Of a stretch of 64,000 nt of DNA, positions 1 through 64,000 are shown piece after piece; the first letter of the stretch is position 1, and each line of letters opens with the position of its first letter. The stretch covers positions 248,001 through 312,000 of the forward strand of contig NZ_JAMBOO010000002.1 in the NCBI RefSeq assembly GCF_023715895.1. Reading direction: 5' to 3'. The DNA is from Domibacillus indicus. GTDB lineage: Bacteria; Bacillota; Bacilli; Bacillales; Domibacillaceae. Under the pieces are notes generated by a model. It saw only the letters and a list, made by a program, of their open reading frames with translations, was not told the DNA's origin and did no database searches. The translations under genes were made by a program, and so were the position numbers.

Positions 1-1
1 A

Positions 2-154
2 CGGTTTCGCTTATTTCAGCAGGCTGCAGCTTCAGCGGGTAAGCCGCTCATTGAGCTAGAAGTCAAGCCTTCCTCCCAGTTTGCCGAAAAAACGTTGTAC
101 TACCAGTATTTAATCGGCATTTTACGCCTTAACCATTATCTTCGTCCGCTTTAA
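2..154 (+). CDS. C-terminal fragment of an unrecognised protein
   Basis: The frame starting at base 2 is open to a TAA at 152-154 and gives about 50 residues ending NHYLRPL. The start lies outside the window. I do not recognise the family; no motif is diagnostic. It converges on the spore-protein gene, and a hairpin at 195-235 lies between them. In B. subtilis the gene downstream of ylbG is rsmD (ylbH) on the same strand, so this neighbour is different. The reading frame and stop are clear; the identity is open. Confidence 0.5.
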   Translation, partial: RFRLFQQAAASAGKPLIELEVKPSSQFAEKTLYYQYLIGILRLNHYLRPL

Positions 155-194
155 ATAAAAGGTTAGGTTAAAGATGAATATTGTTAATGACGAC

Positions 195-240
195 AAAAGG
201 CAGAGGACCCCGTCTCCTTGGATTCCCTGCCTTTTGCTTT
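195..240. terminator. Bidirectional terminator between partial gene and SASP gene
   Basis: AAAAGGCAG at 195-203 pairs with CTGCCTTTT at 227-235, with T-rich sequence after it on the + strand. It lies between two convergent genes. Confidence 0.6.
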
Positions 241-258
241 TTAGTTTCACCGTGTTTC

Positions 259-441
259 CTAACGGCGAGACAATTGCTGTTCCGCCATTTGCACGAGGCG
301 TTTCGTGATTTCACCGTTGACACGCGACGGGGCATCGGCCCCGGGCTGAACACCAAATTCAGAGGCGATTTCGTGCTTCAATTGGTCAATAGCTTGCTGG
401 GCTCCAGGAACCAACAGCCGATTGCGATTGCTGCTTGACAT
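259..441 (-). CDS. Alpha/beta-type small acid-soluble spore protein
   Basis: A 60-residue protein that, as is known for this family, coats spore DNA in the forespore core and protects it, then is degraded at germination. The sequence EIASEFGV near residue 24 fits the recognition site of the germination protease GPR, and [16 protein letters not shown] near the C-terminus is the second conserved family block. Length is typical of short members. The ATG at 441 follows AGGGAG about 11 bases upstream. Expression would be expected from the forespore sigma factor G, but I did not locate a promoter with confidence. It is monocistronic, with the hairpin at 195-235 downstream. Confidence 0.93.
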
Positions 442-528
442 GATTCAATCACTCCCTCTTTTTTTGTCCGCCTTGCCTTACCAGTATGGGGCGTTTCTAT
501 CCTTCCCATCCTGGTAACTTAACCAAAT

Positions 529-730
529 AAAAAAGCCTGTCTAAAGACAGGCTTCAGGCTGTTGACAAACGCCCGCTTTCAGCGTCACTTGCCGGCAGTG
601 AATGCTCATGACCCAAAAAGGTCACTCCGCTTCCCAGCCAGCGGCGTTCCTAGAAAGCCAGACGTTTTCAACCAGCCTGCTTTCTTACTTTGTCTACAAT
701 CTCAAGTCTGTTTAAAAACAGGCTTTTTTT
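529..730. repeat. ~200-bp element with 40-bp imperfect terminal inverted repeats
   Basis: The left end (529-568) and the reverse complement of the right end (690-729/730) match at 31 of 40 positions. Both begin with an A-run followed by GCCTGT and end in GACAA. Each arm is itself a small hairpin: AAGCCTGTC (533-541) pairs with GACAGGCTT (546-554), and AGTCTGTTT with AAACAGGCTT lies at the right end. The interior has no convincing ORF. The right arm reaches the ylbG stop codon and may act as its terminator. It resembles a MITE or a large intergenic palindromic repeat of bacilli; copy number cannot be seen here. Confidence 0.65.
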
Positions 731-1010
731 ATACACCAATTTTATAATCGTATTCTTTTGCTTTATCGGGACGGGAGTTTTCGTAGTCCACCTTTAAAAA
801 CGGCTTTTCGGAAAAATCAACTTTCTTAACAAAAGAAAATCCCGTCAGCTTTTCCGCCAGTTCCCGCGATTCTGCATGGTTGCAATAAAGAACCGCATAC
901 TTCATTTTTTTTGAGACGTAATGAATATTCCCGTATTTGCGTAATGATTTGGCTGGCTTCAATGAATGAAGCCATACAATCAATGCCTGCCTTTCTGTCA
1001 GCATGTCCAT
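729..1010 (-). CDS. ylbG: YlbG family protein (DUF2129)
   Basis: A 93-residue conserved protein of Bacillales with no established biochemical role. Recognition rests on RQALIVWLHSLK near the N-terminus, the block GNIHYVSKKMKYAVLYCN, and the C-terminal KAKEYDYKIG. It lies immediately downstream of ricF in the same order as in B. subtilis and is probably cotranscribed with it (18-bp gap). Its TAA stop at 729-731 lies inside the right arm of the 529-730 inverted-repeat element, so the gene's 3' end is shared with that repeat. Confidence 0.9.
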   Translation of the reverse strand: MDMLTERQALIVWLHSLKPAKSLRKYGNIHYVSKKMKYAVLYCNHAESRELAEKLTGFSFVKKVDFSEKPFLKVDYENSRPDKAKEYDYKIGV

Positions 1011-1028
1011 CCCCCGCTTTTTTACTTT

Positions 1029-1469
1029 TTATGCCGAACAGCCACAAGAACCGCCGCTTCCACAGCTTCCACATCCGCTTGAAAATATAGAGCCGGCTCC
1101 TGGCACCTTTACCTGCTCTGATACAGACCGGGCAACAAGCAGGCTCACTTCATCGAGCAGCTGCTGCAGTTCCGTTTCCGCCCGTCTAAAGGCTGCGACA
1201 TGCTCATCCATATCCATTTCTCGTTTGGCTGTACGTGTTTCCATCATAATCCGCTTATAGTCCGGATGATATCGCCCAAAACGCTGTACTTCTTCATATT
1301 GCTCTTTCAGACGGCTGAAAGCGAAAATTTTATGTTTAACGGATTCTTCCGTATAAAGTTTCTGGTAACATTCACGGTACTGCACGGCCTGCTCTGATTG
1401 AAGAATCATATCTCCAAGTGCGTCTGCTGCATCGGCAACGTTAATAAGTTCCATTGTTGTTGCAATCAT
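1029..1469 (-). CDS. ricF: RicF (YlbF), Fe-S subunit of the RicAFT/Y complex
   Basis: A 146-residue YlbF/YmcA-family helical protein. In B. subtilis RicF joins RicA and RicT to promote RNase Y-dependent mRNA maturation, and with that the choice between competence, sporulation and biofilm formation. The complex binds 4Fe-4S clusters. The sequence shows the family helical core (residues ~5-110) and a glycine/cysteine tail with four cysteines (SGCGSCGSGGSCGCSA) that would supply cluster ligands. Upstream is ylbC, downstream ylbG. The ATG at 1469 follows a GGAGGTGCAC Shine-Dalgarno. Confidence 0.92.
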   Translation of the reverse strand: MIATTMELINVADAADALGDMILQSEQAVQYRECYQKLYTEESVKHKIFAFSRLKEQYEEVQRFGRYHPDYKRIMMETRTAKREMDMDEHVAAFRRAETELQQLLDEVSLLVARSVSEQVKVPGAGSIFSSGCGSCGSGGSCGCSA

Positions 1470-1505
1470 ATGTGCACCTCCATCGGCTTATTCTACCACA
1501 TATCG

Positions 1506-2522
1506 TTACTTTCCGGTTAAAATTTGTGTAAAATGCGTTCGGTAGGCACCGGTACCAAATGAAGTAAACGTATCGCTCAACAACAATTCCCTCTCATCCG
1601 GTGAATTGAGCCATGCTTCCATCGCAGCGGGTGCGTCCGGATAATTGGCATTAATCATTTCATCCGCTTGATCAAAGAACAAACCTGCTCTTGTTAAACG
1701 CTGCTTTAAATCTCCAAATCGAGGTGATTGATGCCCAAAATAGTCAGCTTCAAACATGTCCTGGCTGTGTGACTTGGCTGCGCTGTTTAATTCAGGCGCC
1801 CAAACAAGCGCCGGCACGCCTTCTTTGTCTCTGATGAATTGACTTATATCAGCCAGCTGCGCTTCACTTCCGCGCTCAATATGAACCCATGCCGACCTGC
1901 CCGGCGAAGGAACTTCCGGCAATACCCCTTCATACACAAGCTCATAAGGCTTCATTTTTAGCAAAACGTCCGCTGTCATAAATCGGATACCTGATAAAAT
2001 GCCAGTCTGCTGATCAATATAAAGCTGGGCGTAAAAATCACCAATTGGAATAAGCGGCCTGATATTCAGCTCTTCTTCCGACAATTCAAAGCGATAATAG
2101 CTGTCATTTGCATGGGCTACGATTTCAGCTTCTGGATACCGGGAACGGAAAATTTCGCTGGCAGAGCGGCCGAGTAAGAAAGGAGACGTATTCATCTCTC
2201 CCTTTGCAAAAATCGTGACAACCTGGCTGTTTTGGACTCCCGCAAGCATATAGCTTTCAGACGTTTTATATACCCACCATGTATAGCCATAGGCAGATGG
2301 CTCTCTCCGAACCGGCTCCCCGTATTTTTTGATGAGCACTTCCTGTGATGCACCGACCAGGGTCCCCACGCCTTCTTTCGGCGCCGGTTCTACATCTGCC
2401 GGCAGGCGGGGATCAACCTTTCCGCTGTTTACGGGAGGCAGTGAAGGCGGCCCCTCGCCCTTTTCATCTATTGCTTTGTCAGCATAAATGCCAATCAGCA
2501 TGATAATTAAAAAAATGACCAA
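1506..2522 (-). CDS. ylbC: YlbC-like CAP-domain protein, membrane-anchored
   Basis: About 338 residues: a short N-terminal hydrophobic segment, a proline-rich linker (residues ~20-50), a CAP-associated middle domain (~55-200) and a C-terminal CAP/SCP domain (~220-335) with AAKSHSQDMFEADYFGHQSP. The product should be anchored outside the membrane; its function in bacilli is not established. The start is uncertain. TTG at 2522 has no good ribosome site, whereas an in-frame CTG at 2543 lies 8 bases after GGGAG (2552-2556) and would add seven residues (first residues MRAVFKI) ahead of the hydrophobic segment, which looks more natural. It lies upstream of ricF as in B. subtilis. Confidence 0.85.
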   Translation of the reverse strand: MVIFLIIMLIGIYADKAIDEKGEGPPSLPPVNSGKVDPRLPADVEPAPKEGVGTLVGASQEVLIKKYGEPVRREPSAYGYTWWVYKTSESYMLAGVQNSQVVTIFAKGEMNTSPFLLGRSASEIFRSRYPEAEIVAHANDSYYRFELSEEELNIRPLIPIGDFYAQLYIDQQTGILSGIRFMTADVLLKMKPYELVYEGVLPEVPSPGRSAWVHIERGSEAQLADISQFIRDKEGVPALVWAPELNSAAKSHSQDMFEADYFGHQSPRFGDLKQRLTRAGLFFDQADEMINANYPDAPAAMEAWLNSPDERELLLSDTFTSFGTGAYRTHFTQILTGK

Positions 2523-2661
2523 AATCTTAAAAACAGCTCGCAGACGATCATCTCCCTATCCAGTCCTTCTCTTTCTTTCATCAGTATATCATTCCCTTTC
2601 TATGTTTCAAAAACTTTCCTTGCCTGCATTGCATTTTGTTCACTTTCACTCCCCAACTCCA

Positions 2662-2690
2662 TTGCGTGAAAGCGCATTTTCGACTATGAT
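2662..2690 (+). promoter_or_regulatory. Probable SigA promoter of yugN
   Basis: A -35 TTGCGT (2662-2667), a 17-base spacer and a -10 TATGAT (2685-2690) lie about 45 bases before the yugN start. Confidence 0.5.
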
Positions 2691-2735
2691 GAAAAGAAGA
2701 AATAAATGGATGATATAGCGGAAAGGGGTATGTGT

Positions 2736-3092
2736 ATGAAATTTGAGAATACAGGCTTGGAAGGCATGCAAATTGACTTGAACCAGCTGACTCATATCAT
2801 GGAACAGCACGGGATGGTTCTGGCAGGACAGTGGGATTATGAACGTGTCACCTATGACCGCAAATTTGAATTAAAAGAAGGTATATATTATTTACGTATC
2901 TTTGGTTTTGCCGCAAAAGGAGACGTGGGAGCTGAAGATGCCCTGATCGAGTTAATGGCGCCGCTTCTAGGCAAACACTATTATCCACACGGCGTAGAAT
3001 ATGGGGACAATGAATATTTTCCAGAGTCTCTTGTTCAAACCTGTGAAAAGCTGCTGACCGATATAAAAGGAGAAATCCTTTATTATGTATAA
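2736..3092 (+). CDS. yugN: YugN-like family protein
   Basis: A 118-residue soluble protein of the YugN-like family, function unknown. Family features are the N-terminal block around LEGMQIDL, the central YDRKFELKEGIYYLRI and the C-terminal P-H-G-x-x-Y segment. ATG at 2736 is chosen because GAAAGGGG ends 7 bases upstream; ATG at 2730 and the longer frame from 2706 fit worse. It is monocistronic with its own promoter-like sequence and a shared terminator, and points against the neighbouring cta genes. Confidence 0.85.
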   Translation: MKFENTGLEGMQIDLNQLTHIMEQHGMVLAGQWDYERVTYDRKFELKEGIYYLRIFGFAAKGDVGAEDALIELMAPLLGKHYYPHGVEYGDNEYFPESLVQTCEKLLTDIKGEILYYV

Positions 3093-3129
3093 AAAAAGCT
3101 TTCCTCTTTTCAAAGAGGAAAGCTTTTTT
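3093..3129. terminator. Bidirectional terminator, yugN / ctaM
   Basis: AAAAAGCTTTCCTCTTT pairs with AGAGGAAAGCTTTTTT. It serves yugN on the + strand and the ctaM-like gene on the - strand, whose stop codon lies at its edge. Confidence 0.85.
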
Positions 3130-3592
3130 AATGACCGCCTAAAATGGCTTTAAACATAGATGTAGTTGGACCGCCTGTGTAAAAAACATACAAAAGCAAG
3201 TATACCGCTACACCCGTAATCGCGGTGAAAAACCAAATAACACTCGTGATAGGCCCTATTTTCCGATGAAGGACCCATTTACTTTTCAAGCCGCTGGCAA
3301 TAGAGACGATGCCAAAAACAGCTCCTGTTGTGGCCAGAAAAATATGAAAAACCAAAAAAATCGTATAATAAATTTTAATGTTGTCTGGACCGCCAAATGC
3401 CGTATTGCCAATAAACAGCGTGCGGCTTACGTAAATGGTGAAAAACGTAAGAGCAAAAAGCCCTGCTAAAAGCATCGTTTTTTTATGTTTCTCTATTTTT
3501 CTCTGTTTGATTTGTGCCCAGCCGATCGCTACGAAAACAGCGCTTAAAACGATAAAAAACGTACTGATCGTCGGCAAAATTGGTAATGACAT
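3128..3592 (-). CDS. ctaM: CtaM-like DUF420 membrane protein (oxidase assembly)
   Basis: A 154-residue protein with four predicted membrane segments (about residues 5-28, 38-62, 75-105, 115-145), of the DUF420 family (YozB/CtaM). CtaM homologs in Staphylococcus and Bacillus are needed for maturation of aa3-type quinol or cytochrome oxidase. Here it follows ctaG in the cta cluster, which agrees with that role. The internal start ATG at 3592 is preferred because GTGAGG lies 6 bases upstream; the longer frame begins ten codons earlier without a ribosome site. Confidence 0.8.
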   Translation of the reverse strand: MSLPILPTISTFFIVLSAVFVAIGWAQIKQRKIEKHKKTMLLAGLFALTFFTIYVSRTLFIGNTAFGGPDNIKIYYTIFLVFHIFLATTGAVFGIVSIASGLKSKWVLHRKIGPITSVIWFFTAITGVAVYLLLYVFYTGGPTTSMFKAILGGH

Positions 3593-3652
3593 TTTTTTCC
3601 TCACTTCCATTATGTAAAACAAAAGAAATGGCAGACCATTTCTTTTAATAGA

Positions 3653-4558
3653 TTACATTGTTTTATTGTGCCGGGCAAGTGCGGCCTCTGTTAGTTTGTC
3701 CGCCTCTTTTTCTTCTTTTCTCACCCATTCAAAAAAGACCTGGGCCAGAACAACACCAAATACAATTTCCTGTACAACTTTCATGACAATGCCGCCGGTT
3801 TTTTGGTCTTCAACAACCGCCATGTTAGAAAATAGTTCCGGTCCGCTTAACTGCAAGTTCGATAACGTGGAGGAAGGCACACAAAGCTCCATCGCTTTAA
3901 GCCATGCGGTTCCATCAGAGTAAGTGGCATAAAGCGGTGCGGATGCAAAAATAATCAGCGCGCAGGCAGGCGTAAGCAATATGCCGTTCGCAAAAATGTA
4001 GCCGACTTTTTTTAATCCATCCAGCCCTTTTTCTCCCGGCTGCTCATTCACAAGCGGCCACCACATGCAAACTGCAAAGAAAAACAACATAACCGTATAT
4101 AAACTGTGAAATACCTCGTTCATCTTAACAAAATCAAAAATGAGCGGAATGTGGTAAAAAGAAAACAAACCGTTAAATAAAATAAGCGCAAGCAGCGGCC
4201 GCGACGAAAATGAAAAAAGCGGTTTTACTACAGGAAGAGTCATAACAGGCCGCCATATCCACCAAGGAATCGCTTTAATAAAAAGAGGCGGCACGACAAG
4301 ATAAAGCACAGCCATTTGCAGCATATGGTAGGTCATCATAATATGCCCAAGCAGATCAAGCGGCGAGCCTTTGATCGTATACAAAATGATCACCGCACTT
4401 ACAAACAGCAGCGCCTGGCGCTTTGTGAGCGGTTCACTGTTTTGAAAATGCCGGCGCCCTTTCGTTGTCACCCAAAAGAACAGCATGGTTATAACCAATA
4501 ATACAGCCAGAAAATAGGGGCTCCAAAGAGCGGAAAAACCAAATATACGGATCGGCAT
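3653..4558 (-). CDS. ctaG: CtaG, caa3 oxidase assembly factor
   Basis: A 301-residue, about seven-span membrane protein of the CtaG family required for assembly of cytochrome caa3 oxidase in B. subtilis, probably in copper delivery. Family features include YHMLQMAVLYLVVPPLF near residue 80 and the histidine-containing H-x-P-L-I-F segment near 135. It follows ctaF after a terminator-like hairpin, so it may be read partly by readthrough or from its own promoter. ATG at 4558 lies 5 bases from GAGGTGG; a GTG three codons upstream overlaps that site and is less likely. Confidence 0.92.
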   Translation of the reverse strand: MPIRIFGFSALWSPYFLAVLLVITMLFFWVTTKGRRHFQNSEPLTKRQALLFVSAVIILYTIKGSPLDLLGHIMMTYHMLQMAVLYLVVPPLFIKAIPWWIWRPVMTLPVVKPLFSFSSRPLLALILFNGLFSFYHIPLIFDFVKMNEVFHSLYTVMLFFFAVCMWWPLVNEQPGEKGLDGLKKVGYIFANGILLTPACALIIFASAPLYATYSDGTAWLKAMELCVPSSTLSNLQLSGPELFSNMAVVEDQKTGGIVMKVVQEIVFGVVLAQVFFEWVRKEEKEADKLTEAALARHNKTM

Positions 4559-4649
4559 TTTTCCCACCTCATTTGTATTTCACTGCTTCTCTTATTATAT
4601 CGTCCGCCCACATACTTGACAACGACAGCAAATGACAAGTTCTTGACAG

Positions 4650-4688
4650 AAAAAAGTGCTCCCCGGCAATGTCGGGCAGCACTTTTTT
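4650..4688 (-). terminator. Terminator after ctaF
   Basis: A hairpin with arms AAAAAAGTGCT and AGCACTTTTTT and a GC-rich inner stem immediately follows the ctaF stop, separating ctaBCDEF from ctaG. Confidence 0.8.
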
Positions 4689-4689
4689 C

Positions 4690-5022
4690 TCAGAGCCAAA
4701 TAATCGTTAAAAAAGCAAGAATCGTCACAAAAGCTACCACGATGCCTGAGTACATAAATAACTGCGGCGCTTCATGACCTTTGTGACTCATATGCATAAA
4801 ATAGTACAGCTGAAAGATGACCTGTACGACCGCTAGAAGCAATACGAATGGAACAACAAACCATTTAGAAAAACCCGCCCCCACTGCAGCAAAAGCAATG
4901 ACGGTAAAAAAGATCATCATCGTAAACGTAATAACCTGCATTCTCATTTCTTCTGCATTCTTTTTACGGCGATATTCATACGTAACTTTAGGATCTCCTG
5001 ACTTTGGGTGTAAATTCGCCAT
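4690..5022 (-). CDS. ctaF: Cytochrome c oxidase subunit IV (CtaF)
   Basis: A 110-residue small subunit of the caa3 oxidase with three predicted membrane helices (about residues 27-50, 54-77, 86-108) and the family motif QLYYFMHMSHKG. It stabilises the membrane core complex. Four bases separate it from ctaE, and it is the last gene before the hairpin at 4650-4688, as expected for the end of the ctaBCDEF transcript. Confidence 0.93.
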   Translation of the reverse strand: MANLHPKSGDPKVTYEYRRKKNAEEMRMQVITFTMMIFFTVIAFAAVGAGFSKWFVVPFVLLLAVVQVIFQLYYFMHMSHKGHEAPQLFMYSGIVVAFVTILAFLTIIWL

Positions 5023-5025
5023 TCG

Positions 5026-5655
5026 CTATCCCACCATTCCCATTAAGTATACAACCGTAAAGATAAACACCCATACTACATCGATAAAATGCCAGTAAAG
5101 ACTTGCTAAATAAAATTTAGGTGCATTGTACAGATTAAGACCGCGTTTTGCATTTCGAACCATCAACGCAATAATCCAGGAAAGACCGAAGACGACGTGT
5201 CCTCCGTGAAAACCAACAAGCGTATAAAAAGCAGATCCAAATGCGCTGCTTGTAAATTTGTGTTCAAACTCATGGTAGTAATGATAAAATTCATAAATTT
5301 CACATGCAAGAAAGCCCAAGCCGAGCACAACGGTTATAAACAGCCATTGCTGCATTTTTTTAAAGCTGTAGTTTTTCATATGATAGATCGCAAAAACCGA
5401 TGTTAAAGAGCTGGTTAAAAGCAGCATTGTCATTAAAAAAACGAGCGGCAATTCAAACAGGTCACTTGCTTTGGCATGCGTATCGCTTGGCACACTATCT
5501 TTCAGGGCTAAATACGTTGCAAATAACGAAGCAAATAAAACGGTCTCGCCTCCCAGGAAAAACCAAAAGCCAAGAAATTTATTTTTCCCTTCAAGCGTTG
5601 CCTGCTCAGGCGATTCGGGCCACGTCTGCGGAGTGAATTTTTGTTCAGCTGCCAT
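5026..5655 (-). CDS. ctaE: Cytochrome c oxidase subunit III (CtaE)
   Basis: A 209-residue heme-copper oxidase subunit III with five predicted helices. Family features are FWFFLGGETVLFASLFATY near residue 30, the glutamate/histidine segment G-F-H-G-G-H near 148, and the C-terminal YWHFIDVVWVFIF. The ATG overlaps the ctaD stop as TAATG, with GGAGGAAC in the end of ctaD as ribosome site, so translation is coupled to subunit I. Confidence 0.96.
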   Translation of the reverse strand: MAAEQKFTPQTWPESPEQATLEGKNKFLGFWFFLGGETVLFASLFATYLALKDSVPSDTHAKASDLFELPLVFLMTMLLLTSSLTSVFAIYHMKNYSFKKMQQWLFITVVLGLGFLACEIYEFYHYYHEFEHKFTSSAFGSAFYTLVGFHGGHVVFGLSWIIALMVRNAKRGLNLYNAPKFYLASLYWHFIDVVWVFIFTVVYLMGMVG

Positions 5656-7532
5656 TACCGTGTTCCTCCTTCTGCCTCATCCAGCAAGTCTTCTTTATGA
5701 ATATGGTATCCATGATCATCTTTAACAGAGCGGTACAGCATCGCGCCAAATGTGATCAGCATACCGATAATCAGCACAGGAATGGCCCAGTCCTTACCTT
5801 CATCAGCATGATACATGGCGCCAAATGCAGCGATAAACAGCCCAAGGGAAATCACAAACGGCACAAACGAATTGTTTGGCATGTGAATGTCACCAATTGG
5901 TTCAGCCGGTGTCATATCTGTTTTTCCTTCCATCTTTTCGATCCAAAAAGCATCCAGTCCGCGAACGAGCGGAAGCTGCTTGAAATTATAGAAAGGAGTC
6001 GGAGATGGAATCGCCCATTCAAGTGTACGGCCATCTTTCCATGGGTCTCTGCCTACCTGTATATTATTTTTCTGCGTAATGACGATATTCACAAGCAGGA
6101 CGAGAATGCCGAGAGCCATCAAACCAGCACCGATCGAACTGATTAAGTTCCCTGTCTCAAGTCCCTGCCCTTCAAGGAATGTCCATACACGGCGCGGCAT
6201 TCCCATCAATCCAAGAAAATGCTGAATAAAGAAGGTTAAATGGAAGCCGACTAAAAACAGCACAAACGTAATTTTGCCCAGCTTTTCGCTAAGCATCGTG
6301 CCAAACATAAGCGGCCAATAAAAGTGGGCGCCTCCAAGCAGTCCAAGAACGATTCCCCCTACGATTACATAGTGGAAATGCGCAACAATAAAGTAGCTGT
6401 CATGGAACTGGTAGTCAGCTGGCGCAGCAGCCTGCATCACTCCTGTTACGCCGCCCATCACGAAAGAAGGAATAAACGCAACTGCGTACAGCATCGGCAC
6501 AGTGAATTTAATGCTTCCTCCCCAAATCGTTAAAATCCAGTTGAAAATCTTAATGCCCGTCGGAACGGCAATAGCCATTGTAGCAACGGCGAAAATCGCA
6601 TTGGCAACAGGACCAAGCCCGGTTGTAAACATGTGGTGTGCCCACACCATAAATCCAAGGAAGCCGATCAGCACCGTAGCAAACACCATAGATGAGTAGC
6701 CAAACAAGCGCTTTCTCGCAAAAGTCGGGAATATTTCCGAGAAAAGGCCAAACGCCGGCAGGACGAGAATGTATACTTCCGGGTGGCCGAAAATCCAGAA
6801 AAAGTGCTCCCAGATAATGGTGTTCCCGCCCATTGCTACATCAAAAAATCCCGAGCCAAACATCCGGTCAAAAATGAGCATAAACAATCCAACGGTAAGC
6901 GGAGGAAATGCAAACAAAATCAGAGCGGACGCTACAAATGTTGTCCATGTAAAAAGCGGCATTCTCATATACGTCATTCCCGGTGCACGCATGTTGATAA
7001 TTGTTACTAAAAAGTTAATGCCGCCCATCAGTGTGCCGAAGCCGGAAATTTGAAGCCCAAGAGCATAAAAGTCAATGCCATGCCCTTCGGAAGCAAGTGA
7101 AAGTGAGGCGTAGGACGTCCAGCCTGCATCAGGTGCTCCCCCCAGGAACCAGGAAAGATTTAAAAACAGCCCGCCGAAAAAAAACAGCCAAAAACCAAGT
7201 GCATTTACAAAAGGGAAAGCCACATCGCGCGCGCCGATTTGAAGCGGCATCACAGCGTTCATAAAAGCGAATAAAAGCGGCATAGCAGCCAGGAAAATCA
7301 TGGTAGTACCGTGCATGGTAATAATTTCATTAAACAACCCGGCACTGACAAAGTCATTATTCGGCACAGCCAGCTGAATGCGGATCATCATCGCTTCAAT
7401 ACCGCCGACAATAAAGAAAAAGCCGCCGGCAAGCAAATATAAAATAGCGATTTTCTTGTGGTCCACTGTCGTTAAGTATTCCCAAACTGTGCTGGTAAAT
7501 CCCCGTTTTTGTGTATGTGCAATGCTACTCAA
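5655..7532 (-). CDS. ctaD: Cytochrome c oxidase subunit I (CtaD)
   Basis: The 625-residue catalytic subunit of caa3 oxidase, about 14 helices. It reduces O2 to water at a heme a3-CuB site and pumps protons. Visible ligands and motifs are HPEVYILVLP (CuB histidine cross-linked to tyrosine) near residue 250, the HH pair in AHHMFTTG, and HDSYFIVAHFHYVIVG holding the heme histidines. The N-terminus has the expected TTVDHKKIAILYL. It lies between ctaC and ctaE and overlaps ctaE by one base. Confidence 0.97.
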   Translation of the reverse strand: MSSIAHTQKRGFTSTVWEYLTTVDHKKIAILYLLAGGFFFIVGGIEAMMIRIQLAVPNNDFVSAGLFNEIITMHGTTMIFLAAMPLLFAFMNAVMPLQIGARDVAFPFVNALGFWLFFFGGLFLNLSWFLGGAPDAGWTSYASLSLASEGHGIDFYALGLQISGFGTLMGGINFLVTIINMRAPGMTYMRMPLFTWTTFVASALILFAFPPLTVGLFMLIFDRMFGSGFFDVAMGGNTIIWEHFFWIFGHPEVYILVLPAFGLFSEIFPTFARKRLFGYSSMVFATVLIGFLGFMVWAHHMFTTGLGPVANAIFAVATMAIAVPTGIKIFNWILTIWGGSIKFTVPMLYAVAFIPSFVMGGVTGVMQAAAPADYQFHDSYFIVAHFHYVIVGGIVLGLLGGAHFYWPLMFGTMLSEKLGKITFVLFLVGFHLTFFIQHFLGLMGMPRRVWTFLEGQGLETGNLISSIGAGLMALGILVLLVNIVITQKNNIQVGRDPWKDGRTLEWAIPSPTPFYNFKQLPLVRGLDAFWIEKMEGKTDMTPAEPIGDIHMPNNSFVPFVISLGLFIAAFGAMYHADEGKDWAIPVLIIGMLITFGAMLYRSVKDDHGYHIHKEDLLDEAEGGTR

Positions 7533-7565
7533 CGGTTTTACCTCCTTTACCCTGATTCTATATAT

Positions 7566-8651
7566 TTATTCTACTTTAAGGCTCATCAAGTACGCAGCTA
7601 GCTGATCTGTTTCCTGATCAGACAATTCTCCATACGTGCCTGTCATTTTATTGCCTGGTTTGTACTCTTCCGGATTTGAAATCCAATTCTTCAATTCTTC
7701 TTCGTTATGCTCAAGAATACCTGCTATTCTTTCACGTTCTCCAAATCCTGCAAGGTTTGGCGCAGTACGGGCTGCTTCGGGACGTGCATCAGCCGTTGTA
7801 ACAGCATGACAGCTCAAACACTTTTGATTGAATATTTCCTGCCCTGCAGCTGCAGCTGGATCCTCTGGTTTTGCTTCTGCTGCTTTCGCGTCGATTGCCT
7901 GCATCGCTGTTACCCACTGGTTAAATTCCTGTTTTGGAAGCGCATGCACTTTAAAGTCCATTAAAGCATGGGAAGGACCGCAAAGCTCTGCACATTTCCC
8001 ATAAAATAGATTGTCTGCTTCTTCTGCTTTTTCACCATCAAACTCAAGCCAGATTTGATTAACGTTCTCTACATTTGTGTCTATTTTCCCACCGGCCGCT
8101 GGAATCCAAAAAGAGTGTTTTACATCGGATGCTTTTACGTTAAAGTACACCTTCTGATCGGTCGGAACAACGAGCTCCTGGCTTGTAATAATTTTTTGGT
8201 TCGGATATTCAAATTCCCACCAATACAAATTGGCCCGTACGTTTACAACCATGGCATCTGTTGTACCGTCTTCTTTTTTCTTATCCATTGCTTTTGTGTC
8301 AGCTAAATCAAATGTAGCCAAAACTGTTGGAATTGCTAAAATAATCAGTAAAATGATTGGAATAATCGTCCATATCATTTCGAGTACATGGCTTCCTTCC
8401 ACTTGCTTTGGAATAGCCGGGTCATCTTTTTTGCGGCGGAACTTCAAAACCGCAATGGCAAATAAAACAGAGACAACGATGACCACGCCGACCATGATCC
8501 ATGTGCTGAGCAACATGAGATCATAGGCGGTTTGGCCTGCTTCACCAGCAGGAGTCAACGTTGAAAGAAATGGTTCGCCGCAGCCGGACAGAAAGAGCGC
8601 CGTCAGGCCGGTAAACGTAAAAAGACGCCAGTTTGTCAGCTTCTTTTTCAT
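7566..8651 (-). CDS. ctaC: Cytochrome c oxidase subunit II with fused cytochrome c (CtaC)
   Basis: A 361-residue lipoprotein subunit II. The signal peptide ends in the lipobox LSGC (Cys around residue 24), followed by two helices (about 42-65 and 90-112), a CuA domain with CAELCGPSHALM near residue 220, and a C-terminal cytochrome c domain with CLSCH near 280 and a later methionine (GNKM) as sixth ligand. The fused cytochrome c makes this the caa3 type. It receives electrons outside the membrane and passes them to CtaD. Its gene starts 33 bases before ctaD. Confidence 0.97.
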   Translation of the reverse strand: MKKKLTNWRLFTFTGLTALFLSGCGEPFLSTLTPAGEAGQTAYDLMLLSTWIMVGVVIVVSVLFAIAVLKFRRKKDDPAIPKQVEGSHVLEMIWTIIPIILLIILAIPTVLATFDLADTKAMDKKKEDGTTDAMVVNVRANLYWWEFEYPNQKIITSQELVVPTDQKVYFNVKASDVKHSFWIPAAGGKIDTNVENVNQIWLEFDGEKAEEADNLFYGKCAELCGPSHALMDFKVHALPKQEFNQWVTAMQAIDAKAAEAKPEDPAAAAGQEIFNQKCLSCHAVTTADARPEAARTAPNLAGFGERERIAGILEHNEEELKNWISNPEEYKPGNKMTGTYGELSDQETDQLAAYLMSLKVE

Positions 8652-8735
8652 AGCGTATTACAACCCCTCTTTCGTTTGAAATGTTTACTAAAACAGTGCA
8701 TATATATGGATTTCTTAAAAGAAGAATTCCCCTGT

Positions 8736-9638
8736 TTAAATAACGGTAACGATAACCATCGCAACGAAAATAATGGTTAAATACTGCAATGAATAAATAA
8801 ACATATATCTGGCCCATTTCAAATCATCTTTTGCTTTAAAGCCTGTTGCTGCCAGGGCAACCCAGCCTACGTTTAGCAAGGTAGCCAGAACGATAAACGC
8901 CATGCCAAGTTCTGTCATGAAAAACGGCAGCGGCAAAAGAAGCAGTGTCCAAACAAACATATGACGCTTTGTAACGGAAAATCCTTTTACAGTGGGAAGC
9001 ATCGGAATTCCTGCTCTTCCATATTCATCAGCACGCTTCATCGCCAATGCGTAAAAGTGCGGCGGCTGCCAGATAAACATAATTAAAAACAGCATCCAAG
9101 CCAGCATATCCAGTGTTGGGTCTACAGCAGCCCAACCGATAAGAGGCGGCACAGCACCTGAGATGCTGCCAACGATTGTATTGCTGACATGACGGCGCTT
9201 TGACCACATTGTGTAAATCACTACGTAGCTGATGATCCCAATGACTCCGATCACCCCTGCTGTAAAGGTCGTCATAAATAAAAGCGCTGATCCGACAATG
9301 ACAAGCGCCAGTCCTATGGTTAGTACTTTTGGATAGCTGATTTTTCCGGTAACTGTCGGCCTTGTTTTTGTACGCTCCATTAAAGGATCGATGTCCCGGT
9401 CAATATAGTTGTTCAAACTTGCTGAGCCCGCGATGATAAGGGCGGAACCAATGAGTGTTAAAGCAATGGTATCAAGGTTGGCTAAAAACCGGATATCGTT
9501 TAAAATAAAAGCCAGCCACATACCTGTAAAAACAGTTATTAAATTGGAGTTAACGATGCCGATCTTAATCAAGGCCATAAAATCTTTTACAGCCGTTGTT
9601 TCTGGCACACTTGTTTTATCTAATGTTGTACTGCGCAA
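8736..9638 (-). CDS. ctaB: Protoheme IX farnesyltransferase (heme O synthase, CtaB)
   Basis: A 300-residue UbiA-type prenyltransferase with about nine helices that adds a farnesyl group to heme B, giving heme O for CtaA. The motif [19 protein letters not shown] (near residue 75) holds the aspartates that bind Mg-diphosphate, and a second segment [13 protein letters not shown] lies near 200. TTG at 9638 is chosen because the G-run 9646-9652 ends 7 bases upstream; GTG at 9641 is 4 bases from it. It is the first gene of ctaBCDEF and divergent from ctaA. Confidence 0.94.
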
Positions 9639-9665
9639 CACTATTCCCCCCCTTTCTTTAAACAC

Positions 9666-9962
9666 ACTATCTTAATCTTACTATAAAGGATATAGCTGCG
9701 CTTTTCTACACAATTTAAAAACATTTCAAGCGAATAGACGCTCTCTTCCATATTAAATCATATTCACCGTTTTTATGTGAACGGCTGATGAACGATTTAT
9801 GTCGAATTTGTGTCTCGTAAAAACGATTTGTTTCCAGTGATTCTTTTTTGTAAGATAATAGAATAAATATGGGAATGGACAAAAATGAAACGGTTTTCTT
9901 TCCCGTGTATAAAAGGTTAAAGATAGATAGATAGATAGACAGACAGAGAGAAGAAGGTGAGC
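9666..9962. promoter_or_regulatory. Divergent ctaB/ctaA control region
   Basis: The 297 bases between two divergent cytochrome genes. For ctaA a -35 TTTCCA (9831-9836), 17-base spacer and -10 GATAAT (9854-9859) are visible. A tetranucleotide run of AGAT four times then AGAC twice then AGAG (9921-9950) leads directly into the ctaA ribosome site. I could not place the ctaB promoter with confidence. In B. subtilis this region is under ResD and CcpA control; I saw no site I would defend for either. Confidence 0.5.
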
Positions 9963-10868
9963 ATGTTGAACGGCTGGCTTAAATGGCTTGGAGTTGTGAC
10001 CACATTGGTTATGCTTGCAGTTTTAATTGGCGGTGCACTTGTGACAAAAACGGATTCCGGGCTTGGCTGTGGTAACGACTGGCCGCTTTGCCATGGACAG
10101 GTTATTCCCGAAAACATTCAGGCAGAAACCATCATTGAGCTTTCCCATCGTGCTGTTTCTGGTGCAGCCGGACTTCTTGTTTTAGCGCTGTCTGTTTTTT
10201 CCTGGCGCTGTATCGGCCATAAGCGGGAAACAAAATTCCTCTCTGCTCTGGCTTTTTTGTTTCTGCTTGTCCAGGCACTAATTGGAGCGGCGGCTGTTTT
10301 GTGGGGGCAAAACGACTTTGTGCTCGCTCTTCATTTTGGCATCTCTCTTATTTCGTTTTCCGCCGTTTTATTGCTGACCCTGCTTATTTTTGAAGTGGAT
10401 CAGCGATTTGATGCTTCCTCCATCGTGATTGACAGCCGAATGAAATGGCATACTGTCGGCGTTACCCTGTACAGCTATATCGTTGTATATACGGGGGCGC
10501 TCGTCCGCCATACAAAATCCAGCATGGTATGCGGGTCCTGGCCGCTGTGCGGAAATGATGATATACTGCCTTCAAATTTGTATCAGTGGATTCAAATGAG
10601 TCATCGGGCGGCAGCCGGCTTGATTTTCATCTGGATTGCTTATATCGCTTACCTTGCCCTTAAATACTATAAGCACCAGCGTGTTTTGTATTATGGATGG
10701 CTGATTGCCTTCATTCTTGTTTCACTGCAGGCAATTGCAGGCGCGTTTATTATTTGGACCCGCTTAAATCTGTATATCGCTCTCGCACACGCTTTATTTG
10801 TATCCTGCTTGTTTGGACTGTTGTGTTACTTTATTCTGCTCGTCTCCCGAAGCAGAATCAATACTTAA
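9963..10868 (+). CDS. ctaA: Heme A synthase (CtaA)
   Basis: A 301-residue, eight-helix membrane protein that oxidises the C8 methyl of heme O to the formyl of heme A for the caa3 oxidase. Two related halves are visible, with a Cys-x-x-x-Trp-Pro-Leu-Cys type motif ([10 protein letters not shown] near residue 36 and CGSWPLCGN near 190) and paired histidines in ELSHRAVSG and [12 protein letters not shown] at 9963 lies 5 bases after AAGAAGG; the GTG at 9957 overlaps that site. It is monocistronic with a terminator at 10871-10905. Confidence 0.95.
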
Positions 10869-10870
10869 CA

Positions 10871-10905
10871 AAAAAGCACCGCCTCTTTTGAGACCGGTGC
10901 TTTTT
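10871..10905. terminator. Bidirectional terminator, ctaA / pycA
   Basis: AAAAAGCACCG pairs with CGGTGCTTTTT around a 13-base loop; T-runs are present on both sides. Confidence 0.85.
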
Positions 10906-10915
10906 GTTTTTTATT

Positions 10916-13900
10916 TTATTTTTCAAGTTCTACCAGAAGATCGCCCGTAGAAATGGCTTCGCCATTTTGTACATGGACAGCTTTAACAGTTCCATCAAAT
11001 GGTGCCTGTACCGTTGTCTCCATTTTCATCGCTTCGGTAATCATGAGATGATCCCCGCGCTTTACTTTATCGCCTTTTTCAAGGATGACTTTAATGACCG
11101 TACCCGGCATTGTGGCCGCAATATGACCCTCATTTTTCGGATCAGCTTTCACTTTCGCATTAACGGCTGATTTGATGCTTTCATCTTTAATCACCACATC
11201 ACGCGGCTGGCCATTCAGTTCGAAGCTTAAAATACGTGTTCCATCGACCTGCGGGTGACCGATCGAAACGAGTTTCACAATGAGTGTTTTTCCTGTTTCA
11301 ATCTCGATTTCTTTTTCTTCACCGAGACGCATGCCGTACAGGAACGTTGGTGTATCGAGAACCGAAATATCGCCATACTGTGCTTTTACTTTTGCATAAT
11401 CCGTAAACACTTTTGGATACAGAGCATACGCAATCACATCATGATCCGTTGGTTCTTCCCCGATTTCCTGCTCCAGCTCTTTGCGAAGGGCATCGAAATC
11501 AACGTCTTCCAAAAGTTCACCCGGACGTACGGTGATCGGTGATTTTCCTTTTAAGATAACTTTTTGCAGCTGCTCTGGGAAGCCGCCAACCGGCTGGCCA
11601 AGATAGCCTTCAAACAGTTCAATCACAGAGTCAGGGAAATCAATTTTGTCGCCGCGAAGCAGCACTTCTTCTTCCGTCAGGTCATTCTGCACCATAAAGA
11701 GGGCCATATCCCCGACTACTTTAGAAGACGGTGTTACTTTGACAATATCACCGAACATAAGGTTCACGCGGCGGTACATATCTTTTACTTCATCCCAGCG
11801 GTCGCCAAGGCCGACGCCTTTCGCCTGCTGCTGAAGGTTCGAATACTGACCGCCCGGCATTTCATGCTCGTAAATTTCCGTATGCGGCGCAAGCATCCCG
11901 CTTTCAAACGGTGCATAAAACTTGCGGACATCTTCCCAGTAGTAAGAGACTTTTTCAAGCGCATCGATGCTGACAGACGGAGCCCGGTCTGTTCCTTCAA
12001 GTGCGTAGTGAAGCGTGTTGGCGCTCGGCTGTGATGTAAGCCCCGCCATTGTGCTGAGAGCCGTATCAACGATATCTACACCCGCTTCAATCGCTTTCGT
12101 GTACATCAGCACACCGTTGCCGCTTGTGTCGTGCGTATGCAGGTGAACCGGAATATCAACCGCTTCTTTTAATTCAGAAATCAGGCGGTAGGCAGCCTGC
12201 GGTTTCAAAAGGCCGGCCATATCTTTAATGCCCAGAATATGAGCACCCTGTGCTTCCAGCTCTTTCGCCATGTTTTTGTAGTATTCTACATTGTATTTCG
12301 CACGGGATGGATCATCGATATCCCCTGTGTAGCAAATCGCCGCTTCGGCAATTTTACCAGACTGGCGGACTGCATCGATGGCAACCTCCATGCCTTTCAC
12401 CCAGTTTAAGCTGTCAAAAATACGGAACACGTCAATGCCGGACTCGGCAGACTGCTGAACAAACTCTTTAATGACGTTGTCCGGATAGTTTTTGTAGCCG
12501 ACCGCATTTGATGCGCGAAGCAGCATCTGGAATAGAATATTCGGTACCTGCTTGCGAAGCGTTTCAAGACGCTTCCACGGATCTTCTTTCAGGAAGCGGT
12601 ACGCCACATCAAACGTCGCTCCCCCCCACATTTCCATTGAGAACAATTCTGGAAGAAGACGGGCCGTTGCCGGTGCGATATGAGTCAGATCCGTTGTACG
12701 GACGCGTGTTGCAAGCAGTGACTGGTGCGCATCACGCATCGTCGTATCCGTTAACAGCACCTCTTTTTGTTCTTTCACCCAGCTGACAAGGCCGTCTGCG
12801 CCCTGCTCATCCAGGATCTGCTTCGTTCCGCCTGCCGGCTTTTCGGACAGTTTAACTTTCGGGATGCGCGGCGTGTCAAACACAGGCTTTTTCTTCTGCT
12901 CCACACCCGGGAATCCATTCACTGTTACGGTGCCGATATAATTGAGCATTTTTGTTCCGCGGTCTTTTCGTTTCGGGAATACAAACAGCTCAGGTGATTT
13001 GTCAATAAAAGACGTATCATAGTTGCCTGAAATAAAATCTTCATGGCGCATGACGTTTTCCAAAAACGGAATGTTTGTTTTAATTCCGCGGATCCGGAAT
13101 TCCTGCAGGTTCCGCAGCATTTTAGATGCGGCCTGTTCAAAAGTCATCGCAAACGTCGATACTTTTACAAGCAGTGAATCATAGTATGGCGTGATTACCG
13201 CACCCTGGAAGCTGTTCCCGGCATCCAGGCGGACACCGTAGCCGCCGCCAGAACGGTAAGCCATGATACGGCCCGTATCCGGCATAAAGCCGTTTTCAGG
13301 ATCTTCTGTTGTAACGCGGGACTGAATGGCATATCCCATAGTACGAATGTCTTCCTGCTCAGGAATGCCGACTTTGTCGCTATGCAGCCCATGACCTTCT
13401 GCCACAAGGATCTGCGTCTGCACGATATCGATCCCTGTAATCAGCTCCGTAATCGTATGTTCAACCTGGATGCGCGGGTTGACTTCGATAAAGTAAAAAT
13501 CTTCACCTGCGGTTAAGAATTCCACTGTTCCCGCGTTTAAATAGTCCACATTTTTCATCAGCTTCACAGCTGCTTCACAGATACGATCACGCAGGTCTTC
13601 TGAAATCGAAACGGCTGGTGCTACCTCAACTACTTTTTGATGACGGCGCTGAACCGAACAGTCACGCTCATATAAATGAACGACATTTCCTTCATGGTCG
13701 CCAATAATCTGCACTTCAATGTGCTTTGGATTTTGAACAAATTTTTCTACATACACTTCGTCATTACCGAAGGCTGCTTTGGCTTCAGACTTGGCACGGT
13801 CGTATGCTTCACGCACTTCTCCGAGGTTTTGAACAATCCGCATACCGCGTCCGCCGCCGCCAAGAGCCGCTTTGATGATAATAGGGAAGCCGTGATTTTT

Positions 13901-14353
13901 CCCAAATTCAATGACTTCATCTAAACTGCCAACCGGTCCATCAGTGCCTGGAATAACCGGGATCTCTGCTTTTATTGCCTGTGTGCGTGCTTTTACTTTA
14001 TCGCCAAACATATCAAGGTGAGCGGATTTCGGTCCAATAAAGACAATACCTTCCTCTTCACAACGTTTTGCAAATTCGATATTTTCAGATAAAAATCCAT
14101 AGCCAGGATGAATAGCATCGACCTCTGCCTGCTTGGCAATTTCAATGATGCCCTCGATATCAAGATAAGCATCAATTGGTTTTTTTCCTTCTCCTACCAA
14201 GTATGCTTCGTCGGCCTTATAGCGATGATATGAACCTGAATCTTCCTTCGAGTAAACAGCTACTGTCCGGATATGTAGTTCTGTGCAGGCGCGGAATACG
14301 CGGATGGCAATCTCTCCCCTGTTTGCCACCAGCACTTTGCTGATTTTTTTCAT
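10916..14353 (-). CDS. pycA: Pyruvate carboxylase (PycA)
   Basis: A 1145-residue biotin enzyme that carboxylates pyruvate to oxaloacetate, refilling the TCA cycle. Domains in order are biotin carboxylase with ATP-grasp (1-~455; GGGGRGMRIV loop near 165), carboxyltransferase (~530-800; LLTDTTMRDAHQSLLATR), the PYC allosteric region, and a biotin domain with TEAMKMETT near residue 1110. ATG at 14353 is preferred because AGGGGAGA lies about 8 bases upstream; ATG at 14359 is too close. In B. subtilis the CBS protein DarB activates this enzyme when c-di-AMP is low; a darB homolog is in this window. Confidence 0.97.
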   Translation of the reverse strand: MKKISKVLVANRGEIAIRVFRACTELHIRTVAVYSKEDSGSYHRYKADEAYLVGEGKKPIDAYLDIEGIIEIAKQAEVDAIHPGYGFLSENIEFAKRCEEEGIVFIGPKSAHLDMFGDKVKARTQAIKAEIPVIPGTDGPVGSLDEVIEFGKNHGFPIIIKAALGGGGRGMRIVQNLGEVREAYDRAKSEAKAAFGNDEVYVEKFVQNPKHIEVQIIGDHEGNVVHLYERDCSVQRRHQKVVEVAPAVSISEDLRDRICEAAVKLMKNVDYLNAGTVEFLTAGEDFYFIEVNPRIQVEHTITELITGIDIVQTQILVAEGHGLHSDKVGIPEQEDIRTMGYAIQSRVTTEDPENGFMPDTGRIMAYRSGGGYGVRLDAGNSFQGAVITPYYDSLLVKVSTFAMTFEQAASKMLRNLQEFRIRGIKTNIPFLENVMRHEDFISGNYDTSFIDKSPELFVFPKRKDRGTKMLNYIGTVTVNGFPGVEQKKKPVFDTPRIPKVKLSEKPAGGTKQILDEQGADGLVSWVKEQKEVLLTDTTMRDAHQSLLATRVRTTDLTHIAPATARLLPELFSMEMWGGATFDVAYRFLKEDPWKRLETLRKQVPNILFQMLLRASNAVGYKNYPDNVIKEFVQQSAESGIDVFRIFDSLNWVKGMEVAIDAVRQSGKIAEAAICYTGDIDDPSRAKYNVEYYKNMAKELEAQGAHILGIKDMAGLLKPQAAYRLISELKEAVDIPVHLHTHDTSGNGVLMYTKAIEAGVDIVDTALSTMAGLTSQPSANTLHYALEGTDRAPSVSIDALEKVSYYWEDVRKFYAPFESGMLAPHTEIYEHEMPGGQYSNLQQQAKGVGLGDRWDEVKDMYRRVNLMFGDIVKVTPSSKVVGDMALFMVQNDLTEEEVLLRGDKIDFPDSVIELFEGYLGQPVGGFPEQLQKVILKGKSPITVRPGELLEDVDFDALRKELEQEIGEEPTDHDVIAYALYPKVFTDYAKVKAQYGDISVLDTPTFLYGMRLGEEKEIEIETGKTLIVKLVSIGHPQVDGTRILSFELNGQPRDVVIKDESIKSAVNAKVKADPKNEGHIAATMPGTVIKVILEKGDKVKRGDHLMITEAMKMETTVQAPFDGTVKAVHVQNGEAISTGDLLVELEK

Positions 14354-14391
14354 CTTCATCTCTCCCCTGATCTGTTGATAAAATTATATAT

Positions 14392-14419
14392 AAAAAGGTT
14401 CAAATCTTTGAACCTTTTT
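14392..14419 (-). terminator. Terminator between ftsW and pycA
   Basis: AAAAAGGTTCAAA and TTTGAACCTTTTT form a near-perfect hairpin in the 77-base gap, so pycA is likely transcribed separately from ftsW. Confidence 0.8.
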
Positions 14420-14430
14420 ATTTTTAAGAT

Positions 14431-15576
14431 TTATAGTTTTTTTTCGTATTTTGACTGCATCGATATGTTGGCCAAAATACCAAGTGAAATTGAGAGCAGC
14501 AGTAAAGAAGATCCGCCATAACTGATAAATGGCAACGGAACCCCCGTAATAGGGATGACCCCTGACATGCCGCCGAGATTGATAAATGCCTGTATCCCAA
14601 TCATCGAAGAAACGCCGACTGCAAGCATTGAACCAAACGAATCGGGACTCTTCACGGCAATACGAAGGCCGTGTAACACAATAAATAAAATGCCGCCTAT
14701 TGCAAAAATGACTCCCAAGATTCCAAGTTCTTCAGCGATAATCGCCATGATAAAATCTGTATGCGGCTCCGGTAAGTAGCCAAGCTTTTGTACACTTTGG
14801 CCAAGTCCCCGACCGGTCAGTCCGCCCGAGCCAATCGCAAGATAGGAATTTACTAGATGATAGCCGTCGCCCTGCTCATATTTAAAAGGATCTAAATAAC
14901 TTGTTAGACGCCCCATTCGCTCTTCAGACAAAATTTCATCTTTTTGCCAAAAGAACAGCGGCGACAAAAACAGGGCAAAAATACCAATCAACAGCATAAA
15001 CTTAACAAGCTTTTTCATTTTTATACCGGATGTTAGGACGATTGTCAACCCGATCGCAAAAATGATCGCAGCCGTTCCGAAGTCAGGCTGAAGCGCTACA
15101 AGGAAACAAATGCTAAAAAGCATAATAACTGGCGGCGCAATACTGTTGTTAAGCGAGTTAATATTTTTTTGTTTTTTTGAAAAAATGGCAGCCATATAAA
15201 GAATGACAACCAACTTAGCAAACTCTGACGGCTGAATCGAACGCGCCCCTATTTGAAACCAGCTTTGGGCATTGTTTGATACATGTCCAAATGCAAACAG
15301 TAAAAGCAGCATTCCAAACATGCCTGCCAGCATCCATTGCTGAAACCGCTTTGCTCTTAAACGCTGGTACGGAAAAAAGGATACAACGCCAAAAGCAATA
15401 AAAGCCATAAGTATATGTATCTTCTGCTTATCATAAAAATAACCACTTTCAAGTCCCCACCGCTGAACGGCCATTACTGAACTTGCACTAAAAATCATCA
15501 TCAGCCCAAATAAACATAAAATACAAAACACGGCCGCCAACGGATAATCATATGATTTTAAATTTCTTTTCCACAT
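14431..15576 (-). CDS. ftsW: FtsW-type SEDS peptidoglycan polymerase
   Basis: A 381-residue, ten-span SEDS family protein that polymerises septal peptidoglycan with a partner class B PBP. Family features are RSIQPSEFAKLVVILYMA near residue 135, QPDFGTAAI near 165, the extracellular loop GRGLGQSVQKLGYLPEPHTDFI near 255, and the C-terminal VPLPFISYGGSSLL. Its position between ylaN and pycA matches B. subtilis ftsW (ylaO) rather than the sporulation paralog spoVE or rodA. Confidence 0.93.
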   Translation of the reverse strand: MWKRNLKSYDYPLAAVFCILCLFGLMMIFSASSVMAVQRWGLESGYFYDKQKIHILMAFIAFGVVSFFPYQRLRAKRFQQWMLAGMFGMLLLLFAFGHVSNNAQSWFQIGARSIQPSEFAKLVVILYMAAIFSKKQKNINSLNNSIAPPVIMLFSICFLVALQPDFGTAAIIFAIGLTIVLTSGIKMKKLVKFMLLIGIFALFLSPLFFWQKDEILSEERMGRLTSYLDPFKYEQGDGYHLVNSYLAIGSGGLTGRGLGQSVQKLGYLPEPHTDFIMAIIAEELGILGVIFAIGGILFIVLHGLRIAVKSPDSFGSMLAVGVSSMIGIQAFINLGGMSGVIPITGVPLPFISYGGSSLLLLSISLGILANISMQSKYEKKL

Positions 15577-15627
15577 ACAAACCTTCCATTCATGCGCTTA
15601 CCGATAAGCGATACTCGTTAAGTTAAA

Positions 15628-15653
15628 AAAACTCAAACAGCTGTTTGAGTTTT
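15628..15653 (-). terminator. Terminator after ylaN
   Basis: A 26-base perfect palindrome with arms AAACTCAAACAG and CTGTTTGAGTTT lies between ylaN and ftsW. Confidence 0.7.
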
Positions 15654-15661
15654 CTGTCTGT

Positions 15662-15943
15662 TTACCGGTCAACGGATGCTTCATGCAATGCTGAAAGTTC
15701 TTGCTCAAGTGAGTCAATCAGCTGTTTGCCATCTGCTTCATCCACCAGTCCGAGACGTATAGCGAAGTCTATTTCACGGGATAAGCCGAACATTTGAGTG
15801 TCAAGCACTTCCTCGTATAAAGGACATTGCGGCATCGTTAAATTGTCCATTTGCACTTTGATGAGACGCAAAATTTTTTCCGCATCCGCCTGCAACAGAG
15901 AGTAGGCCTTTTCCCGATGGTCTATTTTCATTTCAGATGCCAT
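15662..15943 (-). CDS. ylaN: YlaN family protein (DUF1507)
   Basis: A 93-residue soluble helical protein conserved in Firmicutes. B. subtilis YlaN is essential at low iron and has been linked to control of the iron repressor Fur. Recognition rests on [20 protein letters not shown] near the N-terminus, the segment [25 protein letters not shown], and its place beside ftsW. The ATG follows an AGGGGGAGA ribosome site. It is divergent from ylaL. Confidence 0.92.
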
Positions 15944-16035
15944 AATTTCTCCCCCTGTTCCAAGAATGGAATCACTGTATATTAAAAGATTTTATCGTTA
16001 ATACAGGGAATTTGCAAGGAATTTTAACAGGCAGA

Positions 16036-16064
16036 CTGACAACACAAAATTTTCACGCTATACT
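16036..16064 (+). promoter_or_regulatory. Probable SigA promoter of ylaL
   Basis: A -35 CTGACA (16036-16041), 17-base spacer and -10 TATACT (16059-16064) lie 43 bases before the ylaL start. Confidence 0.55.
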
Positions 16065-16107
16065 TATGAGGAAACATAGTTCACTTACATAAAGGAGATA
16101 TGATTCG

Positions 16108-16608
16108 ATGGAGCAAATCATTCCCATCAAAGGAAACGTCTCGTTTCCGCTCACTCTTGACCCCGGTGTGTGGATTTTCGACGACCGCCGCATTGATTTA
16201 GACGACTTTTTTTCCTCATCACCTCAGCCTGAACGGGACACAGAGCAAGAATACATAAAAAGCACATCGAAATTTTGGGAAAAAGAAATTCGGGAAGGTG
16301 CGGTTTTTCCGCCGACGATTAAATCTGAAAAAAAATATGAAAAAGAAAAAGTGCTCACCAGCACATTCGGCGTGCCGCTTTCACCCTTTTTAAAAAATGC
16401 AGTGCCGTCAGACAGCGCTTCCCAAATTGTGATCGAAACAAAGGACGGTTCTTTTTCATTTCCCCTTGCAGAAGCGGACTCGCTCATCATGCAGTTTTCC
16501 TTTAAAGGAAAACCGCTGCGGGAAGACGGCCCCGTTTATGTCTTACTGAAAGATGGATCAAACCGTGACTGTCCGATCAAAAATGTAACGGCTATTTCTG
16601 TTCAGTAA
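16108..16608 (+). CDS. ylaL: YlaL-like hypothetical protein
   Basis: A 166-residue acidic soluble protein without signal peptide. The position next to ylaN and the general layout (hydrophilic N-terminal half; a PLSPFLKNA segment mid-protein; C-terminal half rich in beta-prone residues) fit B. subtilis YlaL, whose function is unknown. Some databases label this family peptidyl-prolyl isomerase; nothing in the sequence lets me confirm it. The ATG has AAAGGAGATATG upstream. The assignment leans on synteny. Confidence 0.7.
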   Translation: MEQIIPIKGNVSFPLTLDPGVWIFDDRRIDLDDFFSSSPQPERDTEQEYIKSTSKFWEKEIREGAVFPPTIKSEKKYEKEKVLTSTFGVPLSPFLKNAVPSDSASQIVIETKDGSFSFPLAEADSLIMQFSFKGKPLREDGPVYVLLKDGSNRDCPIKNVTAISVQ

Positions 16609-16640
16609 AAATCCATCTGCCTTCGGGCAGATGGATTTTT
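16607..16640. terminator. Bidirectional terminator, ylaL / HD-GYP gene
   Basis: A 14-bp stem (AAAATCCATCTGCC with GGCAGATGGATTTT) closed by a stable TTCG loop lies between two convergent genes. Confidence 0.9.
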
Positions 16641-17742
16641 ATGTACCAGACAATGTTGTATCCGTTTCTTTTATAAAAACGGTTGTTTCAACTGCTAGAT
16701 TCACTTTATAAGGCACTTTTAAGTTGTGACCGTCTTCTTCTAAAATAAGCAAAACAGGCCGGTCGCTGACATGCTCATTCTGCTCGCACACAATACCCTT
16801 CCGGCCGTCTGTAAGCCATACGGTTAAACCTGTTGGATACATCACGATCGCTTTGCGGAATTTTTCAATATACTCCGTTTCAAACTCGGTTCCTGAACCT
16901 GCATATAAAATTTCCATTCCTTCATGCGGCAGCATCGCTTTGCGGTAAATTCGATTTGAGGTTACCGCGTCGTATACATCGGCAATCCCAATCATTTTCC
17001 CAAAAAAATGAATTTCATTTCCCTTTAAGCCGCGCGGATAGCCAGAACCGTTTAAGCGCTCATGGTGCTGAAGCGCACAATGGGCTGCAGTCAGCGGCAG
17101 CCCGTGTTCTTTCCGAAGCAGCTCAAAGCCTAATTCTGTATGAGATTTCATAATAGTAAATTCGTCACTTGTCAGCTTTGAAGGCTTTTTTAAAATGGCT
17201 AACGGAATCAGCATTTTTCCTACATCGTGCAGCATTGCCCCTAAGCCGATTTCTTCTGTTTGTTTTGGTGTTAAATTTTTCAGTTTCATACTGAGCGCCA
17301 GTGTGTAAATGGTCACGTTTAGTGAATGAGTAAAAATATAATCATCGTGGGCATATAAGTGGGTCAATAAATCAATCGCTTCTTTTCGGCTTTTGATCTG
17401 CCTGATAATATCGCGGACAACAGAAACAAACTTTTTTTCCATTTTGTGAAAGCCAAATTCCGGTGAATCTGCCGATAAGTCTTTTTTCACTTGATTAAAC
17501 GCTTCCGACATAATACAGAGAGCTTCTCTTCTTGTCCCTTCTGTTAAAACCGGGCGAATATAGATGTCATCCGTACGTGCATCTTCAATGTATACGTATG
17601 AAATACCAAGCGAGTACAGCCGCTTCACGATAGGCGGTGTGAGCTCAGCACCTGCCTTCAACAGTATTCGTCCTTTGCTGTTTAAGACATTTTCAGCAAG
17701 AAAGACATTTTCTTGGATGGATGACACAGCGACTAATCTCAA
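16639..17742 (-). CDS. HD-GYP domain protein, probable c-di-GMP phosphodiesterase
   Basis: A 367-residue cytoplasmic protein with an N-terminal regulatory part (1-~125) and an HD-GYP domain (~130-310). The metal and catalytic motifs are intact: HDVGK near residue 175, the HHE triad in ALQHHERLNGSGYPRGLKG, and the family GYP. A C-terminal beta-rich tail follows. Such proteins cleave c-di-GMP or related dinucleotides. B. subtilis has no HD-GYP gene here (ylaJ-ylaK occupy the equivalent place). TTG at 17742 is used, 10 bases after AAGGAG; an ATT codon sits one codon earlier. It lies 33 bases downstream of a flavin-barrel gene on the same strand. Confidence 0.88.
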   Translation of the reverse strand: MRLVAVSSIQENVFLAENVLNSKGRILLKAGAELTPPIVKRLYSLGISYVYIEDARTDDIYIRPVLTEGTRREALCIMSEAFNQVKKDLSADSPEFGFHKMEKKFVSVVRDIIRQIKSRKEAIDLLTHLYAHDDYIFTHSLNVTIYTLALSMKLKNLTPKQTEEIGLGAMLHDVGKMLIPLAILKKPSKLTSDEFTIMKSHTELGFELLRKEHGLPLTAAHCALQHHERLNGSGYPRGLKGNEIHFFGKMIGIADVYDAVTSNRIYRKAMLPHEGMEILYAGSGTEFETEYIEKFRKAIVMYPTGLTVWLTDGRKGIVCEQNEHVSDRPVLLILEEDGHNLKVPYKVNLAVETTVFIKETDTTLSGT

Positions 17743-17775
17743 AATGTTCGAACTCCTTATATAGCCGAAATAACT

Positions 17776-18240
17776 TTATTGAATCGTTTCCTGTTTTAAA
17801 GCTGCCATAATTTGCCCGTCCAGCTTTTCGGCTGCCTGTAAATCGTATGTTTTTTCGGAAACAGGTTCTACTGTAATTCTCGATCCATAAAACATAACAT
17901 CCCGCACTTCTTTAATAGACACTTCGATAACGGATGCTTTTAACGGTACTCCCTCTAAATGATAGGATAGGATTTTTGCACTACCACTGATTGTATAAGC
18001 CGATTCGGAGGCAAAAACAGCCAGGGAAACCAGTGCATTTTTATGAATATTATGGATGATTTTTGAACGGCTGTCTACCGCTATACGCAGCGTTGTATCA
18101 TTTAAAGCATACACCCAGGAAATCGCATTCATAAAAGGGGCCCCTGTTTCCGCATCTACTGTCGAAAAAAATGAAAGGCGTTCCGATTGAAGTGCTTCGA
18201 ACAATTCCGGTATTAAATATGGTTCGTTTCGATTTGCCAA
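17776..18240 (-). CDS. Pyridoxamine 5'-phosphate oxidase-like flavin-binding split-barrel protein
   Basis: A 154-residue protein with the FMN-binding split-barrel fold pattern: an N-terminal helix, FFSTVDAETGAPFMNAISWVY near residue 26, and DSRSKIIHNIHKN near 58, which resembles the flavin phosphate-binding region. The substrate cannot be read from sequence. TTG at 18240 is chosen because AAGGAG lies 8 bases upstream; the GTG at 18246 overlaps the site. It is probably cotranscribed with the downstream HD-GYP gene. This pair replaces the ylaJK genes of B. subtilis. Confidence 0.75.
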   Translation of the reverse strand: MANRNEPYLIPELFEALQSERLSFFSTVDAETGAPFMNAISWVYALNDTTLRIAVDSRSKIIHNIHKNALVSLAVFASESAYTISGSAKILSYHLEGVPLKASVIEVSIKEVRDVMFYGSRITVEPVSEKTYDLQAAEKLDGQIMAALKQETIQ

Positions 18241-18346
18241 CGCCACCGCTCCTTCTGACTTTTCTCCTATTATACCGATATTCTGTCTGCATTTCTATAT
18301 GCTGCCCTCTCCCATGTTATACTACTTGTAAAACGGAGGTGCCTCT

Positions 18347-18550
18347 ATGAGAGTAAAATGCATAATGTGTGACAAAATTGAATCAATTGACGATCAATTG
18401 CCTTCTGCTAAAAAGCTGCGCAACCGGCCTATTCATACCTATATGTGTGAAGCATGCCGGGCACGTATTGCGGAAAAAACCGAGCAGCGAATCCGTACAG
18501 GACAGTTTTTTGTTTATCGTTCTGGCAAAGAAAAAGAGTGGCTTTCATAA
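18347..18550 (+). CDS. ylaI: YlaI family small zinc-finger protein (DUF2197)
   Basis: A 67-residue protein with two CxxC pairs (CIMC near residue 5 and CEAC near 34) that would bind one zinc ion, followed by a basic helix (RARIAEKTEQRI). Function is unknown; the family is conserved in Bacillales. A strong ribosome site (GGAGGTG) precedes the ATG, and an extended -10 (TGTTATACT) lies upstream. Its end overlaps the start of the next gene by 13 bases. Confidence 0.88.
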   Translation: MRVKCIMCDKIESIDDQLPSAKKLRNRPIHTYMCEACRARIAEKTEQRIRTGQFFVYRSGKEKEWLS

Positions 18551-18963
18551 GAAGCCTTCTGTTGGCTGGCACTGCAGGAGGAATAGTACTCGGCTTTTTT
18601 TTAAAGGCAGCCGAATGGCTTACAGGAAAAAAAGTGTATACCTTACTGCTGAACGTTGATTTCATTCCTCTTCTTAACCGAATCGTGTGGCCGGAATGGA
18701 TGGAATTCTTCTTTCACTTACTTCTTTCTTTTTCGATTACAGCTGTTTTTTTGGGACTGCTTTCCAAAACGAAGCGGCCTTTTACAACTGCTTTTGTTCT
18801 TGTGCTGCCGACTGTTTTTCTGTACTACCCTTTATCTATACTTTCCCACAAGCCCGTTGCTGCTCCGTACAATGGACAGGCTTTTGGCTGGTGGGCAGCA
18901 GGACACGCTTTATATGCCCTTGTCCTTGGTCTGTACGGGCAAAAAATAAAGCGGGAGGCATAA
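18538..18963 (+). CDS. Unrecognised four-span membrane protein coupled to ylaI
   Basis: About 141 residues from GTG at 18538, with four predicted helices (near residues 5-25, 48-72, 77-100, 118-137). I do not recognise the family. The start is inferred: the frame is open from 18454, but the upstream part only shadows ylaI, whereas GTG at 18538 gives a normal membrane N-terminus (MAFIRS) 13 bases before the ylaI stop, suggesting translational coupling. Its TAA lies in the loop of the shared terminator. Confidence 0.6.
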   Translation: MAFIRSLLLAGTAGGIVLGFFLKAAEWLTGKKVYTLLLNVDFIPLLNRIVWPEWMEFFFHLLLSFSITAVFLGLLSKTKRPFTTAFVLVLPTVFLYYPLSILSHKPVAAPYNGQAFGWWAAGHALYALVLGLYGQKIKREA

Positions 18964-18978
18964 GCCCCCCGCTTTATT
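18945..18978. terminator. Bidirectional terminator overlapping two stop codons
   Basis: AATAAAGCGGG...GGC pairs with GCC...CCCGCTTTATT. The TAA of the + strand gene (18961-18963) sits in the loop, and the ylaH stop starts at the other edge (18978). Confidence 0.8.
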
Positions 18979-19292
18979 CAGCGTGCGGTTCTTTCTTGTT
19001 TTTGATGCTTTCTCAGCCTGAATTTATACGCCCCTAACACAAGGGCAGCTACAATCAGGCTTTCAACAACCGGCAGCTGGTAAGACAGGATTAAAAGCAG
19101 CAGGGAGCCGGCCGCAAGGGAAACATAAACGATGGCGTTTTGCCACATTTTTAGTTTTTTTGCAAACCCGAGATTATAAACGAGAATGGAGAGGGCAATT
19201 AAAACAGCCCAATAAATATAGATCGCTGTTTGAACACCAAATGATTCAATAAGAGCCCGGAGAAGCGGGCCGACATGTTCCAATCCTTCCAC
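18978..19292 (-). CDS. ylaH: YlaH-like membrane protein
   Basis: A 104-residue protein with three predicted helices and the family segment LVYNLGFAKKLKMWQN near residue 38, ending in a basic tail. Function is unknown; the family is conserved next to typA in bacilli. GTG at 19292 is 7 bases from GGGAGG, while ATG at 19298 is only one base from it, so the shorter start is preferred. It lies 31 bases downstream of typA and is likely cotranscribed with it. Confidence 0.85.
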   Translation of the reverse strand: MEGLEHVGPLLRALIESFGVQTAIYIYWAVLIALSILVYNLGFAKKLKMWQNAIVYVSLAAGSLLLLILSYQLPVVESLIVAALVLGAYKFRLRKHQKQERTAR

Positions 19293-19323
19293 ACTCATTC
19301 CTCCCTATCCTTATGCTTAATGC

Positions 19324-21153
19324 TTAGTCCTGCTTATTCTTTTTCGCTGCGCGCTCACGTTCGTTTTTATCTAGGATTTTTTTGCGAAGACGGATCGATT
19401 CCGGCGTTAATTCGCAGTATTCATCATCATTCAAGTACTCAAGCGCTTCTTCAAGAGACATAATGCGCGGCTTTTTCATTGTAGCGGTTTGATCTTTGTT
19501 TGCAGAACGGACATTGGTTGCCTGTTTTGTTTTTGCGATATTTACCGTTAAATCATTGTCACGTGTATGTTCGCCCACGATCATACCGGCATAAATTTCT
19601 GTACCCGCTTCGACAAAAATCGTTCCGCGGTCTTCCACACCCATGATGCCGTATGTTGATGCTTTTCCAGTTTCCTGCGATACAAGAACGCCCTGACGGC
19701 GGCCGCCGATGCGTCCTTTTTGCATTGGCTGATAGCTGTCAAACGTGTGGTTGATAATGCCGTAACCGCGTGTCATGGTTAAAAACTCTGTTGTGTATCC
19801 GATCAATCCACGTGCAGGCACCATGAAAATCAAGCGGACCTGGCCGTTTCCATTGTTGATCATGTCGAGCATTTCACCTTTACGCTCACCCATTGATTCG
19901 ATGATAGAGCCGGTGTATTCTTCCGGCACATCAATTTGAACGCGTTCAACCGGTTCACATTGAACTCCATCAATTTCGCGAACGATAACCTGCGGCTTCG
20001 ATACTTGAAGCTCGAATCCTTCACGGCGAAGGTTTTCAATTAAAATGGATAAGTGAAGCTCGCCACGCCCTGATACGATCCACTCATCCGGAGAAGCGGT
20101 ATTTTCAACACGAAGGCTGACATCTGTTTCAAGCTGTGCATGAAGACGTTCTTCGATTTTTCTTGATGTAACAAATTTCCCTTCGCGGCCAGCGAATGGG
20201 CTGTTGTTTACAAGGAAGTTCATTTGCAATGTTGGCTCATCAATGCGAAGTACCGGAAGTGCTTCTTGATGCTCCATTGGTGTAACTGTTTCACCAACGT
20301 TAATATCTTCCATGCCGGAAACGGCTACAAGATCGCCGGCTTTTGCCGTTTCAATTTCAACCCGTTTTAATCCAAGGAAGCCAAACATTTTTGTTACACG
20401 GAACTGTTTTACTTTACCGTCAAGCTTCATTAACGCTACAGACTGTCCAACAGACATTTCGCCGCGGAAAACACGGCCGATTCCGATACGGCCTAAATAG
20501 TCATTGTAATCAAGAAGAGCTACCTGGAATTGAAGCGGCTCGTCACTGTTATCAACCGGTGCCGGGATATGTTCGATAATCGCTTCGTATAGTGCTTCCA
20601 TGTTTTCATCTTGTTTTTCCGGATCTGTACTTGCAGTTCCGTTAATACCAGACGCATAAATAACCGGGAATTCAAGCTGCTCATCGTTTGCATCAAGCTC
20701 AATGAAAAGCTCAAGTACTTCATCTACTACTTCTGCCGGACGGGCAAAATCACGGTCAATTTTGTTAACAACAACAATCGGACGCAAATTTTGCTCTAGT
20801 GCTTTTTTCAATACGAAGCGTGTCTGAGGCATGCAGCCTTCGTACGCATCGACAACAAGTAAAACACCGTCAACCATTTTCATGATCCGCTCTACTTCGC
20901 CGCCGAAGTCAGCGTGTCCTGGTGTATCCAAAATGTTGATTTTTGTATCTTTATATTGAATCGCAGTATTTTTAGCGAGAATTGTAATACCGCGTTCGCG
21001 TTCAAGGTCGTTTGAATCCATCGCGCGCTCTTCTACATGCTCATTTGAACGAAAAATACCTGACTGCTTCAATAACTGATCGACCAGCGTTGTTTTTCCG
21101 TGGTCAACGTGGGCGATAATCGCGATGTTCCGTAAATCGTTTCTTGTTTTCAA
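19324..21153 (-). CDS. typA: Ribosome-associated GTPase TypA/BipA
   Basis: A 609-residue translational GTPase of the EF-G-like class that binds ribosomes and helps 50S assembly, notably at low temperature or stress. G-domain motifs are [10 protein letters not shown] (P-loop, near residue 15), GITI (switch I), DTPGHADFG (G3) and VVNKIDR (G4). Domain II, the EF-G III/V-like domains and the TypA-specific C-terminal domain follow. The start is TTG at 21153, 7 bases after AGGAGG; no ATG fits. Confidence 0.97.
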
Positions 21154-21309
21154 CCTATTTCCTCCTGCCTTTTCTAGAAACTTCGTTTTGTTCGGTTTCC
21201 ATTAACTGAACTATTATACCACATCATAACCACGATGCCTATTTGGAAAAAGCGGCATTGCAAAAAAAGATCTCGTTGTACTACAATAGACAAAAAGGAG
21301 GTCTGCACT

Positions 21310-21495
21310 TTGCCTACTATTCAATGGCCGTTTTTAGGATTTGCTGTTTTAGCCGCTGCATGCATGATTGGCATCGGTATTGCCATCGGTGAAGGAAGTA
21401 TTTTAGGCGGCGCGCTCTCTATTATCCTGCTTCTCGCTGTTATGGGATTTGGATTTTCGTACAAAGCGAAAATGCGCCGGGCAGGCAAATTATAA
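21310..21495 (+). CDS. ylaF: YlaF family small membrane protein (DUF5325)
   Basis: A 61-residue protein with two hydrophobic helices (about 6-27 and 30-50) and a basic C-terminus, divergent from typA as in B. subtilis. Function is unknown. TTG at 21310 is chosen: AAAGGAGGT ends 7 bases upstream, and the frame upstream of it looks non-coding. Confidence 0.75.
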   Translation: MPTIQWPFLGFAVLAAACMIGIGIAIGEGSILGGALSIILLLAVMGFGFSYKAKMRRAGKL

Positions 21496-21564
21496 AAAGG
21501 TACAAGGTAACAATGCCTGGTGCCGGGCCGAGTAACGCCCTACATATAACGGACTGCTTACAAT

Positions 21565-21600
21565 AAAAAGGAACAGCCGCACAAAGCGCTGTTCTTTTTT
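21565..21600. terminator. Bidirectional terminator, ylaF / yktC
   Basis: AAAAGGAACAGC pairs with GCTGTTCTTTTT around a 10-base loop, between convergent genes. Confidence 0.8.
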
Positions 21601-21601
21601 A

Positions 21602-22390
21602 TTAGCTCAAATACTTTTTTAAAATGTCCTCATAAAGACCCGGCGCTGCCGCAAAAACCGGATTGATGGAAAGCATATCAATTTCTTCTCCGCTAATCGT
21701 GCTCACAATGCCGCCCGCTTCTTCGACAATTATTTTGCCGCCGGCAAAATCCCACGGCGCATTCCGCATTGTAATATAGGCGCTTAAACGCCCTGAAGCT
21801 ATATAAGCAAGTTCCAGCGCTGCTGATCCGTATGATCTTACTCCGCGCACATCTTTCGCCAGCTGGATGAGTTTGTTTTGATCAAAATGCCGATTGTTAA
21901 TCAGCCAAGTGGCACTAATCCCTAATATAGCCGTTTCAACCGGTACTTGTTCGAGTTTTTGAAGCGGTGTATCGTTCATCCAGGCCCCCTGTCCTTTTCT
22001 GGCATGATAAAGCTCGTCATGAACAATATCATATATGTATCCAAGCTGGCCGATACCGTCCTCATAAATACCGATAGAGATGGCGAAATTACGCTGCTGG
22101 TGAACAAAATTCATCGTACCGTCAATCGGGTCGATCATCCATATCACACCATCAAGCGATTTGATTTGATCTCCCTGGCCTTCTTCACCTAAAATACGAT
22201 GATCAGGAAAGTGGGAGCGGATATTCTCTATAAAAAACCGCTCTGTTTCCTGGTCTACATTTGTCACTAAATCATTCGGATTTGACTTTGTCTGAATGGT
22301 GAGCGAATTAGTAAAGGATGCGCGTATATTTGTGCCGGCTTCCTGAATCCACCGCTTCACCGTTTGGTCTATTTTTGTCCAATTCGCCAT
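21602..22390 (-). CDS. yktC: Inositol monophosphatase family protein (YktC)
   Basis: A 262-residue Mg-dependent phosphatase of the SuhB/IMPase family, known to act on inositol monophosphate and related sugar phosphates. Metal-binding motifs are GEEGQGD (near residue 68), WMIDPIDGTMNFVH (near 84) and the C-terminal APWDFAGGKIIVEEAGG (near 208). Length and place match B. subtilis YktC. It has its own terminator and converges on ylaF. Confidence 0.92.
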   Translation of the reverse strand: MANWTKIDQTVKRWIQEAGTNIRASFTNSLTIQTKSNPNDLVTNVDQETERFFIENIRSHFPDHRILGEEGQGDQIKSLDGVIWMIDPIDGTMNFVHQQRNFAISIGIYEDGIGQLGYIYDIVHDELYHARKGQGAWMNDTPLQKLEQVPVETAILGISATWLINNRHFDQNKLIQLAKDVRGVRSYGSAALELAYIASGRLSAYITMRNAPWDFAGGKIIVEEAGGIVSTISGEEIDMLSINPVFAAAPGLYEDILKKYLS

Positions 22391-22527
22391 GATACAGCCC
22401 CCGTCTCACTTCTATTCCGTTTTTTATCACCTTACACGAAATAAAAAGGCTTATCAAGTTTTTCCAACTTCTCACGATATGGTAACATTAATATGAAAAA
22501 TGATTTACAGGAAAGGATTACACTCTC

Positions 22528-23145
22528 ATGAATTTTACCGGTTTTACAGAAGAAGATTTTCAGGTCTTCCAAATAAATGGTCTTACAGAAAGAATGACCG
22601 CCATACAGGAACGGATCCAGCCGAAATTCAATCAGCTCGGCAGCGCTCTGGCCGATGATTTGGCAGCACTGCTCGGACAGGAAATGTTTTTACACATTGC
22701 ACGCCACGCGCGACGTAAAGTGAATCCGCCAAACGATACATGGCTTGCTGTGGCAGACAACAAGCGTGGATATAAGCAGCACCCCCATTTTCAAGTCGGC
22801 TTGTTTGACGATCATGTTTTCGTTTGGCTTGCTTTTATTTACGAGCTGCCGCGTAAAAAAGAAATTGCTCAAACCTTCTTAACTCATCAGCAGATGCTCC
22901 ATAATACGATACCCACTGACTATGTGGTGTCTCTCGATCATTTGAAAAAAGACGCTCAAACGTGGGAAGAGCTGGACGTTGAACAGGCTCTCGAGCGGTT
23001 CCGGGATGTAAAAAAAGCGGAGCTTTTAATTGGCCGCCACATTCAAGCGGATGACCCCGTGCTGCAGGATGGAAAAGCACTTTATACCCTTATTAAAGAA
23101 ACGTTTGAAACACTTCTTCCTATTTACCAGCTTGCTTATAAATAA
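22528..23145 (+). CDS. yktB: YktB family protein (DUF1054)
   Basis: A 205-residue soluble protein of the UPF0637/DUF1054 family, function unknown. Recognition rests on the N-terminal FTGFTEEDFQVF, the central ARHARRKVNPPNDTWLA, and placement between yktC and yktA. GGAAAGGA precedes the ATG. It ends before a hairpin shared with yktA. Confidence 0.9.
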   Translation: MNFTGFTEEDFQVFQINGLTERMTAIQERIQPKFNQLGSALADDLAALLGQEMFLHIARHARRKVNPPNDTWLAVADNKRGYKQHPHFQVGLFDDHVFVWLAFIYELPRKKEIAQTFLTHQQMLHNTIPTDYVVSLDHLKKDAQTWEELDVEQALERFRDVKKAELLIGRHIQADDPVLQDGKALYTLIKETFETLLPIYQLAYK

Positions 23146-23146
23146 A

Positions 23147-23181
23147 CAGCAGCCCATTTCCTCTGCCGAAATGGGCTGCTG
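23147..23181. terminator. Bidirectional terminator, yktB / yktA
   Basis: CAGCAGCCCATTTC pairs with GAAATGGGCTGCTG around a 7-base loop between the convergent genes. Confidence 0.8.
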
Positions 23182-23184
23182 TAT

Positions 23185-23454
23185 TTACATGCGTATTTTT
23201 GTTTGTTCAGGAGCCTGCTTCATTTTTTGAACAGCCCGGTAGGAAGAATAGCCGCTTACTTCTTCAAACTCATTGCAAATGCGCTTTTCTTCTGCTTTTC
23301 CTGGCACAATTTCTTTAAAGCGGCGATACCGCTCCATTAACGTTTCTTTGGCAATTCCTTTTTCATAAGCCTGTTCAATGGCTTCGAAAAAGGAAACGAC
23401 ATCAATCACTTCTTCCGTTGACCAGTCCGTTGAAAACGGGTACGAATATTCCAT
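23185..23454 (-). CDS. yktA: UPF0223 family protein (YktA)
   Basis: An 89-residue small helical protein with the family start [19 protein letters not shown] and the segment [17 protein letters not shown]. Function is unknown. ATG at 23454 is 6 bases after GGGAGGTG, better than the GTG three codons upstream, which overlaps that site. It is divergent from speA. Confidence 0.9.
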
Positions 23455-23522
23455 TTTTCTCACCTCCCTTTATTTATTCGCTTTTGTACAAGTCATCTCC
23501 TTGCTTGGGAAGAAAAATTTCT

Positions 23523-23550
23523 TTGCAAGGACCATGCAAAGTGCTATAAT
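23523..23550 (+). promoter_or_regulatory. SigA promoter of speA
   Basis: A -35 TTGCAA (23523-23528), 16-base spacer and -10 TATAAT (23545-23550), with an extended TGC before the -10. Confidence 0.75.
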
Positions 23551-23587
23551 TCTTTTGCTTTAGCGAATGATTAGAAAAGAGGTGGAA

Positions 23588-25063
23588 ATGGCGTTGTCAC
23601 AACACGAAACACCATTATTTGACGGGCTTCTTCGCCACGCCGAACGGAACCCAGTTCAATTTCATATTCCAGGTCATAAAAAAGGAAGCGGAATGGACCC
23701 CGTCTTCAAAGAATTTATCGGAGAAAATGCGCTTTCCATTGATTTAATTAATATTGCACCCCTTGATGACCTCCATCAGCCGCACGGTATCATTAAAGAA
23801 GCCCAGCAGCTGGCTGCCGAGGCATTTGGTGCTGACCATACGTTTTTCTCTGTTCAAGGAACAAGTGGAGCTATTATGACGATGATTATGGCCGTTTGCG
23901 GACCTGGTGAAAAAATCATTGTACCGCGTAATGTCCATAAATCCATTATGACCGCGATTGTATTTTCTGGTGCAGTTCCGATCTTTATTCACCCTGAAAT
24001 TGATAAAGATTTAGGAATTTCGCATGGTATTACAACCGAGTCTGTTACTCGGGCATTAACAGAGCATCCGGATGCAAAAGGCCTGCTCGTGATTAACCCG
24101 ACGTACTTCGGCATTGCGGGCGATTTAAAACAAATCGTTGATATTGCCCATTCATTCAACGTTCCCGTTCTTGTCGACGAAGCACACGGTGTTCATATCC
24201 ATTTTCATGAAGACCTTCCGATTTCGGCTATGCAGGCAGGAGCCGATATGGCGGCCACGAGTGTGCATAAGCTGGGCGGTTCTATGACCCAGAGCTCTAT
24301 CTTAAATGTACGCGAAGGACTTGTATCCGTAAATCGTGTACAGACGATTTTGAGTATGCTGACAACGACATCTACGTCTTATATCCTGCTTGCTTCCCTT
24401 GACACCGCACGGAGACACCTTGCGATCAACGGGCATCAAATTATTGAGCAGACCCTGAAACACGCGCAGGAAACACGAAAAAAAATAAACGAAATTGATC
24501 ACCTGTATTGTGTAGGTGAAGAAATTCTAGGCTCAAAAGCCACGTATGATTATGACCCGACCAAACTGATTGTTTCTGTTAAGAACCTTGGTATAAGCGG
24601 CCATGATGCAGAAAAATGGCTCCGGGACCGTTATAACATCGAGGTAGAGCTCAGTGATTTATACAACATTCTCTGCATTATTACACCAGGGGATACGAAA
24701 GAAGATTGTGAACTGCTTGTGAAAGCCTTAACTGAAATGGCAGCTTCCTTTAAAGGCACTGTTCAGTCTAGATATGCGCATGTAATGCTGCCGGATATCC
24801 CGCTGTTAGCACTGTCTCCTCGCGAAGCTTTTTATAGCGAGACAGAAACAGTCCCGCTTGATGAATCAGCAGGCCGGATCATGGCAGAATTTATGATGGT
24901 TTACCCACCGGGTATCCCGATTTTTATTCCGGGTGAAATCATTACAGAAGAAAACCTGCGTTATGTAAAAGAAAACGTAGCAGCCGGACTTCCTGTTCAA
25001 GGCCCGGAAGATGAAGAATTAAAAACATTACGTGTGATCCGCGAACGCAAGCCGATTTATTAA
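23588..25063 (+). CDS. speA: Arginine decarboxylase (SpeA)
   Basis: A 491-residue PLP enzyme of the Orn/Lys/Arg decarboxylase class I fold that converts arginine to agmatine, the first step of polyamine synthesis. Features are VQFHIPGHKKGSGMDP near residue 20, DEAHGVHIHFH near 205, the Schiff-base lysine in TSVHKLGGSMTQSS near 230, and a C-terminal MVYPPGIPIFIPGE. ATG at 23588 is 5 bases after AGAGG; the TTG at 23594 corresponds to the B. subtilis start (MSQHETPL) and is equally possible. It faces the SR1P genes across a shared terminator. Confidence 0.95.
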   Translation: MALSQHETPLFDGLLRHAERNPVQFHIPGHKKGSGMDPVFKEFIGENALSIDLINIAPLDDLHQPHGIIKEAQQLAAEAFGADHTFFSVQGTSGAIMTMIMAVCGPGEKIIVPRNVHKSIMTAIVFSGAVPIFIHPEIDKDLGISHGITTESVTRALTEHPDAKGLLVINPTYFGIAGDLKQIVDIAHSFNVPVLVDEAHGVHIHFHEDLPISAMQAGADMAATSVHKLGGSMTQSSILNVREGLVSVNRVQTILSMLTTTSTSYILLASLDTARRHLAINGHQIIEQTLKHAQETRKKINEIDHLYCVGEEILGSKATYDYDPTKLIVSVKNLGISGHDAEKWLRDRYNIEVELSDLYNILCIITPGDTKEDCELLVKALTEMAASFKGTVQSRYAHVMLPDIPLLALSPREAFYSETETVPLDESAGRIMAEFMMVYPPGIPIFIPGEIITEENLRYVKENVAAGLPVQGPEDEELKTLRVIRERKPIY

Positions 25064-25065
25064 AA

Positions 25066-25096
25066 AAAGAGCCGCTCCAGTTGGAGCGGCTCTTTA
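25066..25096. terminator. Bidirectional terminator, speA / SR1-like RNA
   Basis: AAAGAGCCGCTCC pairs with GGAGCGGCTCTTT with an AGTT loop. It can end speA on the + strand and the SR1P transcript on the - strand. Confidence 0.85.
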
Positions 25097-25105
25097 TCTA
25101 TCCGT

Positions 25106-25222
25106 TCAGTCATCACTCTCTGTTTCATGATCACAGCCACAATGAGAGTATAAAACTGTCACCTTTTCTTCTTCAAAGTGCTCAATTGTTGCTTTGCATG
25201 ACTTGCAGATGATTGTTCCCAT
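25106..25222 (-). CDS. GapA-binding peptide SR1P, copy A
   Basis: A 38-residue peptide with the family start MGTIICKSC, a central acidic FEEEKVTVLY and a second cysteine pair CGC, so a likely small zinc-binding fold. In B. subtilis SR1P binds glyceraldehyde-3-phosphate dehydrogenase GapA and boosts its link to RNase J1. The genome location also matches. The ribosome site is AGGGGGTT, slightly weaker than in copy B. It differs from copy B by one residue (Lys10 here, Gln10 there). Confidence 0.9.
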   Translation of the reverse strand: MGTIICKSCKATIEHFEEEKVTVLYSHCGCDHETESDD

Positions 25223-25309
25223 GTTTTATAACCCCCTGTTTTTGTTTTTGAAAGCGATTTATGTTTATTAAATTTATATCCACTTGGAGCGGCTCTTTTA
25301 GCTATCCGT

Positions 25310-25426
25310 TCAGTCGTCACTTTCAGTTTCATGATCACAGCCACAATGAGAGTATAAAACTGTCACCTTTTCTTCTTCGAAATGCTCAATTGTTGCTTGG
25401 CAAGACTTGCAGATGATTGTTCCCAT
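25310..25426 (-). CDS. GapA-binding peptide SR1P, copy B (promoter-proximal)
   Basis: A 38-residue SR1P, same length and cysteine pattern as copy A (Cys6, Cys9, Cys28, Cys30), with AGGAGGTT 9 bases before the ATG. The two ORFs differ at seven bases, six of them silent, one giving Gln10 instead of Lys10. This pattern implies that both peptides are under selection for sequence. RNase J1 (rnjA), a known SR1P-GapA partner system, is encoded further along this window. Confidence 0.9.
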   Translation of the reverse strand: MGTIICKSCQATIEHFEEEKVTVLYSHCGCDHETESDD

Positions 25427-25479
25427 GTTTTATAACCTCCTGTTTTTGTTTTTGAAAGCGTTTTATGTTTCTTGAGTTA

Positions 25480-25527
25480 ATAATAATATAACACATTTAA
25501 AATTTCAAGCTCTAATTGTATAACATA
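25480..25527 (-). promoter_or_regulatory. SR1 promoter with two CcpN-type operator boxes
   Basis: On the - strand a -35 TTGAAA (25508-25503), 17-base spacer and -10 TATTAT (25485-25480) are seen. Two 11-mers, TATGTTATACA (25527-25517) and TGTGTTATATT (25495-25485), both match the CcpN operator consensus TRTGHYATAYW as I recall it. They lie 32 bases apart, one upstream of the -35 and one in the spacer touching the -10. CcpN represses SR1, gapB and pckA during glycolysis in B. subtilis. Two weaker cre-like sequences (TGAAAGCG then TTTTAT or ATTTAT) occur in the leaders of both copies. Confidence 0.8.
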
Positions 25528-25545
25528 TTTAAAAACGGGACAAAA

Positions 25546-25582
25546 AACCCCCGGTTTCCTAAAATAAGGAAACCGGGGGTTT
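25546..25582 (-). terminator. Terminator of the pdh operon
   Basis: ACCCCCGGTTTCCT pairs with AGGAAACCGGGGGT, followed by a T-run on the - strand, just after pdhD. Confidence 0.9.
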
Positions 25583-25598
25583 CAATGTAATCATTCGA

Positions 25599-27008
25599 TT
25601 ATTTTACGATGTGAATTGGTGTTCCAAGTGCTACTTCTGCTGCTTCCATTGTCATTTCAGCAAGCGTAGGGTGAGCATGGATTGTCATCGCTACATCTTC
25701 AAGTGTCATACCTGCTTCAATCGCAAGACCAAGCTCTGCTACCATGTCAGAAGCGCCTGAACCAGCGATTTGCGCGCCGATGATCAGTCCGTCTTCTTTG
25801 CGTGATACCACTTTTACGAAGCCGTCTGTGCTGTTAAGCGCAAGCGCACGGCCATTCGCTGCAAATGGGAATTTCGCAGATACGATTTCGATGTTTTCTT
25901 CTTTTGCTTGTGCTTCACTGTAACCAACTGTTGCAAGTTCTGGCTCTGTAAAGCAAACCGCTGGAATCGCAAGGTAATCCACTTCAGATTTTTCTCCTGC
26001 AATCGCCTCAGCAGCAATCTTACCTTCATAAGATGCTTTATGGGCCAAAGGAGGTCCCGAAACGATATCGCCGATTGCGTAAATGTTTTCTACACTTGTA
26101 CGGCACTGTTTGTCAACTTCTACCAAGCCGCGCTCTGCTACTTTCACGCCAATGCCTTCAAGACCCATTTCATCCGTGTTTGGACGACGGCCTACTGTAA
26201 CAAGTACGTAATCAGCTTCAATTGTTTCTTCTTTTCCGCCTGCTTCGTATGTTACTTTTACGCCGTTTTCTGTTTCTACGGCTGATTTAGCCATCGCACT
26301 CGTTACGATTTCGATGCCTTTTTTCTTCATATTGCGTTTAACGATAGCAGACATTTGTTTTTCAAAGCCGCCAAGAATTTCAGGAGCGCCTTCAAGGATT
26401 GTTACTTCTGTTCCAAAATCCGCATATGCTGTTGAAAGCTCAGAGCCGATGTAGCCGCCGCCGACAACAACCATTTTTTTAGGGATTTCTTTTAGTGATA
26501 ATGCGCCTGTTGAATCAATAACGCGGTTTGAAAATTTAAAGTTCGGAATTTCAATTGGGCGTGATCCAGTAGCAATGATCGCATTTTTAAATGTATACGT
26601 TTGTGCAGAATCTTCACCCATAACACGAAGCGTGTTCGCATCGTTGAAGTATGCTTCACCGCGAACGATTTCCACTTTGTTTCCTTTTAGAAGGCCTTCA
26701 ACGCCGCCTGTAAGCTTGTTCACGACGCCAGCTTTCCACTCTTGTACTTTGTCGAAGTTTACAGAAACAGCTTCAGCAATGATACCGATATCGTCAGAGT
26801 GTTTCGCCTGCTCGAAACGGTGAGCTGCTGTTAAAAGAGCTTTAGAAGGAATACAGCCTACGTTTAAGCAGACGCCTCCAAGATTTTCTTTTTCAACGAT
26901 CGTTACTTTTTGTCCAAGCTGTGCTGCGCGGATTGCCGCTACATAACCGCCAGGGCCTGAACCAATTACTATAGTGTCTGTTTCAATTGGGAAATCTCCT
27001 ACTACCAT
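25599..27008 (-). CDS. pdhD: Dihydrolipoamide dehydrogenase E3 (PdhD)
   Basis: A 469-residue flavoprotein that reoxidises dihydrolipoyl groups of the pyruvate (and probably 2-oxoglutarate) dehydrogenase complexes, passing electrons to NAD. Motifs are the [13 protein letters not shown] (near residue 17), the redox disulfide [16 protein letters not shown] (near 43), the NAD site [11 protein letters not shown] (near 183) and the C-terminal HAHPTLAE with the catalytic histidine. GGAGG lies 8 bases before the ATG and overlaps the end of pdhC. Confidence 0.97.
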
Positions 27009-27011
27009 CTC

Positions 27012-28376
27012 TTACGCCTCCATTAGTAAAAGTTCTGGGTTGTTTAACAACCGTTTAATGTGATTCAACGCATTTTGTGCAGTCGCTCCGTCAATCATAC
27101 GATGATCAAAGCTCAATGATAATGCTAACACAGGTGCCGCTACAATTTCACCATTTTTTACAATTGGTTTTTCAGCAATGCGTCCAATACCCAAAATTGC
27201 TACTTCTGGATGGTTGATAACTGGTGTAAACCATTGTCCGCCGGCAGAACCGATATTGGTGATTGTGCAAGATGCGCCTTTCATTTCTGCAGGAGCCAAT
27301 TTGCCGTCACGTGCTTTTACAGCAAGTTCATTGATTTCGTTAGAGATCGTAAACATTGATTTACGGTCTGCGTTTTTCACAACTGGTACCATCAAGCCTT
27401 TTTCAGTATCAGCTGCAATACCGATGTTGTAATAGTGCTTATGAACAATTTCGCTTGTTGCATCGTCGATGGATGTGTTAAGCGCAGGGAATTCACGAAG
27501 CGCACTTGTCAAAGCTTTTACAACGTATGGAAGGAACGTTAATTTTACGCCTTTTTCCGCCGCAATATCTTTGAACTTTTTGCGGTGTGCCCACAACTCG
27601 GTTACTTCTACTTCGTCCATTAGAGTAACGTGTGGTGCTGTATGTTTTGAGTTGACCATCGCTTTGGCAATTGCTTTGCGGATGCCGCTCATTTTTTCGC
27701 GTGTTTCTGGGAACTCGCCTTCTGGAATCGCTGCTGCCGCTGCTGGTTTTGACTCTTCTTTCGCTGCTGGAGCTTCTTGTTGTACAGCTGCTTCAGCTTG
27801 TGCAGAAGTGTTCGCACCGCCGTTTACGAATGCATCAATATCTTCTTTCACAATACGGCCGTTTTTACCGCTGCCTGCTACTTGAGCGATGTTTACATTT
27901 TTCTCACGCGCGTATTTACGTACAGATGGCATTGCAATGATGCGGCGGTTCGGGTCTACTTCTTCCTGTGTTTGAGCCGGGCCTGTGTGAATAGGACCTG
28001 TAGACTCTTTCGGCGCTTCTTCAACAGGTGCTTTATCAATGTTTTGACCGCCTTCTAAAGAAGACTGAACTTGCGCTTCTGTTTTTGCTTCGCCTTCGTC
28101 GCCATGATCGTCGCCTTTGAATTTCAAATCTTCGTATCCAGGAGCGTCAAATTTGATTAATGTATCGCCAACGATTGCTGTAGTGCCCTCTTCAACCAGT
28201 ACTTCTTCTACCGTACCTGCAACTGGTGATGGGATTTCAACAACTGCTTTATCGTTTTGTACTTCGCAAAGTACGTCATCTTCCGCTACTTTGTCACCTG
28301 GCTTTACAAACCACTTGACGATTTCACCTTCGTGAATACCTTCACCGATGTCTGGTAATTTAAATTCAAATGCCAA
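27012..28376 (-). CDS. pdhC: Pyruvate dehydrogenase E2, dihydrolipoamide acetyltransferase (PdhC)
   Basis: A 454-residue core subunit that transfers acetyl from lipoyl to CoA. Domains are one lipoyl domain ([10 protein letters not shown], lipoyl lysine near residue 43), an Ala/Pro/Glu-rich linker, a peripheral subunit-binding domain ([13 protein letters not shown] near 145) and the catalytic domain with [10 protein letters not shown] near 425. TTG at 28376 is the start, 9 bases after AGGAGG, and reproduces the family N-terminus [14 protein letters not shown] hairpin lies between it and pdhB. Confidence 0.97.
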
Positions 28377-28405
28377 TGCATTCAGCCTCCTAATAATTGA
28401 ATTTT

Positions 28406-28430
28406 GAAAAGGAGGCACTGCCTCCTTTTC
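28406..28430 (-). other. Intercistronic hairpin pdhB-pdhC
   Basis: GAAAAGGAGGCA and TGCCTCCTTTTC flank a single base, a 12-bp perfect inverted repeat in the 69-base pdhB-pdhC gap. No long U-run follows, so it looks more like an RNA stability or processing element, or a weak attenuator, than a full terminator. Confidence 0.6.
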
Positions 28431-28445
28431 ATGAATTAAGTATGA

Positions 28446-29423
28446 TTAAAATTGAAGAACTTTTTTCGCTGTTTCGATAACATCTTTATGGTTTGGAAGC
28501 CATACACCCTCTGCTTGTGAGAATGGGAATACCGTATCCGGTGCTGCTACACGCAGAACAGGAGCTTCCAGGCTTAAAATTGCACGATCGTTGATTTCTG
28601 CTACAACGTTCGCTGCAATACCGCCTTGTTTTTGCGCTTCTTGAACAACGATAGCGCGTCCTGTTTTCTCAACTGAAGCGATGATTGTTTCGATATCAAG
28701 CGGCTGGATCGTACGAAGATCGATTACTTCAACAGAATGTCCTTCTTTTTCAAGCGCTTCTGCTGCTTTAAGAGATTCATGAACCATTGCACCGTACGTA
28801 ATGATTGAAAGATCTGTACCTTCACGTTTTACTGCTGCTTTTCCAAGAGGAATTGTATATTCTTCTTCCGGCACTTCTTCACGGAATGAACGGTACAATT
28901 TCATGTGCTCTAAGAAAATAACCGGATCGTTGTCACGAATAGCAGAGATCAAAAGTCCTTTTGCTTCGTAAGGAGTAGAAGGAATAACTACTTTTAAACC
29001 AGGCTGCTGTGCTACCAATCCTTCTAAGCTGTCCGCATGAAGTTCTGGTGTATGAACGCCGCCGCCAAATGGAGAACGGAACGTTACAGGAGCAGAATAA
29101 GTTCCGCCTGAACGGTAACGCATACGTGCAAGCTGTCCGTTGATAGAATCCATTACTTCGTAAACAAATCCGAAAAACTGAAGCTCTGGTACTGGGCGGA
29201 ACCCTTCTAAAGCAAGACCGACAGCTAAACCACCGATTCCAGATTCTGCAAGCGGCGTATCGAAAACGCGATCTTCCCCGAATTCTTTTTGAAGGCCTTC
29301 TGTTGCACGGAATACGCCGCCGTTAACGCCTACGTCTTCGCCGAAAACAAGGACGTTTTCGTCATTTTTAAGCTCTACGCGCAAGGCATCCGTAATCGCT
29401 TGAATCATTGTCATTTGTGCCAT
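28446..29423 (-). CDS. pdhB: Pyruvate dehydrogenase E1 beta (PdhB)
   Basis: A 325-residue beta subunit of the thiamine diphosphate-dependent E1 that decarboxylates pyruvate. Features are [16 protein letters not shown] near residue 25, [17 protein letters not shown] near 55, [21 protein letters not shown] near 115 and the C-terminal transketolase domain ([13 protein letters not shown]). Four bases separate it from pdhA. Confidence 0.96.
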
Positions 29424-29426
29424 GGC

Positions 29427-30913
<1,487 letters not shown>

Positions 30914-31468
30914 ATGATTAAAATGAATGACATCGTGCGGGAAGGCGATCCGGTTCTTCGGGAAAAAGCGAAAGAAGTGCCGCTTCCTGCTTCTGAAGAA
31001 GACAAAGCGGTTCTCGCTTCACTGATTGAATACGTAAAAAACAGCCAGGATCCCGAAATAGCCGAAAAATACGGGCTGCGCCCCGGTATTGGTTTGGCTG
31101 CACCGCAAATTGGTGTTTCAAAACGGATGATTGCTGTCCATGTAAATGATGAGAATGGAAACCAGCTCAGCTATGCGCTGTTTAACCCGAAAATTGTCAG
31201 CCATTCTGTTGAAAAAGCTTATTTAACAAGCGGTGAAGGGTGCTTATCCGTTGATCGTAACGTTTCGGGTTATGTACACCGCTATGCAAGAGTGACAGTA
31301 AAAGCGGTTACATTGGAAGGGGAAGAAGTAAAGCTGCGTTTAAAGGGGCTTCCTGCTATTTGTATGCAGCATGAAATAGATCACTTAAACGGCGTTATGT
31401 TTTATGATTATATCAATGAAAAAGCGCCTTTTCAGATTGAAGAGAACGCACAGGCAATCGAACGCTGA
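30914..31468 (+). CDS. def: Peptide deformylase
   Basis: A 184-residue metal hydrolase that removes the formyl group from new proteins. The three motifs are present: [11 protein letters not shown] (near residue 58), EGCLSV (near 111, metal Cys) and QHEIDHLNG (near 154, two metal His and catalytic Glu). Length with the insertion near residue 70 fits the long Gram-positive type II form. AAGGAAGG precedes the ATG by 7 bases. Divergent from pdhA as in B. subtilis. Confidence 0.96.
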
Positions 31469-31544
31469 GCAGTCTAATAGAATATGTCGATCTCTTTTCA
31501 TTCCGACAGCCATATGATAAAATGGCAGTGAGGAGTGATCCACA

Positions 31545-31616
31545 ATGTTGAAGAAGCTGAAAAAAAAGCTCGTAAAACAGTGGAAAGATCTGCTTAGAAG
31601 AAAATCAATCGCATAA
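31545..31616 (+). CDS. Possible 23-residue basic peptide
   Basis: A short ORF, MLKKLKKKLVKQWKDLLRRK then SIA, preceded by GAGGAG 8 bases before the ATG and a TATGAT-like -10 about 30 bases upstream, and followed by a hairpin at 630-651 of the same kilobase. The peptide has ten Lys/Arg and one Asp and can form an amphipathic helix, like cationic membrane-active or nucleic-acid-binding peptides. I do not recognise it. It lies in a 343-base gap between def and rpoY that otherwise holds no ORF. Confidence 0.45.
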   Translation: MLKKLKKKLVKQWKDLLRRKSIA

Positions 31617-31629
31617 TTTAGAATGGTTA

Positions 31630-31655
31630 AGCCCTTCCGTTACGAAGGGCTGTCT
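31630..31655 (+). terminator. Hairpin after the 23-residue ORF
   Basis: AGCCCTTC (31630-31637) pairs with GAAGGGCT (31644-31651), followed by a short T-rich GTCTTT. A weak terminator. Confidence 0.6.
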
Positions 31656-31812
31656 TTATGTATGAAACAAAAAGATGTTCTTTCGTGTCAAAACATCGTT
31701 CTTTCTATATAATAAAAACCAAGATCACTTCATAAGACGCAGCATTAAAAACGAGAAGAACCGCTTTTATGGCGGTTTGTATATATTAAACCGGAATAAA
31801 GGAGAGAAAATC

Positions 31813-32022
31813 ATGATTTTCAAAGTGTATTACCAGGAAGACCGTTCTGAAGTGCCCGTTCGGGAAAAAACAAAAACCTTATATGCGGAAGCGCAAACAG
31901 AACGTGAAGTACGCCACGCATTAAAAAGCCGCCCATATAATATTGAGTTTGTTCAAAAGGTAACTGACAACCACCTTGAGTATGAGAAGAAGTCTCCGGA
32001 CTTTAAAGTGGAGCAGCTGTAA
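31813..32022 (+). CDS. rpoY: RNA polymerase epsilon subunit (RpoY)
   Basis: A 69-residue small subunit of RNA polymerase found in Firmicutes (YkzG). The family start [24 protein letters not shown] and the segment [17 protein letters not shown] identify it. GGAGAG precedes the ATG. It ends 3 bases before rnjA, the arrangement known in B. subtilis, so the two are an operon. Confidence 0.94.
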
Positions 32023-32025
32023 AGC

Positions 32026-33693
32026 ATGAAGTTTGTAAAAAATGATCAAACTGCAGTTTTCGCCCTCGGCGGTTTGGGCGAAATCGGCAAAAACACTTAT
32101 GCCGTCCAATTTCAGGACGAAATTATTTTAATTGATGCAGGGATTAAGTTCCCTGAAGATGAGCTTCTTGGAATCGATTATGTGATTCCAGATTATTCTT
32201 ATCTTCAAAAAAATGCGGATAAAATTAAAGGCTTGTTTGTTACACACGGTCACGAAGATCACATCGGCGGTATCCCTTACCTGCTCCGGGTTGTAAATGT
32301 ACCGGTGTACGGCGGGAAGCTTGCACTTGGTCTTCTGCGCAATAAACTAGATGAACACGGCCTTCTGCGCCGCGCCCGCCTTCACGAAATCGGCGAGGAT
32401 GACATTATCAAGTTCCGGAAAACATCCGTATCCTTTTTCCGGACAACCCATAGTATTCCAGACTCTTATGGTGTTGTAGTCAAAACACCGCAAGGCAATA
32501 TCGTTCACACAGGCGACTTTAAATTTGACTTCACTCCTGTAGGAGAGCCGGCCAACTTAACGAAGATGGCGGAAATCGGCAAGGAAGGTGTTCTTTGTCT
32601 CCTGTCTGATAGTACTAACAGTGAAGTGCCCAATTTCACGATGTCTGAACGGAAAGTTGGGGAAAGCATTCACAATGTGTTTCGAAAAGTACAGGGACGC
32701 ATTATTTTCGCTACTTTTGCTTCGAACATCCACCGCCTCCAGCAGGTCGTTGATGCAGCTGTTGAAGACGGCCGGAAAGTCGGTGTGTTTGGACGCAGCA
32801 TGGAAAATGCGATTAATATCGGACAACAGCTCGGCTATATCCGCTGTCCGAAAGACACGTTTGTCGATACTCACCAGTTAAATAAATTACCGGCGAACAA
32901 AGTAACAATTTTGTGCACTGGCAGCCAGGGTGAACCTATGGCGGCACTGTCACGCATCGCCAACGGATCTCACCGTCAAATTCAAATTCAGCCGAATGAT
33001 ACGGTCGTTTTCTCTTCCTCACCGATTCCTGGCAACAATGTAAGTGTCAATCGAATTATTGATGCTTTGTCCCGGGCAGGAGCAGACGTTATTCACGGCC
33101 CATTAAATGAGATCCATACATCCGGGCACGGAAGCCAGGAAGAGCAAAAATTGATGCTTCGCTTGATTAAGCCTAAATTTTTCATGCCGATTCACGGTGA
33201 GTACCGGATGCAGAAAATGCACTGCCAGCACGCGATCGACTGCGGTGTTCCGCCGGAAAACTGCTTTATTATGGACAACGGCGATGTATTGGCCCTTTCA
33301 AAAGACGAAGCGCACGTGGCTGGACGCATTCAATCCGGCTCCGTTTATATTGACGGAAGCGGCATTGGCGACATCGGCAACATCGTGCTTCGTGACCGCC
33401 GCATTCTTTCAGAAGAAGGCCTTGTGATTGTGGTCGTAAGCATCAACAAAGAAAAAAATAAAATCGAAGCAGGCCCTGATATTATTTCGCGCGGATTTGT
33501 GTATATGCGTGAGTCGGGCGATCTTATTTACGAAGCACAGTCGATGCTGAATCGCCATGTAAAGCAGCTTCTCAATAACAACACCACTCAATGGTCTGAT
33601 ATTAAAAATGAAATTACCGATACTCTTTCACCTTTCCTTTACGAGCGGACAAAACGCCGCCCAATGATCCTGCCGATCATTATGGAAGTGTAA
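32026..33693 (+). CDS. rnjA: Ribonuclease J1 (RnjA)
   Basis: A 555-residue metallo-beta-lactamase/beta-CASP nuclease with 5'-3' exonuclease and endonuclease activity in mRNA decay and rRNA maturation. Motifs are [13 protein letters not shown] (near residue 73), the metal aspartate in HTGDFKFDF (near 163), the beta-CASP region (~220-350) and [15 protein letters not shown] (near 367), followed by MPIHGEYR. In bacilli the SR1P-GapA complex modulates this enzyme. Confidence 0.97.
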
Positions 33694-33698
33694 CAAAA

Positions 33699-33733
33699 GA
33701 AAACGCGCTCCTGCTTTTAGGAGCGCGTTTTTT
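33699..33733 (+). terminator. Terminator after rnjA
   Basis: AAAACGCGCTCCT pairs with AGGAGCGCGTTTTTT around GCTTTT. Confidence 0.9.
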
Positions 33734-33738
33734 CGGAG

Positions 33739-34254
33739 GTGTCTGCTATCATTCAGGTAAAGAGCCAGTCCCAGTATGCAGAAAATATTGAAAAGAACTA
33801 TCGTTCATCCGCCTGCGGCCCCGTCACAGTTTCGGTTATTTTAGATTATTGGGGATATTCGTGTACAGCAAACGATTTATATAAAAAACTTGGTACTACA
33901 AAAATCGGTTTATCCCGCTTTTTAATGGTTCGGAGATTAAAAAAACTGCTGGGCAGCAACTGGCGTGTTAGTTCCTCGAACCGGATTGATGAAGTGATTC
34001 ACGAGCTTGATCACGGCCGGCCCGTTGCCGCAAAATTTGACAAGTATTTCACCCTCCGCTTTTTTGCCAAGCCTTTGTTTGCGTATCATTGGGTCGTGCT
34101 GATAGGATATGAAATCCAGCAAGGGCGTATTTATTTGTTCCTGCATGATCACGGTGCTCCTGGACGAAAAAGCAGAATCCGCCGCACCTCATTTGAAGAT
34201 CAGGCACACGTCCTCCGTTTTGTGCTTGTTTCGCCAAAAAACCCTCCACTTTGA
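33739..34254 (+). CDS. Peptidase C39-like (papain-fold) family protein
   Basis: About 171 residues with a papain-like catalytic pattern: Cys26 in SSACGPVTVS, His117 in FAYHWVVLIGY and an aspartate downstream in HDHG. No signal peptide is visible. The C39-like family includes peptidases and inactive relatives; the target is unknown. The start is odd: GTG at 33739 overlaps the GGAGGT site, and the next in-frame codons at good distance are ATC (33748, 8 bases) and ATT (33751). A rare AUU/AUC start is therefore possible. It sits between rnjA and ktrC where B. subtilis has ykqA. Confidence 0.72.
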   Translation: MSAIIQVKSQSQYAENIEKNYRSSACGPVTVSVILDYWGYSCTANDLYKKLGTTKIGLSRFLMVRRLKKLLGSNWRVSSSNRIDEVIHELDHGRPVAAKFDKYFTLRFFAKPLFAYHWVVLIGYEIQQGRIYLFLHDHGAPGRKSRIRRTSFEDQAHVLRFVLVSPKNPPL

Positions 34255-34268
34255 GTGGAGGGTTTTTT
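34236..34268. terminator. Bidirectional terminator overlapping two gene ends
   Basis: AAAAAACCCTCCACT pairs with AGTGGAGGGTTTTTT. The TGA of the C39-like gene is in the stem-loop, and the ktrC stop starts at 34268. Confidence 0.88.
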
Positions 34269-34927
34269 CAGTGATTCATCTTTCTCTGGAATCGGTCAAT
34301 ATCTCTATCCGCACCAATAATAATTAAAATGTCGCCTAAATGAATAGGCTCATCCGCCTGTGGCGACACGATAATTTCTTTACGCCGTTTAATTGCTACG
34401 ATATTAATCCCGTAAAGAGCCCGAATATCAAGGTCAATCAACGTATTGCCAGCAAGCGATTCATTGGCAATAATTTCGGCGATGGAATGCTCATCGGAAA
34501 GCTCTAAATAATCTAATACGTTGTTTGAGACGATATTATTGGCAATCCGCCGTCCCATATCACGCTCCGGGTGGACAACCTGGTCTGCTCCAATCTTGAT
34601 CAGCACTTTTTCATGATAATCATTTTGTGCCTTGGCCGTAACTTTTTTAACGCCCACTTCTTTTAACATCAGCGTCGTTAAAATACTGGACTGAATATCG
34701 TCTCCAATAGCGACAATCACGTGATCAAAATTTCGAATGCCCAGGCTTTTTAAAACCGATTCATCTGTCGTATCTGCGACAACAGCATGAGAAGCAATCG
34801 AAGTAAACTCATTTACACGATCCTCGTCTTTATCGATCGCCATTACTTCCATTCCTTGTTCACTCAGCTCCCGGCAAATGCTGCTTCCGAATCGACCGAG
34901 TCCAATAACGACAAATTCCTTTTTCAT
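34268..34927 (-). CDS. ktrC: KtrC, potassium uptake regulatory subunit
   Basis: A 219-residue RCK protein that gates the KtrD (or KtrB) K+ channel at the membrane. The N-terminal Rossmann domain has VIGLGRFGSSICREL (near residue 8) for ADP/ATP and NAD-type binding; the RCK_C domain (~135-219) is the known c-di-AMP site in this family. The partner channel gene is not in the window. The gene is monocistronic and matches ykqB in place. Confidence 0.94.
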   Translation of the reverse strand: MKKEFVVIGLGRFGSSICRELSEQGMEVMAIDKDEDRVNEFTSIASHAVVADTTDESVLKSLGIRNFDHVIVAIGDDIQSSILTTLMLKEVGVKKVTAKAQNDYHEKVLIKIGADQVVHPERDMGRRIANNIVSNNVLDYLELSDEHSIAEIIANESLAGNTLIDLDIRALYGINIVAIKRRKEIIVSPQADEPIHLGDILIIIGADRDIDRFQRKMNH

Positions 34928-35060
34928 GATTCTTCCCCCGCTGTCAACGTTAAATAAAAGGTTTTGCTCTGACAGTTTACCACGAAAGGCCTTTAATTGC
35001 TTCCTTTCTTATTTTTCTGCTCTCGCCATACACTCACTCTTTCTTACGAAAAGAAACAAA

Positions 35061-35081
35061 GAAAAACCGGCTGGCGCCGGT
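35061..35081 (-). terminator. Terminator after ykuV
   Basis: ACCGGCGCC and the matching CCGGT form a compact hairpin on the - strand, followed by TTTTTCTTTG. Confidence 0.7.
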
Positions 35082-35089
35082 CACCTGCT

Positions 35090-35545
35090 TTATCTTGTTT
35101 TGGACGTTTCACCGAGAACGCGATTTAAACGCTTCTCAAGCATTTTCAGCCCGCTTCCTCCTGCTTGAAAGTGACGCAGCCGGCCTTCTTTATCGAAAAC
35201 ATAATAAGCAGGAACATATTGATTGTTAAATGCTTCTGTAAGTGTATGTTCACTGTCAACAAAAATCGGCTGTGTGATTCCATGTTCTGCTGCTGCTGCT
35301 TTAATCTCTTCCAAGTCCAGATCATCCTCCGAAAGAGGCATGTGTACAGCCAGAACATTTAATGTACCCTTGTAATCATCACGGAATTTGTTGATGTTTG
35401 GCATGGCTTCTTTGCATAAGTGACAGCTTACCGACCAAAAATGAATGAGGGTTGGCTTTTCGCCAATTAACTCACTGGTAGACACTTTCCCGTTCAGCCA
35501 CTTTGTTGCACCATTAAGCTCTGGCATTTGCTCTTTTAATTTCAT
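35090..35545 (-). CDS. ykuV: Thiol-disulfide oxidoreductase (YkuV-like)
   Basis: A 151-residue cytosolic thioredoxin/TlpA-like protein with active site WSVSCHLC (CxxC near residue 36) and cis-proline segment VPAYYVFD near 115. B. subtilis YkuV is a bacillithiol-related or general disulfide reductase. ATG at 35545 gives MKLKEQMPEL and omits four codons upstream; the ribosome site is only moderate (GTGGACGG or the farther AGGGGTG). Confidence 0.88.
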   Translation of the reverse strand: MKLKEQMPELNGATKWLNGKVSTSELIGEKPTLIHFWSVSCHLCKEAMPNINKFRDDYKGTLNVLAVHMPLSEDDLDLEEIKAAAAEHGITQPIFVDSEHTLTEAFNNQYVPAYYVFDKEGRLRHFQAGGSGLKMLEKRLNRVLGETSKTR

Positions 35546-35718
35546 CCGTCCACACACCCCTTTTTTAATAGTATAGACACATCAGGGCCTAACGGTGTAT
35601 CAAGCCCTGGTGAGCATTACAGATTAAAGGGTTTTTTGTGATTTCGTTTTCAGTTTGGAGGGTAAAGCCGCTCGCTTAAATGGAGCGCTTTGTAAGATGG
35701 TTGGTCCTAAAAAAATGC

Positions 35719-36840
35719 TCAGCGGCTGCCCAGCTGCTCAAAGTAACCGCTGATAAATGAAATTGCCGTTTGGATCGCCGCCTCATCCGGGTTTAATTTT
35801 GCGTGATGAAGGCCATACTCCGATCCGACACCAAGCCAAAACATAAGACCTGGAATTTCTTTCAGCATAAAGCCAAAGTCTTCTCCTGTCATGGCTTCTC
35901 GTGCCTGCACGAATTGGATATCTGGCTGCTGCATTGCAAATTGAATAAAGCGGCCCGTCACTTCCGGATCATTATACACTTGATAATAGCCGCTGCCGCA
36001 GTCGATTTCTGTTTCGCAGTCAAACGCCGTTTCTATCCCTTTTAAAAGAGATTGAACCCGTGCCTTTGCTTTTACCATTGCTTCTGGTGAAAGCGTGCGG
36101 ATGGTACCTTCCAGCCTTGCATGGTCGGCGATCACGTTTTGCACAGTGCCGGCCGTCATTTTCCCTACCGTCACCACAGCACTATCAAGCGGGTCAACGT
36201 TTCGGGAAACGATAGACTGGAGCTGTGTAACAAAGTAAGAGGCCGCTACAACCATATCCTTTGTTTCGTGCGGGTAAGCAGCATGGCCGCCTTTGCCGCG
36301 AATATCAATAAACAGCTCTGACGTATTCGCAAATAAAAGGCCCGGCTTCGTAGAAATTGTGCCCGCCGGATGCTCCGGCGCAATATGAAGTGCATAAATT
36401 TCATCCGGCAGCCATGCGCGGAACTCTTTCGATGCCATCATCGGCTCGGCTCCTCCTGGTCCTTCTTCTGCCGGCTGAAAAATAAAAACTAAATCGTCAT
36501 CAATCGGATGAGAAGCAAAATGAGTAACCACGCCAAGTGCAATGCTCATATGCAGATCATGGCCGCATGCGTGCATACGCCCTTCGTGTGTTGAAGCAAA
36601 TGAAAAGCCGGTCTGCTCGGTAATAGGCAGGCCATCGATATCTGACCGCCATCCGATTGTTTTAGATGGGTTAGACCCGTTTATTTTTACAAGAATGCCT
36701 GTCCGCCATGTTTGAATTTCCATCCGCTCCTGCGGAAGTGATTTTAAATACTCCAGCAAATAAGCCTGCGTTTTGAATTCTTGAAATCCGAGCTCTGGAA
36801 TTTGGTGCAAATCACGTCGAATAGCCGTAAATTGGCTCAT
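35719..36840 (-). CDS. ykuR: N-acetyldiaminopimelate deacetylase (YkuR)
   Basis: A 373-residue M20/M28-type metal amidohydrolase that removes acetyl from N-acetyl-LL-diaminopimelate, giving LL-DAP for lysine and cell wall. Motifs are [14 protein letters not shown] near residue 8, [13 protein letters not shown] near 90 and [13 protein letters not shown] near 125; a dimerisation domain follows. It is downstream of dapH (67-base gap) as in B. subtilis. GGGGGAA lies upstream of the ATG. Confidence 0.93.
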
Positions 36841-36907
36841 TTCTTTTCCCCCTTTTTAGAAAAAGAACGCGCGAGCAGCTGCCCACGCGTCCTTATGATT
36901 ACCGCTT

Positions 36908-37618
36908 TTATAGTTTACGGAGTTCCTGCATGATTTCTGTTTTTGATTTTGTTTTATCATCGATCTGTTTAATCACGCGTGCTGGTGCTCCAACTGCAAC
37001 AGAGTAAGGCGGGATATCTTCTGTAACGATCGCGCCTGCAGCCACGACAGAACCTTCGCCAATACGACAGCCTTCAAGCACAACCGCATTTGCCCCGATT
37101 AAAACGTTGTCTTCTAAAATAACCGGTGAAGCAGAAGGCGGCTCAATTACACCCGCTAACACAGCGCCTGCACCAACATGGCAGTTTTTACCCGTTGTCG
37201 CACGCCCGCCAAGAACCGCATTCATGTCGATCATCGTTCCTTCGCCAACTACTGCTCCAATATTAATAGAAGCACCCATCATAATAACGGCATTGTCGCC
37301 GATTTCAACTTGATCGCGGATCACAACACCCGGCTCAATACGTGCTTTAATGTTTTTCATATCTAAAAGCGGAATCGCAGAGTTGCGGCGGTCATTTTCC
37401 ACTACGTAATCAGTGATTTTATCTTTATTTTGCTCAAGTGCTTCAGACACTTCTGCCCATTCACCGAACACAACAACAGATTTGCCTTCGCCAAATACTT
37501 TTGCTGATTCGCCGAAGTTAATGCCTTCTACATCTCCATTTACGTACACTTTTACCGGTGTTGATTTTTTGCTGTTTCCGATAAAAGCAATAATTTCGTG
37601 TGCATCCATCATTTTCAT
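36908..37618 (-). CDS. dapH: Tetrahydrodipicolinate N-acetyltransferase (DapH)
   Basis: A 236-residue acetyltransferase with a left-handed beta-helix, identified by hexapeptide repeats from about residue 90 ([25 protein letters not shown] and later [10 protein letters not shown]). It acetylates tetrahydrodipicolinate in the acetyl branch of DAP synthesis. The start [10 protein letters not shown] matches the family. With ykuR and patA of this window it forms most of that branch. Confidence 0.95.
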
Positions 37619-37682
37619 AAGTATGTATTCCTCCTGGTCAATCTGTTTTTTCTGCTATTACTGTATCAAAGCAGCGCCACTT

Positions 37683-38573
37683 TCACAAGCGATTTTCTTC
37701 CGATTGTGCCATAAAAAGCTCCACTGTTTCGACAAATGCCTGCACTTGACGAAGTTCAAAAGCGGCATCATAGCCAAGAAGCCACGTATCGCGCTGAATC
37801 GGTGCGCCTTCACGGTCAAGAAGCGGGATTTGAAAAAGGTCGTGTTCATGATTCGCTAATGTAATAGCTGGCAAAATCGCGTACCCAAGTCCATTAAACG
37901 CCATCTGCCGGCATGTTTCAATTTGGTCTACCACAATTGAGCGCTTTGGCGCCATTTGAAAACGACTGTGCCACCATTCTTGTATTTCCTGATAATAGCT
38001 TGAGTCACTTTTGAATTGAATAAACGGTTTGTCGGTGGAAAGCACATCTTCCACATTTTGAATATCTTTATCGACTAAATAAAGCGGATCTTCAAACAAG
38101 TGAATTTTTCGCCCTTTCCATTCCGGCGTTCCACGTATAATGCCAACATGTACATCCCCTTCATAAAGCGCTTTGACAATTTCGCTGCTCCAGCCGGTAA
38201 TCAGCTGAATTTTGGCGTGGGGATAGCGTTCTACGTACAGCTTTAGCACTTTTGGCAGCCAGTTTTGGCCGACGATGGTAGCGCAGGCGATTTTCAATGT
38301 TCCATGCACCTGCGGCTCAAGCAGCTGCAGCTCTTCGAGGAGACGTTCTCTTTTCTCCAGGGTTTCTTTTGCATACTCCACAATTCTCTCACCTGCCGGC
38401 GTTAAAGAAAGCCCTTTTGTAGAACGGTTAAAAATTTTAACCCCCCACTCTTTTTCGACTGTCTGCAGGCGCTGGGAAAGAGCCGGCTGAGAAACAAAAA
38501 GCCGCTCTGCTGCTTTTCGCATATTCATTTCCTCTGCAAGAACGGTCAGCAGGCGAAATTCTGAAACAGACAT
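37683..38573 (-). CDS. ccpC: CcpC, LysR-type catabolite regulator
   Basis: A 296-residue LysR regulator with N-terminal winged helix (RLFVSQPALSQRLQTVEKEWG, residues ~18-42) and a periplasmic-binding-like effector domain with LITGWSSEIVKALYEGDVHVGIIRGTPEWKGR near 125. In B. subtilis CcpC represses citB and citZ, responding to citrate. It follows the efflux pump gene by 4 bases, with its ribosome site (GAAAGGAG) in that gene's end, so it is probably translated from the same mRNA. B. subtilis ccpC has no such partner. Confidence 0.88.
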   Translation of the reverse strand: MSVSEFRLLTVLAEEMNMRKAAERLFVSQPALSQRLQTVEKEWGVKIFNRSTKGLSLTPAGERIVEYAKETLEKRERLLEELQLLEPQVHGTLKIACATIVGQNWLPKVLKLYVERYPHAKIQLITGWSSEIVKALYEGDVHVGIIRGTPEWKGRKIHLFEDPLYLVDKDIQNVEDVLSTDKPFIQFKSDSSYYQEIQEWWHSRFQMAPKRSIVVDQIETCRQMAFNGLGYAILPAITLANHEHDLFQIPLLDREGAPIQRDTWLLGYDAAFELRQVQAFVETVELFMAQSEENRL

Positions 38574-38577
38574 CCCG

Positions 38578-40026
38578 TCACTCTCCTTTCTTTAAAAACA
38601 AAAGCAGAATAAATGAAAGGGCCGCAAATAGGAAAACGACAAAATAAACCGCGTGCAGGGAAGAAGTCAGCCCTTCACCTAAAATAGCGCGGGCGGAAGC
38701 CGGTATATCTCCTTCTCCGCCGAGGAGCTCATTCACGGAGTTAACGCTCAGATTATCTGCTCCGCTTTTGCCTGCCAAATAAGCGGACAACTGGCTGTTT
38801 AGTACACCGCCAAGCAGCGCTGCCCCTATAGCATTGCCGATATTTCTCATAAACATATTGGCTGCCGTCGCAGCTCCTCTTTCATGCCAGTCGACCGCGT
38901 TTTGTATCGAAATAATAAAAGCAGTCGAGGTCAAACCCATTCCCACTCCTGTAACGAAAGAAGAAGCGGCTGCCCACCAGGGGCCTAAATCCGGTGTCAT
39001 GAACATAAACATTAAGCCGCCGGCTAACAGTGCTGCCCCGCCAATTAGAGTTGTAGCACGGTAGCCAATGGAGTGAAGAAGGCGGCCGGATAAAGAGGAG
39101 GCAATCGGCCAGCCGATTGACATAGCGGTCAGCGTGAACCCGGCGATCGTAGCACTTTTCCCCATCACACCCTGTACATAAGTCGGCAAAAAAGATGAAA
39201 TGCCGATGAGCATAATGCCGGTCGTTAACGATACAAGGTTGGCAATTAAGATTGGACGCACCTTCCACAAATGAAAAGGCACAATAGGAGACGGTGCACG
39301 CCGTTCGTGCAAAGCAAAAAGACAAAACGAAACGGCTCCAAGCACCAGCAGCGGACCTGTATAAGCTGTGTTGCCTGCTTCAACCAACCAGTACATAAAC
39401 GTTGAAATTCCTACTAAAAAAAGCACCGTTCCGATATAGTCGATATCCGGCTTTTTCTTTTCTACCTTCTCATGCAGGAAAAGGCCAAGCATGATCATCG
39501 AAACAATGCCAAGAGGTATGTTAATCCAAAATACCCAGCGCCACGATACATATTCTACAAGCAGGCCGCCAAGTGCCGGCCCGGAAACGGCCGAAATGCC
39601 CCACACACTCGACAGATAGCCTTGAATATGCGCCCGCTCTTCCTTGGAATAAATATCGCCGACAATGGTTGTGGCAATGGGCATTACTGCACCGGCCCCC
39701 ACTCCTTGAATAAAGCGGAAAAGAATCATCTGCTCCATTGAGCCGGCCAGTCCGCAAAGAATAGAGCCGGCCAAAAAAATCGTCATACCCGCAAATAAAA
39801 CCGGCCGCCGGCCAAAGATATCCGATAGCTTTCCATAAATTAAAACAGTCGCTGCGTTCATAAGCAAATAAGCAGAGAACACCCAGCTATACAGCGAAAA
39901 ACCACCAAGCTCCGCTACAATATCCGGCATAGCCGTTGAAACAATTGTTGCTTCGATCGCTCCCATAAACATGGCCAGCATCACAGCCGCCAAGACGAGA
40001 GGACGCTTTGTTTGTTTTGGTTTCAA
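38578..40026 (-). CDS. DHA2-type multidrug efflux MFS transporter
   Basis: About 482 residues with 14 predicted helices, of the EmrB/QacA family of drug:proton antiporters. Family motifs include EATIVSTAMPDIVAELG near residue 25, LSDIFGRRPVLF near 67 (motif A) and GPALGGLLVEYVSWRWVFWINIPLG near 150. Substrate is unknown. TTG at 40026 gives better spacing from GGGGTG than GTG at 40035. It forms an apparent operon with ccpC downstream. Confidence 0.85.
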   Translation of the reverse strand: MKPKQTKRPLVLAAVMLAMFMGAIEATIVSTAMPDIVAELGGFSLYSWVFSAYLLMNAATVLIYGKLSDIFGRRPVLFAGMTIFLAGSILCGLAGSMEQMILFRFIQGVGAGAVMPIATTIVGDIYSKEERAHIQGYLSSVWGISAVSGPALGGLLVEYVSWRWVFWINIPLGIVSMIMLGLFLHEKVEKKKPDIDYIGTVLFLVGISTFMYWLVEAGNTAYTGPLLVLGAVSFCLFALHERRAPSPIVPFHLWKVRPILIANLVSLTTGIMLIGISSFLPTYVQGVMGKSATIAGFTLTAMSIGWPIASSLSGRLLHSIGYRATTLIGGAALLAGGLMFMFMTPDLGPWWAAASSFVTGVGMGLTSTAFIISIQNAVDWHERGAATAANMFMRNIGNAIGAALLGGVLNSQLSAYLAGKSGADNLSVNSVNELLGGEGDIPASARAILGEGLTSSLHAVYFVVFLFAALSFILLLFLKKGE

Positions 40027-40050
40027 CCCTTTCACCCCAAATTCAATAAA

Positions 40051-40075
40051 AAAAATCCGCCGCCTGGCGGATCTT
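40051..40075 (-). terminator. Terminator after darB
   Basis: GATCCGCC pairs with GGCGGATT on the - strand and is followed by a run of eight T. Confidence 0.85.
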
Positions 40076-40515
40076 TAATTTAATCCATCAACATAATAAT
40101 TGAGCTGCTTTAAAATGACCCGTCTTGTTAATATACCCTCAAAATGGCCTTCTTCATCAGTTACACATAAAAAAGGATGATTAATAAGCTGTCCAAGCGC
40201 TTTTCGGAAGTGGTCATGAACCGTTAATCTCGGTTTATCGATGGCCATCACATCCTCCACTTTCAGCTCATCAAGCCGCTCAAACTCAATACGTTCAAGA
40301 CCGAGAAGCGCTTCCGTAATCATAGGAATGCTAATCAGCCCTTCAAGACGGTATTTGGTATCCAAAACCGGAATAGCCGTGTAACCACTTTTCGTCAGAA
40401 TCAGCAATGCATGCTCCAGACTGTTTCCCCGCTGGACAAATGCCACTTTCTCTCCCGGAATAATGTAATCCATAATATTTGTCTGCAGAACGTCTTTGTT
40501 TCTGAAGGAGATCAT
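40075..40515 (-). CDS. darB: DarB/CbpB-like CBS-domain c-di-AMP receptor (YkuL)
   Basis: A 146-residue protein with two CBS domains (about 10-65 and 85-140) and no further domain. B. subtilis DarB binds c-di-AMP and, when free of it, binds the stringent-response enzyme Rel and pyruvate carboxylase. Features are KVAFVQRGNSLEHALLILTKSGYTAIPVLD and PFLCVTDEEGHFEGILTRRVIL. Its known partner pycA and another c-di-AMP receptor (ktrC) are in this window. Confidence 0.9.
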   Translation of the reverse strand: MISFRNKDVLQTNIMDYIIPGEKVAFVQRGNSLEHALLILTKSGYTAIPVLDTKYRLEGLISIPMITEALLGLERIEFERLDELKVEDVMAIDKPRLTVHDHFRKALGQLINHPFLCVTDEEGHFEGILTRRVILKQLNYYVDGLN

Positions 40516-40639
40516 TGGTGTTCTTCCTTTCTTTTTTGTAAGCGCTTTACTTACCTTCCATTATAGCAAAATGCCTGTAGCTTCTACCAGAGAAACGAGC
40601 CGTTCTTCTTCAAAAAGATCCGGCCCTGGCCGCCTGCTG

Positions 40640-40900
40640 TTACCCTTGTGCTTCCTGCTTCGCTTCTTGAAGAAGTTCAAAAATTTCGATTGCTGTCATA
40701 TCAATATCATCAAAAGGATACTTACTTCCTTTTCCGTCCTTATCATATACTTCAAGCTCGAACGTGTCTTTATTTGGGAAATATTTTACCTGGCAGAGTG
40801 TTTTGCCGTTTAATTCAAACAAGCGCTGCTGTACTTCTCCCTGCTCTCCGCCTTCCTGCAGTGATTTAAGGCGCTGTACGATTCCAACTAATTGTGACAT
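40640..40900 (-). CDS. ykuJ: YkuJ family protein (DUF1797)
   Basis: An 86-residue soluble protein with family segments MSQLVGIVQRLKSLQE and YDKDGKGSKYPFDDIDMTAIEIFELL. The function is unknown. ATG at 40900 is preferred over the longer frame, with AAAGGGG 10 bases upstream. It sits between darB and a small membrane protein gene. Confidence 0.92.
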   Translation of the reverse strand: MSQLVGIVQRLKSLQEGGEQGEVQQRLFELNGKTLCQVKYFPNKDTFELEVYDKDGKGSKYPFDDIDMTAIEIFELLQEAKQEAQG

Positions 40901-41025
40901 ATATTGTCGACCCCTTTCTTTCGTTAACCATTTAGTAAGCACAAGAAATATACCATACATCCCTGCTTTAATCCAATATTTTTGCCCTCTTTTTTCACAA
41001 TCTACAAATAAAAAAGACGCCAAAA

Positions 41026-41247
41026 TCAGCGCCCCTGCAGCCATACAATTGCAATAATTCCAAGAAATATGACAAACATCGCGATAAATAGCCAAATGAC
41101 CGGATTCAATCCATATGGATGCTGGCGAACCGGCTTAGAATTGGCTGTATCCCGAATGCCAAAAGCGCCGGACCGTTTCATCAATCTGGCAGTCCAAAGC
41201 AGGCCGCCAAGCAGAACAGCAGCTGTTAATAGAATCCAAGCTTCCAT
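41026..41247 (-). CDS. Unrecognised 73-residue two-span membrane protein
   Basis: Two hydrophobic segments (about 2-20 and 50-70) enclose a basic loop with RQHPYGLNPVIW. I do not recognise it by name. ATG at 41247 is 6 bases from AAAGGGG, and the frame-leading ATG at 41253 touches that site. Location between ykuI and ykuJ corresponds roughly to ykzF/abbA in B. subtilis, but the sequence is unlike AbbA. Confidence 0.6.
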   Translation of the reverse strand: MEAWILLTAAVLLGGLLWTARLMKRSGAFGIRDTANSKPVRQHPYGLNPVIWLFIAMFVIFLGIIAIVWLQGR

Positions 41248-41307
41248 AAGCATCCCCTTTTATGCCAGGATACTTCCATTGTGCCCGGATTCCTCCAGCT
41301 TCATACG

Positions 41308-42519
41308 TTAATAGAGCAATCCATCCTGGTCGTATAAATAAGCATATGGAATATCAAAAAATAAATATTCGTGCTCATTCACCGGGTAGGAAAATGTTCG
41401 GATGGTTTCTCCTGTTTCAAGATCATTATACAAATCAGAGATTAAACCGCCGCCATTTTTATTCATCCGGACAATGTTTTCAAGAAAATAAGGGCGCCAG
41501 CTCCAATTCTTGTTTAAATATTCCGGCTGAAAAATCCATTGGCCATCCCTTTTAAAGTAGTTTGGTGTTAATTCAAAACCGTTCTCATCACATATATATA
41601 ACCGGAAACACATTTCATTAAACTCCCTGGCGATATCTTCGAGGAGCTTTTCTTTCGGGGCTGATTTCGATCTGGAAATGATAGCACTCAGTCCGCTTTC
41701 CAGCTGGTCCGCCAGCGCATATACGCTGCTGAGCGCCTGTTTTTCATACGTAATAAACCGGCTGCATTTTTCCCTTAGCATTTCTTTTTGCCCGTCAGGC
41801 TGGGCAAAATCGGGCATAGGCTCCGATAAGTAAAAGCCTTGATAATAACGCCCGCCATTTTTCCAGGCATACTGAAGCTGATACTCTGCTTCCACGGTTT
41901 CAAACAGGAGCGAGGCACCAATTTTACGGGCAAACATTGAAAGGGAATAAACGATATTTTTATAGGTCTGGTCACTGGCGTCTTTTCGAAGGGCCTGCAG
42001 GCTTATTTTTAAAATATCAGGTGATGACCCGGCAAAACGGCGAATATCCCCGTCCACGTCCACTTCCCCTATATGATCAACGGCAAGTCGAATCCCGAGT
42101 GTTTTATAGTAGCGAAGAACGTTATCAAGCGATTTGCTGTAATCCGCTTCCGAGATCTCCAGCACAATCTGCTCATACCTTAATCCTTTTTCGGTATATT
42201 CGTCTAAAATAGCCAGAAAAGATTCACCGTAATCCTCAAGCAGTCCGGCTGCCCGCCGGTTTACAAACAGCATTTCGGTTCTGCCGGCTTTCAAAAAAGC
42301 ATCGAGTGCTTTTCGTATAATGACATCTTCTACTTCACAACGGTAGTCATCCGGTGTATCTTCATCATGGAAAAAGTGTCCGAGACTATGGACCGTCTCT
42401 CCTTCTATGTAACGGCCTAACACTTCATACCCAATAATTTTATGTTCATCAGCGCTGAAGATCGGCTGGTAATATGGTACAACACGATCCAGATGACTCA
42501 TAATTTCCAATGCATCCAT
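41308..42519 (-). CDS. ykuI: YkuI-like EAL-domain protein, probably c-di-GMP binding
   Basis: A 403-residue protein with an N-terminal EAL domain (~10-250) and a C-terminal YkuI-type PAS-like domain (~270-400; NEMCFRLYICDENGFELTPNYF). The signature reads EVLGRY instead of EAL, and downstream motifs are VEDVIIRKAL and QIVLEISEADYS. B. subtilis YkuI binds c-di-GMP but showed no hydrolysis, so this is more likely a receptor than an enzyme. It follows treR after a hairpin. Confidence 0.9.
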   Translation of the reverse strand: MDALEIMSHLDRVVPYYQPIFSADEHKIIGYEVLGRYIEGETVHSLGHFFHDEDTPDDYRCEVEDVIIRKALDAFLKAGRTEMLFVNRRAAGLLEDYGESFLAILDEYTEKGLRYEQIVLEISEADYSKSLDNVLRYYKTLGIRLAVDHIGEVDVDGDIRRFAGSSPDILKISLQALRKDASDQTYKNIVYSLSMFARKIGASLLFETVEAEYQLQYAWKNGGRYYQGFYLSEPMPDFAQPDGQKEMLREKCSRFITYEKQALSSVYALADQLESGLSAIISRSKSAPKEKLLEDIAREFNEMCFRLYICDENGFELTPNYFKRDGQWIFQPEYLNKNWSWRPYFLENIVRMNKNGGGLISDLYNDLETGETIRTFSYPVNEHEYLFFDIPYAYLYDQDGLLY

Positions 42520-42589
42520 GAAAAACCCCCCATTCCGTCCAATCGTTTATTATTATACATGACTTTTATTTATTATGCTGTTAATTCAA

Positions 42590-42618
42590 AGAAGCCCGGC
42601 ACAGAAACGCGCCAGGCT
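42590..42618 (-). terminator. Terminator of the tre operon
   Basis: GCCTGGC pairs with GCCGGGC (one G-U) immediately after the treR stop, followed by TTCTTTG. Confidence 0.6.
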
Positions 42619-43336
42619 ACATCATATGCCGGCGGGCAAAATCGACGAATCGAAATTTATCCGGCCGGTGTCTTGACTCCGTATACTGAAAAAGGCTCGC
42701 ATTATCTAAATAAACGTAGTTACGCACCACAGCAATATGTGAACAGCCATTCATGTCAAGAAGGGCTGTGTCTTCTTCTGTGCAGGGCTCAACGGTTATT
42801 TCCTTTTTAGCAAAACTGATCGTTAAACCAAGTTCTTCTTCAATATAAGCATAAATCGATTGTCCGCATATCTCTTCTGTCAGAGAGGGAACATGCTTTT
42901 TCAATAAAAAATCCTTGTCTAAAATAACACGCTCCCCATCGAAAACACGCGTCCGGGTCACTTTCCATATCTCTTCCTTTGGACTACATTGAAGCTGATG
43001 CTGCAAATATGGCTCGGGACGAATTAATGCAAGCTCTTCTACATCTGTGTGAATCGCTGCGTTAAGCCCTTCTGCCAGCTCTTTAAAGCTGACAAGCCCC
43101 GAAAACGGAAAGCTTGCACGGCTCGTGTCAAGAACGACCGAGCCTTTGCCGCGCAGTTTTTGAATAAAACCATTTTGCGAAAGAAGTGTCAGCGCTTTTC
43201 GAATCGTTTCCCTGGATGTTTCATAGCTGGCGGCCAGGTCATGCTCTGACGGAATAAGCTCACCCGGCTGAAAAACACCCGTTTTTATTTTCTCAACCAG
43301 CTCTTCGTAAATATACTTGTATTTATTGATTTTCAT
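42617..43336 (-). CDS. treR: Trehalose operon repressor TreR (GntR family)
   Basis: A 239-residue repressor with an N-terminal winged helix (PSEHDLAASYETSRETIRKALTLL, residues ~29-52) and a C-terminal UTRA effector domain that binds trehalose-6-phosphate in B. subtilis. Last gene of trePAR. Its likely operators are the two TGTATATACA sites before treP. Confidence 0.94.
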   Translation of the reverse strand: MKINKYKYIYEELVEKIKTGVFQPGELIPSEHDLAASYETSRETIRKALTLLSQNGFIQKLRGKGSVVLDTSRASFPFSGLVSFKELAEGLNAAIHTDVEELALIRPEPYLQHQLQCSPKEEIWKVTRTRVFDGERVILDKDFLLKKHVPSLTEEICGQSIYAYIEEELGLTISFAKKEITVEPCTEEDTALLDMNGCSHIAVVRNYVYLDNASLFQYTESRHRPDKFRFVDFARRHMM

Positions 43337-43385
43337 CTTCGTTCACCTGCATACTGTCATTCCCTCCACTATAACACAAAATGGA

Positions 43386-45047
43386 TTAGTTAAACAGACG
43401 GTACACGGTGCTTTCATAAGGCGTTAATGTCCGGCTTGAAAGCTGCACAGGAGCTTCTTTCTCATTTGACAGAACAAGAGATGAACGCTTGCCTTTCAAT
43501 TCTTCAGGTACAACGAATGACACCGGGCGGCCATAAAAATTATTGATGACGATCCATGCTTCCCCCTCGTATTCTCTCATATATACAAACAGCTCAGGAT
43601 GATCGCCCATAAGCAGCCGGTAGCTTCCTTCACGCATCACCTTTTCCTTTTTCCGGAGCTCAATCAGTGTTTTGTAATGATAAAAAATAGAGTCTGGATC
43701 TTGTTGTGCGGCTTCCACATTAATTTCTTTATAGTTTTCAGCCGTTTCAATCCATGGAGTGCCACTTGTGAAGCCGGCATTTTTTTCGCTGTTCCACTGA
43801 ACAGGCGTACGGCTGTTATCACGTGATTTTTGCTTTATAATCGTCATGATGTCTTCCTCTGCCATTCCCTGGGCGCGCATTTCATTGTACATATTCAAAG
43901 ATTCCACATCACGATACTGCTCAATCCGTTCAAAATGAGGATTTGTCATTCCAATTTCTTCACCCTGGTAAATATAAGGGGTTCCTTTCATAAAATGAAT
44001 GGCGTTTGCCAGCATCTTCGCTGACTTCACCCGGTATTCTCCGTCATTTCCATACCGGCTTACAATACGGGGCTGGTCATGGTTACACCAGAACAAGGCA
44101 TTCCAGCCTCCGCCTTTATCCATTTCCTGCTGCCAGTCTGACATAATCCCTTTCAGCCACAAAAAATCAAACGGAGCGGCTGTCCATTTTTCTCCTCCAG
44201 GATAATCTGCTTTTAAATGATGGAAATTAAAGGTCATCGCCAATTCATGCGAATCCGGATGAGAATAACGAATGCAGTGTTCAATGGTTGTAGAAGACAT
44301 TTCACCTACCGTTAACAGATCATATTGAGAAAACACGTTATCATTCATTTCACGTAAAAACTCGTGAACCCGCGGGCCATCTGTGTAAAAGCGCCGCCCG
44401 TCCCCTTCAAAGTCATCTGGGAAAGATTGATCTTTGGAAATAAGATTAATGACATCCAGACGGAAGCCGTCAATCCCTTTTTGAAGCCAAAAATGCATCA
44501 TTTCATATAAATCACGGCGAACTTGTTCGTTTTCCCAATTTAAATCGGCCTGCGTACGATCAAATAAATGCAGATAATACTGGCCGCGCTTTTCATCATA
44601 AGCCCATGCTGATCCGCCAAATTTTGACTTCCAGTTGTTTGGCGGACCTCCGTTTACTCCGTCTTTCCAAATATAATAGTCCCGGAAGCGGCCGTCAGCT
44701 TCTCTCGACTGCTGAAACCAGTTATGCTCGGTAGAAGTGTGGTTAACAACGAGGTCCATGACAATTTTGATCTCCCGATTATGGGCTTGCTCGAGCAGCT
44801 CTTCCACGTCAGCCATTGTTCCGTATTCCGGGTTTACCGCATAATAATCGCTAATGTCATAGCCGTTGTCTTTTTGCGGGGACGCATAAATGGGCGTCAG
44901 CCACAGCACATCAACCCCGAGGTCTTTTAAATAATCCAGCTTTTCAATAATGCCCCGCAAGTCGCCGACTCCGCTGCCCTTCGTATCATTAAAGCTTTTC
45001 GGATAAATTTGATATACAACACTTTGTTTCCACCATTGTTCATTCAT
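43386..45047 (-). CDS. treA: Phospho-alpha-(1,1)-glucosidase, trehalose-6-phosphate hydrolase (TreA)
   Basis: A 553-residue GH13 enzyme that splits trehalose-6-phosphate into glucose and glucose-6-phosphate. GH13 regions are DLVVNHTS (near residue 98), GFRLDVIN with the nucleophile Asp (near 196), TVGEMSS with the acid/base Glu (near 250) and NHDQPR (near 320). It lies between treP and treR; a terminator-like hairpin separates it from treP. Confidence 0.95.
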   Translation of the reverse strand: MNEQWWKQSVVYQIYPKSFNDTKGSGVGDLRGIIEKLDYLKDLGVDVLWLTPIYASPQKDNGYDISDYYAVNPEYGTMADVEELLEQAHNREIKIVMDLVVNHTSTEHNWFQQSREADGRFRDYYIWKDGVNGGPPNNWKSKFGGSAWAYDEKRGQYYLHLFDRTQADLNWENEQVRRDLYEMMHFWLQKGIDGFRLDVINLISKDQSFPDDFEGDGRRFYTDGPRVHEFLREMNDNVFSQYDLLTVGEMSSTTIEHCIRYSHPDSHELAMTFNFHHLKADYPGGEKWTAAPFDFLWLKGIMSDWQQEMDKGGGWNALFWCNHDQPRIVSRYGNDGEYRVKSAKMLANAIHFMKGTPYIYQGEEIGMTNPHFERIEQYRDVESLNMYNEMRAQGMAEEDIMTIIKQKSRDNSRTPVQWNSEKNAGFTSGTPWIETAENYKEINVEAAQQDPDSIFYHYKTLIELRKKEKVMREGSYRLLMGDHPELFVYMREYEGEAWIVINNFYGRPVSFVVPEELKGKRSSLVLSNEKEAPVQLSSRTLTPYESTVYRLFN

Positions 45048-45065
45048 ATCGTAAGCCTCCTAATA

Positions 45066-45089
45066 GAAAAAAGGGCAAAAGCGCCCTTT
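45066..45089 (-). terminator. Intercistronic terminator-like hairpin treP-treA
   Basis: On the - strand AAAGGGC, GCTTTT, GCCCTTT then TTTTC, between the treP stop and the treA ribosome site. It could lower transcription into treA relative to treP. Confidence 0.65.
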
Positions 45090-46497
45090 ATTTTTGTTTC
45101 GCAAATCGTGAAAAAATAAATGTGAGAATGATCGGCAGAACGATTACAATGACCATGCCGATCAAAAAGGATGTCATTCCTTTACTGATAACGAGAAAGC
45201 CTGGAATGCCTCCGACGCCAATCGTACTAGCGAGAACACCATTTACCGAGATAAACATACCGGCAATGGCGGAGCTGATCATGGCAGCAATAAAAGCATA
45301 CCGGAAGCGGAGATTTACCCCGAATATAGCCGGCTCTGTTACACCGAGAAAAGCAGACAGTGCTGATGTGTAGGAAAGACCTTTTAAACGGTCTTCTTTT
45401 GCTAAAAGCCCAATTGCTAAAGCAGCTGCGCCCTGTGCGATGTTAGAAAGAGCAAGCATCGGCCATAAAAACGTGCCGCCAAGCTGAGAGCCGACCAGCT
45501 GCAAATCAACAGCTAAGAAGGTGTGGTGCATTCCTGTGATAACAAGCACGCTGTACAGGCCGCCGTAAATTAAGCCGCCTAAAAGCGGTACAGTGTCAAA
45601 AATATAAATAACCGCATCTGTGATGGCATTTCCAACGATAAACATAACCGGACCGATTAAAATAAAAGCGGCAAACCCGGTAATAAGAAGAGCAACCGGT
45701 GCTACAACGAGCAGCTGAATGCCTTCAGGAACTCTTTTTGTTAAGAAAACTTCAATTTTCGCCAATAAATAGGAGGCGAATAAAACAGGCAGGACCTGTC
45801 CCTGGTAGCCGATTTTTTCAACCGTCAGCCCCAAAATATTCCAGGTTGGAATTTCTCCTGCTTTTTCTGCTTCACCGTATGCCCAGGCGTTCAATAAATC
45901 GGGATGAACGAGAATTAATCCCAGCACAATCCCTAAAAGCGGACTGCCGCCAAACCGCTTCACGGCTGACCATCCGATCAAGGCAGGCAGGAAGGTAAAC
46001 GCTGTATTCGCAATCAAGTTGATAACGTTTGCAATGTCAGCCCACTGAGGATAACGCTCGATTAACGATTCCTCAAAGAAAATGCCGGGACCGGTTAAAA
46101 TATTATTCAGTCCAAGCAGCAAGCCGGCTGTTACAATGGCCGGTAAAATGGGTATAAAAATATCAGCCAATGTTTTAATCGCCCGCTGCACCGGATTTAA
46201 ATTGGATTCTGATGCTTTTTTTACATCATCTTTGGAAGATTCTCCAATACCGGTTTGGTCAACTAAATCCTGATACACTTTGTTGACGGTACCCTGGCCA
46301 ATAACAACCTGATACTGTCCGTTGGCTGCGAAAGATCCTTTGACTACATCAATTTGTTCGAGTTTTGCTGTATCGACTTTGCTGTCATCTTTTAATGCAA
46401 AACGCAGCCGTGTTACACAATGTGTAGCTGCACTAATATTATCACGTCCGCCGACTGCCTCTACAATCTGCTCCGCTTGTTTTGAATATGCACCCAT
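45088..46497 (-). CDS. treP: Trehalose-specific PTS enzyme IIBC (TreP)
   Basis: A 469-residue membrane permease of the glucose/sucrose PTS superfamily. The IIB domain (~1-85) carries the phosphorylated Cys in ISAATHCVTRLRFAL; the IIC domain (~105-460) has about ten helices with GVTEPAIFGVNLR near 395. No IIA domain is present, as in B. subtilis TreP, so phosphate must come from another protein's IIA. ptsHI are in this window. Confidence 0.95.
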   Translation of the reverse strand: MGAYSKQAEQIVEAVGGRDNISAATHCVTRLRFALKDDSKVDTAKLEQIDVVKGSFAANGQYQVVIGQGTVNKVYQDLVDQTGIGESSKDDVKKASESNLNPVQRAIKTLADIFIPILPAIVTAGLLLGLNNILTGPGIFFEESLIERYPQWADIANVINLIANTAFTFLPALIGWSAVKRFGGSPLLGIVLGLILVHPDLLNAWAYGEAEKAGEIPTWNILGLTVEKIGYQGQVLPVLFASYLLAKIEVFLTKRVPEGIQLLVVAPVALLITGFAAFILIGPVMFIVGNAITDAVIYIFDTVPLLGGLIYGGLYSVLVITGMHHTFLAVDLQLVGSQLGGTFLWPMLALSNIAQGAAALAIGLLAKEDRLKGLSYTSALSAFLGVTEPAIFGVNLRFRYAFIAAMISSAIAGMFISVNGVLASTIGVGGIPGFLVISKGMTSFLIGMVIVIVLPIILTFIFSRFAKQK

Positions 46498-46517
46498 TGT
46501 TACTGCCCTCCTAATCT

Positions 46518-46567
46518 TGTATATACATCTTAATAAGACTTTACCACCTGTATATACATGTTGTCAA
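46518..46567 (-). promoter_or_regulatory. tre promoter with two TreR operators
   Basis: The palindrome TGTATATACA occurs at 46518-46527 and 46549-46558, centres 31 bases apart, matching the core of the B. subtilis tre operator. A -35 TTGACA (46567-46562), 18-base spacer and extended -10 TGGTAAAGT (core 46543-46538) place one operator in the spacer and one just after the start. Confidence 0.85.
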
Positions 46568-46615
46568 CAAACAAGGAAGCGATTCCAAAAAAAAAGAGCA
46601 GCCCTATCGCTGCTT

Positions 46616-47380
46616 TTAAAAAGGAAAGCGGTTTAACCACTGTCCGCCATCTATTGTAATACATTCACCATTTATATAAGCAGCGTCTTTCGAACACAAA
46701 AAAAGGGCAAGAGAAGCGACTTCCTCGGGCGTCCCAAGCCGGCCCAGCGGTACGCTGTTCAGCGTCCGCCGGGCTGCTTCTGATGACTCCCATAGTTTTT
46801 CAGCCCCTCCTGTCCGCTCAATTGGACCGGGAGCGATCGCATTAACACGTATTCCATACTGATAGCCCCATTCAACTGCAAGAGTACGTGTGAGAGACAG
46901 TACACCCGCCTTGGCAGCAGCCGAATGCGCAACTTTGGCTCCTGCATTCCATGCATAAGCAGCAGCCATATTAATGATTAAACCGCTGCTTTTTCGTTTA
47001 ATCCAATAGTTTCCTGCAGCGTGTGAACAATAAAAGGTTCCGTTTAACACAATGTCTATAACAGCCTGCCATCCATCTGGCGTCAGCTTTTCTGTGGGAC
47101 AAATAAAATTACCGGCAGCATTATTAATGAGCACATGGATCGAGCCAAACGCCTGATCCGCCTTTTCCATCAGCTGCACAGCTTCTTCAGGACAGCGTAC
47201 ATCCATGGCCACTGTTAAAAGCCGGTCGTTTTCGCCGCTTATTTCATTTTTAGCTGCCCTTAATTTTGCTTCGTTTCGTCCGCAAATGACTACATTGGCT
47301 CCTTTCTCAAAAAAACGCCGGGCCATATATTTTCCCATACCGCTTGATCCACCCGTTATGACGACCGTCTGGTTTTTCAT
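46616..47380 (-). CDS. fadH: 2,4-dienoyl-CoA reductase-like SDR (FadH/YkuF)
   Basis: A 254-residue short-chain dehydrogenase with the NADP motif TGGSSGMGK (near residue 9) and NNAAGNF (near 86). The catalytic region AAKAG lacks the usual YxxxK tyrosine, as is typical of 2,4-dienoyl-CoA reductases, which use other residues; they reduce dienoyl-CoAs in unsaturated fatty acid degradation. ATG at 47380, 5 bases after the G-run, gives the same length as B. subtilis YkuF. A perfect FadR-type operator precedes it. Confidence 0.88.
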   Translation of the reverse strand: MKNQTVVITGGSSGMGKYMARRFFEKGANVVICGRNEAKLRAAKNEISGENDRLLTVAMDVRCPEEAVQLMEKADQAFGSIHVLINNAAGNFICPTEKLTPDGWQAVIDIVLNGTFYCSHAAGNYWIKRKSSGLIINMAAAYAWNAGAKVAHSAAAKAGVLSLTRTLAVEWGYQYGIRVNAIAPGPIERTGGAEKLWESSEAARRTLNSVPLGRLGTPEEVASLALFLCSKDAAYINGECITIDGGQWLNRFPF

Positions 47381-47393
47381 GTGTTCCCCCCTC

Positions 47394-47446
47394 ATGAATG
47401 AATAGTCATTCATAAATATATAATAAAAAGGAAATCCGCAATACAA
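47394..47446 (-). promoter_or_regulatory. fadH promoter and FadR operator
   Basis: ATGAATGAATAGTCATTCAT (47394-47413) matches the B. subtilis FadR consensus WTGAATGAMTANTCATTCAW at all positions. A -35 TTGTAT (47446-47441), 17-base spacer and -10 TTATAT (47423-47418) lie upstream, so FadR would sit over the start site. The -35 lies in the loop of the ppk terminator. Confidence 0.85.
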
Positions 47447-47462
47447 GTGGATTTCCTTTTTT
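47425..47462 (-). terminator. Terminator after ppk
   Basis: AAAAAGGAAATCC pairs with GGATTTCCTTTTT around an 11-base loop. Confidence 0.85.
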
Positions 47463-47465
47463 GTT

Positions 47466-49565
47466 TTATTCTTCGTCTTCCCTTAGTTGATAAACAGCCT
47501 GTAAACATTCAAGCTGACTGTCAACATATATCTCATCTTTGTCACTGGCTACGTAATGGTAGTTTCCTTCATTGTCCTGATAACGTGCTTTTGCTGTATC
47601 CGACAGCTGCAAATGCAAAAAGTCCGTCAGCCTGTTTTTTAATGTATGGTCTAAGATCGGGAATAAAATTTCCACCCGCTTAATCATATTGCGTGTCATC
47701 ATATCTGCTGAAGAAAGGTAAATATTCCGTTCACCGTTATGATGAAAATAGTAAATCCGGCTGTGCTCTAAAAAGCGGCCTACAATGCTGATTACCCGTA
47801 TGTTTTCACTTACACCGGGAATCCCCGGGCGCATACAGCAAATTCCACGGATGATGCAGTCGATTTGTACCCCTGCATTGGATGCTTCGTACAGCTTCAT
47901 AATTAACCGTTTATCTGTTAAAGAATTCATCTTGGCAATAATCCGGCCATTCCCATACTTTTTGTGATTGTCAATTTCTTCATCAATGAGTTTTATAAAT
48001 GCGTCCTGAATATCAAATGGAGCGACCACTAAGTGATTATATTTTGGTTTGTTCATGTACCCGCTTAAATAATTGAAGAAATTCGTCGCATCTACGCCAA
48101 ACTCTTTTTTAGATGTAATTAAGCCATGGTCCGTGTAAAGCTTTGCTGTTGCATCATTGTAATTGCCTGTGCCGAGATGAACGAACCGTTCAATTTGGCC
48201 TGCTCGTTTCCGAACAACAAGTGTAATTTTACTATGTGTTTTCAAATTGTGCATGCCATAGATCACATGACAGCCCGCTTTTTCCAGCTCTTTGGCCCAC
48301 TGAACATTGTTTTCTTCGTCGAATCGCGCTTTTAGTTCAACGAGAACGGTAACTTGTTTTCCTTTTTCCGCTGCCCGTTTAAGCGATTCAATAATCGGTG
48401 AATCGCCGCTGACCCGGTAAAGCGTCATTTTAATCGCTAAAACGGTAGGATCATCTGCCGCCTGCGAGATAAAATCCACTACCGGCTCGAATGATTCGTA
48501 CGGGTGATAGAAAAGAATATCCTGCTGCAATACTTTTTCAAAAATATTTTCCCGGGAAGACAAATCGATTGGCAGCTGCGGAATAAACGTTTCATACGTC
48601 AGCCCTTCACGAAGCGTGCTCAGCTTCTTCGTAAAAGGAAACAAGAAAGTTAAATCAATCGGGCCGTCTATTTCATAAACATCTTTAAAATGAATTTCAA
48701 GCTCTTCAAGCAGGTAGTCCAGTACATCCTGATCTAAATCCTGAGATTTAATTTCAAGCCGGACAGCGGCTCCCCATTTTCGCTTTTTTAATTCTTTTTC
48801 AATTTCAAGAAGCAAATCGCGGGCGCCTTCTTCGTGAATTTCCATATCCGCATTGCGTGTAATCCGGAAAGTATTCACATTCTTCACAACATACCCTTGA
48901 AAGATACGGTCAATAAAATATTCTAATACGTCTTCAAGTAAAACAAATGTGCCGCCTTCCTCCGATGGCACTTCGATTGTACGTTCCAGCACTCCCGGCA
49001 CCTGCACAATGGCTACGCGGTCCATTTCTGCTTCCGGCTCATCATTTTGCAGCATCACAACTAAATTAAGTGATTTATTTAACAGCATTGGAAACGGGCG
49101 GTAAGCGTCAATGGCCATCGGTGTTAAAACAGGAAACACTTCGTTGTCGAAGTAATCAAGCAAAAAACGCTGTTGTTCATCCACCAGCTCAGCCGGCTTT
49201 TTCAACAAAAATCCTTCCTCTTTAAGGGCGGGAAGAATTTCCTCTCTTAATATCCTGTTTTGTGTTTCCACGAGCTCATGCGCTTTAATGCTGATCCGGT
49301 TGAGCTGCTGCTTGGGTGTCAGGCCCGCTTTGTTCTCAGGCTTATTAAAGCCTGCTTTTACTTGATCTTTTAAGCCGGCTACCCGTACCATAAAAAATTC
49401 ATCTAAGTTTGAACTGAAGATCGCCAAAAATTTCATGCGTTCCAGCAAAGGATTATTTAAATCCGATGATTCTTCCAACACACGTTTGTTAAAGTTAAGC
49501 CAGCTTAATTCTCGATTGTTGTAGTATCTTGGATTCGCTAAATCAATGGCTGTCTGCCTGCTCAT
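47466..49565 (-). CDS. ppk: Polyphosphate kinase 1 (Ppk)
   Basis: A 699-residue PPK1 that makes polyphosphate from ATP. Features are the N-terminal NRELSWLNFNKRVLEES, the phosphohistidine region KTHSKITLVVR (near residue 430), HLGTGNYNDATAKLYTDHG, and the second conserved histidine in LEHSRIYYFHH near 590. It lies 14 bases after ppx, probably one transcript. B. subtilis 168 has no ppk here; the B. cereus group carries a ppk-ppx pair. Confidence 0.96.
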   Translation of the reverse strand: MSRQTAIDLANPRYYNNRELSWLNFNKRVLEESSDLNNPLLERMKFLAIFSSNLDEFFMVRVAGLKDQVKAGFNKPENKAGLTPKQQLNRISIKAHELVETQNRILREEILPALKEEGFLLKKPAELVDEQQRFLLDYFDNEVFPVLTPMAIDAYRPFPMLLNKSLNLVVMLQNDEPEAEMDRVAIVQVPGVLERTIEVPSEEGGTFVLLEDVLEYFIDRIFQGYVVKNVNTFRITRNADMEIHEEGARDLLLEIEKELKKRKWGAAVRLEIKSQDLDQDVLDYLLEELEIHFKDVYEIDGPIDLTFLFPFTKKLSTLREGLTYETFIPQLPIDLSSRENIFEKVLQQDILFYHPYESFEPVVDFISQAADDPTVLAIKMTLYRVSGDSPIIESLKRAAEKGKQVTVLVELKARFDEENNVQWAKELEKAGCHVIYGMHNLKTHSKITLVVRKRAGQIERFVHLGTGNYNDATAKLYTDHGLITSKKEFGVDATNFFNYLSGYMNKPKYNHLVVAPFDIQDAFIKLIDEEIDNHKKYGNGRIIAKMNSLTDKRLIMKLYEASNAGVQIDCIIRGICCMRPGIPGVSENIRVISIVGRFLEHSRIYYFHHNGERNIYLSSADMMTRNMIKRVEILFPILDHTLKNRLTDFLHLQLSDTAKARYQDNEGNYHYVASDKDEIYVDSQLECLQAVYQLREDEE

Positions 49566-49579
49566 CGGACTCCCTCATT

Positions 49580-51112
49580 TCAGTTTTCTTTAATTTGTTT
49601 AAATTCTATCTGAATGTCTGTCTGCAAGGCTTTTTCTAAATGGCGTTTTTGTTTATCGCTTTGGTAGCGTTCAGCGAGCTCGCTTCCTTCGCAATAAACC
49701 GTAATAACAATATGATCATGTTTTCTTTTCACACCTAGATCGCTGACAATGCTTCGCTTTGAGCTGTTTAAGCTATAACAAAGCTTAAGCAGGGCACCGT
49801 ACTCCCGCATTTTTTGGAGGTCCTCTTTGGTGAACCAGCCGTCGAACTGCTCTAAATATTGCTTGAGTGTCGAATTATTTGTAAAGGAAGCGACCAAAGA
49901 AATATATGCTTTCTCTCGATGGGTAAAGCCGTCAAACATGGAGTTAAGCAGAAGATAAAAGGTATGCCGGCTTTTTGCATTGGATGATATGTATTCACCG
50001 AGATAAAACAAAGCCGCCGCTTGTTCAATCATAAACCGCTCTTTGTTCGTGACCTTTAAAATCTGTTCTTGTTCAAAACCGCGAAGCATATTTTGAGTCA
50101 GCTTCATCATTTGGTAATGATGATTTTCATCATGGCCATAAACAGTTAACAGTCTTTTCACGCCGTTTCGTTTTACATCTTCTGCTGTGTCCCAATTGCT
50201 GTTTTTTGCCCGCTCCAGCATGATTCCATCTCGAAGCCCCCGGGAGCTGACCAGTATTCTTTTCGCTTTTGTATGTATAGTCAGCTGATAAAAGACTTCA
50301 ATAGCCGGCAAAATTAAATCAGCGCGCTCATTTGAAAGACCATCCACTTTCTCAAGCTCTGTGTATGAAAGCGGAGAAAGCTCGGTGCGCAGCTGTTCAA
50401 GAGCTTCTGCGGACAGCTCATAGCCGTGTACGCCAAGAGGCGGATAATTTTCTTTTAGCTGCTGGACATTCGCCAAGTTGCGCGCGCTGCCGCCCACAGC
50501 CGTAATTATGCCGTCCGGTGCTTCACCAAGCCAATCGAATTTTTCAAGCTCTCCTTGAATAAACTCAGCCATTCGTTTCTGCTCTTTCGGCTTCATTCGA
50601 CCTTCTGGGATAAACTGTTCTTTAAGGGAGACCACGCCAAAAGGAAAGCTGAAAAAATGTTTCAATTTTCTGTTTCTATAAAGTGTGATTTCTGTACTAC
50701 CTCCGCCGATATCAATCGTCAGTCCATTATCAGCCGGCATTGTTTTCAAAACGGCTGACAGCCCGTAAGAAGCTTCTTCCTCTCCCGACAGCAACCGGAT
50801 ATGAAATCCCGTTTCTTCCTTGACTCTTTCAATAATGGCATCTCGGTTTGATGCCTGTCTTATAGCAGCTGTTGCGGTACATTCTACCTCTGTTACCTCG
50901 TAGTAACGGAGAACTTCTTTGAAATTGAGCAGCGCTTCAAGCAGCAGCCGGACACCTTCATCGCTCATTTCACTTTTTTCATTTAAAAAGTGCCGCAGCC
51001 TGAGAGGTGCTTTTACATTTCGAAATTCCTCAATCGCTGACCCTTGCTCTTTATATAAAACCAGACGGACTGTATTGGATCCAATATCAATAATGCCTGT
51101 TTTGGTTTGCAT
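49580..51112 (-). CDS. ppx: Exopolyphosphatase (Ppx/GppA family)
   Basis: A 510-residue enzyme with the ASKHA fold that hydrolyses polyphosphate, or pppGpp in GppA relatives. Motifs are IIDIGSNTVRLVLYKEQG near residue 8 and LTIDIGGGSTEITLYRN near 135; a C-terminal helical domain (~310-510) follows. ATG at 51112 is used; the ribosome site is weak (GCGGGA). With ppk it sets polyphosphate levels. Confidence 0.93.
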   Translation of the reverse strand: MQTKTGIIDIGSNTVRLVLYKEQGSAIEEFRNVKAPLRLRHFLNEKSEMSDEGVRLLLEALLNFKEVLRYYEVTEVECTATAAIRQASNRDAIIERVKEETGFHIRLLSGEEEASYGLSAVLKTMPADNGLTIDIGGGSTEITLYRNRKLKHFFSFPFGVVSLKEQFIPEGRMKPKEQKRMAEFIQGELEKFDWLGEAPDGIITAVGGSARNLANVQQLKENYPPLGVHGYELSAEALEQLRTELSPLSYTELEKVDGLSNERADLILPAIEVFYQLTIHTKAKRILVSSRGLRDGIMLERAKNSNWDTAEDVKRNGVKRLLTVYGHDENHHYQMMKLTQNMLRGFEQEQILKVTNKERFMIEQAAALFYLGEYISSNAKSRHTFYLLLNSMFDGFTHREKAYISLVASFTNNSTLKQYLEQFDGWFTKEDLQKMREYGALLKLCYSLNSSKRSIVSDLGVKRKHDHIVITVYCEGSELAERYQSDKQKRHLEKALQTDIQIEFKQIKEN

Positions 51113-51183
51113 CACAGTGATTCCCGCTTTCTTTTTTTATTCATTTTCCCCTTTAAATATACCATGCAAACCACCATGAATGC

Positions 51184-51212
51184 TTCCAAATCACGGTTAA
51201 ACAGTATATAAT
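51184..51212 (+). promoter_or_regulatory. Probable promoter of ykyB
   Basis: A -35 TTCCAA (51184-51189), 17-base spacer and -10 TATAAT (51207-51212). Confidence 0.55.
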
Positions 51213-51244
51213 GAGAGAAAATGAGGACGAAAGGAGTCACTACA

Positions 51245-51709
51245 TTGAGCAAAAAATCTGAACCCTTCACCGAACCTTCATCCGAAGAGACCCTCGCTAA
51301 AGCCATTTTCACGGTTAACCGCCATGCAAAAACGGCTACAAACCCAAAATATCTATATGCGCTGAAAAAATGCGCTCTCCTGAAGATGATCAAGGAAGGC
51401 AAAGCAGAAAAAAAAGGCCTTCACTTTTCCCGAAATCCTAAAAACAGCCGGCAGCAGTCGGATGTGCTTGTTTCATGCGGTGAATACACCTTTCATATGC
51501 CGCCTTGTAAAGAAGACTTTACTTTATTGCCGCACCTAGGACGGTTAAGCGAACAAATACGCAACCCCCGCTGTTCCATGGGGCTGTCTAAAGCAAAAAG
51601 TACTCTTGAGGCGTATACGGGTATGAAAGAAAAAGAAACAAAGCCGAAGCCTCCCGGTCAGAAAAAGTACACGAAGCCGGTGTTTAAACCGCTTGGCCAG
51701 TCATATTAA
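51245..51709 (+). CDS. ykyB: YkyB family protein
   Basis: A 154-residue basic protein with the YkyB-family block IFTVNRHAKTATNPKYLYALKK near residue 20 and FHMPPCKEDFTLLPHLG near 78, ending in a Lys/Pro-rich tail. Function is unknown. TTG at 51245 is the start, 8 bases after GAAAGGAG. It is adjacent to cheV as in B. subtilis. Confidence 0.88.
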   Translation: MSKKSEPFTEPSSEETLAKAIFTVNRHAKTATNPKYLYALKKCALLKMIKEGKAEKKGLHFSRNPKNSRQQSDVLVSCGEYTFHMPPCKEDFTLLPHLGRLSEQIRNPRCSMGLSKAKSTLEAYTGMKEKETKPKPPGQKKYTKPVFKPLGQSY

Positions 51710-51713
51710 GAAC

Positions 51714-51747
51714 GAAAAGGACGCCGCTGACAAGCAAGCGTCCTTTC
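51714..51747. terminator. Bidirectional terminator, ykyB / cheV
   Basis: GAAAAGGACGC pairs with GCGTCCTTTC around a 13-base loop between convergent genes. Confidence 0.8.
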
Positions 51748-51749
51748 TT

Positions 51750-52652
51750 TTATAGGGCAAGTTCATCAATATACTGAACAAGACGGGCAATTTCCGGCTT
51801 GCTCACCTGCGCATCGGCACCTACTCCTGTACCCTTGTGGCGAAGCTCGTCGGTAATCAATGAAGAAAAAATAATGACTGGAAGTTTTTTCAAAACAGGA
51901 TGATCTTTGATCCGTCTTGTTAGATGGTGTCCGTCCATTTTTGGCATTTCAATATCTGTAACAATCAGCTGCACTTTTTCGAATGTATTTTCCTGTTCAA
52001 GTGTCGATTCCAAATAATCGAGGGCAATCTGGCCGTTTTCAAAAAACTCAACCCGGTCATATCCCGCTTCCACCAGCGTATCGTGAAGCAGCTTGCGGAG
52101 CAGCGGTGAGTCCTCTGCCACAATAATTTGTTTTTCGGACCGCTCACGCTTGCCCAGACTTCGAATTTGATCCACGTGAATGCCGGAATGCGGATTAATA
52201 TCTACGACAATTTTTTCAAAGTCGATCAACAAAATCATCGTTTCATTGATTTTGATCACGCCGATAATTTGATTGTTGCCTCCCTGATACATTTCAGACG
52301 GCTTTTCAATATCATTCCAGGAAATACGGTGAATGCGCGTCACGTTTTGAACGTGAAAAACCACTTTTTGCTGGTTAAACTCTGTTACAATGTATTTATC
52401 CATCTGGCCATTTTGAGATGGCTGCAGGCCCAGCACTTTTGCCATATCAATCACTGGCAGCACCTCACCACGAAGCTGAATAATGCCTTCAATGTGGGAG
52501 TGGGCATGCGGGATAAAAGTAATAGGCATAGGCTGAATGATTTCTTTTACTTTCATCACATTAATCCCATATTTATTGCCCTGAACTTCAAATTCCACAA
52601 TTTCAAGTTCATTTGTTCCAGATTCAAGTAAAATTCCATAATCATTTGTCAT
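51750..52652 (-). CDS. cheV: Chemotaxis coupling protein CheV
   Basis: A 300-residue protein joining an N-terminal CheW-like domain (~15-155) and a C-terminal receiver domain (~175-298) with the phospho-accepting Asp in VTDIEMPKMDG. It links chemoreceptors to CheA at the membrane and helps adaptation. It is divergent from patA as in B. subtilis. Confidence 0.95.
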   Translation of the reverse strand: MTNDYGILLESGTNELEIVEFEVQGNKYGINVMKVKEIIQPMPITFIPHAHSHIEGIIQLRGEVLPVIDMAKVLGLQPSQNGQMDKYIVTEFNQQKVVFHVQNVTRIHRISWNDIEKPSEMYQGGNNQIIGVIKINETMILLIDFEKIVVDINPHSGIHVDQIRSLGKRERSEKQIIVAEDSPLLRKLLHDTLVEAGYDRVEFFENGQIALDYLESTLEQENTFEKVQLIVTDIEMPKMDGHHLTRRIKDHPVLKKLPVIIFSSLITDELRHKGTGVGADAQVSKPEIARLVQYIDELAL

Positions 52653-52794
52653 AAGTCATAAGTCCCCTTGCTTTTTTATTTTACTATATCACGAACGAAA
52701 AGATTGTCGATGCTTGAAAAGTTTATAATTCTTTAATATCTAATTCAAAAATTTACACTATAATAATATTAGATAAGAAAAAGGTGGTTTACAA

Positions 52795-53946
52795 ATGGAA
52801 CATCGATTGAATACACGTGTGAAAAGCATTGAAATTTCGGGTATCCGCAAGTTTTATAACCTGGTCGGTACTCAGGAAGGAATGATTTCTCTTACGATCG
52901 GCCAGCCGGATTTTAACACTCCTGATCATGTAAAAGAAGCCGGTATCCGTGCTATCAAGCAAAACGCGACCGTGTATACGCCAAACAGCGGGCTGCCTGA
53001 GCTAAAAGAAGCTGCTGTCCGTTTTTATAAGGAAAAGTATGGAGTCTCTTACAGTGCGGACACTGAAGTGATTGTGACTGTTGGCGCAAGCCAGGCGATC
53101 GACATTGCACTGCGGGCTGCTCTGGAGCCGGGTGATGAAGTGATTCTTCCAGGTCCTGTTTACCCCGGTTATGAGCCCATTATTCACTTATGCGGTGCCA
53201 AGCCGGTGATGGTAAATGTAACCGATAATGATTTTCGCATGACTGCCGACAAAATCGAGCCATACATATCCAAAAAAACAAAAGTGATCGTTCTTCCTTA
53301 TCCTTCAAATCCGACTGGCGTCAGCTTAACGGACCAGGAGCTTCAAGACGTTGCGGCGCTGGCAAAAAGATATGAGCTTTTCGTTTTAGCCGACGAAATT
53401 TACAGCGAAATTGTGTATGAACGTCCTCACGTTTCCATTGCGTCCTTTTTGCCGGAACAAACGATTGTCGTAAACGGCTTGTCCAAGTCACATGCGATGA
53501 CCGGCTGGCGGATTGGGCTTTTATTTGCGCCGCAGTCTATTACACAGCACATTTTAAAAGTCCATCAGTACAACGTCTCCTGCGCTTCTTCTGTTTCACA
53601 AAAAGCAGCGGTTGCCGCCCTGACCGACGGCATGGATGATGCGCTGCCTATGCGCAGCGAATACCAAAAGCGGCGTGATTTCACCTTCGAGAAATTGCGG
53701 GAGCTCGGACTAGAAACGGTCAAACCTGATGGTGCTTTTTACTTTTTTGTAAAAGTACCTACAGCTTATATCGGCTCTTCTTTTGATTTTTGTTTAACTT
53801 TAGCTCAAAAATATAAAGTAGCGGTTGTGCCCGGCAGTGCTTTTTCTGATGCGGGGGAAGGCTGGTTCCGTTTGTCTTATGCATGCAGTGTTGAGGAAAT
53901 TGAAGAAGGGCTGCGGCGGATCGAGCAATTTTTAAGAACACTTTAA
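52795..53946 (+). CDS. patA: PLP aminotransferase PatA (N-acetyl-LL-DAP aminotransferase)
   Basis: A 383-residue fold-type I aminotransferase with TIGQPDFNTPDHVKEA near residue 36, LPYPSNPTG near 165, and the PLP lysine in NGLSKSHAMTGWRIG near 235. B. subtilis PatA is assigned the N-acetyl-LL-diaminopimelate transamination between DapH and YkuR, both in this window. AAAGGTGG precedes the ATG. Confidence 0.92.
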   Translation: MEHRLNTRVKSIEISGIRKFYNLVGTQEGMISLTIGQPDFNTPDHVKEAGIRAIKQNATVYTPNSGLPELKEAAVRFYKEKYGVSYSADTEVIVTVGASQAIDIALRAALEPGDEVILPGPVYPGYEPIIHLCGAKPVMVNVTDNDFRMTADKIEPYISKKTKVIVLPYPSNPTGVSLTDQELQDVAALAKRYELFVLADEIYSEIVYERPHVSIASFLPEQTIVVNGLSKSHAMTGWRIGLLFAPQSITQHILKVHQYNVSCASSVSQKAAVAALTDGMDDALPMRSEYQKRRDFTFEKLRELGLETVKPDGAFYFFVKVPTAYIGSSFDFCLTLAQKYKVAVVPGSAFSDAGEGWFRLSYACSVEEIEEGLRRIEQFLRTL

Positions 53947-53952
53947 TGAATA

Positions 53953-53986
53953 AAGCAGAAGCTGTGATGCAGCTTCTGCTTTTTTT
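53953..53986 (+). terminator. Terminator after patA
   Basis: AAGCAGAAGCTG pairs with CAGCTTCTGCTT, followed by a long T-run. Confidence 0.9.
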
Positions 53987-53991
53987 CATAA

Positions 53992-54020
53992 AAAAAGCCC
54001 GGACAGCGATCGCCCGGGCA
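53992..54020 (-). terminator. Terminator after ptsI
   Basis: On the - strand GCCCGG and CCGGGC pair around GCGATCGCTGT and are followed by TTTTTT. Confidence 0.75.
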
Positions 54021-54095
54021 AAAAGTGAGAGAAATGGAGAATGAAAAACTGGTTACGTTTATATCATTCCCGTTTTTTCTGCTTTTACACCTTTT

Positions 54096-55817
54096 TTATG
54101 AATTTTTTTTGATGGATTGAACAAGTTCTACAACTTCTTCAGCTGTTGACATTTCAATTGCTTTTGCTGCCAGCTCTTCCATGTCTGCTTTTGACAAATG
54201 TTTCATTTGCGCACGTGCTTTTAGGATGGATGTGGCACTCATTGAGAATTCATCAAGGCCTAGACCTAAGAGTAATGGAATCGCTGTTTCATCTCCGGCC
54301 ATTTCACCGCACATGCCAGCCCATTTGCCTTCTTTGTGCGCCGCTTCAATAACCATTTTAACAAGACGCAGGATAGACGGATTGTACGGCTGGTACAAGT
54401 AAGATACACGTTCGTTCATACGGTCTGCCGCCATTGTGTATTGAATCAAGTCGTTTGTGCCGATTGAGAAAAAGTCTACTTCTTTTGCAAACAAATCAGC
54501 AATAACAGCTGTTGATGGGATTTCCACCATGATGCCAAGCTCTATGTGTTCTGCAACGCTTACGCCTTCTGCTTCAAGTTTTGCACGCTCTTCTAAAAGA
54601 ACGGCTTTTGCCTGGCGGAATTCGTTTACGGTCGCAATCATCGGGAACATGATTTTCAAGTTTCCGTAAATGCTCGCACGAAGCAGGGCACGAAGCTGCG
54701 TACGGAAAATATCCTGCTCTTCTAAGCAAAGACGAATCGCACGGAAACCAAGGAATGGGTTCATTTCATGCGGCAGGTTCAAGTATGGAAGCTCTTTATC
54801 ACCGCCGATATCCAATGTGCGAACAACGACCGGTTTGCCTTCCATGCCTTCTAAAACAGCTTTGTAAGATTCAAATTGCTCTTCTTCTGTAGGGAGGTTA
54901 TCGCGGCCCATATATAAAAATTCTGTACGGTACAAGCCAACGCCTTCTCCGCCGTTTGCTTTTACCCCTTCAAGGTCTGCAGGCGTCCCAATGTTAGCCG
55001 CAAGCTCAACGTGGCGGCCGTCCGCTGTAACCGTTTGTTCGTTTACAAGCTTCGCCCATTCCGCTTTTTGCTGCGCGTATGCTTCTGCACGTTTTTTATA
55101 TTCTGCTGCTACTTCTTCTGTCGGGTTGATGTGTACTTCCCCTTGAAGACCGTCAATGATAATCATATCACCGTTTTGAATATCTGTTGTTGCATTTTTC
55201 GTTCCAACAACTGCTGGAATTTCCAATGAACGTGCCATGATCGCAGAGTGCGACGTACGGCCGCCGATATCTGTTGTAAATCCTTTAACGAATTCACGGT
55301 TCAGCTGAGCGGTCATAGAAGGCGTTAAATCTTCTGCAACGACAACGACTTCCTCTGCAATCAAAGCAGGTGCTGGAAGATCTACACCAAGAAGCGCTGC
55401 CAATACACGTTTTGTTACGTCTTTAATATCTGCTGCGCGCTCTTTCATGTATTCATTATCCATCGCTTCAAACATGCCGATAAACATGTTTGCTGTTTCT
55501 TGAAGCGCGTATTCTGCATTCACAGACTCTGATTTAATTTTGTCTTCAATCGGTCCAGTAAGTTCTGGATCGTTTAACACAAGCAGGTGAGCTTCGAAAA
55601 TAGCCGCTTTATCGTCTCCTAAATCCTTGCGTGCTTTTTCTTTGATTACTTCAAGTTCTGCTTCTGATTTTTTCAACGCTGCACGGAAACGCTCAGCTTC
55701 AGCTGCAGCATCTGCTACATCCTTTTTCTCAACTGTTAAGTCTGGTTCCATTAAGCGGTAAGCTTTTGCAAATGAAATTCCGTCTGATGCGCCAATTCCT
55801 TTTAATATCGCTGCCAT
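54096..55817 (-). CDS. ptsI: PTS enzyme I (PtsI)
   Basis: A 573-residue phosphoenolpyruvate-protein phosphotransferase that takes phosphate from PEP and passes it to HPr. The phosphohistidine is in [16 protein letters not shown] near residue 188, and the PEP-binding barrel holds [26 protein letters not shown] and the catalytic Cys in MCGEMAGD near 502. It starts 2 bases after ptsH. Confidence 0.97.
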
Positions 55818-55819
55818 TA

Positions 55820-56086
55820 TTAGTTTGCCAGCCCTTCGTTTTGGAGTAGTGTTTCAATCGCTTGGAGTGCAGCTTCTTCATCACTGCCTTCTGCTGAAAT
55901 CGTAATTTCAGCACCTTTGCCGATTCCAAGTGACATTACACCCATGATGGATTTTAAGTTCACTGTTTTACCGTTAAATTCAAGATTTATATCGCTTGAG
56001 TATTTGCTTGCTGTTTGAACAAGCAGCGTTGCAGGACGTGCATGAATGCCTGTGTCTGCTGTTACTGTAAAAGTTTTTTTAGACAT
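55820..56086 (-). CDS. ptsH: Phosphocarrier protein HPr (PtsH)
   Basis: An 88-residue carrier with His15 in GIHARPAT for PEP-dependent transfer and the regulatory Ser46 in [11 protein letters not shown], phosphorylated by HPr kinase for CcpA-dependent repression. ATG at 56086 has AGGAGAGA upstream; the longer frame is not needed. Unlike B. subtilis, no ptsG precedes it. Confidence 0.97.
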
Positions 56087-56230
56087 GGATCGTCTCTCCT
56101 TCATACATTTTTCTTCATAGAGAATAGCATTAAATTTCATTTCTCTCAACGATCGAGTTTTTTCAAGTTGCTGCTTCTCCCTTTATCTTTTAAAATAGAC
56201 AAATATAGACAAGTGTAAGGAGTTTTTGGC

Positions 56231-56611
56231 ATGTATTATAAAAGACAAGAAGCGTTTCGCTATGCTTTTTCCAAATCAATTCCAGCGGTTTGCGAAGTAT
56301 TCGAGTCCACCGGTCCAGATGAAAGAAAAAAAGTTCAATCGTTTGATGCTTTTATCCTTGATATCAGCCCCAGTGGATTAAAAGCGGCTTCAAAAGAAGC
56401 TCTTGACCCAGCAGCCGATCCGATTCTCGTTTTTACTTTTGAGCTGGCTGGTACGCTTATTTCTTTTCCAGGAAAAATGATTCGGCAGCGACAAGCCGGC
56501 AGCGTATATCACTACGCTGTTCAAAGCGACGGAAACGAAGCATTAAAAAACCAGATTATTGACTCACTTAAAAGGTACACGAAAGAGCAATTGAAAAAGT
56601 CGAAACGTTAA
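56231..56611 (+). CDS. PilZ-domain protein, probable c-di-GMP receptor
   Basis: A 126-residue single-domain protein. The two PilZ signatures are visible: the basic stretch YKRQEAFR near residue 3 (degenerate RxxxR) and DISPSGLKAA near 44 (D/NxSxxG). It probably binds c-di-GMP. No B. subtilis gene in this place is known to me. Its end overlaps the convergent SDR gene by 4 bases (TTAA). Confidence 0.75.
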   Translation: MYYKRQEAFRYAFSKSIPAVCEVFESTGPDERKKVQSFDAFILDISPSGLKAASKEALDPAADPILVFTFELAGTLISFPGKMIRQRQAGSVYHYAVQSDGNEALKNQIIDSLKRYTKEQLKKSKR

Positions 56612-57342
56612 TGAACATAAATCATTTTGCGCGTCATTCCACCGTCAATAACCAAATTTTCTCCGGTTATAAAAGTATTTTCTGGGTCGGTAAGATATAA
56701 ACAGGCTTTGGCTACATCCTCCGGCCTGCCGACCCGACCTGCTGGATGCTGGGCATGATCTTCCGGCCGCAGCTTCGCGTAGTCACCCGTTTCAATCCAG
56801 CCGGGACTGATACTGTTTACCCGTATTCCCTTCTCACCTAATGTCACGGAAAGCGCATGAGTCAACGAATAAATGGCTCCTTTTGACGCTGCATACAATT
56901 CTGTATGAGGCTCTGACATACTTTGCCGAGTTGAGCACATATTTACGATGGCGCTGCCGCTTTTCATATAGCGGGCGGCTTCGCGGGAACAAAACAGGAC
57001 GCTTGCTGCATTAGTGGTCATTATTTTGTCCCAGTCTGTTTTCTTTATGTCCCAGATAGAGCCAAAAGAAGAAACTCCTGCATTGTTAATTAAGATGTCG
57101 ATGCCGCCGTATTCCTGGTTAATCTGCGCAAACAACTCTGCCATTTTGTCTGTATTTCCTACATCCGCACAACAAAACGCCGCGTTATAACCGGATTGCT
57201 TCCATTCCTGAACAACTGTCCGGCCTTCCTCTTTCATATCTACAATAATTGTGTTGGCACCTTTTGCGGCGAAAGCATAGGCTGTTGCTCTGCCAATCCC
57301 ATTCGCCCCGCCTGTTACGATGACGGTTTTGTTCTTGAACAT
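56608..57342 (-). CDS. SDR family oxidoreductase
   Basis: A 244-residue short-chain dehydrogenase with TGGANGIGRA (near residue 10), NNAGVSSFG (near 87), catalytic Tyr-x-x-x-Lys in YAASKGA (near 152) and IDGGMTRK at the C-terminus. An Asp at the end of beta-2 (IIVDMKEE) suggests NAD rather than NADP. The substrate cannot be told. It follows a 64-residue ORF by 12 bases. Confidence 0.88.
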   Translation of the reverse strand: MFKNKTVIVTGGANGIGRATAYAFAAKGANTIIVDMKEEGRTVVQEWKQSGYNAAFCCADVGNTDKMAELFAQINQEYGGIDILINNAGVSSFGSIWDIKKTDWDKIMTTNAASVLFCSREAARYMKSGSAIVNMCSTRQSMSEPHTELYAASKGAIYSLTHALSVTLGEKGIRVNSISPGWIETGDYAKLRPEDHAQHPAGRVGRPEDVAKACLYLTDPENTFITGENLVIDGGMTRKMIYVH

Positions 57343-57354
57343 GCTTCCACTCCT

Positions 57355-57549
57355 TTAGCTTCGAGGTGCTTCCATATATTCATATTCAGTGTGGCCACCG
57401 TGTTTGGCAATGCCTCGGAAATGTTTAAAGTCAGCCTGTTGAATAAGCACCTGCCGAAACGAAAGAAAATCATTTCGTTCAATGTGTACACGTGCAACAG
57501 TTCCATTGCGAAGGCTTTCAAGATATCCCGCAGCTTCTTCTGCAGTCAC
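57355..57549 (-). CDS. Unrecognised 64-residue protein
   Basis: A small protein, first residues MTAEEAAGYLESLRNGTVAR, with a central ERNDFLSFRQVLIQQADF. GTG at 57549 lies 6 bases after a strong AGGAGGTG site, so it is very likely translated, and it leads into the SDR gene (12-base gap). I do not recognise the family. Confidence 0.62.
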   Translation of the reverse strand: MTAEEAAGYLESLRNGTVARVHIERNDFLSFRQVLIQQADFKHFRGIAKHGGHTEYEYMEAPRS

Positions 57550-57721
57550 GCTTCTCACCTCCTATTAAAATAGTCAAAAAATTGACACAACACCGTGTAA
57601 AATCCTTTACTATTTTCAAAAAATAAGGCAAAATTTATTTTAATACCTTTCGCTAACGTTTTCATTATAAAAGAAAACGAGAGAAAATGGTATCGTCAAT
57701 TGTCGAAAAGGAGCGAAACAG

Positions 57722-57901
57722 ATGACTAAAGCAGAAGTCGGCAACATTATTGAATTTAAAGACGGCCTACGCGGGATCGTCGAAAAAGTAAATGAAAACT
57801 CCGTCATTGTTGATTTGACAATTATGGAAGATTTCGATGAGCGCGAATTAGAAGAAAAAACAGTCGTTAACCATAAAAATTATATCATCGTCCATGCATG
57901 A
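57722..57901 (+). CDS. ykvS: YkvS-like DUF2187 protein
   Basis: A 59-residue protein with a KOW/SH3-like small beta pattern: VGNIIEFKDGLRGIVEKVNENSVIV followed by an acidic stretch and NHKNYIIVHA. It matches the DUF2187 (YkvS) family, function unknown. AAAGGAG lies upstream of the ATG. Monocistronic, converging on clpE. Confidence 0.82.
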   Translation: MTKAEVGNIIEFKDGLRGIVEKVNENSVIVDLTIMEDFDERELEEKTVVNHKNYIIVHA

Positions 57902-57904
57902 AAA

Positions 57905-57933
57905 AAAGAGCGGATTCTAGAATCCGCTCTTTT
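57905..57933. terminator. Bidirectional terminator, ykvS / clpE
   Basis: AAAGAGCGGATTC and GAATCCGCTCTTT pair almost without a loop; T-runs are on both sides. Confidence 0.9.
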
Positions 57934-57939
57934 GTTTAT

Positions 57940-60078
57940 TTACACTGATTGAATCGTAATTTGATCGTTTTCAACTACTGCTTTTAAATGCGCAGCATCT
58001 GGATGATCGATCATAAAATCAGCGATTGCATCTTCAATATGCTCTTGAATGGCCCGGCGAAGCGGCCGTGCCCCAAATTGAGGGTTAAAGCCAATCTCAG
58101 CCAGCTTTTCTTTTACTGCTGCATCCACACCAATTTTCATTTGCTGCTCCGCAAGCATATCATTCAAGTCGCCAAGCATCAAATCAACAATTTGGATAAG
58201 CTCTTTTTTGCCAAGCGCTTCAAACTCGATAATCGCGTCGAAACGGTTTAGAAATTCCGGCTTGAAGAAATCAGACAATGAGTCAAGAACAGAATCATCG
58301 GATTTTTGAGCCTGCTTGTCAAAGCCGACTGTTATATTTCTTCTGCCGACACCAGCGTTGCTTGTCATAATGATAACGCACTCTTTGAAACTTACCGTCC
58401 GCCCCTGGCTGTCTGTTAATCTGCCATCTTCCATTATTTGCAGGAACATATGCTGAACATCAGGGTGTGCTTTTTCAATTTCATCAAGCAAAATAATGCT
58501 ATATGGATTACGGCGCACTTTTTCTGTTAACTGACCTGCTTCTTCAAATCCCACATATCCCGGAGGAGAACCAATCAGTTTAGACACACTGTGTTTCTCC
58601 ATGAACTCACTCATGTCCAGGCGAATAAGGGCTTCTTTAGAGCCGAATAACTCTTCTGCCAATGTTTTTGTTAATTCTGTTTTACCAACCCCTGTTGGTC
58701 CGACAAACAGGAATGAACCAATTGGGCGATTTTTCGCTTTTAAGCCCGCACGGCTGCGGCGGATCGCTTTCGCCACTTTTTGAACGGCTCTTTTTTGGCC
58801 AATTACCTTGCCGGCAAGATTTTCTTCAAGATGTTTAATTTGAAGCTGTTCATCTTGATGAAGCTTTCCAACCGGAATGCCTGTTTTGCTTGCAATTAGT
58901 GATTGAATCACTTCTGCTGTAACGGTTGGTGCCTCAGCCGCTGTACCGCCTTGAGCCAGTTTTTGTTCCAGCGCAGCTTCTTCGTCACGCCATTTTGCTG
59001 CTTCTTCATATGCTTCCTTTTGCAGCGCTTCTTCTTTACGCTTTGCTGCCTCGGAAAGCTGTTCTTGAATAGAAGCTGTATCAGACGGGTTAATGGTCAA
59101 GTTTAACTTAGAACCCGCTTCGTCAAGAAGGTCAATTGCTTTGTCCGGCAGGAACCGGTCCTGAATATAACGATGTGACAGAGCGGCACACGCTTGAATC
59201 GCTTCTTCAGTGTAAGTAACCTGGTGGAAGTCTTCATAATGCTTCTGCAGGCCTTTTAAAATATGGATCGTTTCTTCTACGTTTGGCTCCGCGACTTGCA
59301 CCGGCTGAAAGCGGCGTTCGAGCGCTGCATCTTTTTCGATTTGACGGTATTCTTTTAATGTTGTTGCACCAATCAATTGCATTTCGCCACGGGCAAGGGC
59401 CGGTTTTAAAATGTTGCCGGCATCCATAGATCCTTCTGCTGACCCCGCTCCAACCAGCTGATGAATTTCATCAATAAAAAGCAAAATATTTTTCCGCGTT
59501 TTTACTTCTTCAATGATTTGTTTCATACGCTCTTCAAATTGCCCGCGCACACCTGTACCGGCAACAAGGGAAGCAACATCCAGCACATATACTTCTTTGC
59601 CTGTCAGTTTCGCCGGCACTCGTCCTTCTGCAATGTAAAGAGCAAGTCCTTCTGCAATCGCCGTTTTACCAACACCAGGCTCCCCAATCAGAACAGGGTT
59701 GTTTTTATTTCTTCTGTTTAAAATTTCAATCACACGCGCGACTTCTTTGTCGCGGCCGATCACCGGGTCAATTAATCCGGCTTTGGCAAGTGAGGACAGA
59801 TTGCGTCCGAATTGATCGAGAATCCCGCCGCCTCCGCGTCCCGCTCCAGCTGACGGTACTTGCTGCTTCATTGCCTGCTGCAGATTTTGTGATTGCATTC
59901 CTTTCATAAACTCATCAAATGGAAAACCGAATGATCCAAAATTCATGTTCATTCCTCCCATAGTTTGTTTTTCTTTTTGAAAGCATGCATCGCATAAATG
60001 ATACTGTGCTGATTGACCATTGACACGGACATTCATTTGCACATTCGCACGATGCTGCTGGCATTTTTGACATTTCAT
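57940..60078 (-). CDS. clpE: ATP-dependent Clp protease ATPase ClpE
   Basis: A 712-residue Hsp100 unfoldase for ClpP. The N-terminal zinc finger (CQKC near residue 3 and CDAC near 29) is the mark of ClpE. Two AAA modules follow: Walker [11 protein letters not shown] (near 140) with Walker [11 protein letters not shown], and [10 protein letters not shown] (near 460) with [11 protein letters not shown] UvrB/UvrC-like coiled segment lies near 375. ATG at 60078, 8 bases after AAAGGGG, gives MKCQKC and excludes 26 upstream codons. Heat-induced and CtsR-controlled in bacilli. Confidence 0.96.
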
Positions 60079-60592
60079 CCACGTCATCCCCTTTACTTTG
60101 ACTTTGACTATATTTGACCATATCTTTATTATAATTTGACCTTTTTTGACTTTCAACTTTTCTGCTCACCATAAATGGCTGCAACAAAAGAAAAGTTCAA
60201 CTTACATAGAAGAAATGGATTCTTGTTCTGCATTTGCCCTTCATTGCAAGTTCGTTTAAAAAGGTTCGAAAGTTTCGTTGTTCTTAATTTTGACCATCTT
60301 TGACTATAACTCTATTATAAACTGATCTTTTTGACCTTCAACTTTTCTGCTCAATATGATGTGCCTAAGGAAAACAACACGAGCGAGCATAAGGAGAACA
60401 AAAGCAAGTTCAGCTTCCCCAAGAGAAAACTGCTCCCTCTGGCTTTTGAACTGTCCTGCAAGTTAACCTAAAAGGTTTTGTGAGTATTTATTATGTTTAA
60501 CTTTGACCATCTCTGACCATATATTTATTATACTTTGACCTTTTTTGACTTTCAAGTACTTTTTTAAAAAAATAAAGTGCCAAAAAGGCACT
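60079..60592 (-). promoter_or_regulatory. clpE: Three tandem CtsR-controlled promoters of clpE
   Basis: A 514-base region without a gene holds three promoter-operator modules reading toward clpE. P1: -35 TTGAAA (60156-60151), 17 bases, TATAAT (60133-60128). P2: TTGAAG (60341-60336), 16 bases, TATAAT (60319-60314). P3: TTGAAA (60555-60550), 17 bases, TATAAT (60532-60527). CtsR-type heptamer pairs (RGTCAAANANRGTCAAA) lie at 60103-60119, 60135-60151, 60289-60305, 60320-60336 (degenerate), 60502-60518 (one mismatch) and 60534-60550. One pair occupies each spacer and one lies just downstream of each -10. Confidence 0.88.
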
Positions 60593-60597
60593 TTATG
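60572..60597 (-). terminator. Terminator after the CPBP gene
   Basis: ATAAAGTGCC pairs with GGCACTTTAT around five A; a T-run follows on the - strand. Confidence 0.85.
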
Positions 60598-61201
60598 CAA
60601 GCGGCAAAAAAACAACAAAAAGCAAATCAAAGATTAAGTGAGAAATAATCAGCATTGGTATGCTTTTGCGCCATATATATAAGCTTCCCCAAAACAATCC
60701 GCCGCAAAGAGCGGCCATCATCCAAAGCCATTCACCGGAAAAAACAAAAACAGAAGCGTAAAACAGTGCCGCTATCACCATAGCTGCCCACTTGTTCATA
60801 TAGCGGCCGAGGCGTTTTTGGATAAATCCCCGAAAAAACAATTCTTCTCCAGGAATGATAATCAGCACAAGAACGATATAATGCCAAATAAATACGGGGC
60901 TGAATAAAGCATAGATAGAAGAAACATGCTCCTCTGCCGCTACAGGCATCAGCTTCAGCAGTGCATATCCAGCCGCAAAGAGTGCGTATAAAACAACCCC
61001 AGACAAAATACCGTATAGCATAAACCGGTTTGTATTCTGCTGATCATCGATCGGCTCGCTTATAATTGAAATACTAATAAAAAACAAAGTAGCTGCTGTG
61101 TAAATATACCAAAAAATATCTTTATCCAAGAAAGTTACATATAAAAGAACGTATGCCGCTGCCACTCCAAGAATAAAGCGCCAGTCTTTCCATAGTGCCA
61201 T
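60593..61201 (-). CDS. CPBP (Abi) family membrane protein
   Basis: A 202-residue protein with about six helices and the CPBP motif EELFFRGFIQKRL (near residue 120) and a C-terminal SHLIFDLLF with the third histidine. The second motif, usually FxxxH, reads FYASV here, so one expected metal ligand is absent; it may be inactive or use another residue. Relatives cleave CAAX-like or other membrane substrates, or protect from bacteriocins. ATG at 61201 has AAAGGAG 8 bases upstream. Confidence 0.8.
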   Translation of the reverse strand: MALWKDWRFILGVAAAYVLLYVTFLDKDIFWYIYTAATLFFISISIISEPIDDQQNTNRFMLYGILSGVVLYALFAAGYALLKLMPVAAEEHVSSIYALFSPVFIWHYIVLVLIIIPGEELFFRGFIQKRLGRYMNKWAAMVIAALFYASVFVFSGEWLWMMAALCGGLFWGSLYIWRKSIPMLIISHLIFDLLFVVFLPLA

Positions 61202-61265
61202 TCATAAAGCTCCTTTCCTTAATCCGAGTTATTTTACCATATAAAACTCAGATTCGGCAAAAGCG

Positions 61266-61703
61266 TTACGATAAGTTTTTAATAGACAGCCCCAGTTTTC
61301 TTAAAATAGCCGTTGCCTGTTCGACTTCTTCCTCCGACAGCACACTTACAAGATCATGAATGTTTTGCTCATGCACTGGAAAAATGCGCTCAATCAGTTC
61401 TGTTCCTGCTTCCGTGATAGCGGCATGGGTAATGCGCCGGTCGTGTGGGCAGGCTACCCGTTTTAGCAGCTGCTTTTTCTCAAGCTTATCCACAACATAT
61501 GTAATACTGCCGCTTGCAAGCAGGATTTTCCCGCCAATTTGCTGAAGAGGCTGAGGCCCTTTATGATATAACAGTTCCAGTACAGCAAATTCTGTCGGAT
61601 TAAGGCCGGACTTTTGAATAAACCCATTGACCTGCTCGTTTACCACTTTATATGCGCGCGATAGCACAATAAATAATTTTAGCGATTTTTCACTTTCTTT
61701 CAT
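61266..61703 (-). CDS. mhqR: MarR family repressor, MhqR-like
   Basis: A 145-residue winged-helix regulator with NPTEFAVLELLYHKGPQPLQQIG near residue 35 and LASGSITYVVDKLEKKQLLKRV near 62, then PHDRRITHAAITEAG. The wording of these blocks and the location beside clpE fit B. subtilis MhqR (YkvE), which controls quinone-detoxifying dioxygenases. Target genes are not in the window. Confidence 0.75.
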   Translation of the reverse strand: MKESEKSLKLFIVLSRAYKVVNEQVNGFIQKSGLNPTEFAVLELLYHKGPQPLQQIGGKILLASGSITYVVDKLEKKQLLKRVACPHDRRITHAAITEAGTELIERIFPVHEQNIHDLVSVLSEEEVEQATAILRKLGLSIKNLS

Positions 61704-61877
61704 TATTATTCCCCTGCCTGTCTATTCATTTCTTCATTTATACGTTACACATTTTCGCTTCCTTTTGGAAGCAGAAACCTGCCATTTTCCACAATTTCCA
61801 CAGCGGTTTTTGTCGATTTCCTTTCTCGGTCGTGTATAATAACGTCATGTGTTTACTCTATTAAACAGGTGATCTTA

Positions 61878-62879
61878 TTGAAAAAACGTGATAATTATTT
61901 TGACAACGTTCGGTTTTTTCTTATTTTTTTGGTGGTATTTGGTCATCTTCTTCGTCCATATATTCACACCGGTCCGTTCCTTTATGCTCTTTATATGGTA
62001 ATCTATTCTTTTCATATGCCAGCTTTTATTTTGATTTCCGGCTTTTTCGCCAAAAGCATAAAACGGCCGGGCTATATTAAAAAAGCGGCCGAAAAGCTGC
62101 TGATTCCATTTCTTATTTTTCAATGTGTGTATTCGGTTTTTTATTTTTGGATCGACCATGAAGAAGCCCTTTCTGTAAGATTGCTGATTCCTGAATGGTC
62201 GCTTTGGTTTTTAATGAGCTTGTTTCTCTGGCATGTATTGCTTTTAGGCACTGTTAAATGGCTGAAAAACCCGTTCATTGCGCTTATCCTTTCGGTAGCA
62301 GCCGGTGTTGGAATCGGCTTGGTCAATGAATCACTGACTGTTTTAAGCATCGGCCGGACATTTGTGTTTTTCCCGTTCTTTTTAGCGGGCTATTATGCAA
62401 AAAAAGAATGGTTCCAGCCGTTGTTCCGCATGCGGTCCCGCATTCCGCTGTTTCTTTTTGCCGCCGGGCTGTTTGCATACTGCTATACGCATACAACGAT
62501 GCAGATTGAGTGGCTGTTTGGCTCCCAATCGTACGCAGCGCTTGGCGCTGACGGAACAGATGGTTTGCTTTTACGATTGTTTGTTTATGCTGTTAATATC
62601 GTCATGATTGCTTTTTTTCTTTCCCTTGTGCCGCATAAAGTCTTTTTCTTTACCGCATGGGGACGCAATACTTTATACGTGTACTTGCTGCATGGTTTTT
62701 TTGTTCAGTCGTCACGGCGTGTAGAAACACTGGAACTGCCGCCGTCTCTGCTTGTTTTGTTTGGGACGGCTACTGTTTTAACATTTGTCCTGGCGTCTCC
62801 ATGGACAGCCGCCCTGTTCCGCCCATTTTTGGAGCTGAAACGCCCCAGCTTTTTCATTAAAAAGGAGAATAAATCGTGA
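61878..62879 (+). CDS. Acyltransferase family 3 membrane protein
   Basis: About 333 residues with roughly ten helices. The family histidine is in FDNVRFFLIFLVVFGHLLRP (near residue 22), and FHMPAFILISGFF (near 53) is the typical second block. Relatives are O-acetylases for cell-wall or extracellular sugars (YfiQ, fucose 4-O-acetylase like). TTG at 61878 is preferred, 6 bases from AGGTG; GTG at 61869 overlaps that site. The gene's TGA overlaps the start of the next gene as GTGA. Confidence 0.78.
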   Translation: MKKRDNYFDNVRFFLIFLVVFGHLLRPYIHTGPFLYALYMVIYSFHMPAFILISGFFAKSIKRPGYIKKAAEKLLIPFLIFQCVYSVFYFWIDHEEALSVRLLIPEWSLWFLMSLFLWHVLLLGTVKWLKNPFIALILSVAAGVGIGLVNESLTVLSIGRTFVFFPFFLAGYYAKKEWFQPLFRMRSRIPLFLFAAGLFAYCYTHTTMQIEWLFGSQSYAALGADGTDGLLLRLFVYAVNIVMIAFFLSLVPHKVFFFTAWGRNTLYVYLLHGFFVQSSRRVETLELPPSLLVLFGTATVLTFVLASPWTAALFRPFLELKRPSFFIKKENKS

Positions 62880-64000
62880 ATATTACTGTTTGCACATTAA
62901 ATGCAAAATATATCCATACTAATTTGGCGATCCGTTACTTGAAATCTTACTGTGAGGATGCCTATAATATCCGGCTGGCCGAGTATACGATCAAAGATCC
63001 TGCCATGAATATTGTATCCGACTTGTACAGCCACAAACCAGATGTGATCGGCTTCAGCTGCTACATCTGGAATATTGAAGAAACGATCCGCGTAGCCGGC
63101 ATGATAAAAAAAGTACTGCCTGAGTGTACGATTGTCTTTGGCGGCCCGGAAGTGACTTATGATGTTCCATACTGGCTGGACCGGCTTACGGATGTGGACT
63201 TCATTGCGATCGGTGAAGGAGAAAAAACGTTCCGTATGCTGCTCGACCAGTTATCGGGAGAGCGCGACTTTTCCAAAGTGCCCGGCCTTGCCTACAAAGA
63301 AAACGGCAAACAGCTCATTCAGCCCCAGACGAATAAAATCGATCTGCGCGAGCTGCCTTCCCCGTTTCGCTTTGAAGAAGACCTGGATTCACTGTCTAAG
63401 CGGATCACCTACATTGAAACGAGCCGCGGCTGTCCATTCCGCTGCCAATTCTGTTTATCGTCTATTGAGACTGGAGTGCGCTATTTTGACCGCGAGAAAA
63501 TAAAAGACGATATTCGTTTTCTGATGAAAAACGGGGCTAAAACCATTAAATTTGTTGATCGGACGTTTAATATCAGCCGCAGCTATGCAATGGAAATGTT
63601 TCAGTTTCTCATTGATGAGCATGTGCCCGGCACTGTATTTCAATTCGAGATTACAGGCGATATTATGCGTCCGGAAGTGATTCAATTTTTAAATGAGAGC
63701 GCCCCGGCCGGTTTGTTTCGTTTTGAAATCGGGGTACAGTCGACCAATGACGGCGTAAACGAGCTCGTTCAGCGAAAACAAAATTGGGAAAAACTAGTAC
63801 GTACCGTGACGATGGTAAAGGAAGGCGGTAAAATTGAGCAGCATCTTGATTTGATCGCCGGCCTGCCGGAAGAAAATTACGATTCATTCCGCAATACATT
63901 CAATGACGTATTTGCCCTTCGGCCGGAAGAGCTGCAGCTTGGCTTCTTAAAGCTGCTTCGCGGAACAGGTCTGCGTCTAAGCGCTCCTCAGTACGGCTAT
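62876..64000 (+). CDS. B12-binding-domain radical SAM protein, truncated by window end
   Basis: 375 codons are visible with no stop. An N-terminal cobalamin-binding Rossmann domain (~1-135) has PDVIGFSCYIWNIEE and IVFGGPEVTYD without an obvious DxHxxG. The radical SAM domain follows, with Cys186, Cys190 and Cys193 in RGCPFRCQFC, then KFVDRTFN and IGVQSTNDGVNELV. The layout fits the DUF4080-containing family; the reaction is unknown. GTG at 62876 follows AAAGGAG by 9 bases and overlaps the acyltransferase stop, so the two are coupled. Confidence 0.88.
   Translation, partial: MNITVCTLNAKYIHTNLAIRYLKSYCEDAYNIRLAEYTIKDPAMNIVSDLYSHKPDVIGFSCYIWNIEETIRVAGMIKKVLPECTIVFGGPEVTYDVPYWLDRLTDVDFIAIGEGEKTFRMLLDQLSGERDFSKVPGLAYKENGKQLIQPQTNKIDLRELPSPFRFEEDLDSLSKRITYIETSRGCPFRCQFCLSSIETGVRYFDREKIKDDIRFLMKNGAKTIKFVDRTFNISRSYAMEMFQFLIDEHVPGTVFQFEITGDIMRPEVIQFLNESAPAGLFRFEIGVQSTNDGVNELVQRKQNWEKLVRTVTMVKEGGKIEQHLDLIAGLPEENYDSFRNTFNDVFALRPEELQLGFLKLLRGTGLRLSAPQYGY

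Follow-up and report, generated by a model that had tools for sequence, protein, structure and literature searches.

Tandem SR1P genes behind a single candidate promoter in the pdhD–speA interval of Domibacillus

A pair of 186-nt direct repeats lies on the minus strand between pdhD and speA in Domibacillus indicus; they are 92% identical, follow each other with a period of 204 bp and each hold an intact 38-codon SR1P ORF. SR1 is a model dual-function RNA that is described as one gene per genome. The arrangement is probably explained (we put the probability at about 0.72) by a promoterless tandem duplication of SR1, which would lead to a bicistronic RNA and an extra dose of SR1P, with further copies gained by unequal crossover. 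It was originally predicted, from the letters of the 64,000-nucleotide stretch of DNA analysed here (the window), that direct repeats of about 204 bp carry two 38-codon SR1P genes. This is borne out by the repeat identity, by Pfam and Rfam matches and by recurrence of the array in 4/13 genomes of the genus, namely the window genome itself (G000), another genome of its species (G006), D. robiginosus (G009, L030) and Domibacillus sp. PGB-M46 (G010, L029). The tandem sr1 array modifies a known regulator in a real, if modest, way. As a duplication without its own promoter has become fixed in a clade, the two jobs of SR1 are here pulled apart: each transcript should yield twice the peptide, whereas the RNA itself is altered. 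Nature thus provides a test of which of the two, peptide dose or RNA pairing, selection acts on.

Organization of the tandem locus

Copy B lies upstream, near pdhD (dihydrolipoyl dehydrogenase; 25599..27008, minus strand), and copy A downstream, near speA (lysine/arginine decarboxylase family; 23567..25063, plus strand). Both flanking genes were located in the ORF list, and speA served as the query of the SpeA survey; their names are presumptive, pdhD being that of the original prediction and speA that of the same source and of the known SR1 context. All features described below are on the minus strand. Repeat unit B (25297..25482) spans approximately the inferred transcription start to just 5′ of the terminator and contains the ORF with Q10 (25310..25426), while unit A (25093..25278) contains the ORF with K10 (25106..25222). 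ORFs A and B match the Pfam SR1P family (PF13790) with E-values of 1.4e-17 and 1.5e-17 and scores of 64 and 63.9 bits, above the curated cut-off of 26, and the Rfam model RF02376 scores 65.9 bits for A and 46.1 for B, the latter barely over the gathering score of 45 bits; a scan of NCBIfam at E 0.001 gave no match for either copy. As for membership of SR1, the units are placed between pdhD and speA, unit B but not unit A has a CcpN-type promoter of its own, and unit A but not unit B has its own intrinsic terminator.

Along the direction of transcription the locus consists of the pdhD terminator, the TATGTTATACA box, TTGAAA-17-TATTAT with TGTGTTATATT across the spacer, the leader with a cre-like element, AGGAGG, SR1P-B, a lone left terminator arm, a short A+T-rich junction, leader A with AGGGGG, SR1P-A and the 13-pair terminator. 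The sigma-A type promoter (25480..25508; 10/12 match) is found 5′ of copy B only, and single-copy Domibacillus as well as the three further tandem genomes have it at the same position. CcpN-like boxes were called with TRTGHYATAYW and cre-like elements with TGWAARCGYTWNCW, patterns that we assume to represent the respective consensus. Box 1 (25517..25527), immediately 5′ of the −35 element, and box 2 (25485..25495), in the spacer/−10 region, match the former exactly. Two exact boxes and the promoter precede the B copies in 4/4 genomes and the A or middle copies in 0/5 cases. When the leaders of 76 SR1P ORFs from 80 SpeA loci (L029–L108) were surveyed, at least one exact CcpN-like box was found before 62/76 ORFs, as compared with 0.7% of mononucleotide-shuffled leaders; these boxes are a family trait of SR1P leaders. 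A cre-like site with at most two mismatches was present within 150 bp of the SR1P start, also for 62/76 ORFs, vs. 6.5% of shuffles. The cre-like element of leader B in the window (25453..25466) has one mismatch to TGWAARCGYTWNCW and matches best on the opposite strand, and that of leader A (25249..25262) has two; the site of the promoterless leader is decayed or lost in copy A of G006 and G010, whereas it is retained in all four B copies. A separate promoter for copy A was considered and rejected, since the A leaders offer only a 9/12 match, which ends 3 nt 5′ of the ATG and would start transcription inside the ORF.

The intrinsic terminator 3′ of copy A (25066..25095) is strong, with a 13-pair stem and a fold of −26.6 kcal/mol, and speA is transcribed towards it from the opposite direction. 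The terminator scan of the window locus found no terminator-like site between ORFs B and A. The duplicated unit ends within the terminator and copy B therefore keeps the left arm only (25279..25299, by repeat and fold analysis), without the right one. Competition of this arm for the right arm of the terminator was discarded, as the computed pairing is negligible (0.006).

The Shine-Dalgarno sequence of copy B is AGGAGG (25436..25441), as in 4/4 B copies, and that of copy A is AGGGGG (25232..25237), which includes one G-U wobble and is of the GGGGG type seen in 4/4 A copies and in the middle copy of G006 (G006_M). Their computed energies are −11.5 kcal/mol for B vs. −10.6 for A. In G000 the Shine-Dalgarno alone is predicted to be unpaired at 0.19 in both copies, while for the stretch from there to the ATG the values are 0.15 in A vs. 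0.42 in B, so that A is more paired, a point against the preferred explanation. It was also observed that in 7/8 tandem copies computed (the A and B copies of the four genomes, with no shuffle control) the Shine-Dalgarno is predicted to pair with codons 25–27 of its own ORF; the exception is copy B of G000.

We propose that a head-to-tail duplication of SR1 took place in the ancestry of a Domibacillus subclade. The copied unit would have extended from near the transcription start into the terminator, leaving the promoter and the CcpN operators uncopied and the upstream unit without a terminator. Given a single promoter and a single terminator, one CcpN/CcpA-type promoter should then drive a bicistronic RNA, in agreement with the bicistronic arrangement originally put forward. 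With the start placed, by assumption, at 25478, the distance to the terminator end is 415 nt, and the readthrough transcript of about this length would contain two Shine-Dalgarno/SR1P cassettes and end at the single terminator. If both ORFs are translated, it could give up to two SR1P peptides per transcript with gluconeogenic control unchanged, and the likeliest benefit would be dose, presumably with GapA as the target.

The Domibacillus locus resembles SR1/SR1P of B. subtilis (RF02376, PF13790) in its pdhD–speA placement, SR1P ORF, positions of the CcpN sites, single terminator and unit of about 205 nt. SR1P of B. subtilis binds GapA and promotes RNase J1, biochemistry that is, in the sources cited here, known for this species only. 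The B. subtilis gene has a sigma-A promoter with one CcpN site 5′ of the −35 and one in the spacer, and a cre about 260 bp upstream (PMC8464778). In contrast, Domibacillus has two (or three) units with the promoter before the first only and the terminator after the last only, and its cre-like element lies in the leader. The closest precedent is PrrF1/PrrF2 with PrrH of P. aeruginosa, tandem sRNA duplicates that are read as the longer PrrH from the first promoter (PMC4211561, PMC10597452). Like the PrrF siblings, the SR1 units are two related RNA genes adjoining by duplication. However, in PrrF each unit has retained a promoter and a terminator, and PrrH needs terminator readthrough, whereas the SR1 array has no internal promoter or terminator and encodes a peptide, and its sequence argues against a separate transcript per unit. 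OmrA/OmrB, AbcR1/2 and the csRNAs are separate transcription units and are not known to have a conserved ORF. These siblings, too, are described as tandem sRNA paralogues (PMC4211561).

Distribution and history of the copies

The flanks of the array are 98.4% identical to the window in G006, 97.8% in G010 and 88.9% in G009, and SpeA of the window is 100% identical to that of Domibacillus sp. PGB-M46. G006, a two-contig assembly, has three SR1P copies. In a survey of SpeA among named genomes, 148 of which encoded a relative, 80 loci were kept; 74 of them have an SR1P pattern match, and some of the other six loci are incomplete. The original prediction considered a two-copy SR1 unusual and suggested a comparison of one vs. 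two copies in related genomes; the comparison agrees with it, as tandem SR1P was found at 2/74 SpeA loci with SR1P, both from Domibacillus and both also among the 4/13 genomes of the genus. In a sample of the order comprising 397 genomes, 325 have SR1P and 23 have more than one; 19 of these 23 lie outside Domibacillus, and a close pair is present in two of them, Priestia abyssalis (G388) and G065, both times at a second locus. SR1P doublets thus arise repeatedly, but among the sampled genomes they occur at pdhD–speA only in this Domibacillus clade. The P. abyssalis doublet (G388:C1:2274411 and 2274646; L159:5394-5751) is similar to the Domibacillus array in that two SR1P ORFs lie 235 bp apart; unlike the array, it is located away from pdhD–speA and an exact CcpN-like box accompanies each of the copies, from which it follows that the promoter was duplicated too. 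The G065 doublet (L160:5438-5747) is not at pdhD–speA either. Neither tandem SR1P nor an SR1P gene next to phosphofructokinase is mentioned in the part of the literature that the search covered, to which the 2012 survey of SR1 homologues does not belong; as evidence of absence this is weak.

All four tandem genomes have in common the junction GATATAAATTTAATAAA 3′ of copy B, the GGGGG Shine-Dalgarno with K10 in copy A and AGGAGG with Q10 in copy B, features which point to one old duplication. In the unit tree, however, both D. robiginosus copies fall outside A and B of the other three genomes (supports 58–80), and A copies do not group with A nor B with B. This conflict would require gene conversion or a separate duplication, and gene conversion would account for both the tree and the shared features. 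In G006 the middle copy combines a leader of the A type with an ORF of the B type. Such a hybrid is what unequal crossover would produce, and the array thus appears to be a live tandem repeat that gains copies in this way, three in G006.

Selection on the peptides and competing explanations

The two ORFs of the window differ at seven positions, six silent and one K10Q, a count that our recount reproduces. With dS of 0.36 and dN of 0.011, dN/dS between them is 0.03, and neutral simulation gave at most one amino-acid change in seven with P of 0.0004–0.0018 (transition bias 1 to 4), which supports the originally noted bias toward silent change. The simulation excludes stop codons and the tested sequence pairs are not independent. 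The further claim that both copies are selected holds for B and less firmly for A, as an A/B comparison cannot show both. Between the B copies of the window and D. robiginosus there are 11 nucleotide and three amino-acid differences (P 0.0003–0.0022), while the A copies differ by eight and three (P 0.015–0.047); purifying selection is hence well supported for B and moderately for A, where it is marginal when taken alone. G000, G006 and G010 by themselves have too few changes to show constraint: two amino-acid changes and one silent in A, one of each in B. None of the nine tandem ORFs is disrupted, and each retains C6, C9, E19, K20 and V21, the residues invariant in 77 SR1P sequences.

A less probable explanation is that copy A or the whole array is a near-neutral tandem repeat whose copies turn over through unequal crossover and gene conversion; most of the silent bias would then date from a time when each sequence was itself the functional copy, or was converted from it. 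It fits the variation of copy number within one species (two vs. three), the middle copy of G006 as a crossover product, the changes K7Q and A11V against one silent change in copy A of the three close genomes, and the absence of the cre-like site from the A leader in 2/4. Against it, both ORFs are intact in four genomes at A/B dS of 0.36–0.44, copy A is short of amino-acid change relative to its D. robiginosus counterpart, as given above, the Shine-Dalgarno sequences are retained and K10/Q10 persisted despite conversion. It is improbable that the duplication acts through the RNA and not the peptide; on this view the left terminator arm, which in unit B has no partner arm to pair with, would serve as an exposed pairing site. 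Pairing of SR1 with ahrC in B. subtilis does begin in the left terminator arm (PMC8464778), and the lone arm is kept in G000, G006 and G010 and predicted to be 56% unpaired in G000; it is, however, degraded in D. robiginosus, and whole-length SR1–ahrC duplexes, a test insensitive to short seeds, gave no signal in five Domibacillus genomes, with 44, 22, 56, 58 and 44 of 100 shuffles as good in G000, G006, G010, G009 and G005, respectively.

The original prediction had offered higher SR1P dose or two functional variants as the outcome. The former is the likelier, and a functional split in which K10 and Q10 peptides serve different partners is unlikely, even a little more so than an action through RNA. 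K10 is present in 4/4 A copies and Q10 in 4/4 B copies and G006_M, but position 10 is among the most variable of the family, being third among the first 26 (2.06 bits, 77 sequences) and occupied by N, E, L, D, Q, K, S and R among others, and by Q, R, E, L or K in single-copy Domibacillus. G000 is a draft of 180 contigs, which could suggest an assembly artefact as the source of the second copy. This was ruled out by recurrence of the array in four assemblies, including D. robiginosus (89% flank identity) and the two-contig G006, and the copies differ by 8%. A near-identical third copy could have been collapsed in the draft. The promoterless duplication with a gain in dose is the explanation that we prefer.

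Accessory SR1P genes and glycolytic clusters

In the 13 Domibacillus genomes 39 SR1P matches were counted, 21 of them outside the sr1 locus by our own assignment, and genomes of the tandem clade have 5–9 SR1P genes each. Of the eight accessory PfkA-type genes in the genus, 8/8 have an accessory SR1P no more than 4 kb away. Clusters in which accessory SR1P genes accompany a second phosphofructokinase are found at G000:C77 (L149), G006:C1 (L152, L153), G009:C35 (L155), G010:C41 and C60 (L157, L158), and G001:C18, G003:C4 and G008:C22 (L167–L169). Two more distant PFK-family matches (G000:C107, G009:C30) have no such neighbour. Genes for RpiB, a GntR regulator, a putative MFS transporter and a putative Tpx-like protein are also present in the clusters, the latter two names being our own reading of the sequence. 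A further, diverged SR1P doublet is found in the phosphofructokinase cluster of G006 (L152:4660-5031) and G010 (L158:5120-5492). Outside Domibacillus, the same PFK/RpiB cluster surrounds the second SR1P in G291, G349, G311 and G369, and among 12 secondary loci examined six have PFK and/or RpiB and six have neither. In G006:C1 (L154:15669-18714) a third GAPDH gene is followed after about 100 bp by an SR1P homologue and then by pyruvate kinase, and this row adjoins a RuBisCO-like protein and a four-carbon-acid-kinase-type gene; the other 12 genomes of the genus have only two GAPDH genes.

A tentative reading is that SR1P, more than a partner of housekeeping GapA, makes up a mobile family of peptides that accompany glycolytic enzymes. 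It would have multiplied in Domibacillus and some other Bacillales and been carried into PFK/RpiB clusters of sugar catabolism, and in one case to a place behind a third GAPDH; each glycolytic isozyme set might then be tied to RNA decay by an SR1P of its own, with the tandem sr1 as the dose arm. This side finding may be more important than the tandem array itself, and accessory SR1P genes beside phosphofructokinase and GAPDH are a concrete lead on other partners of SR1P-type peptides. Five of the 21 accessory genes (G000:C66, G006:C1:742694, G010:C56 and two in G009:C60) have no close glycolytic neighbour. A weak SR1 covariance match of 31 bits, under the gathering score and with no SR1P ORF by pattern, was also seen at G000:C104:2350-2490 (L151).
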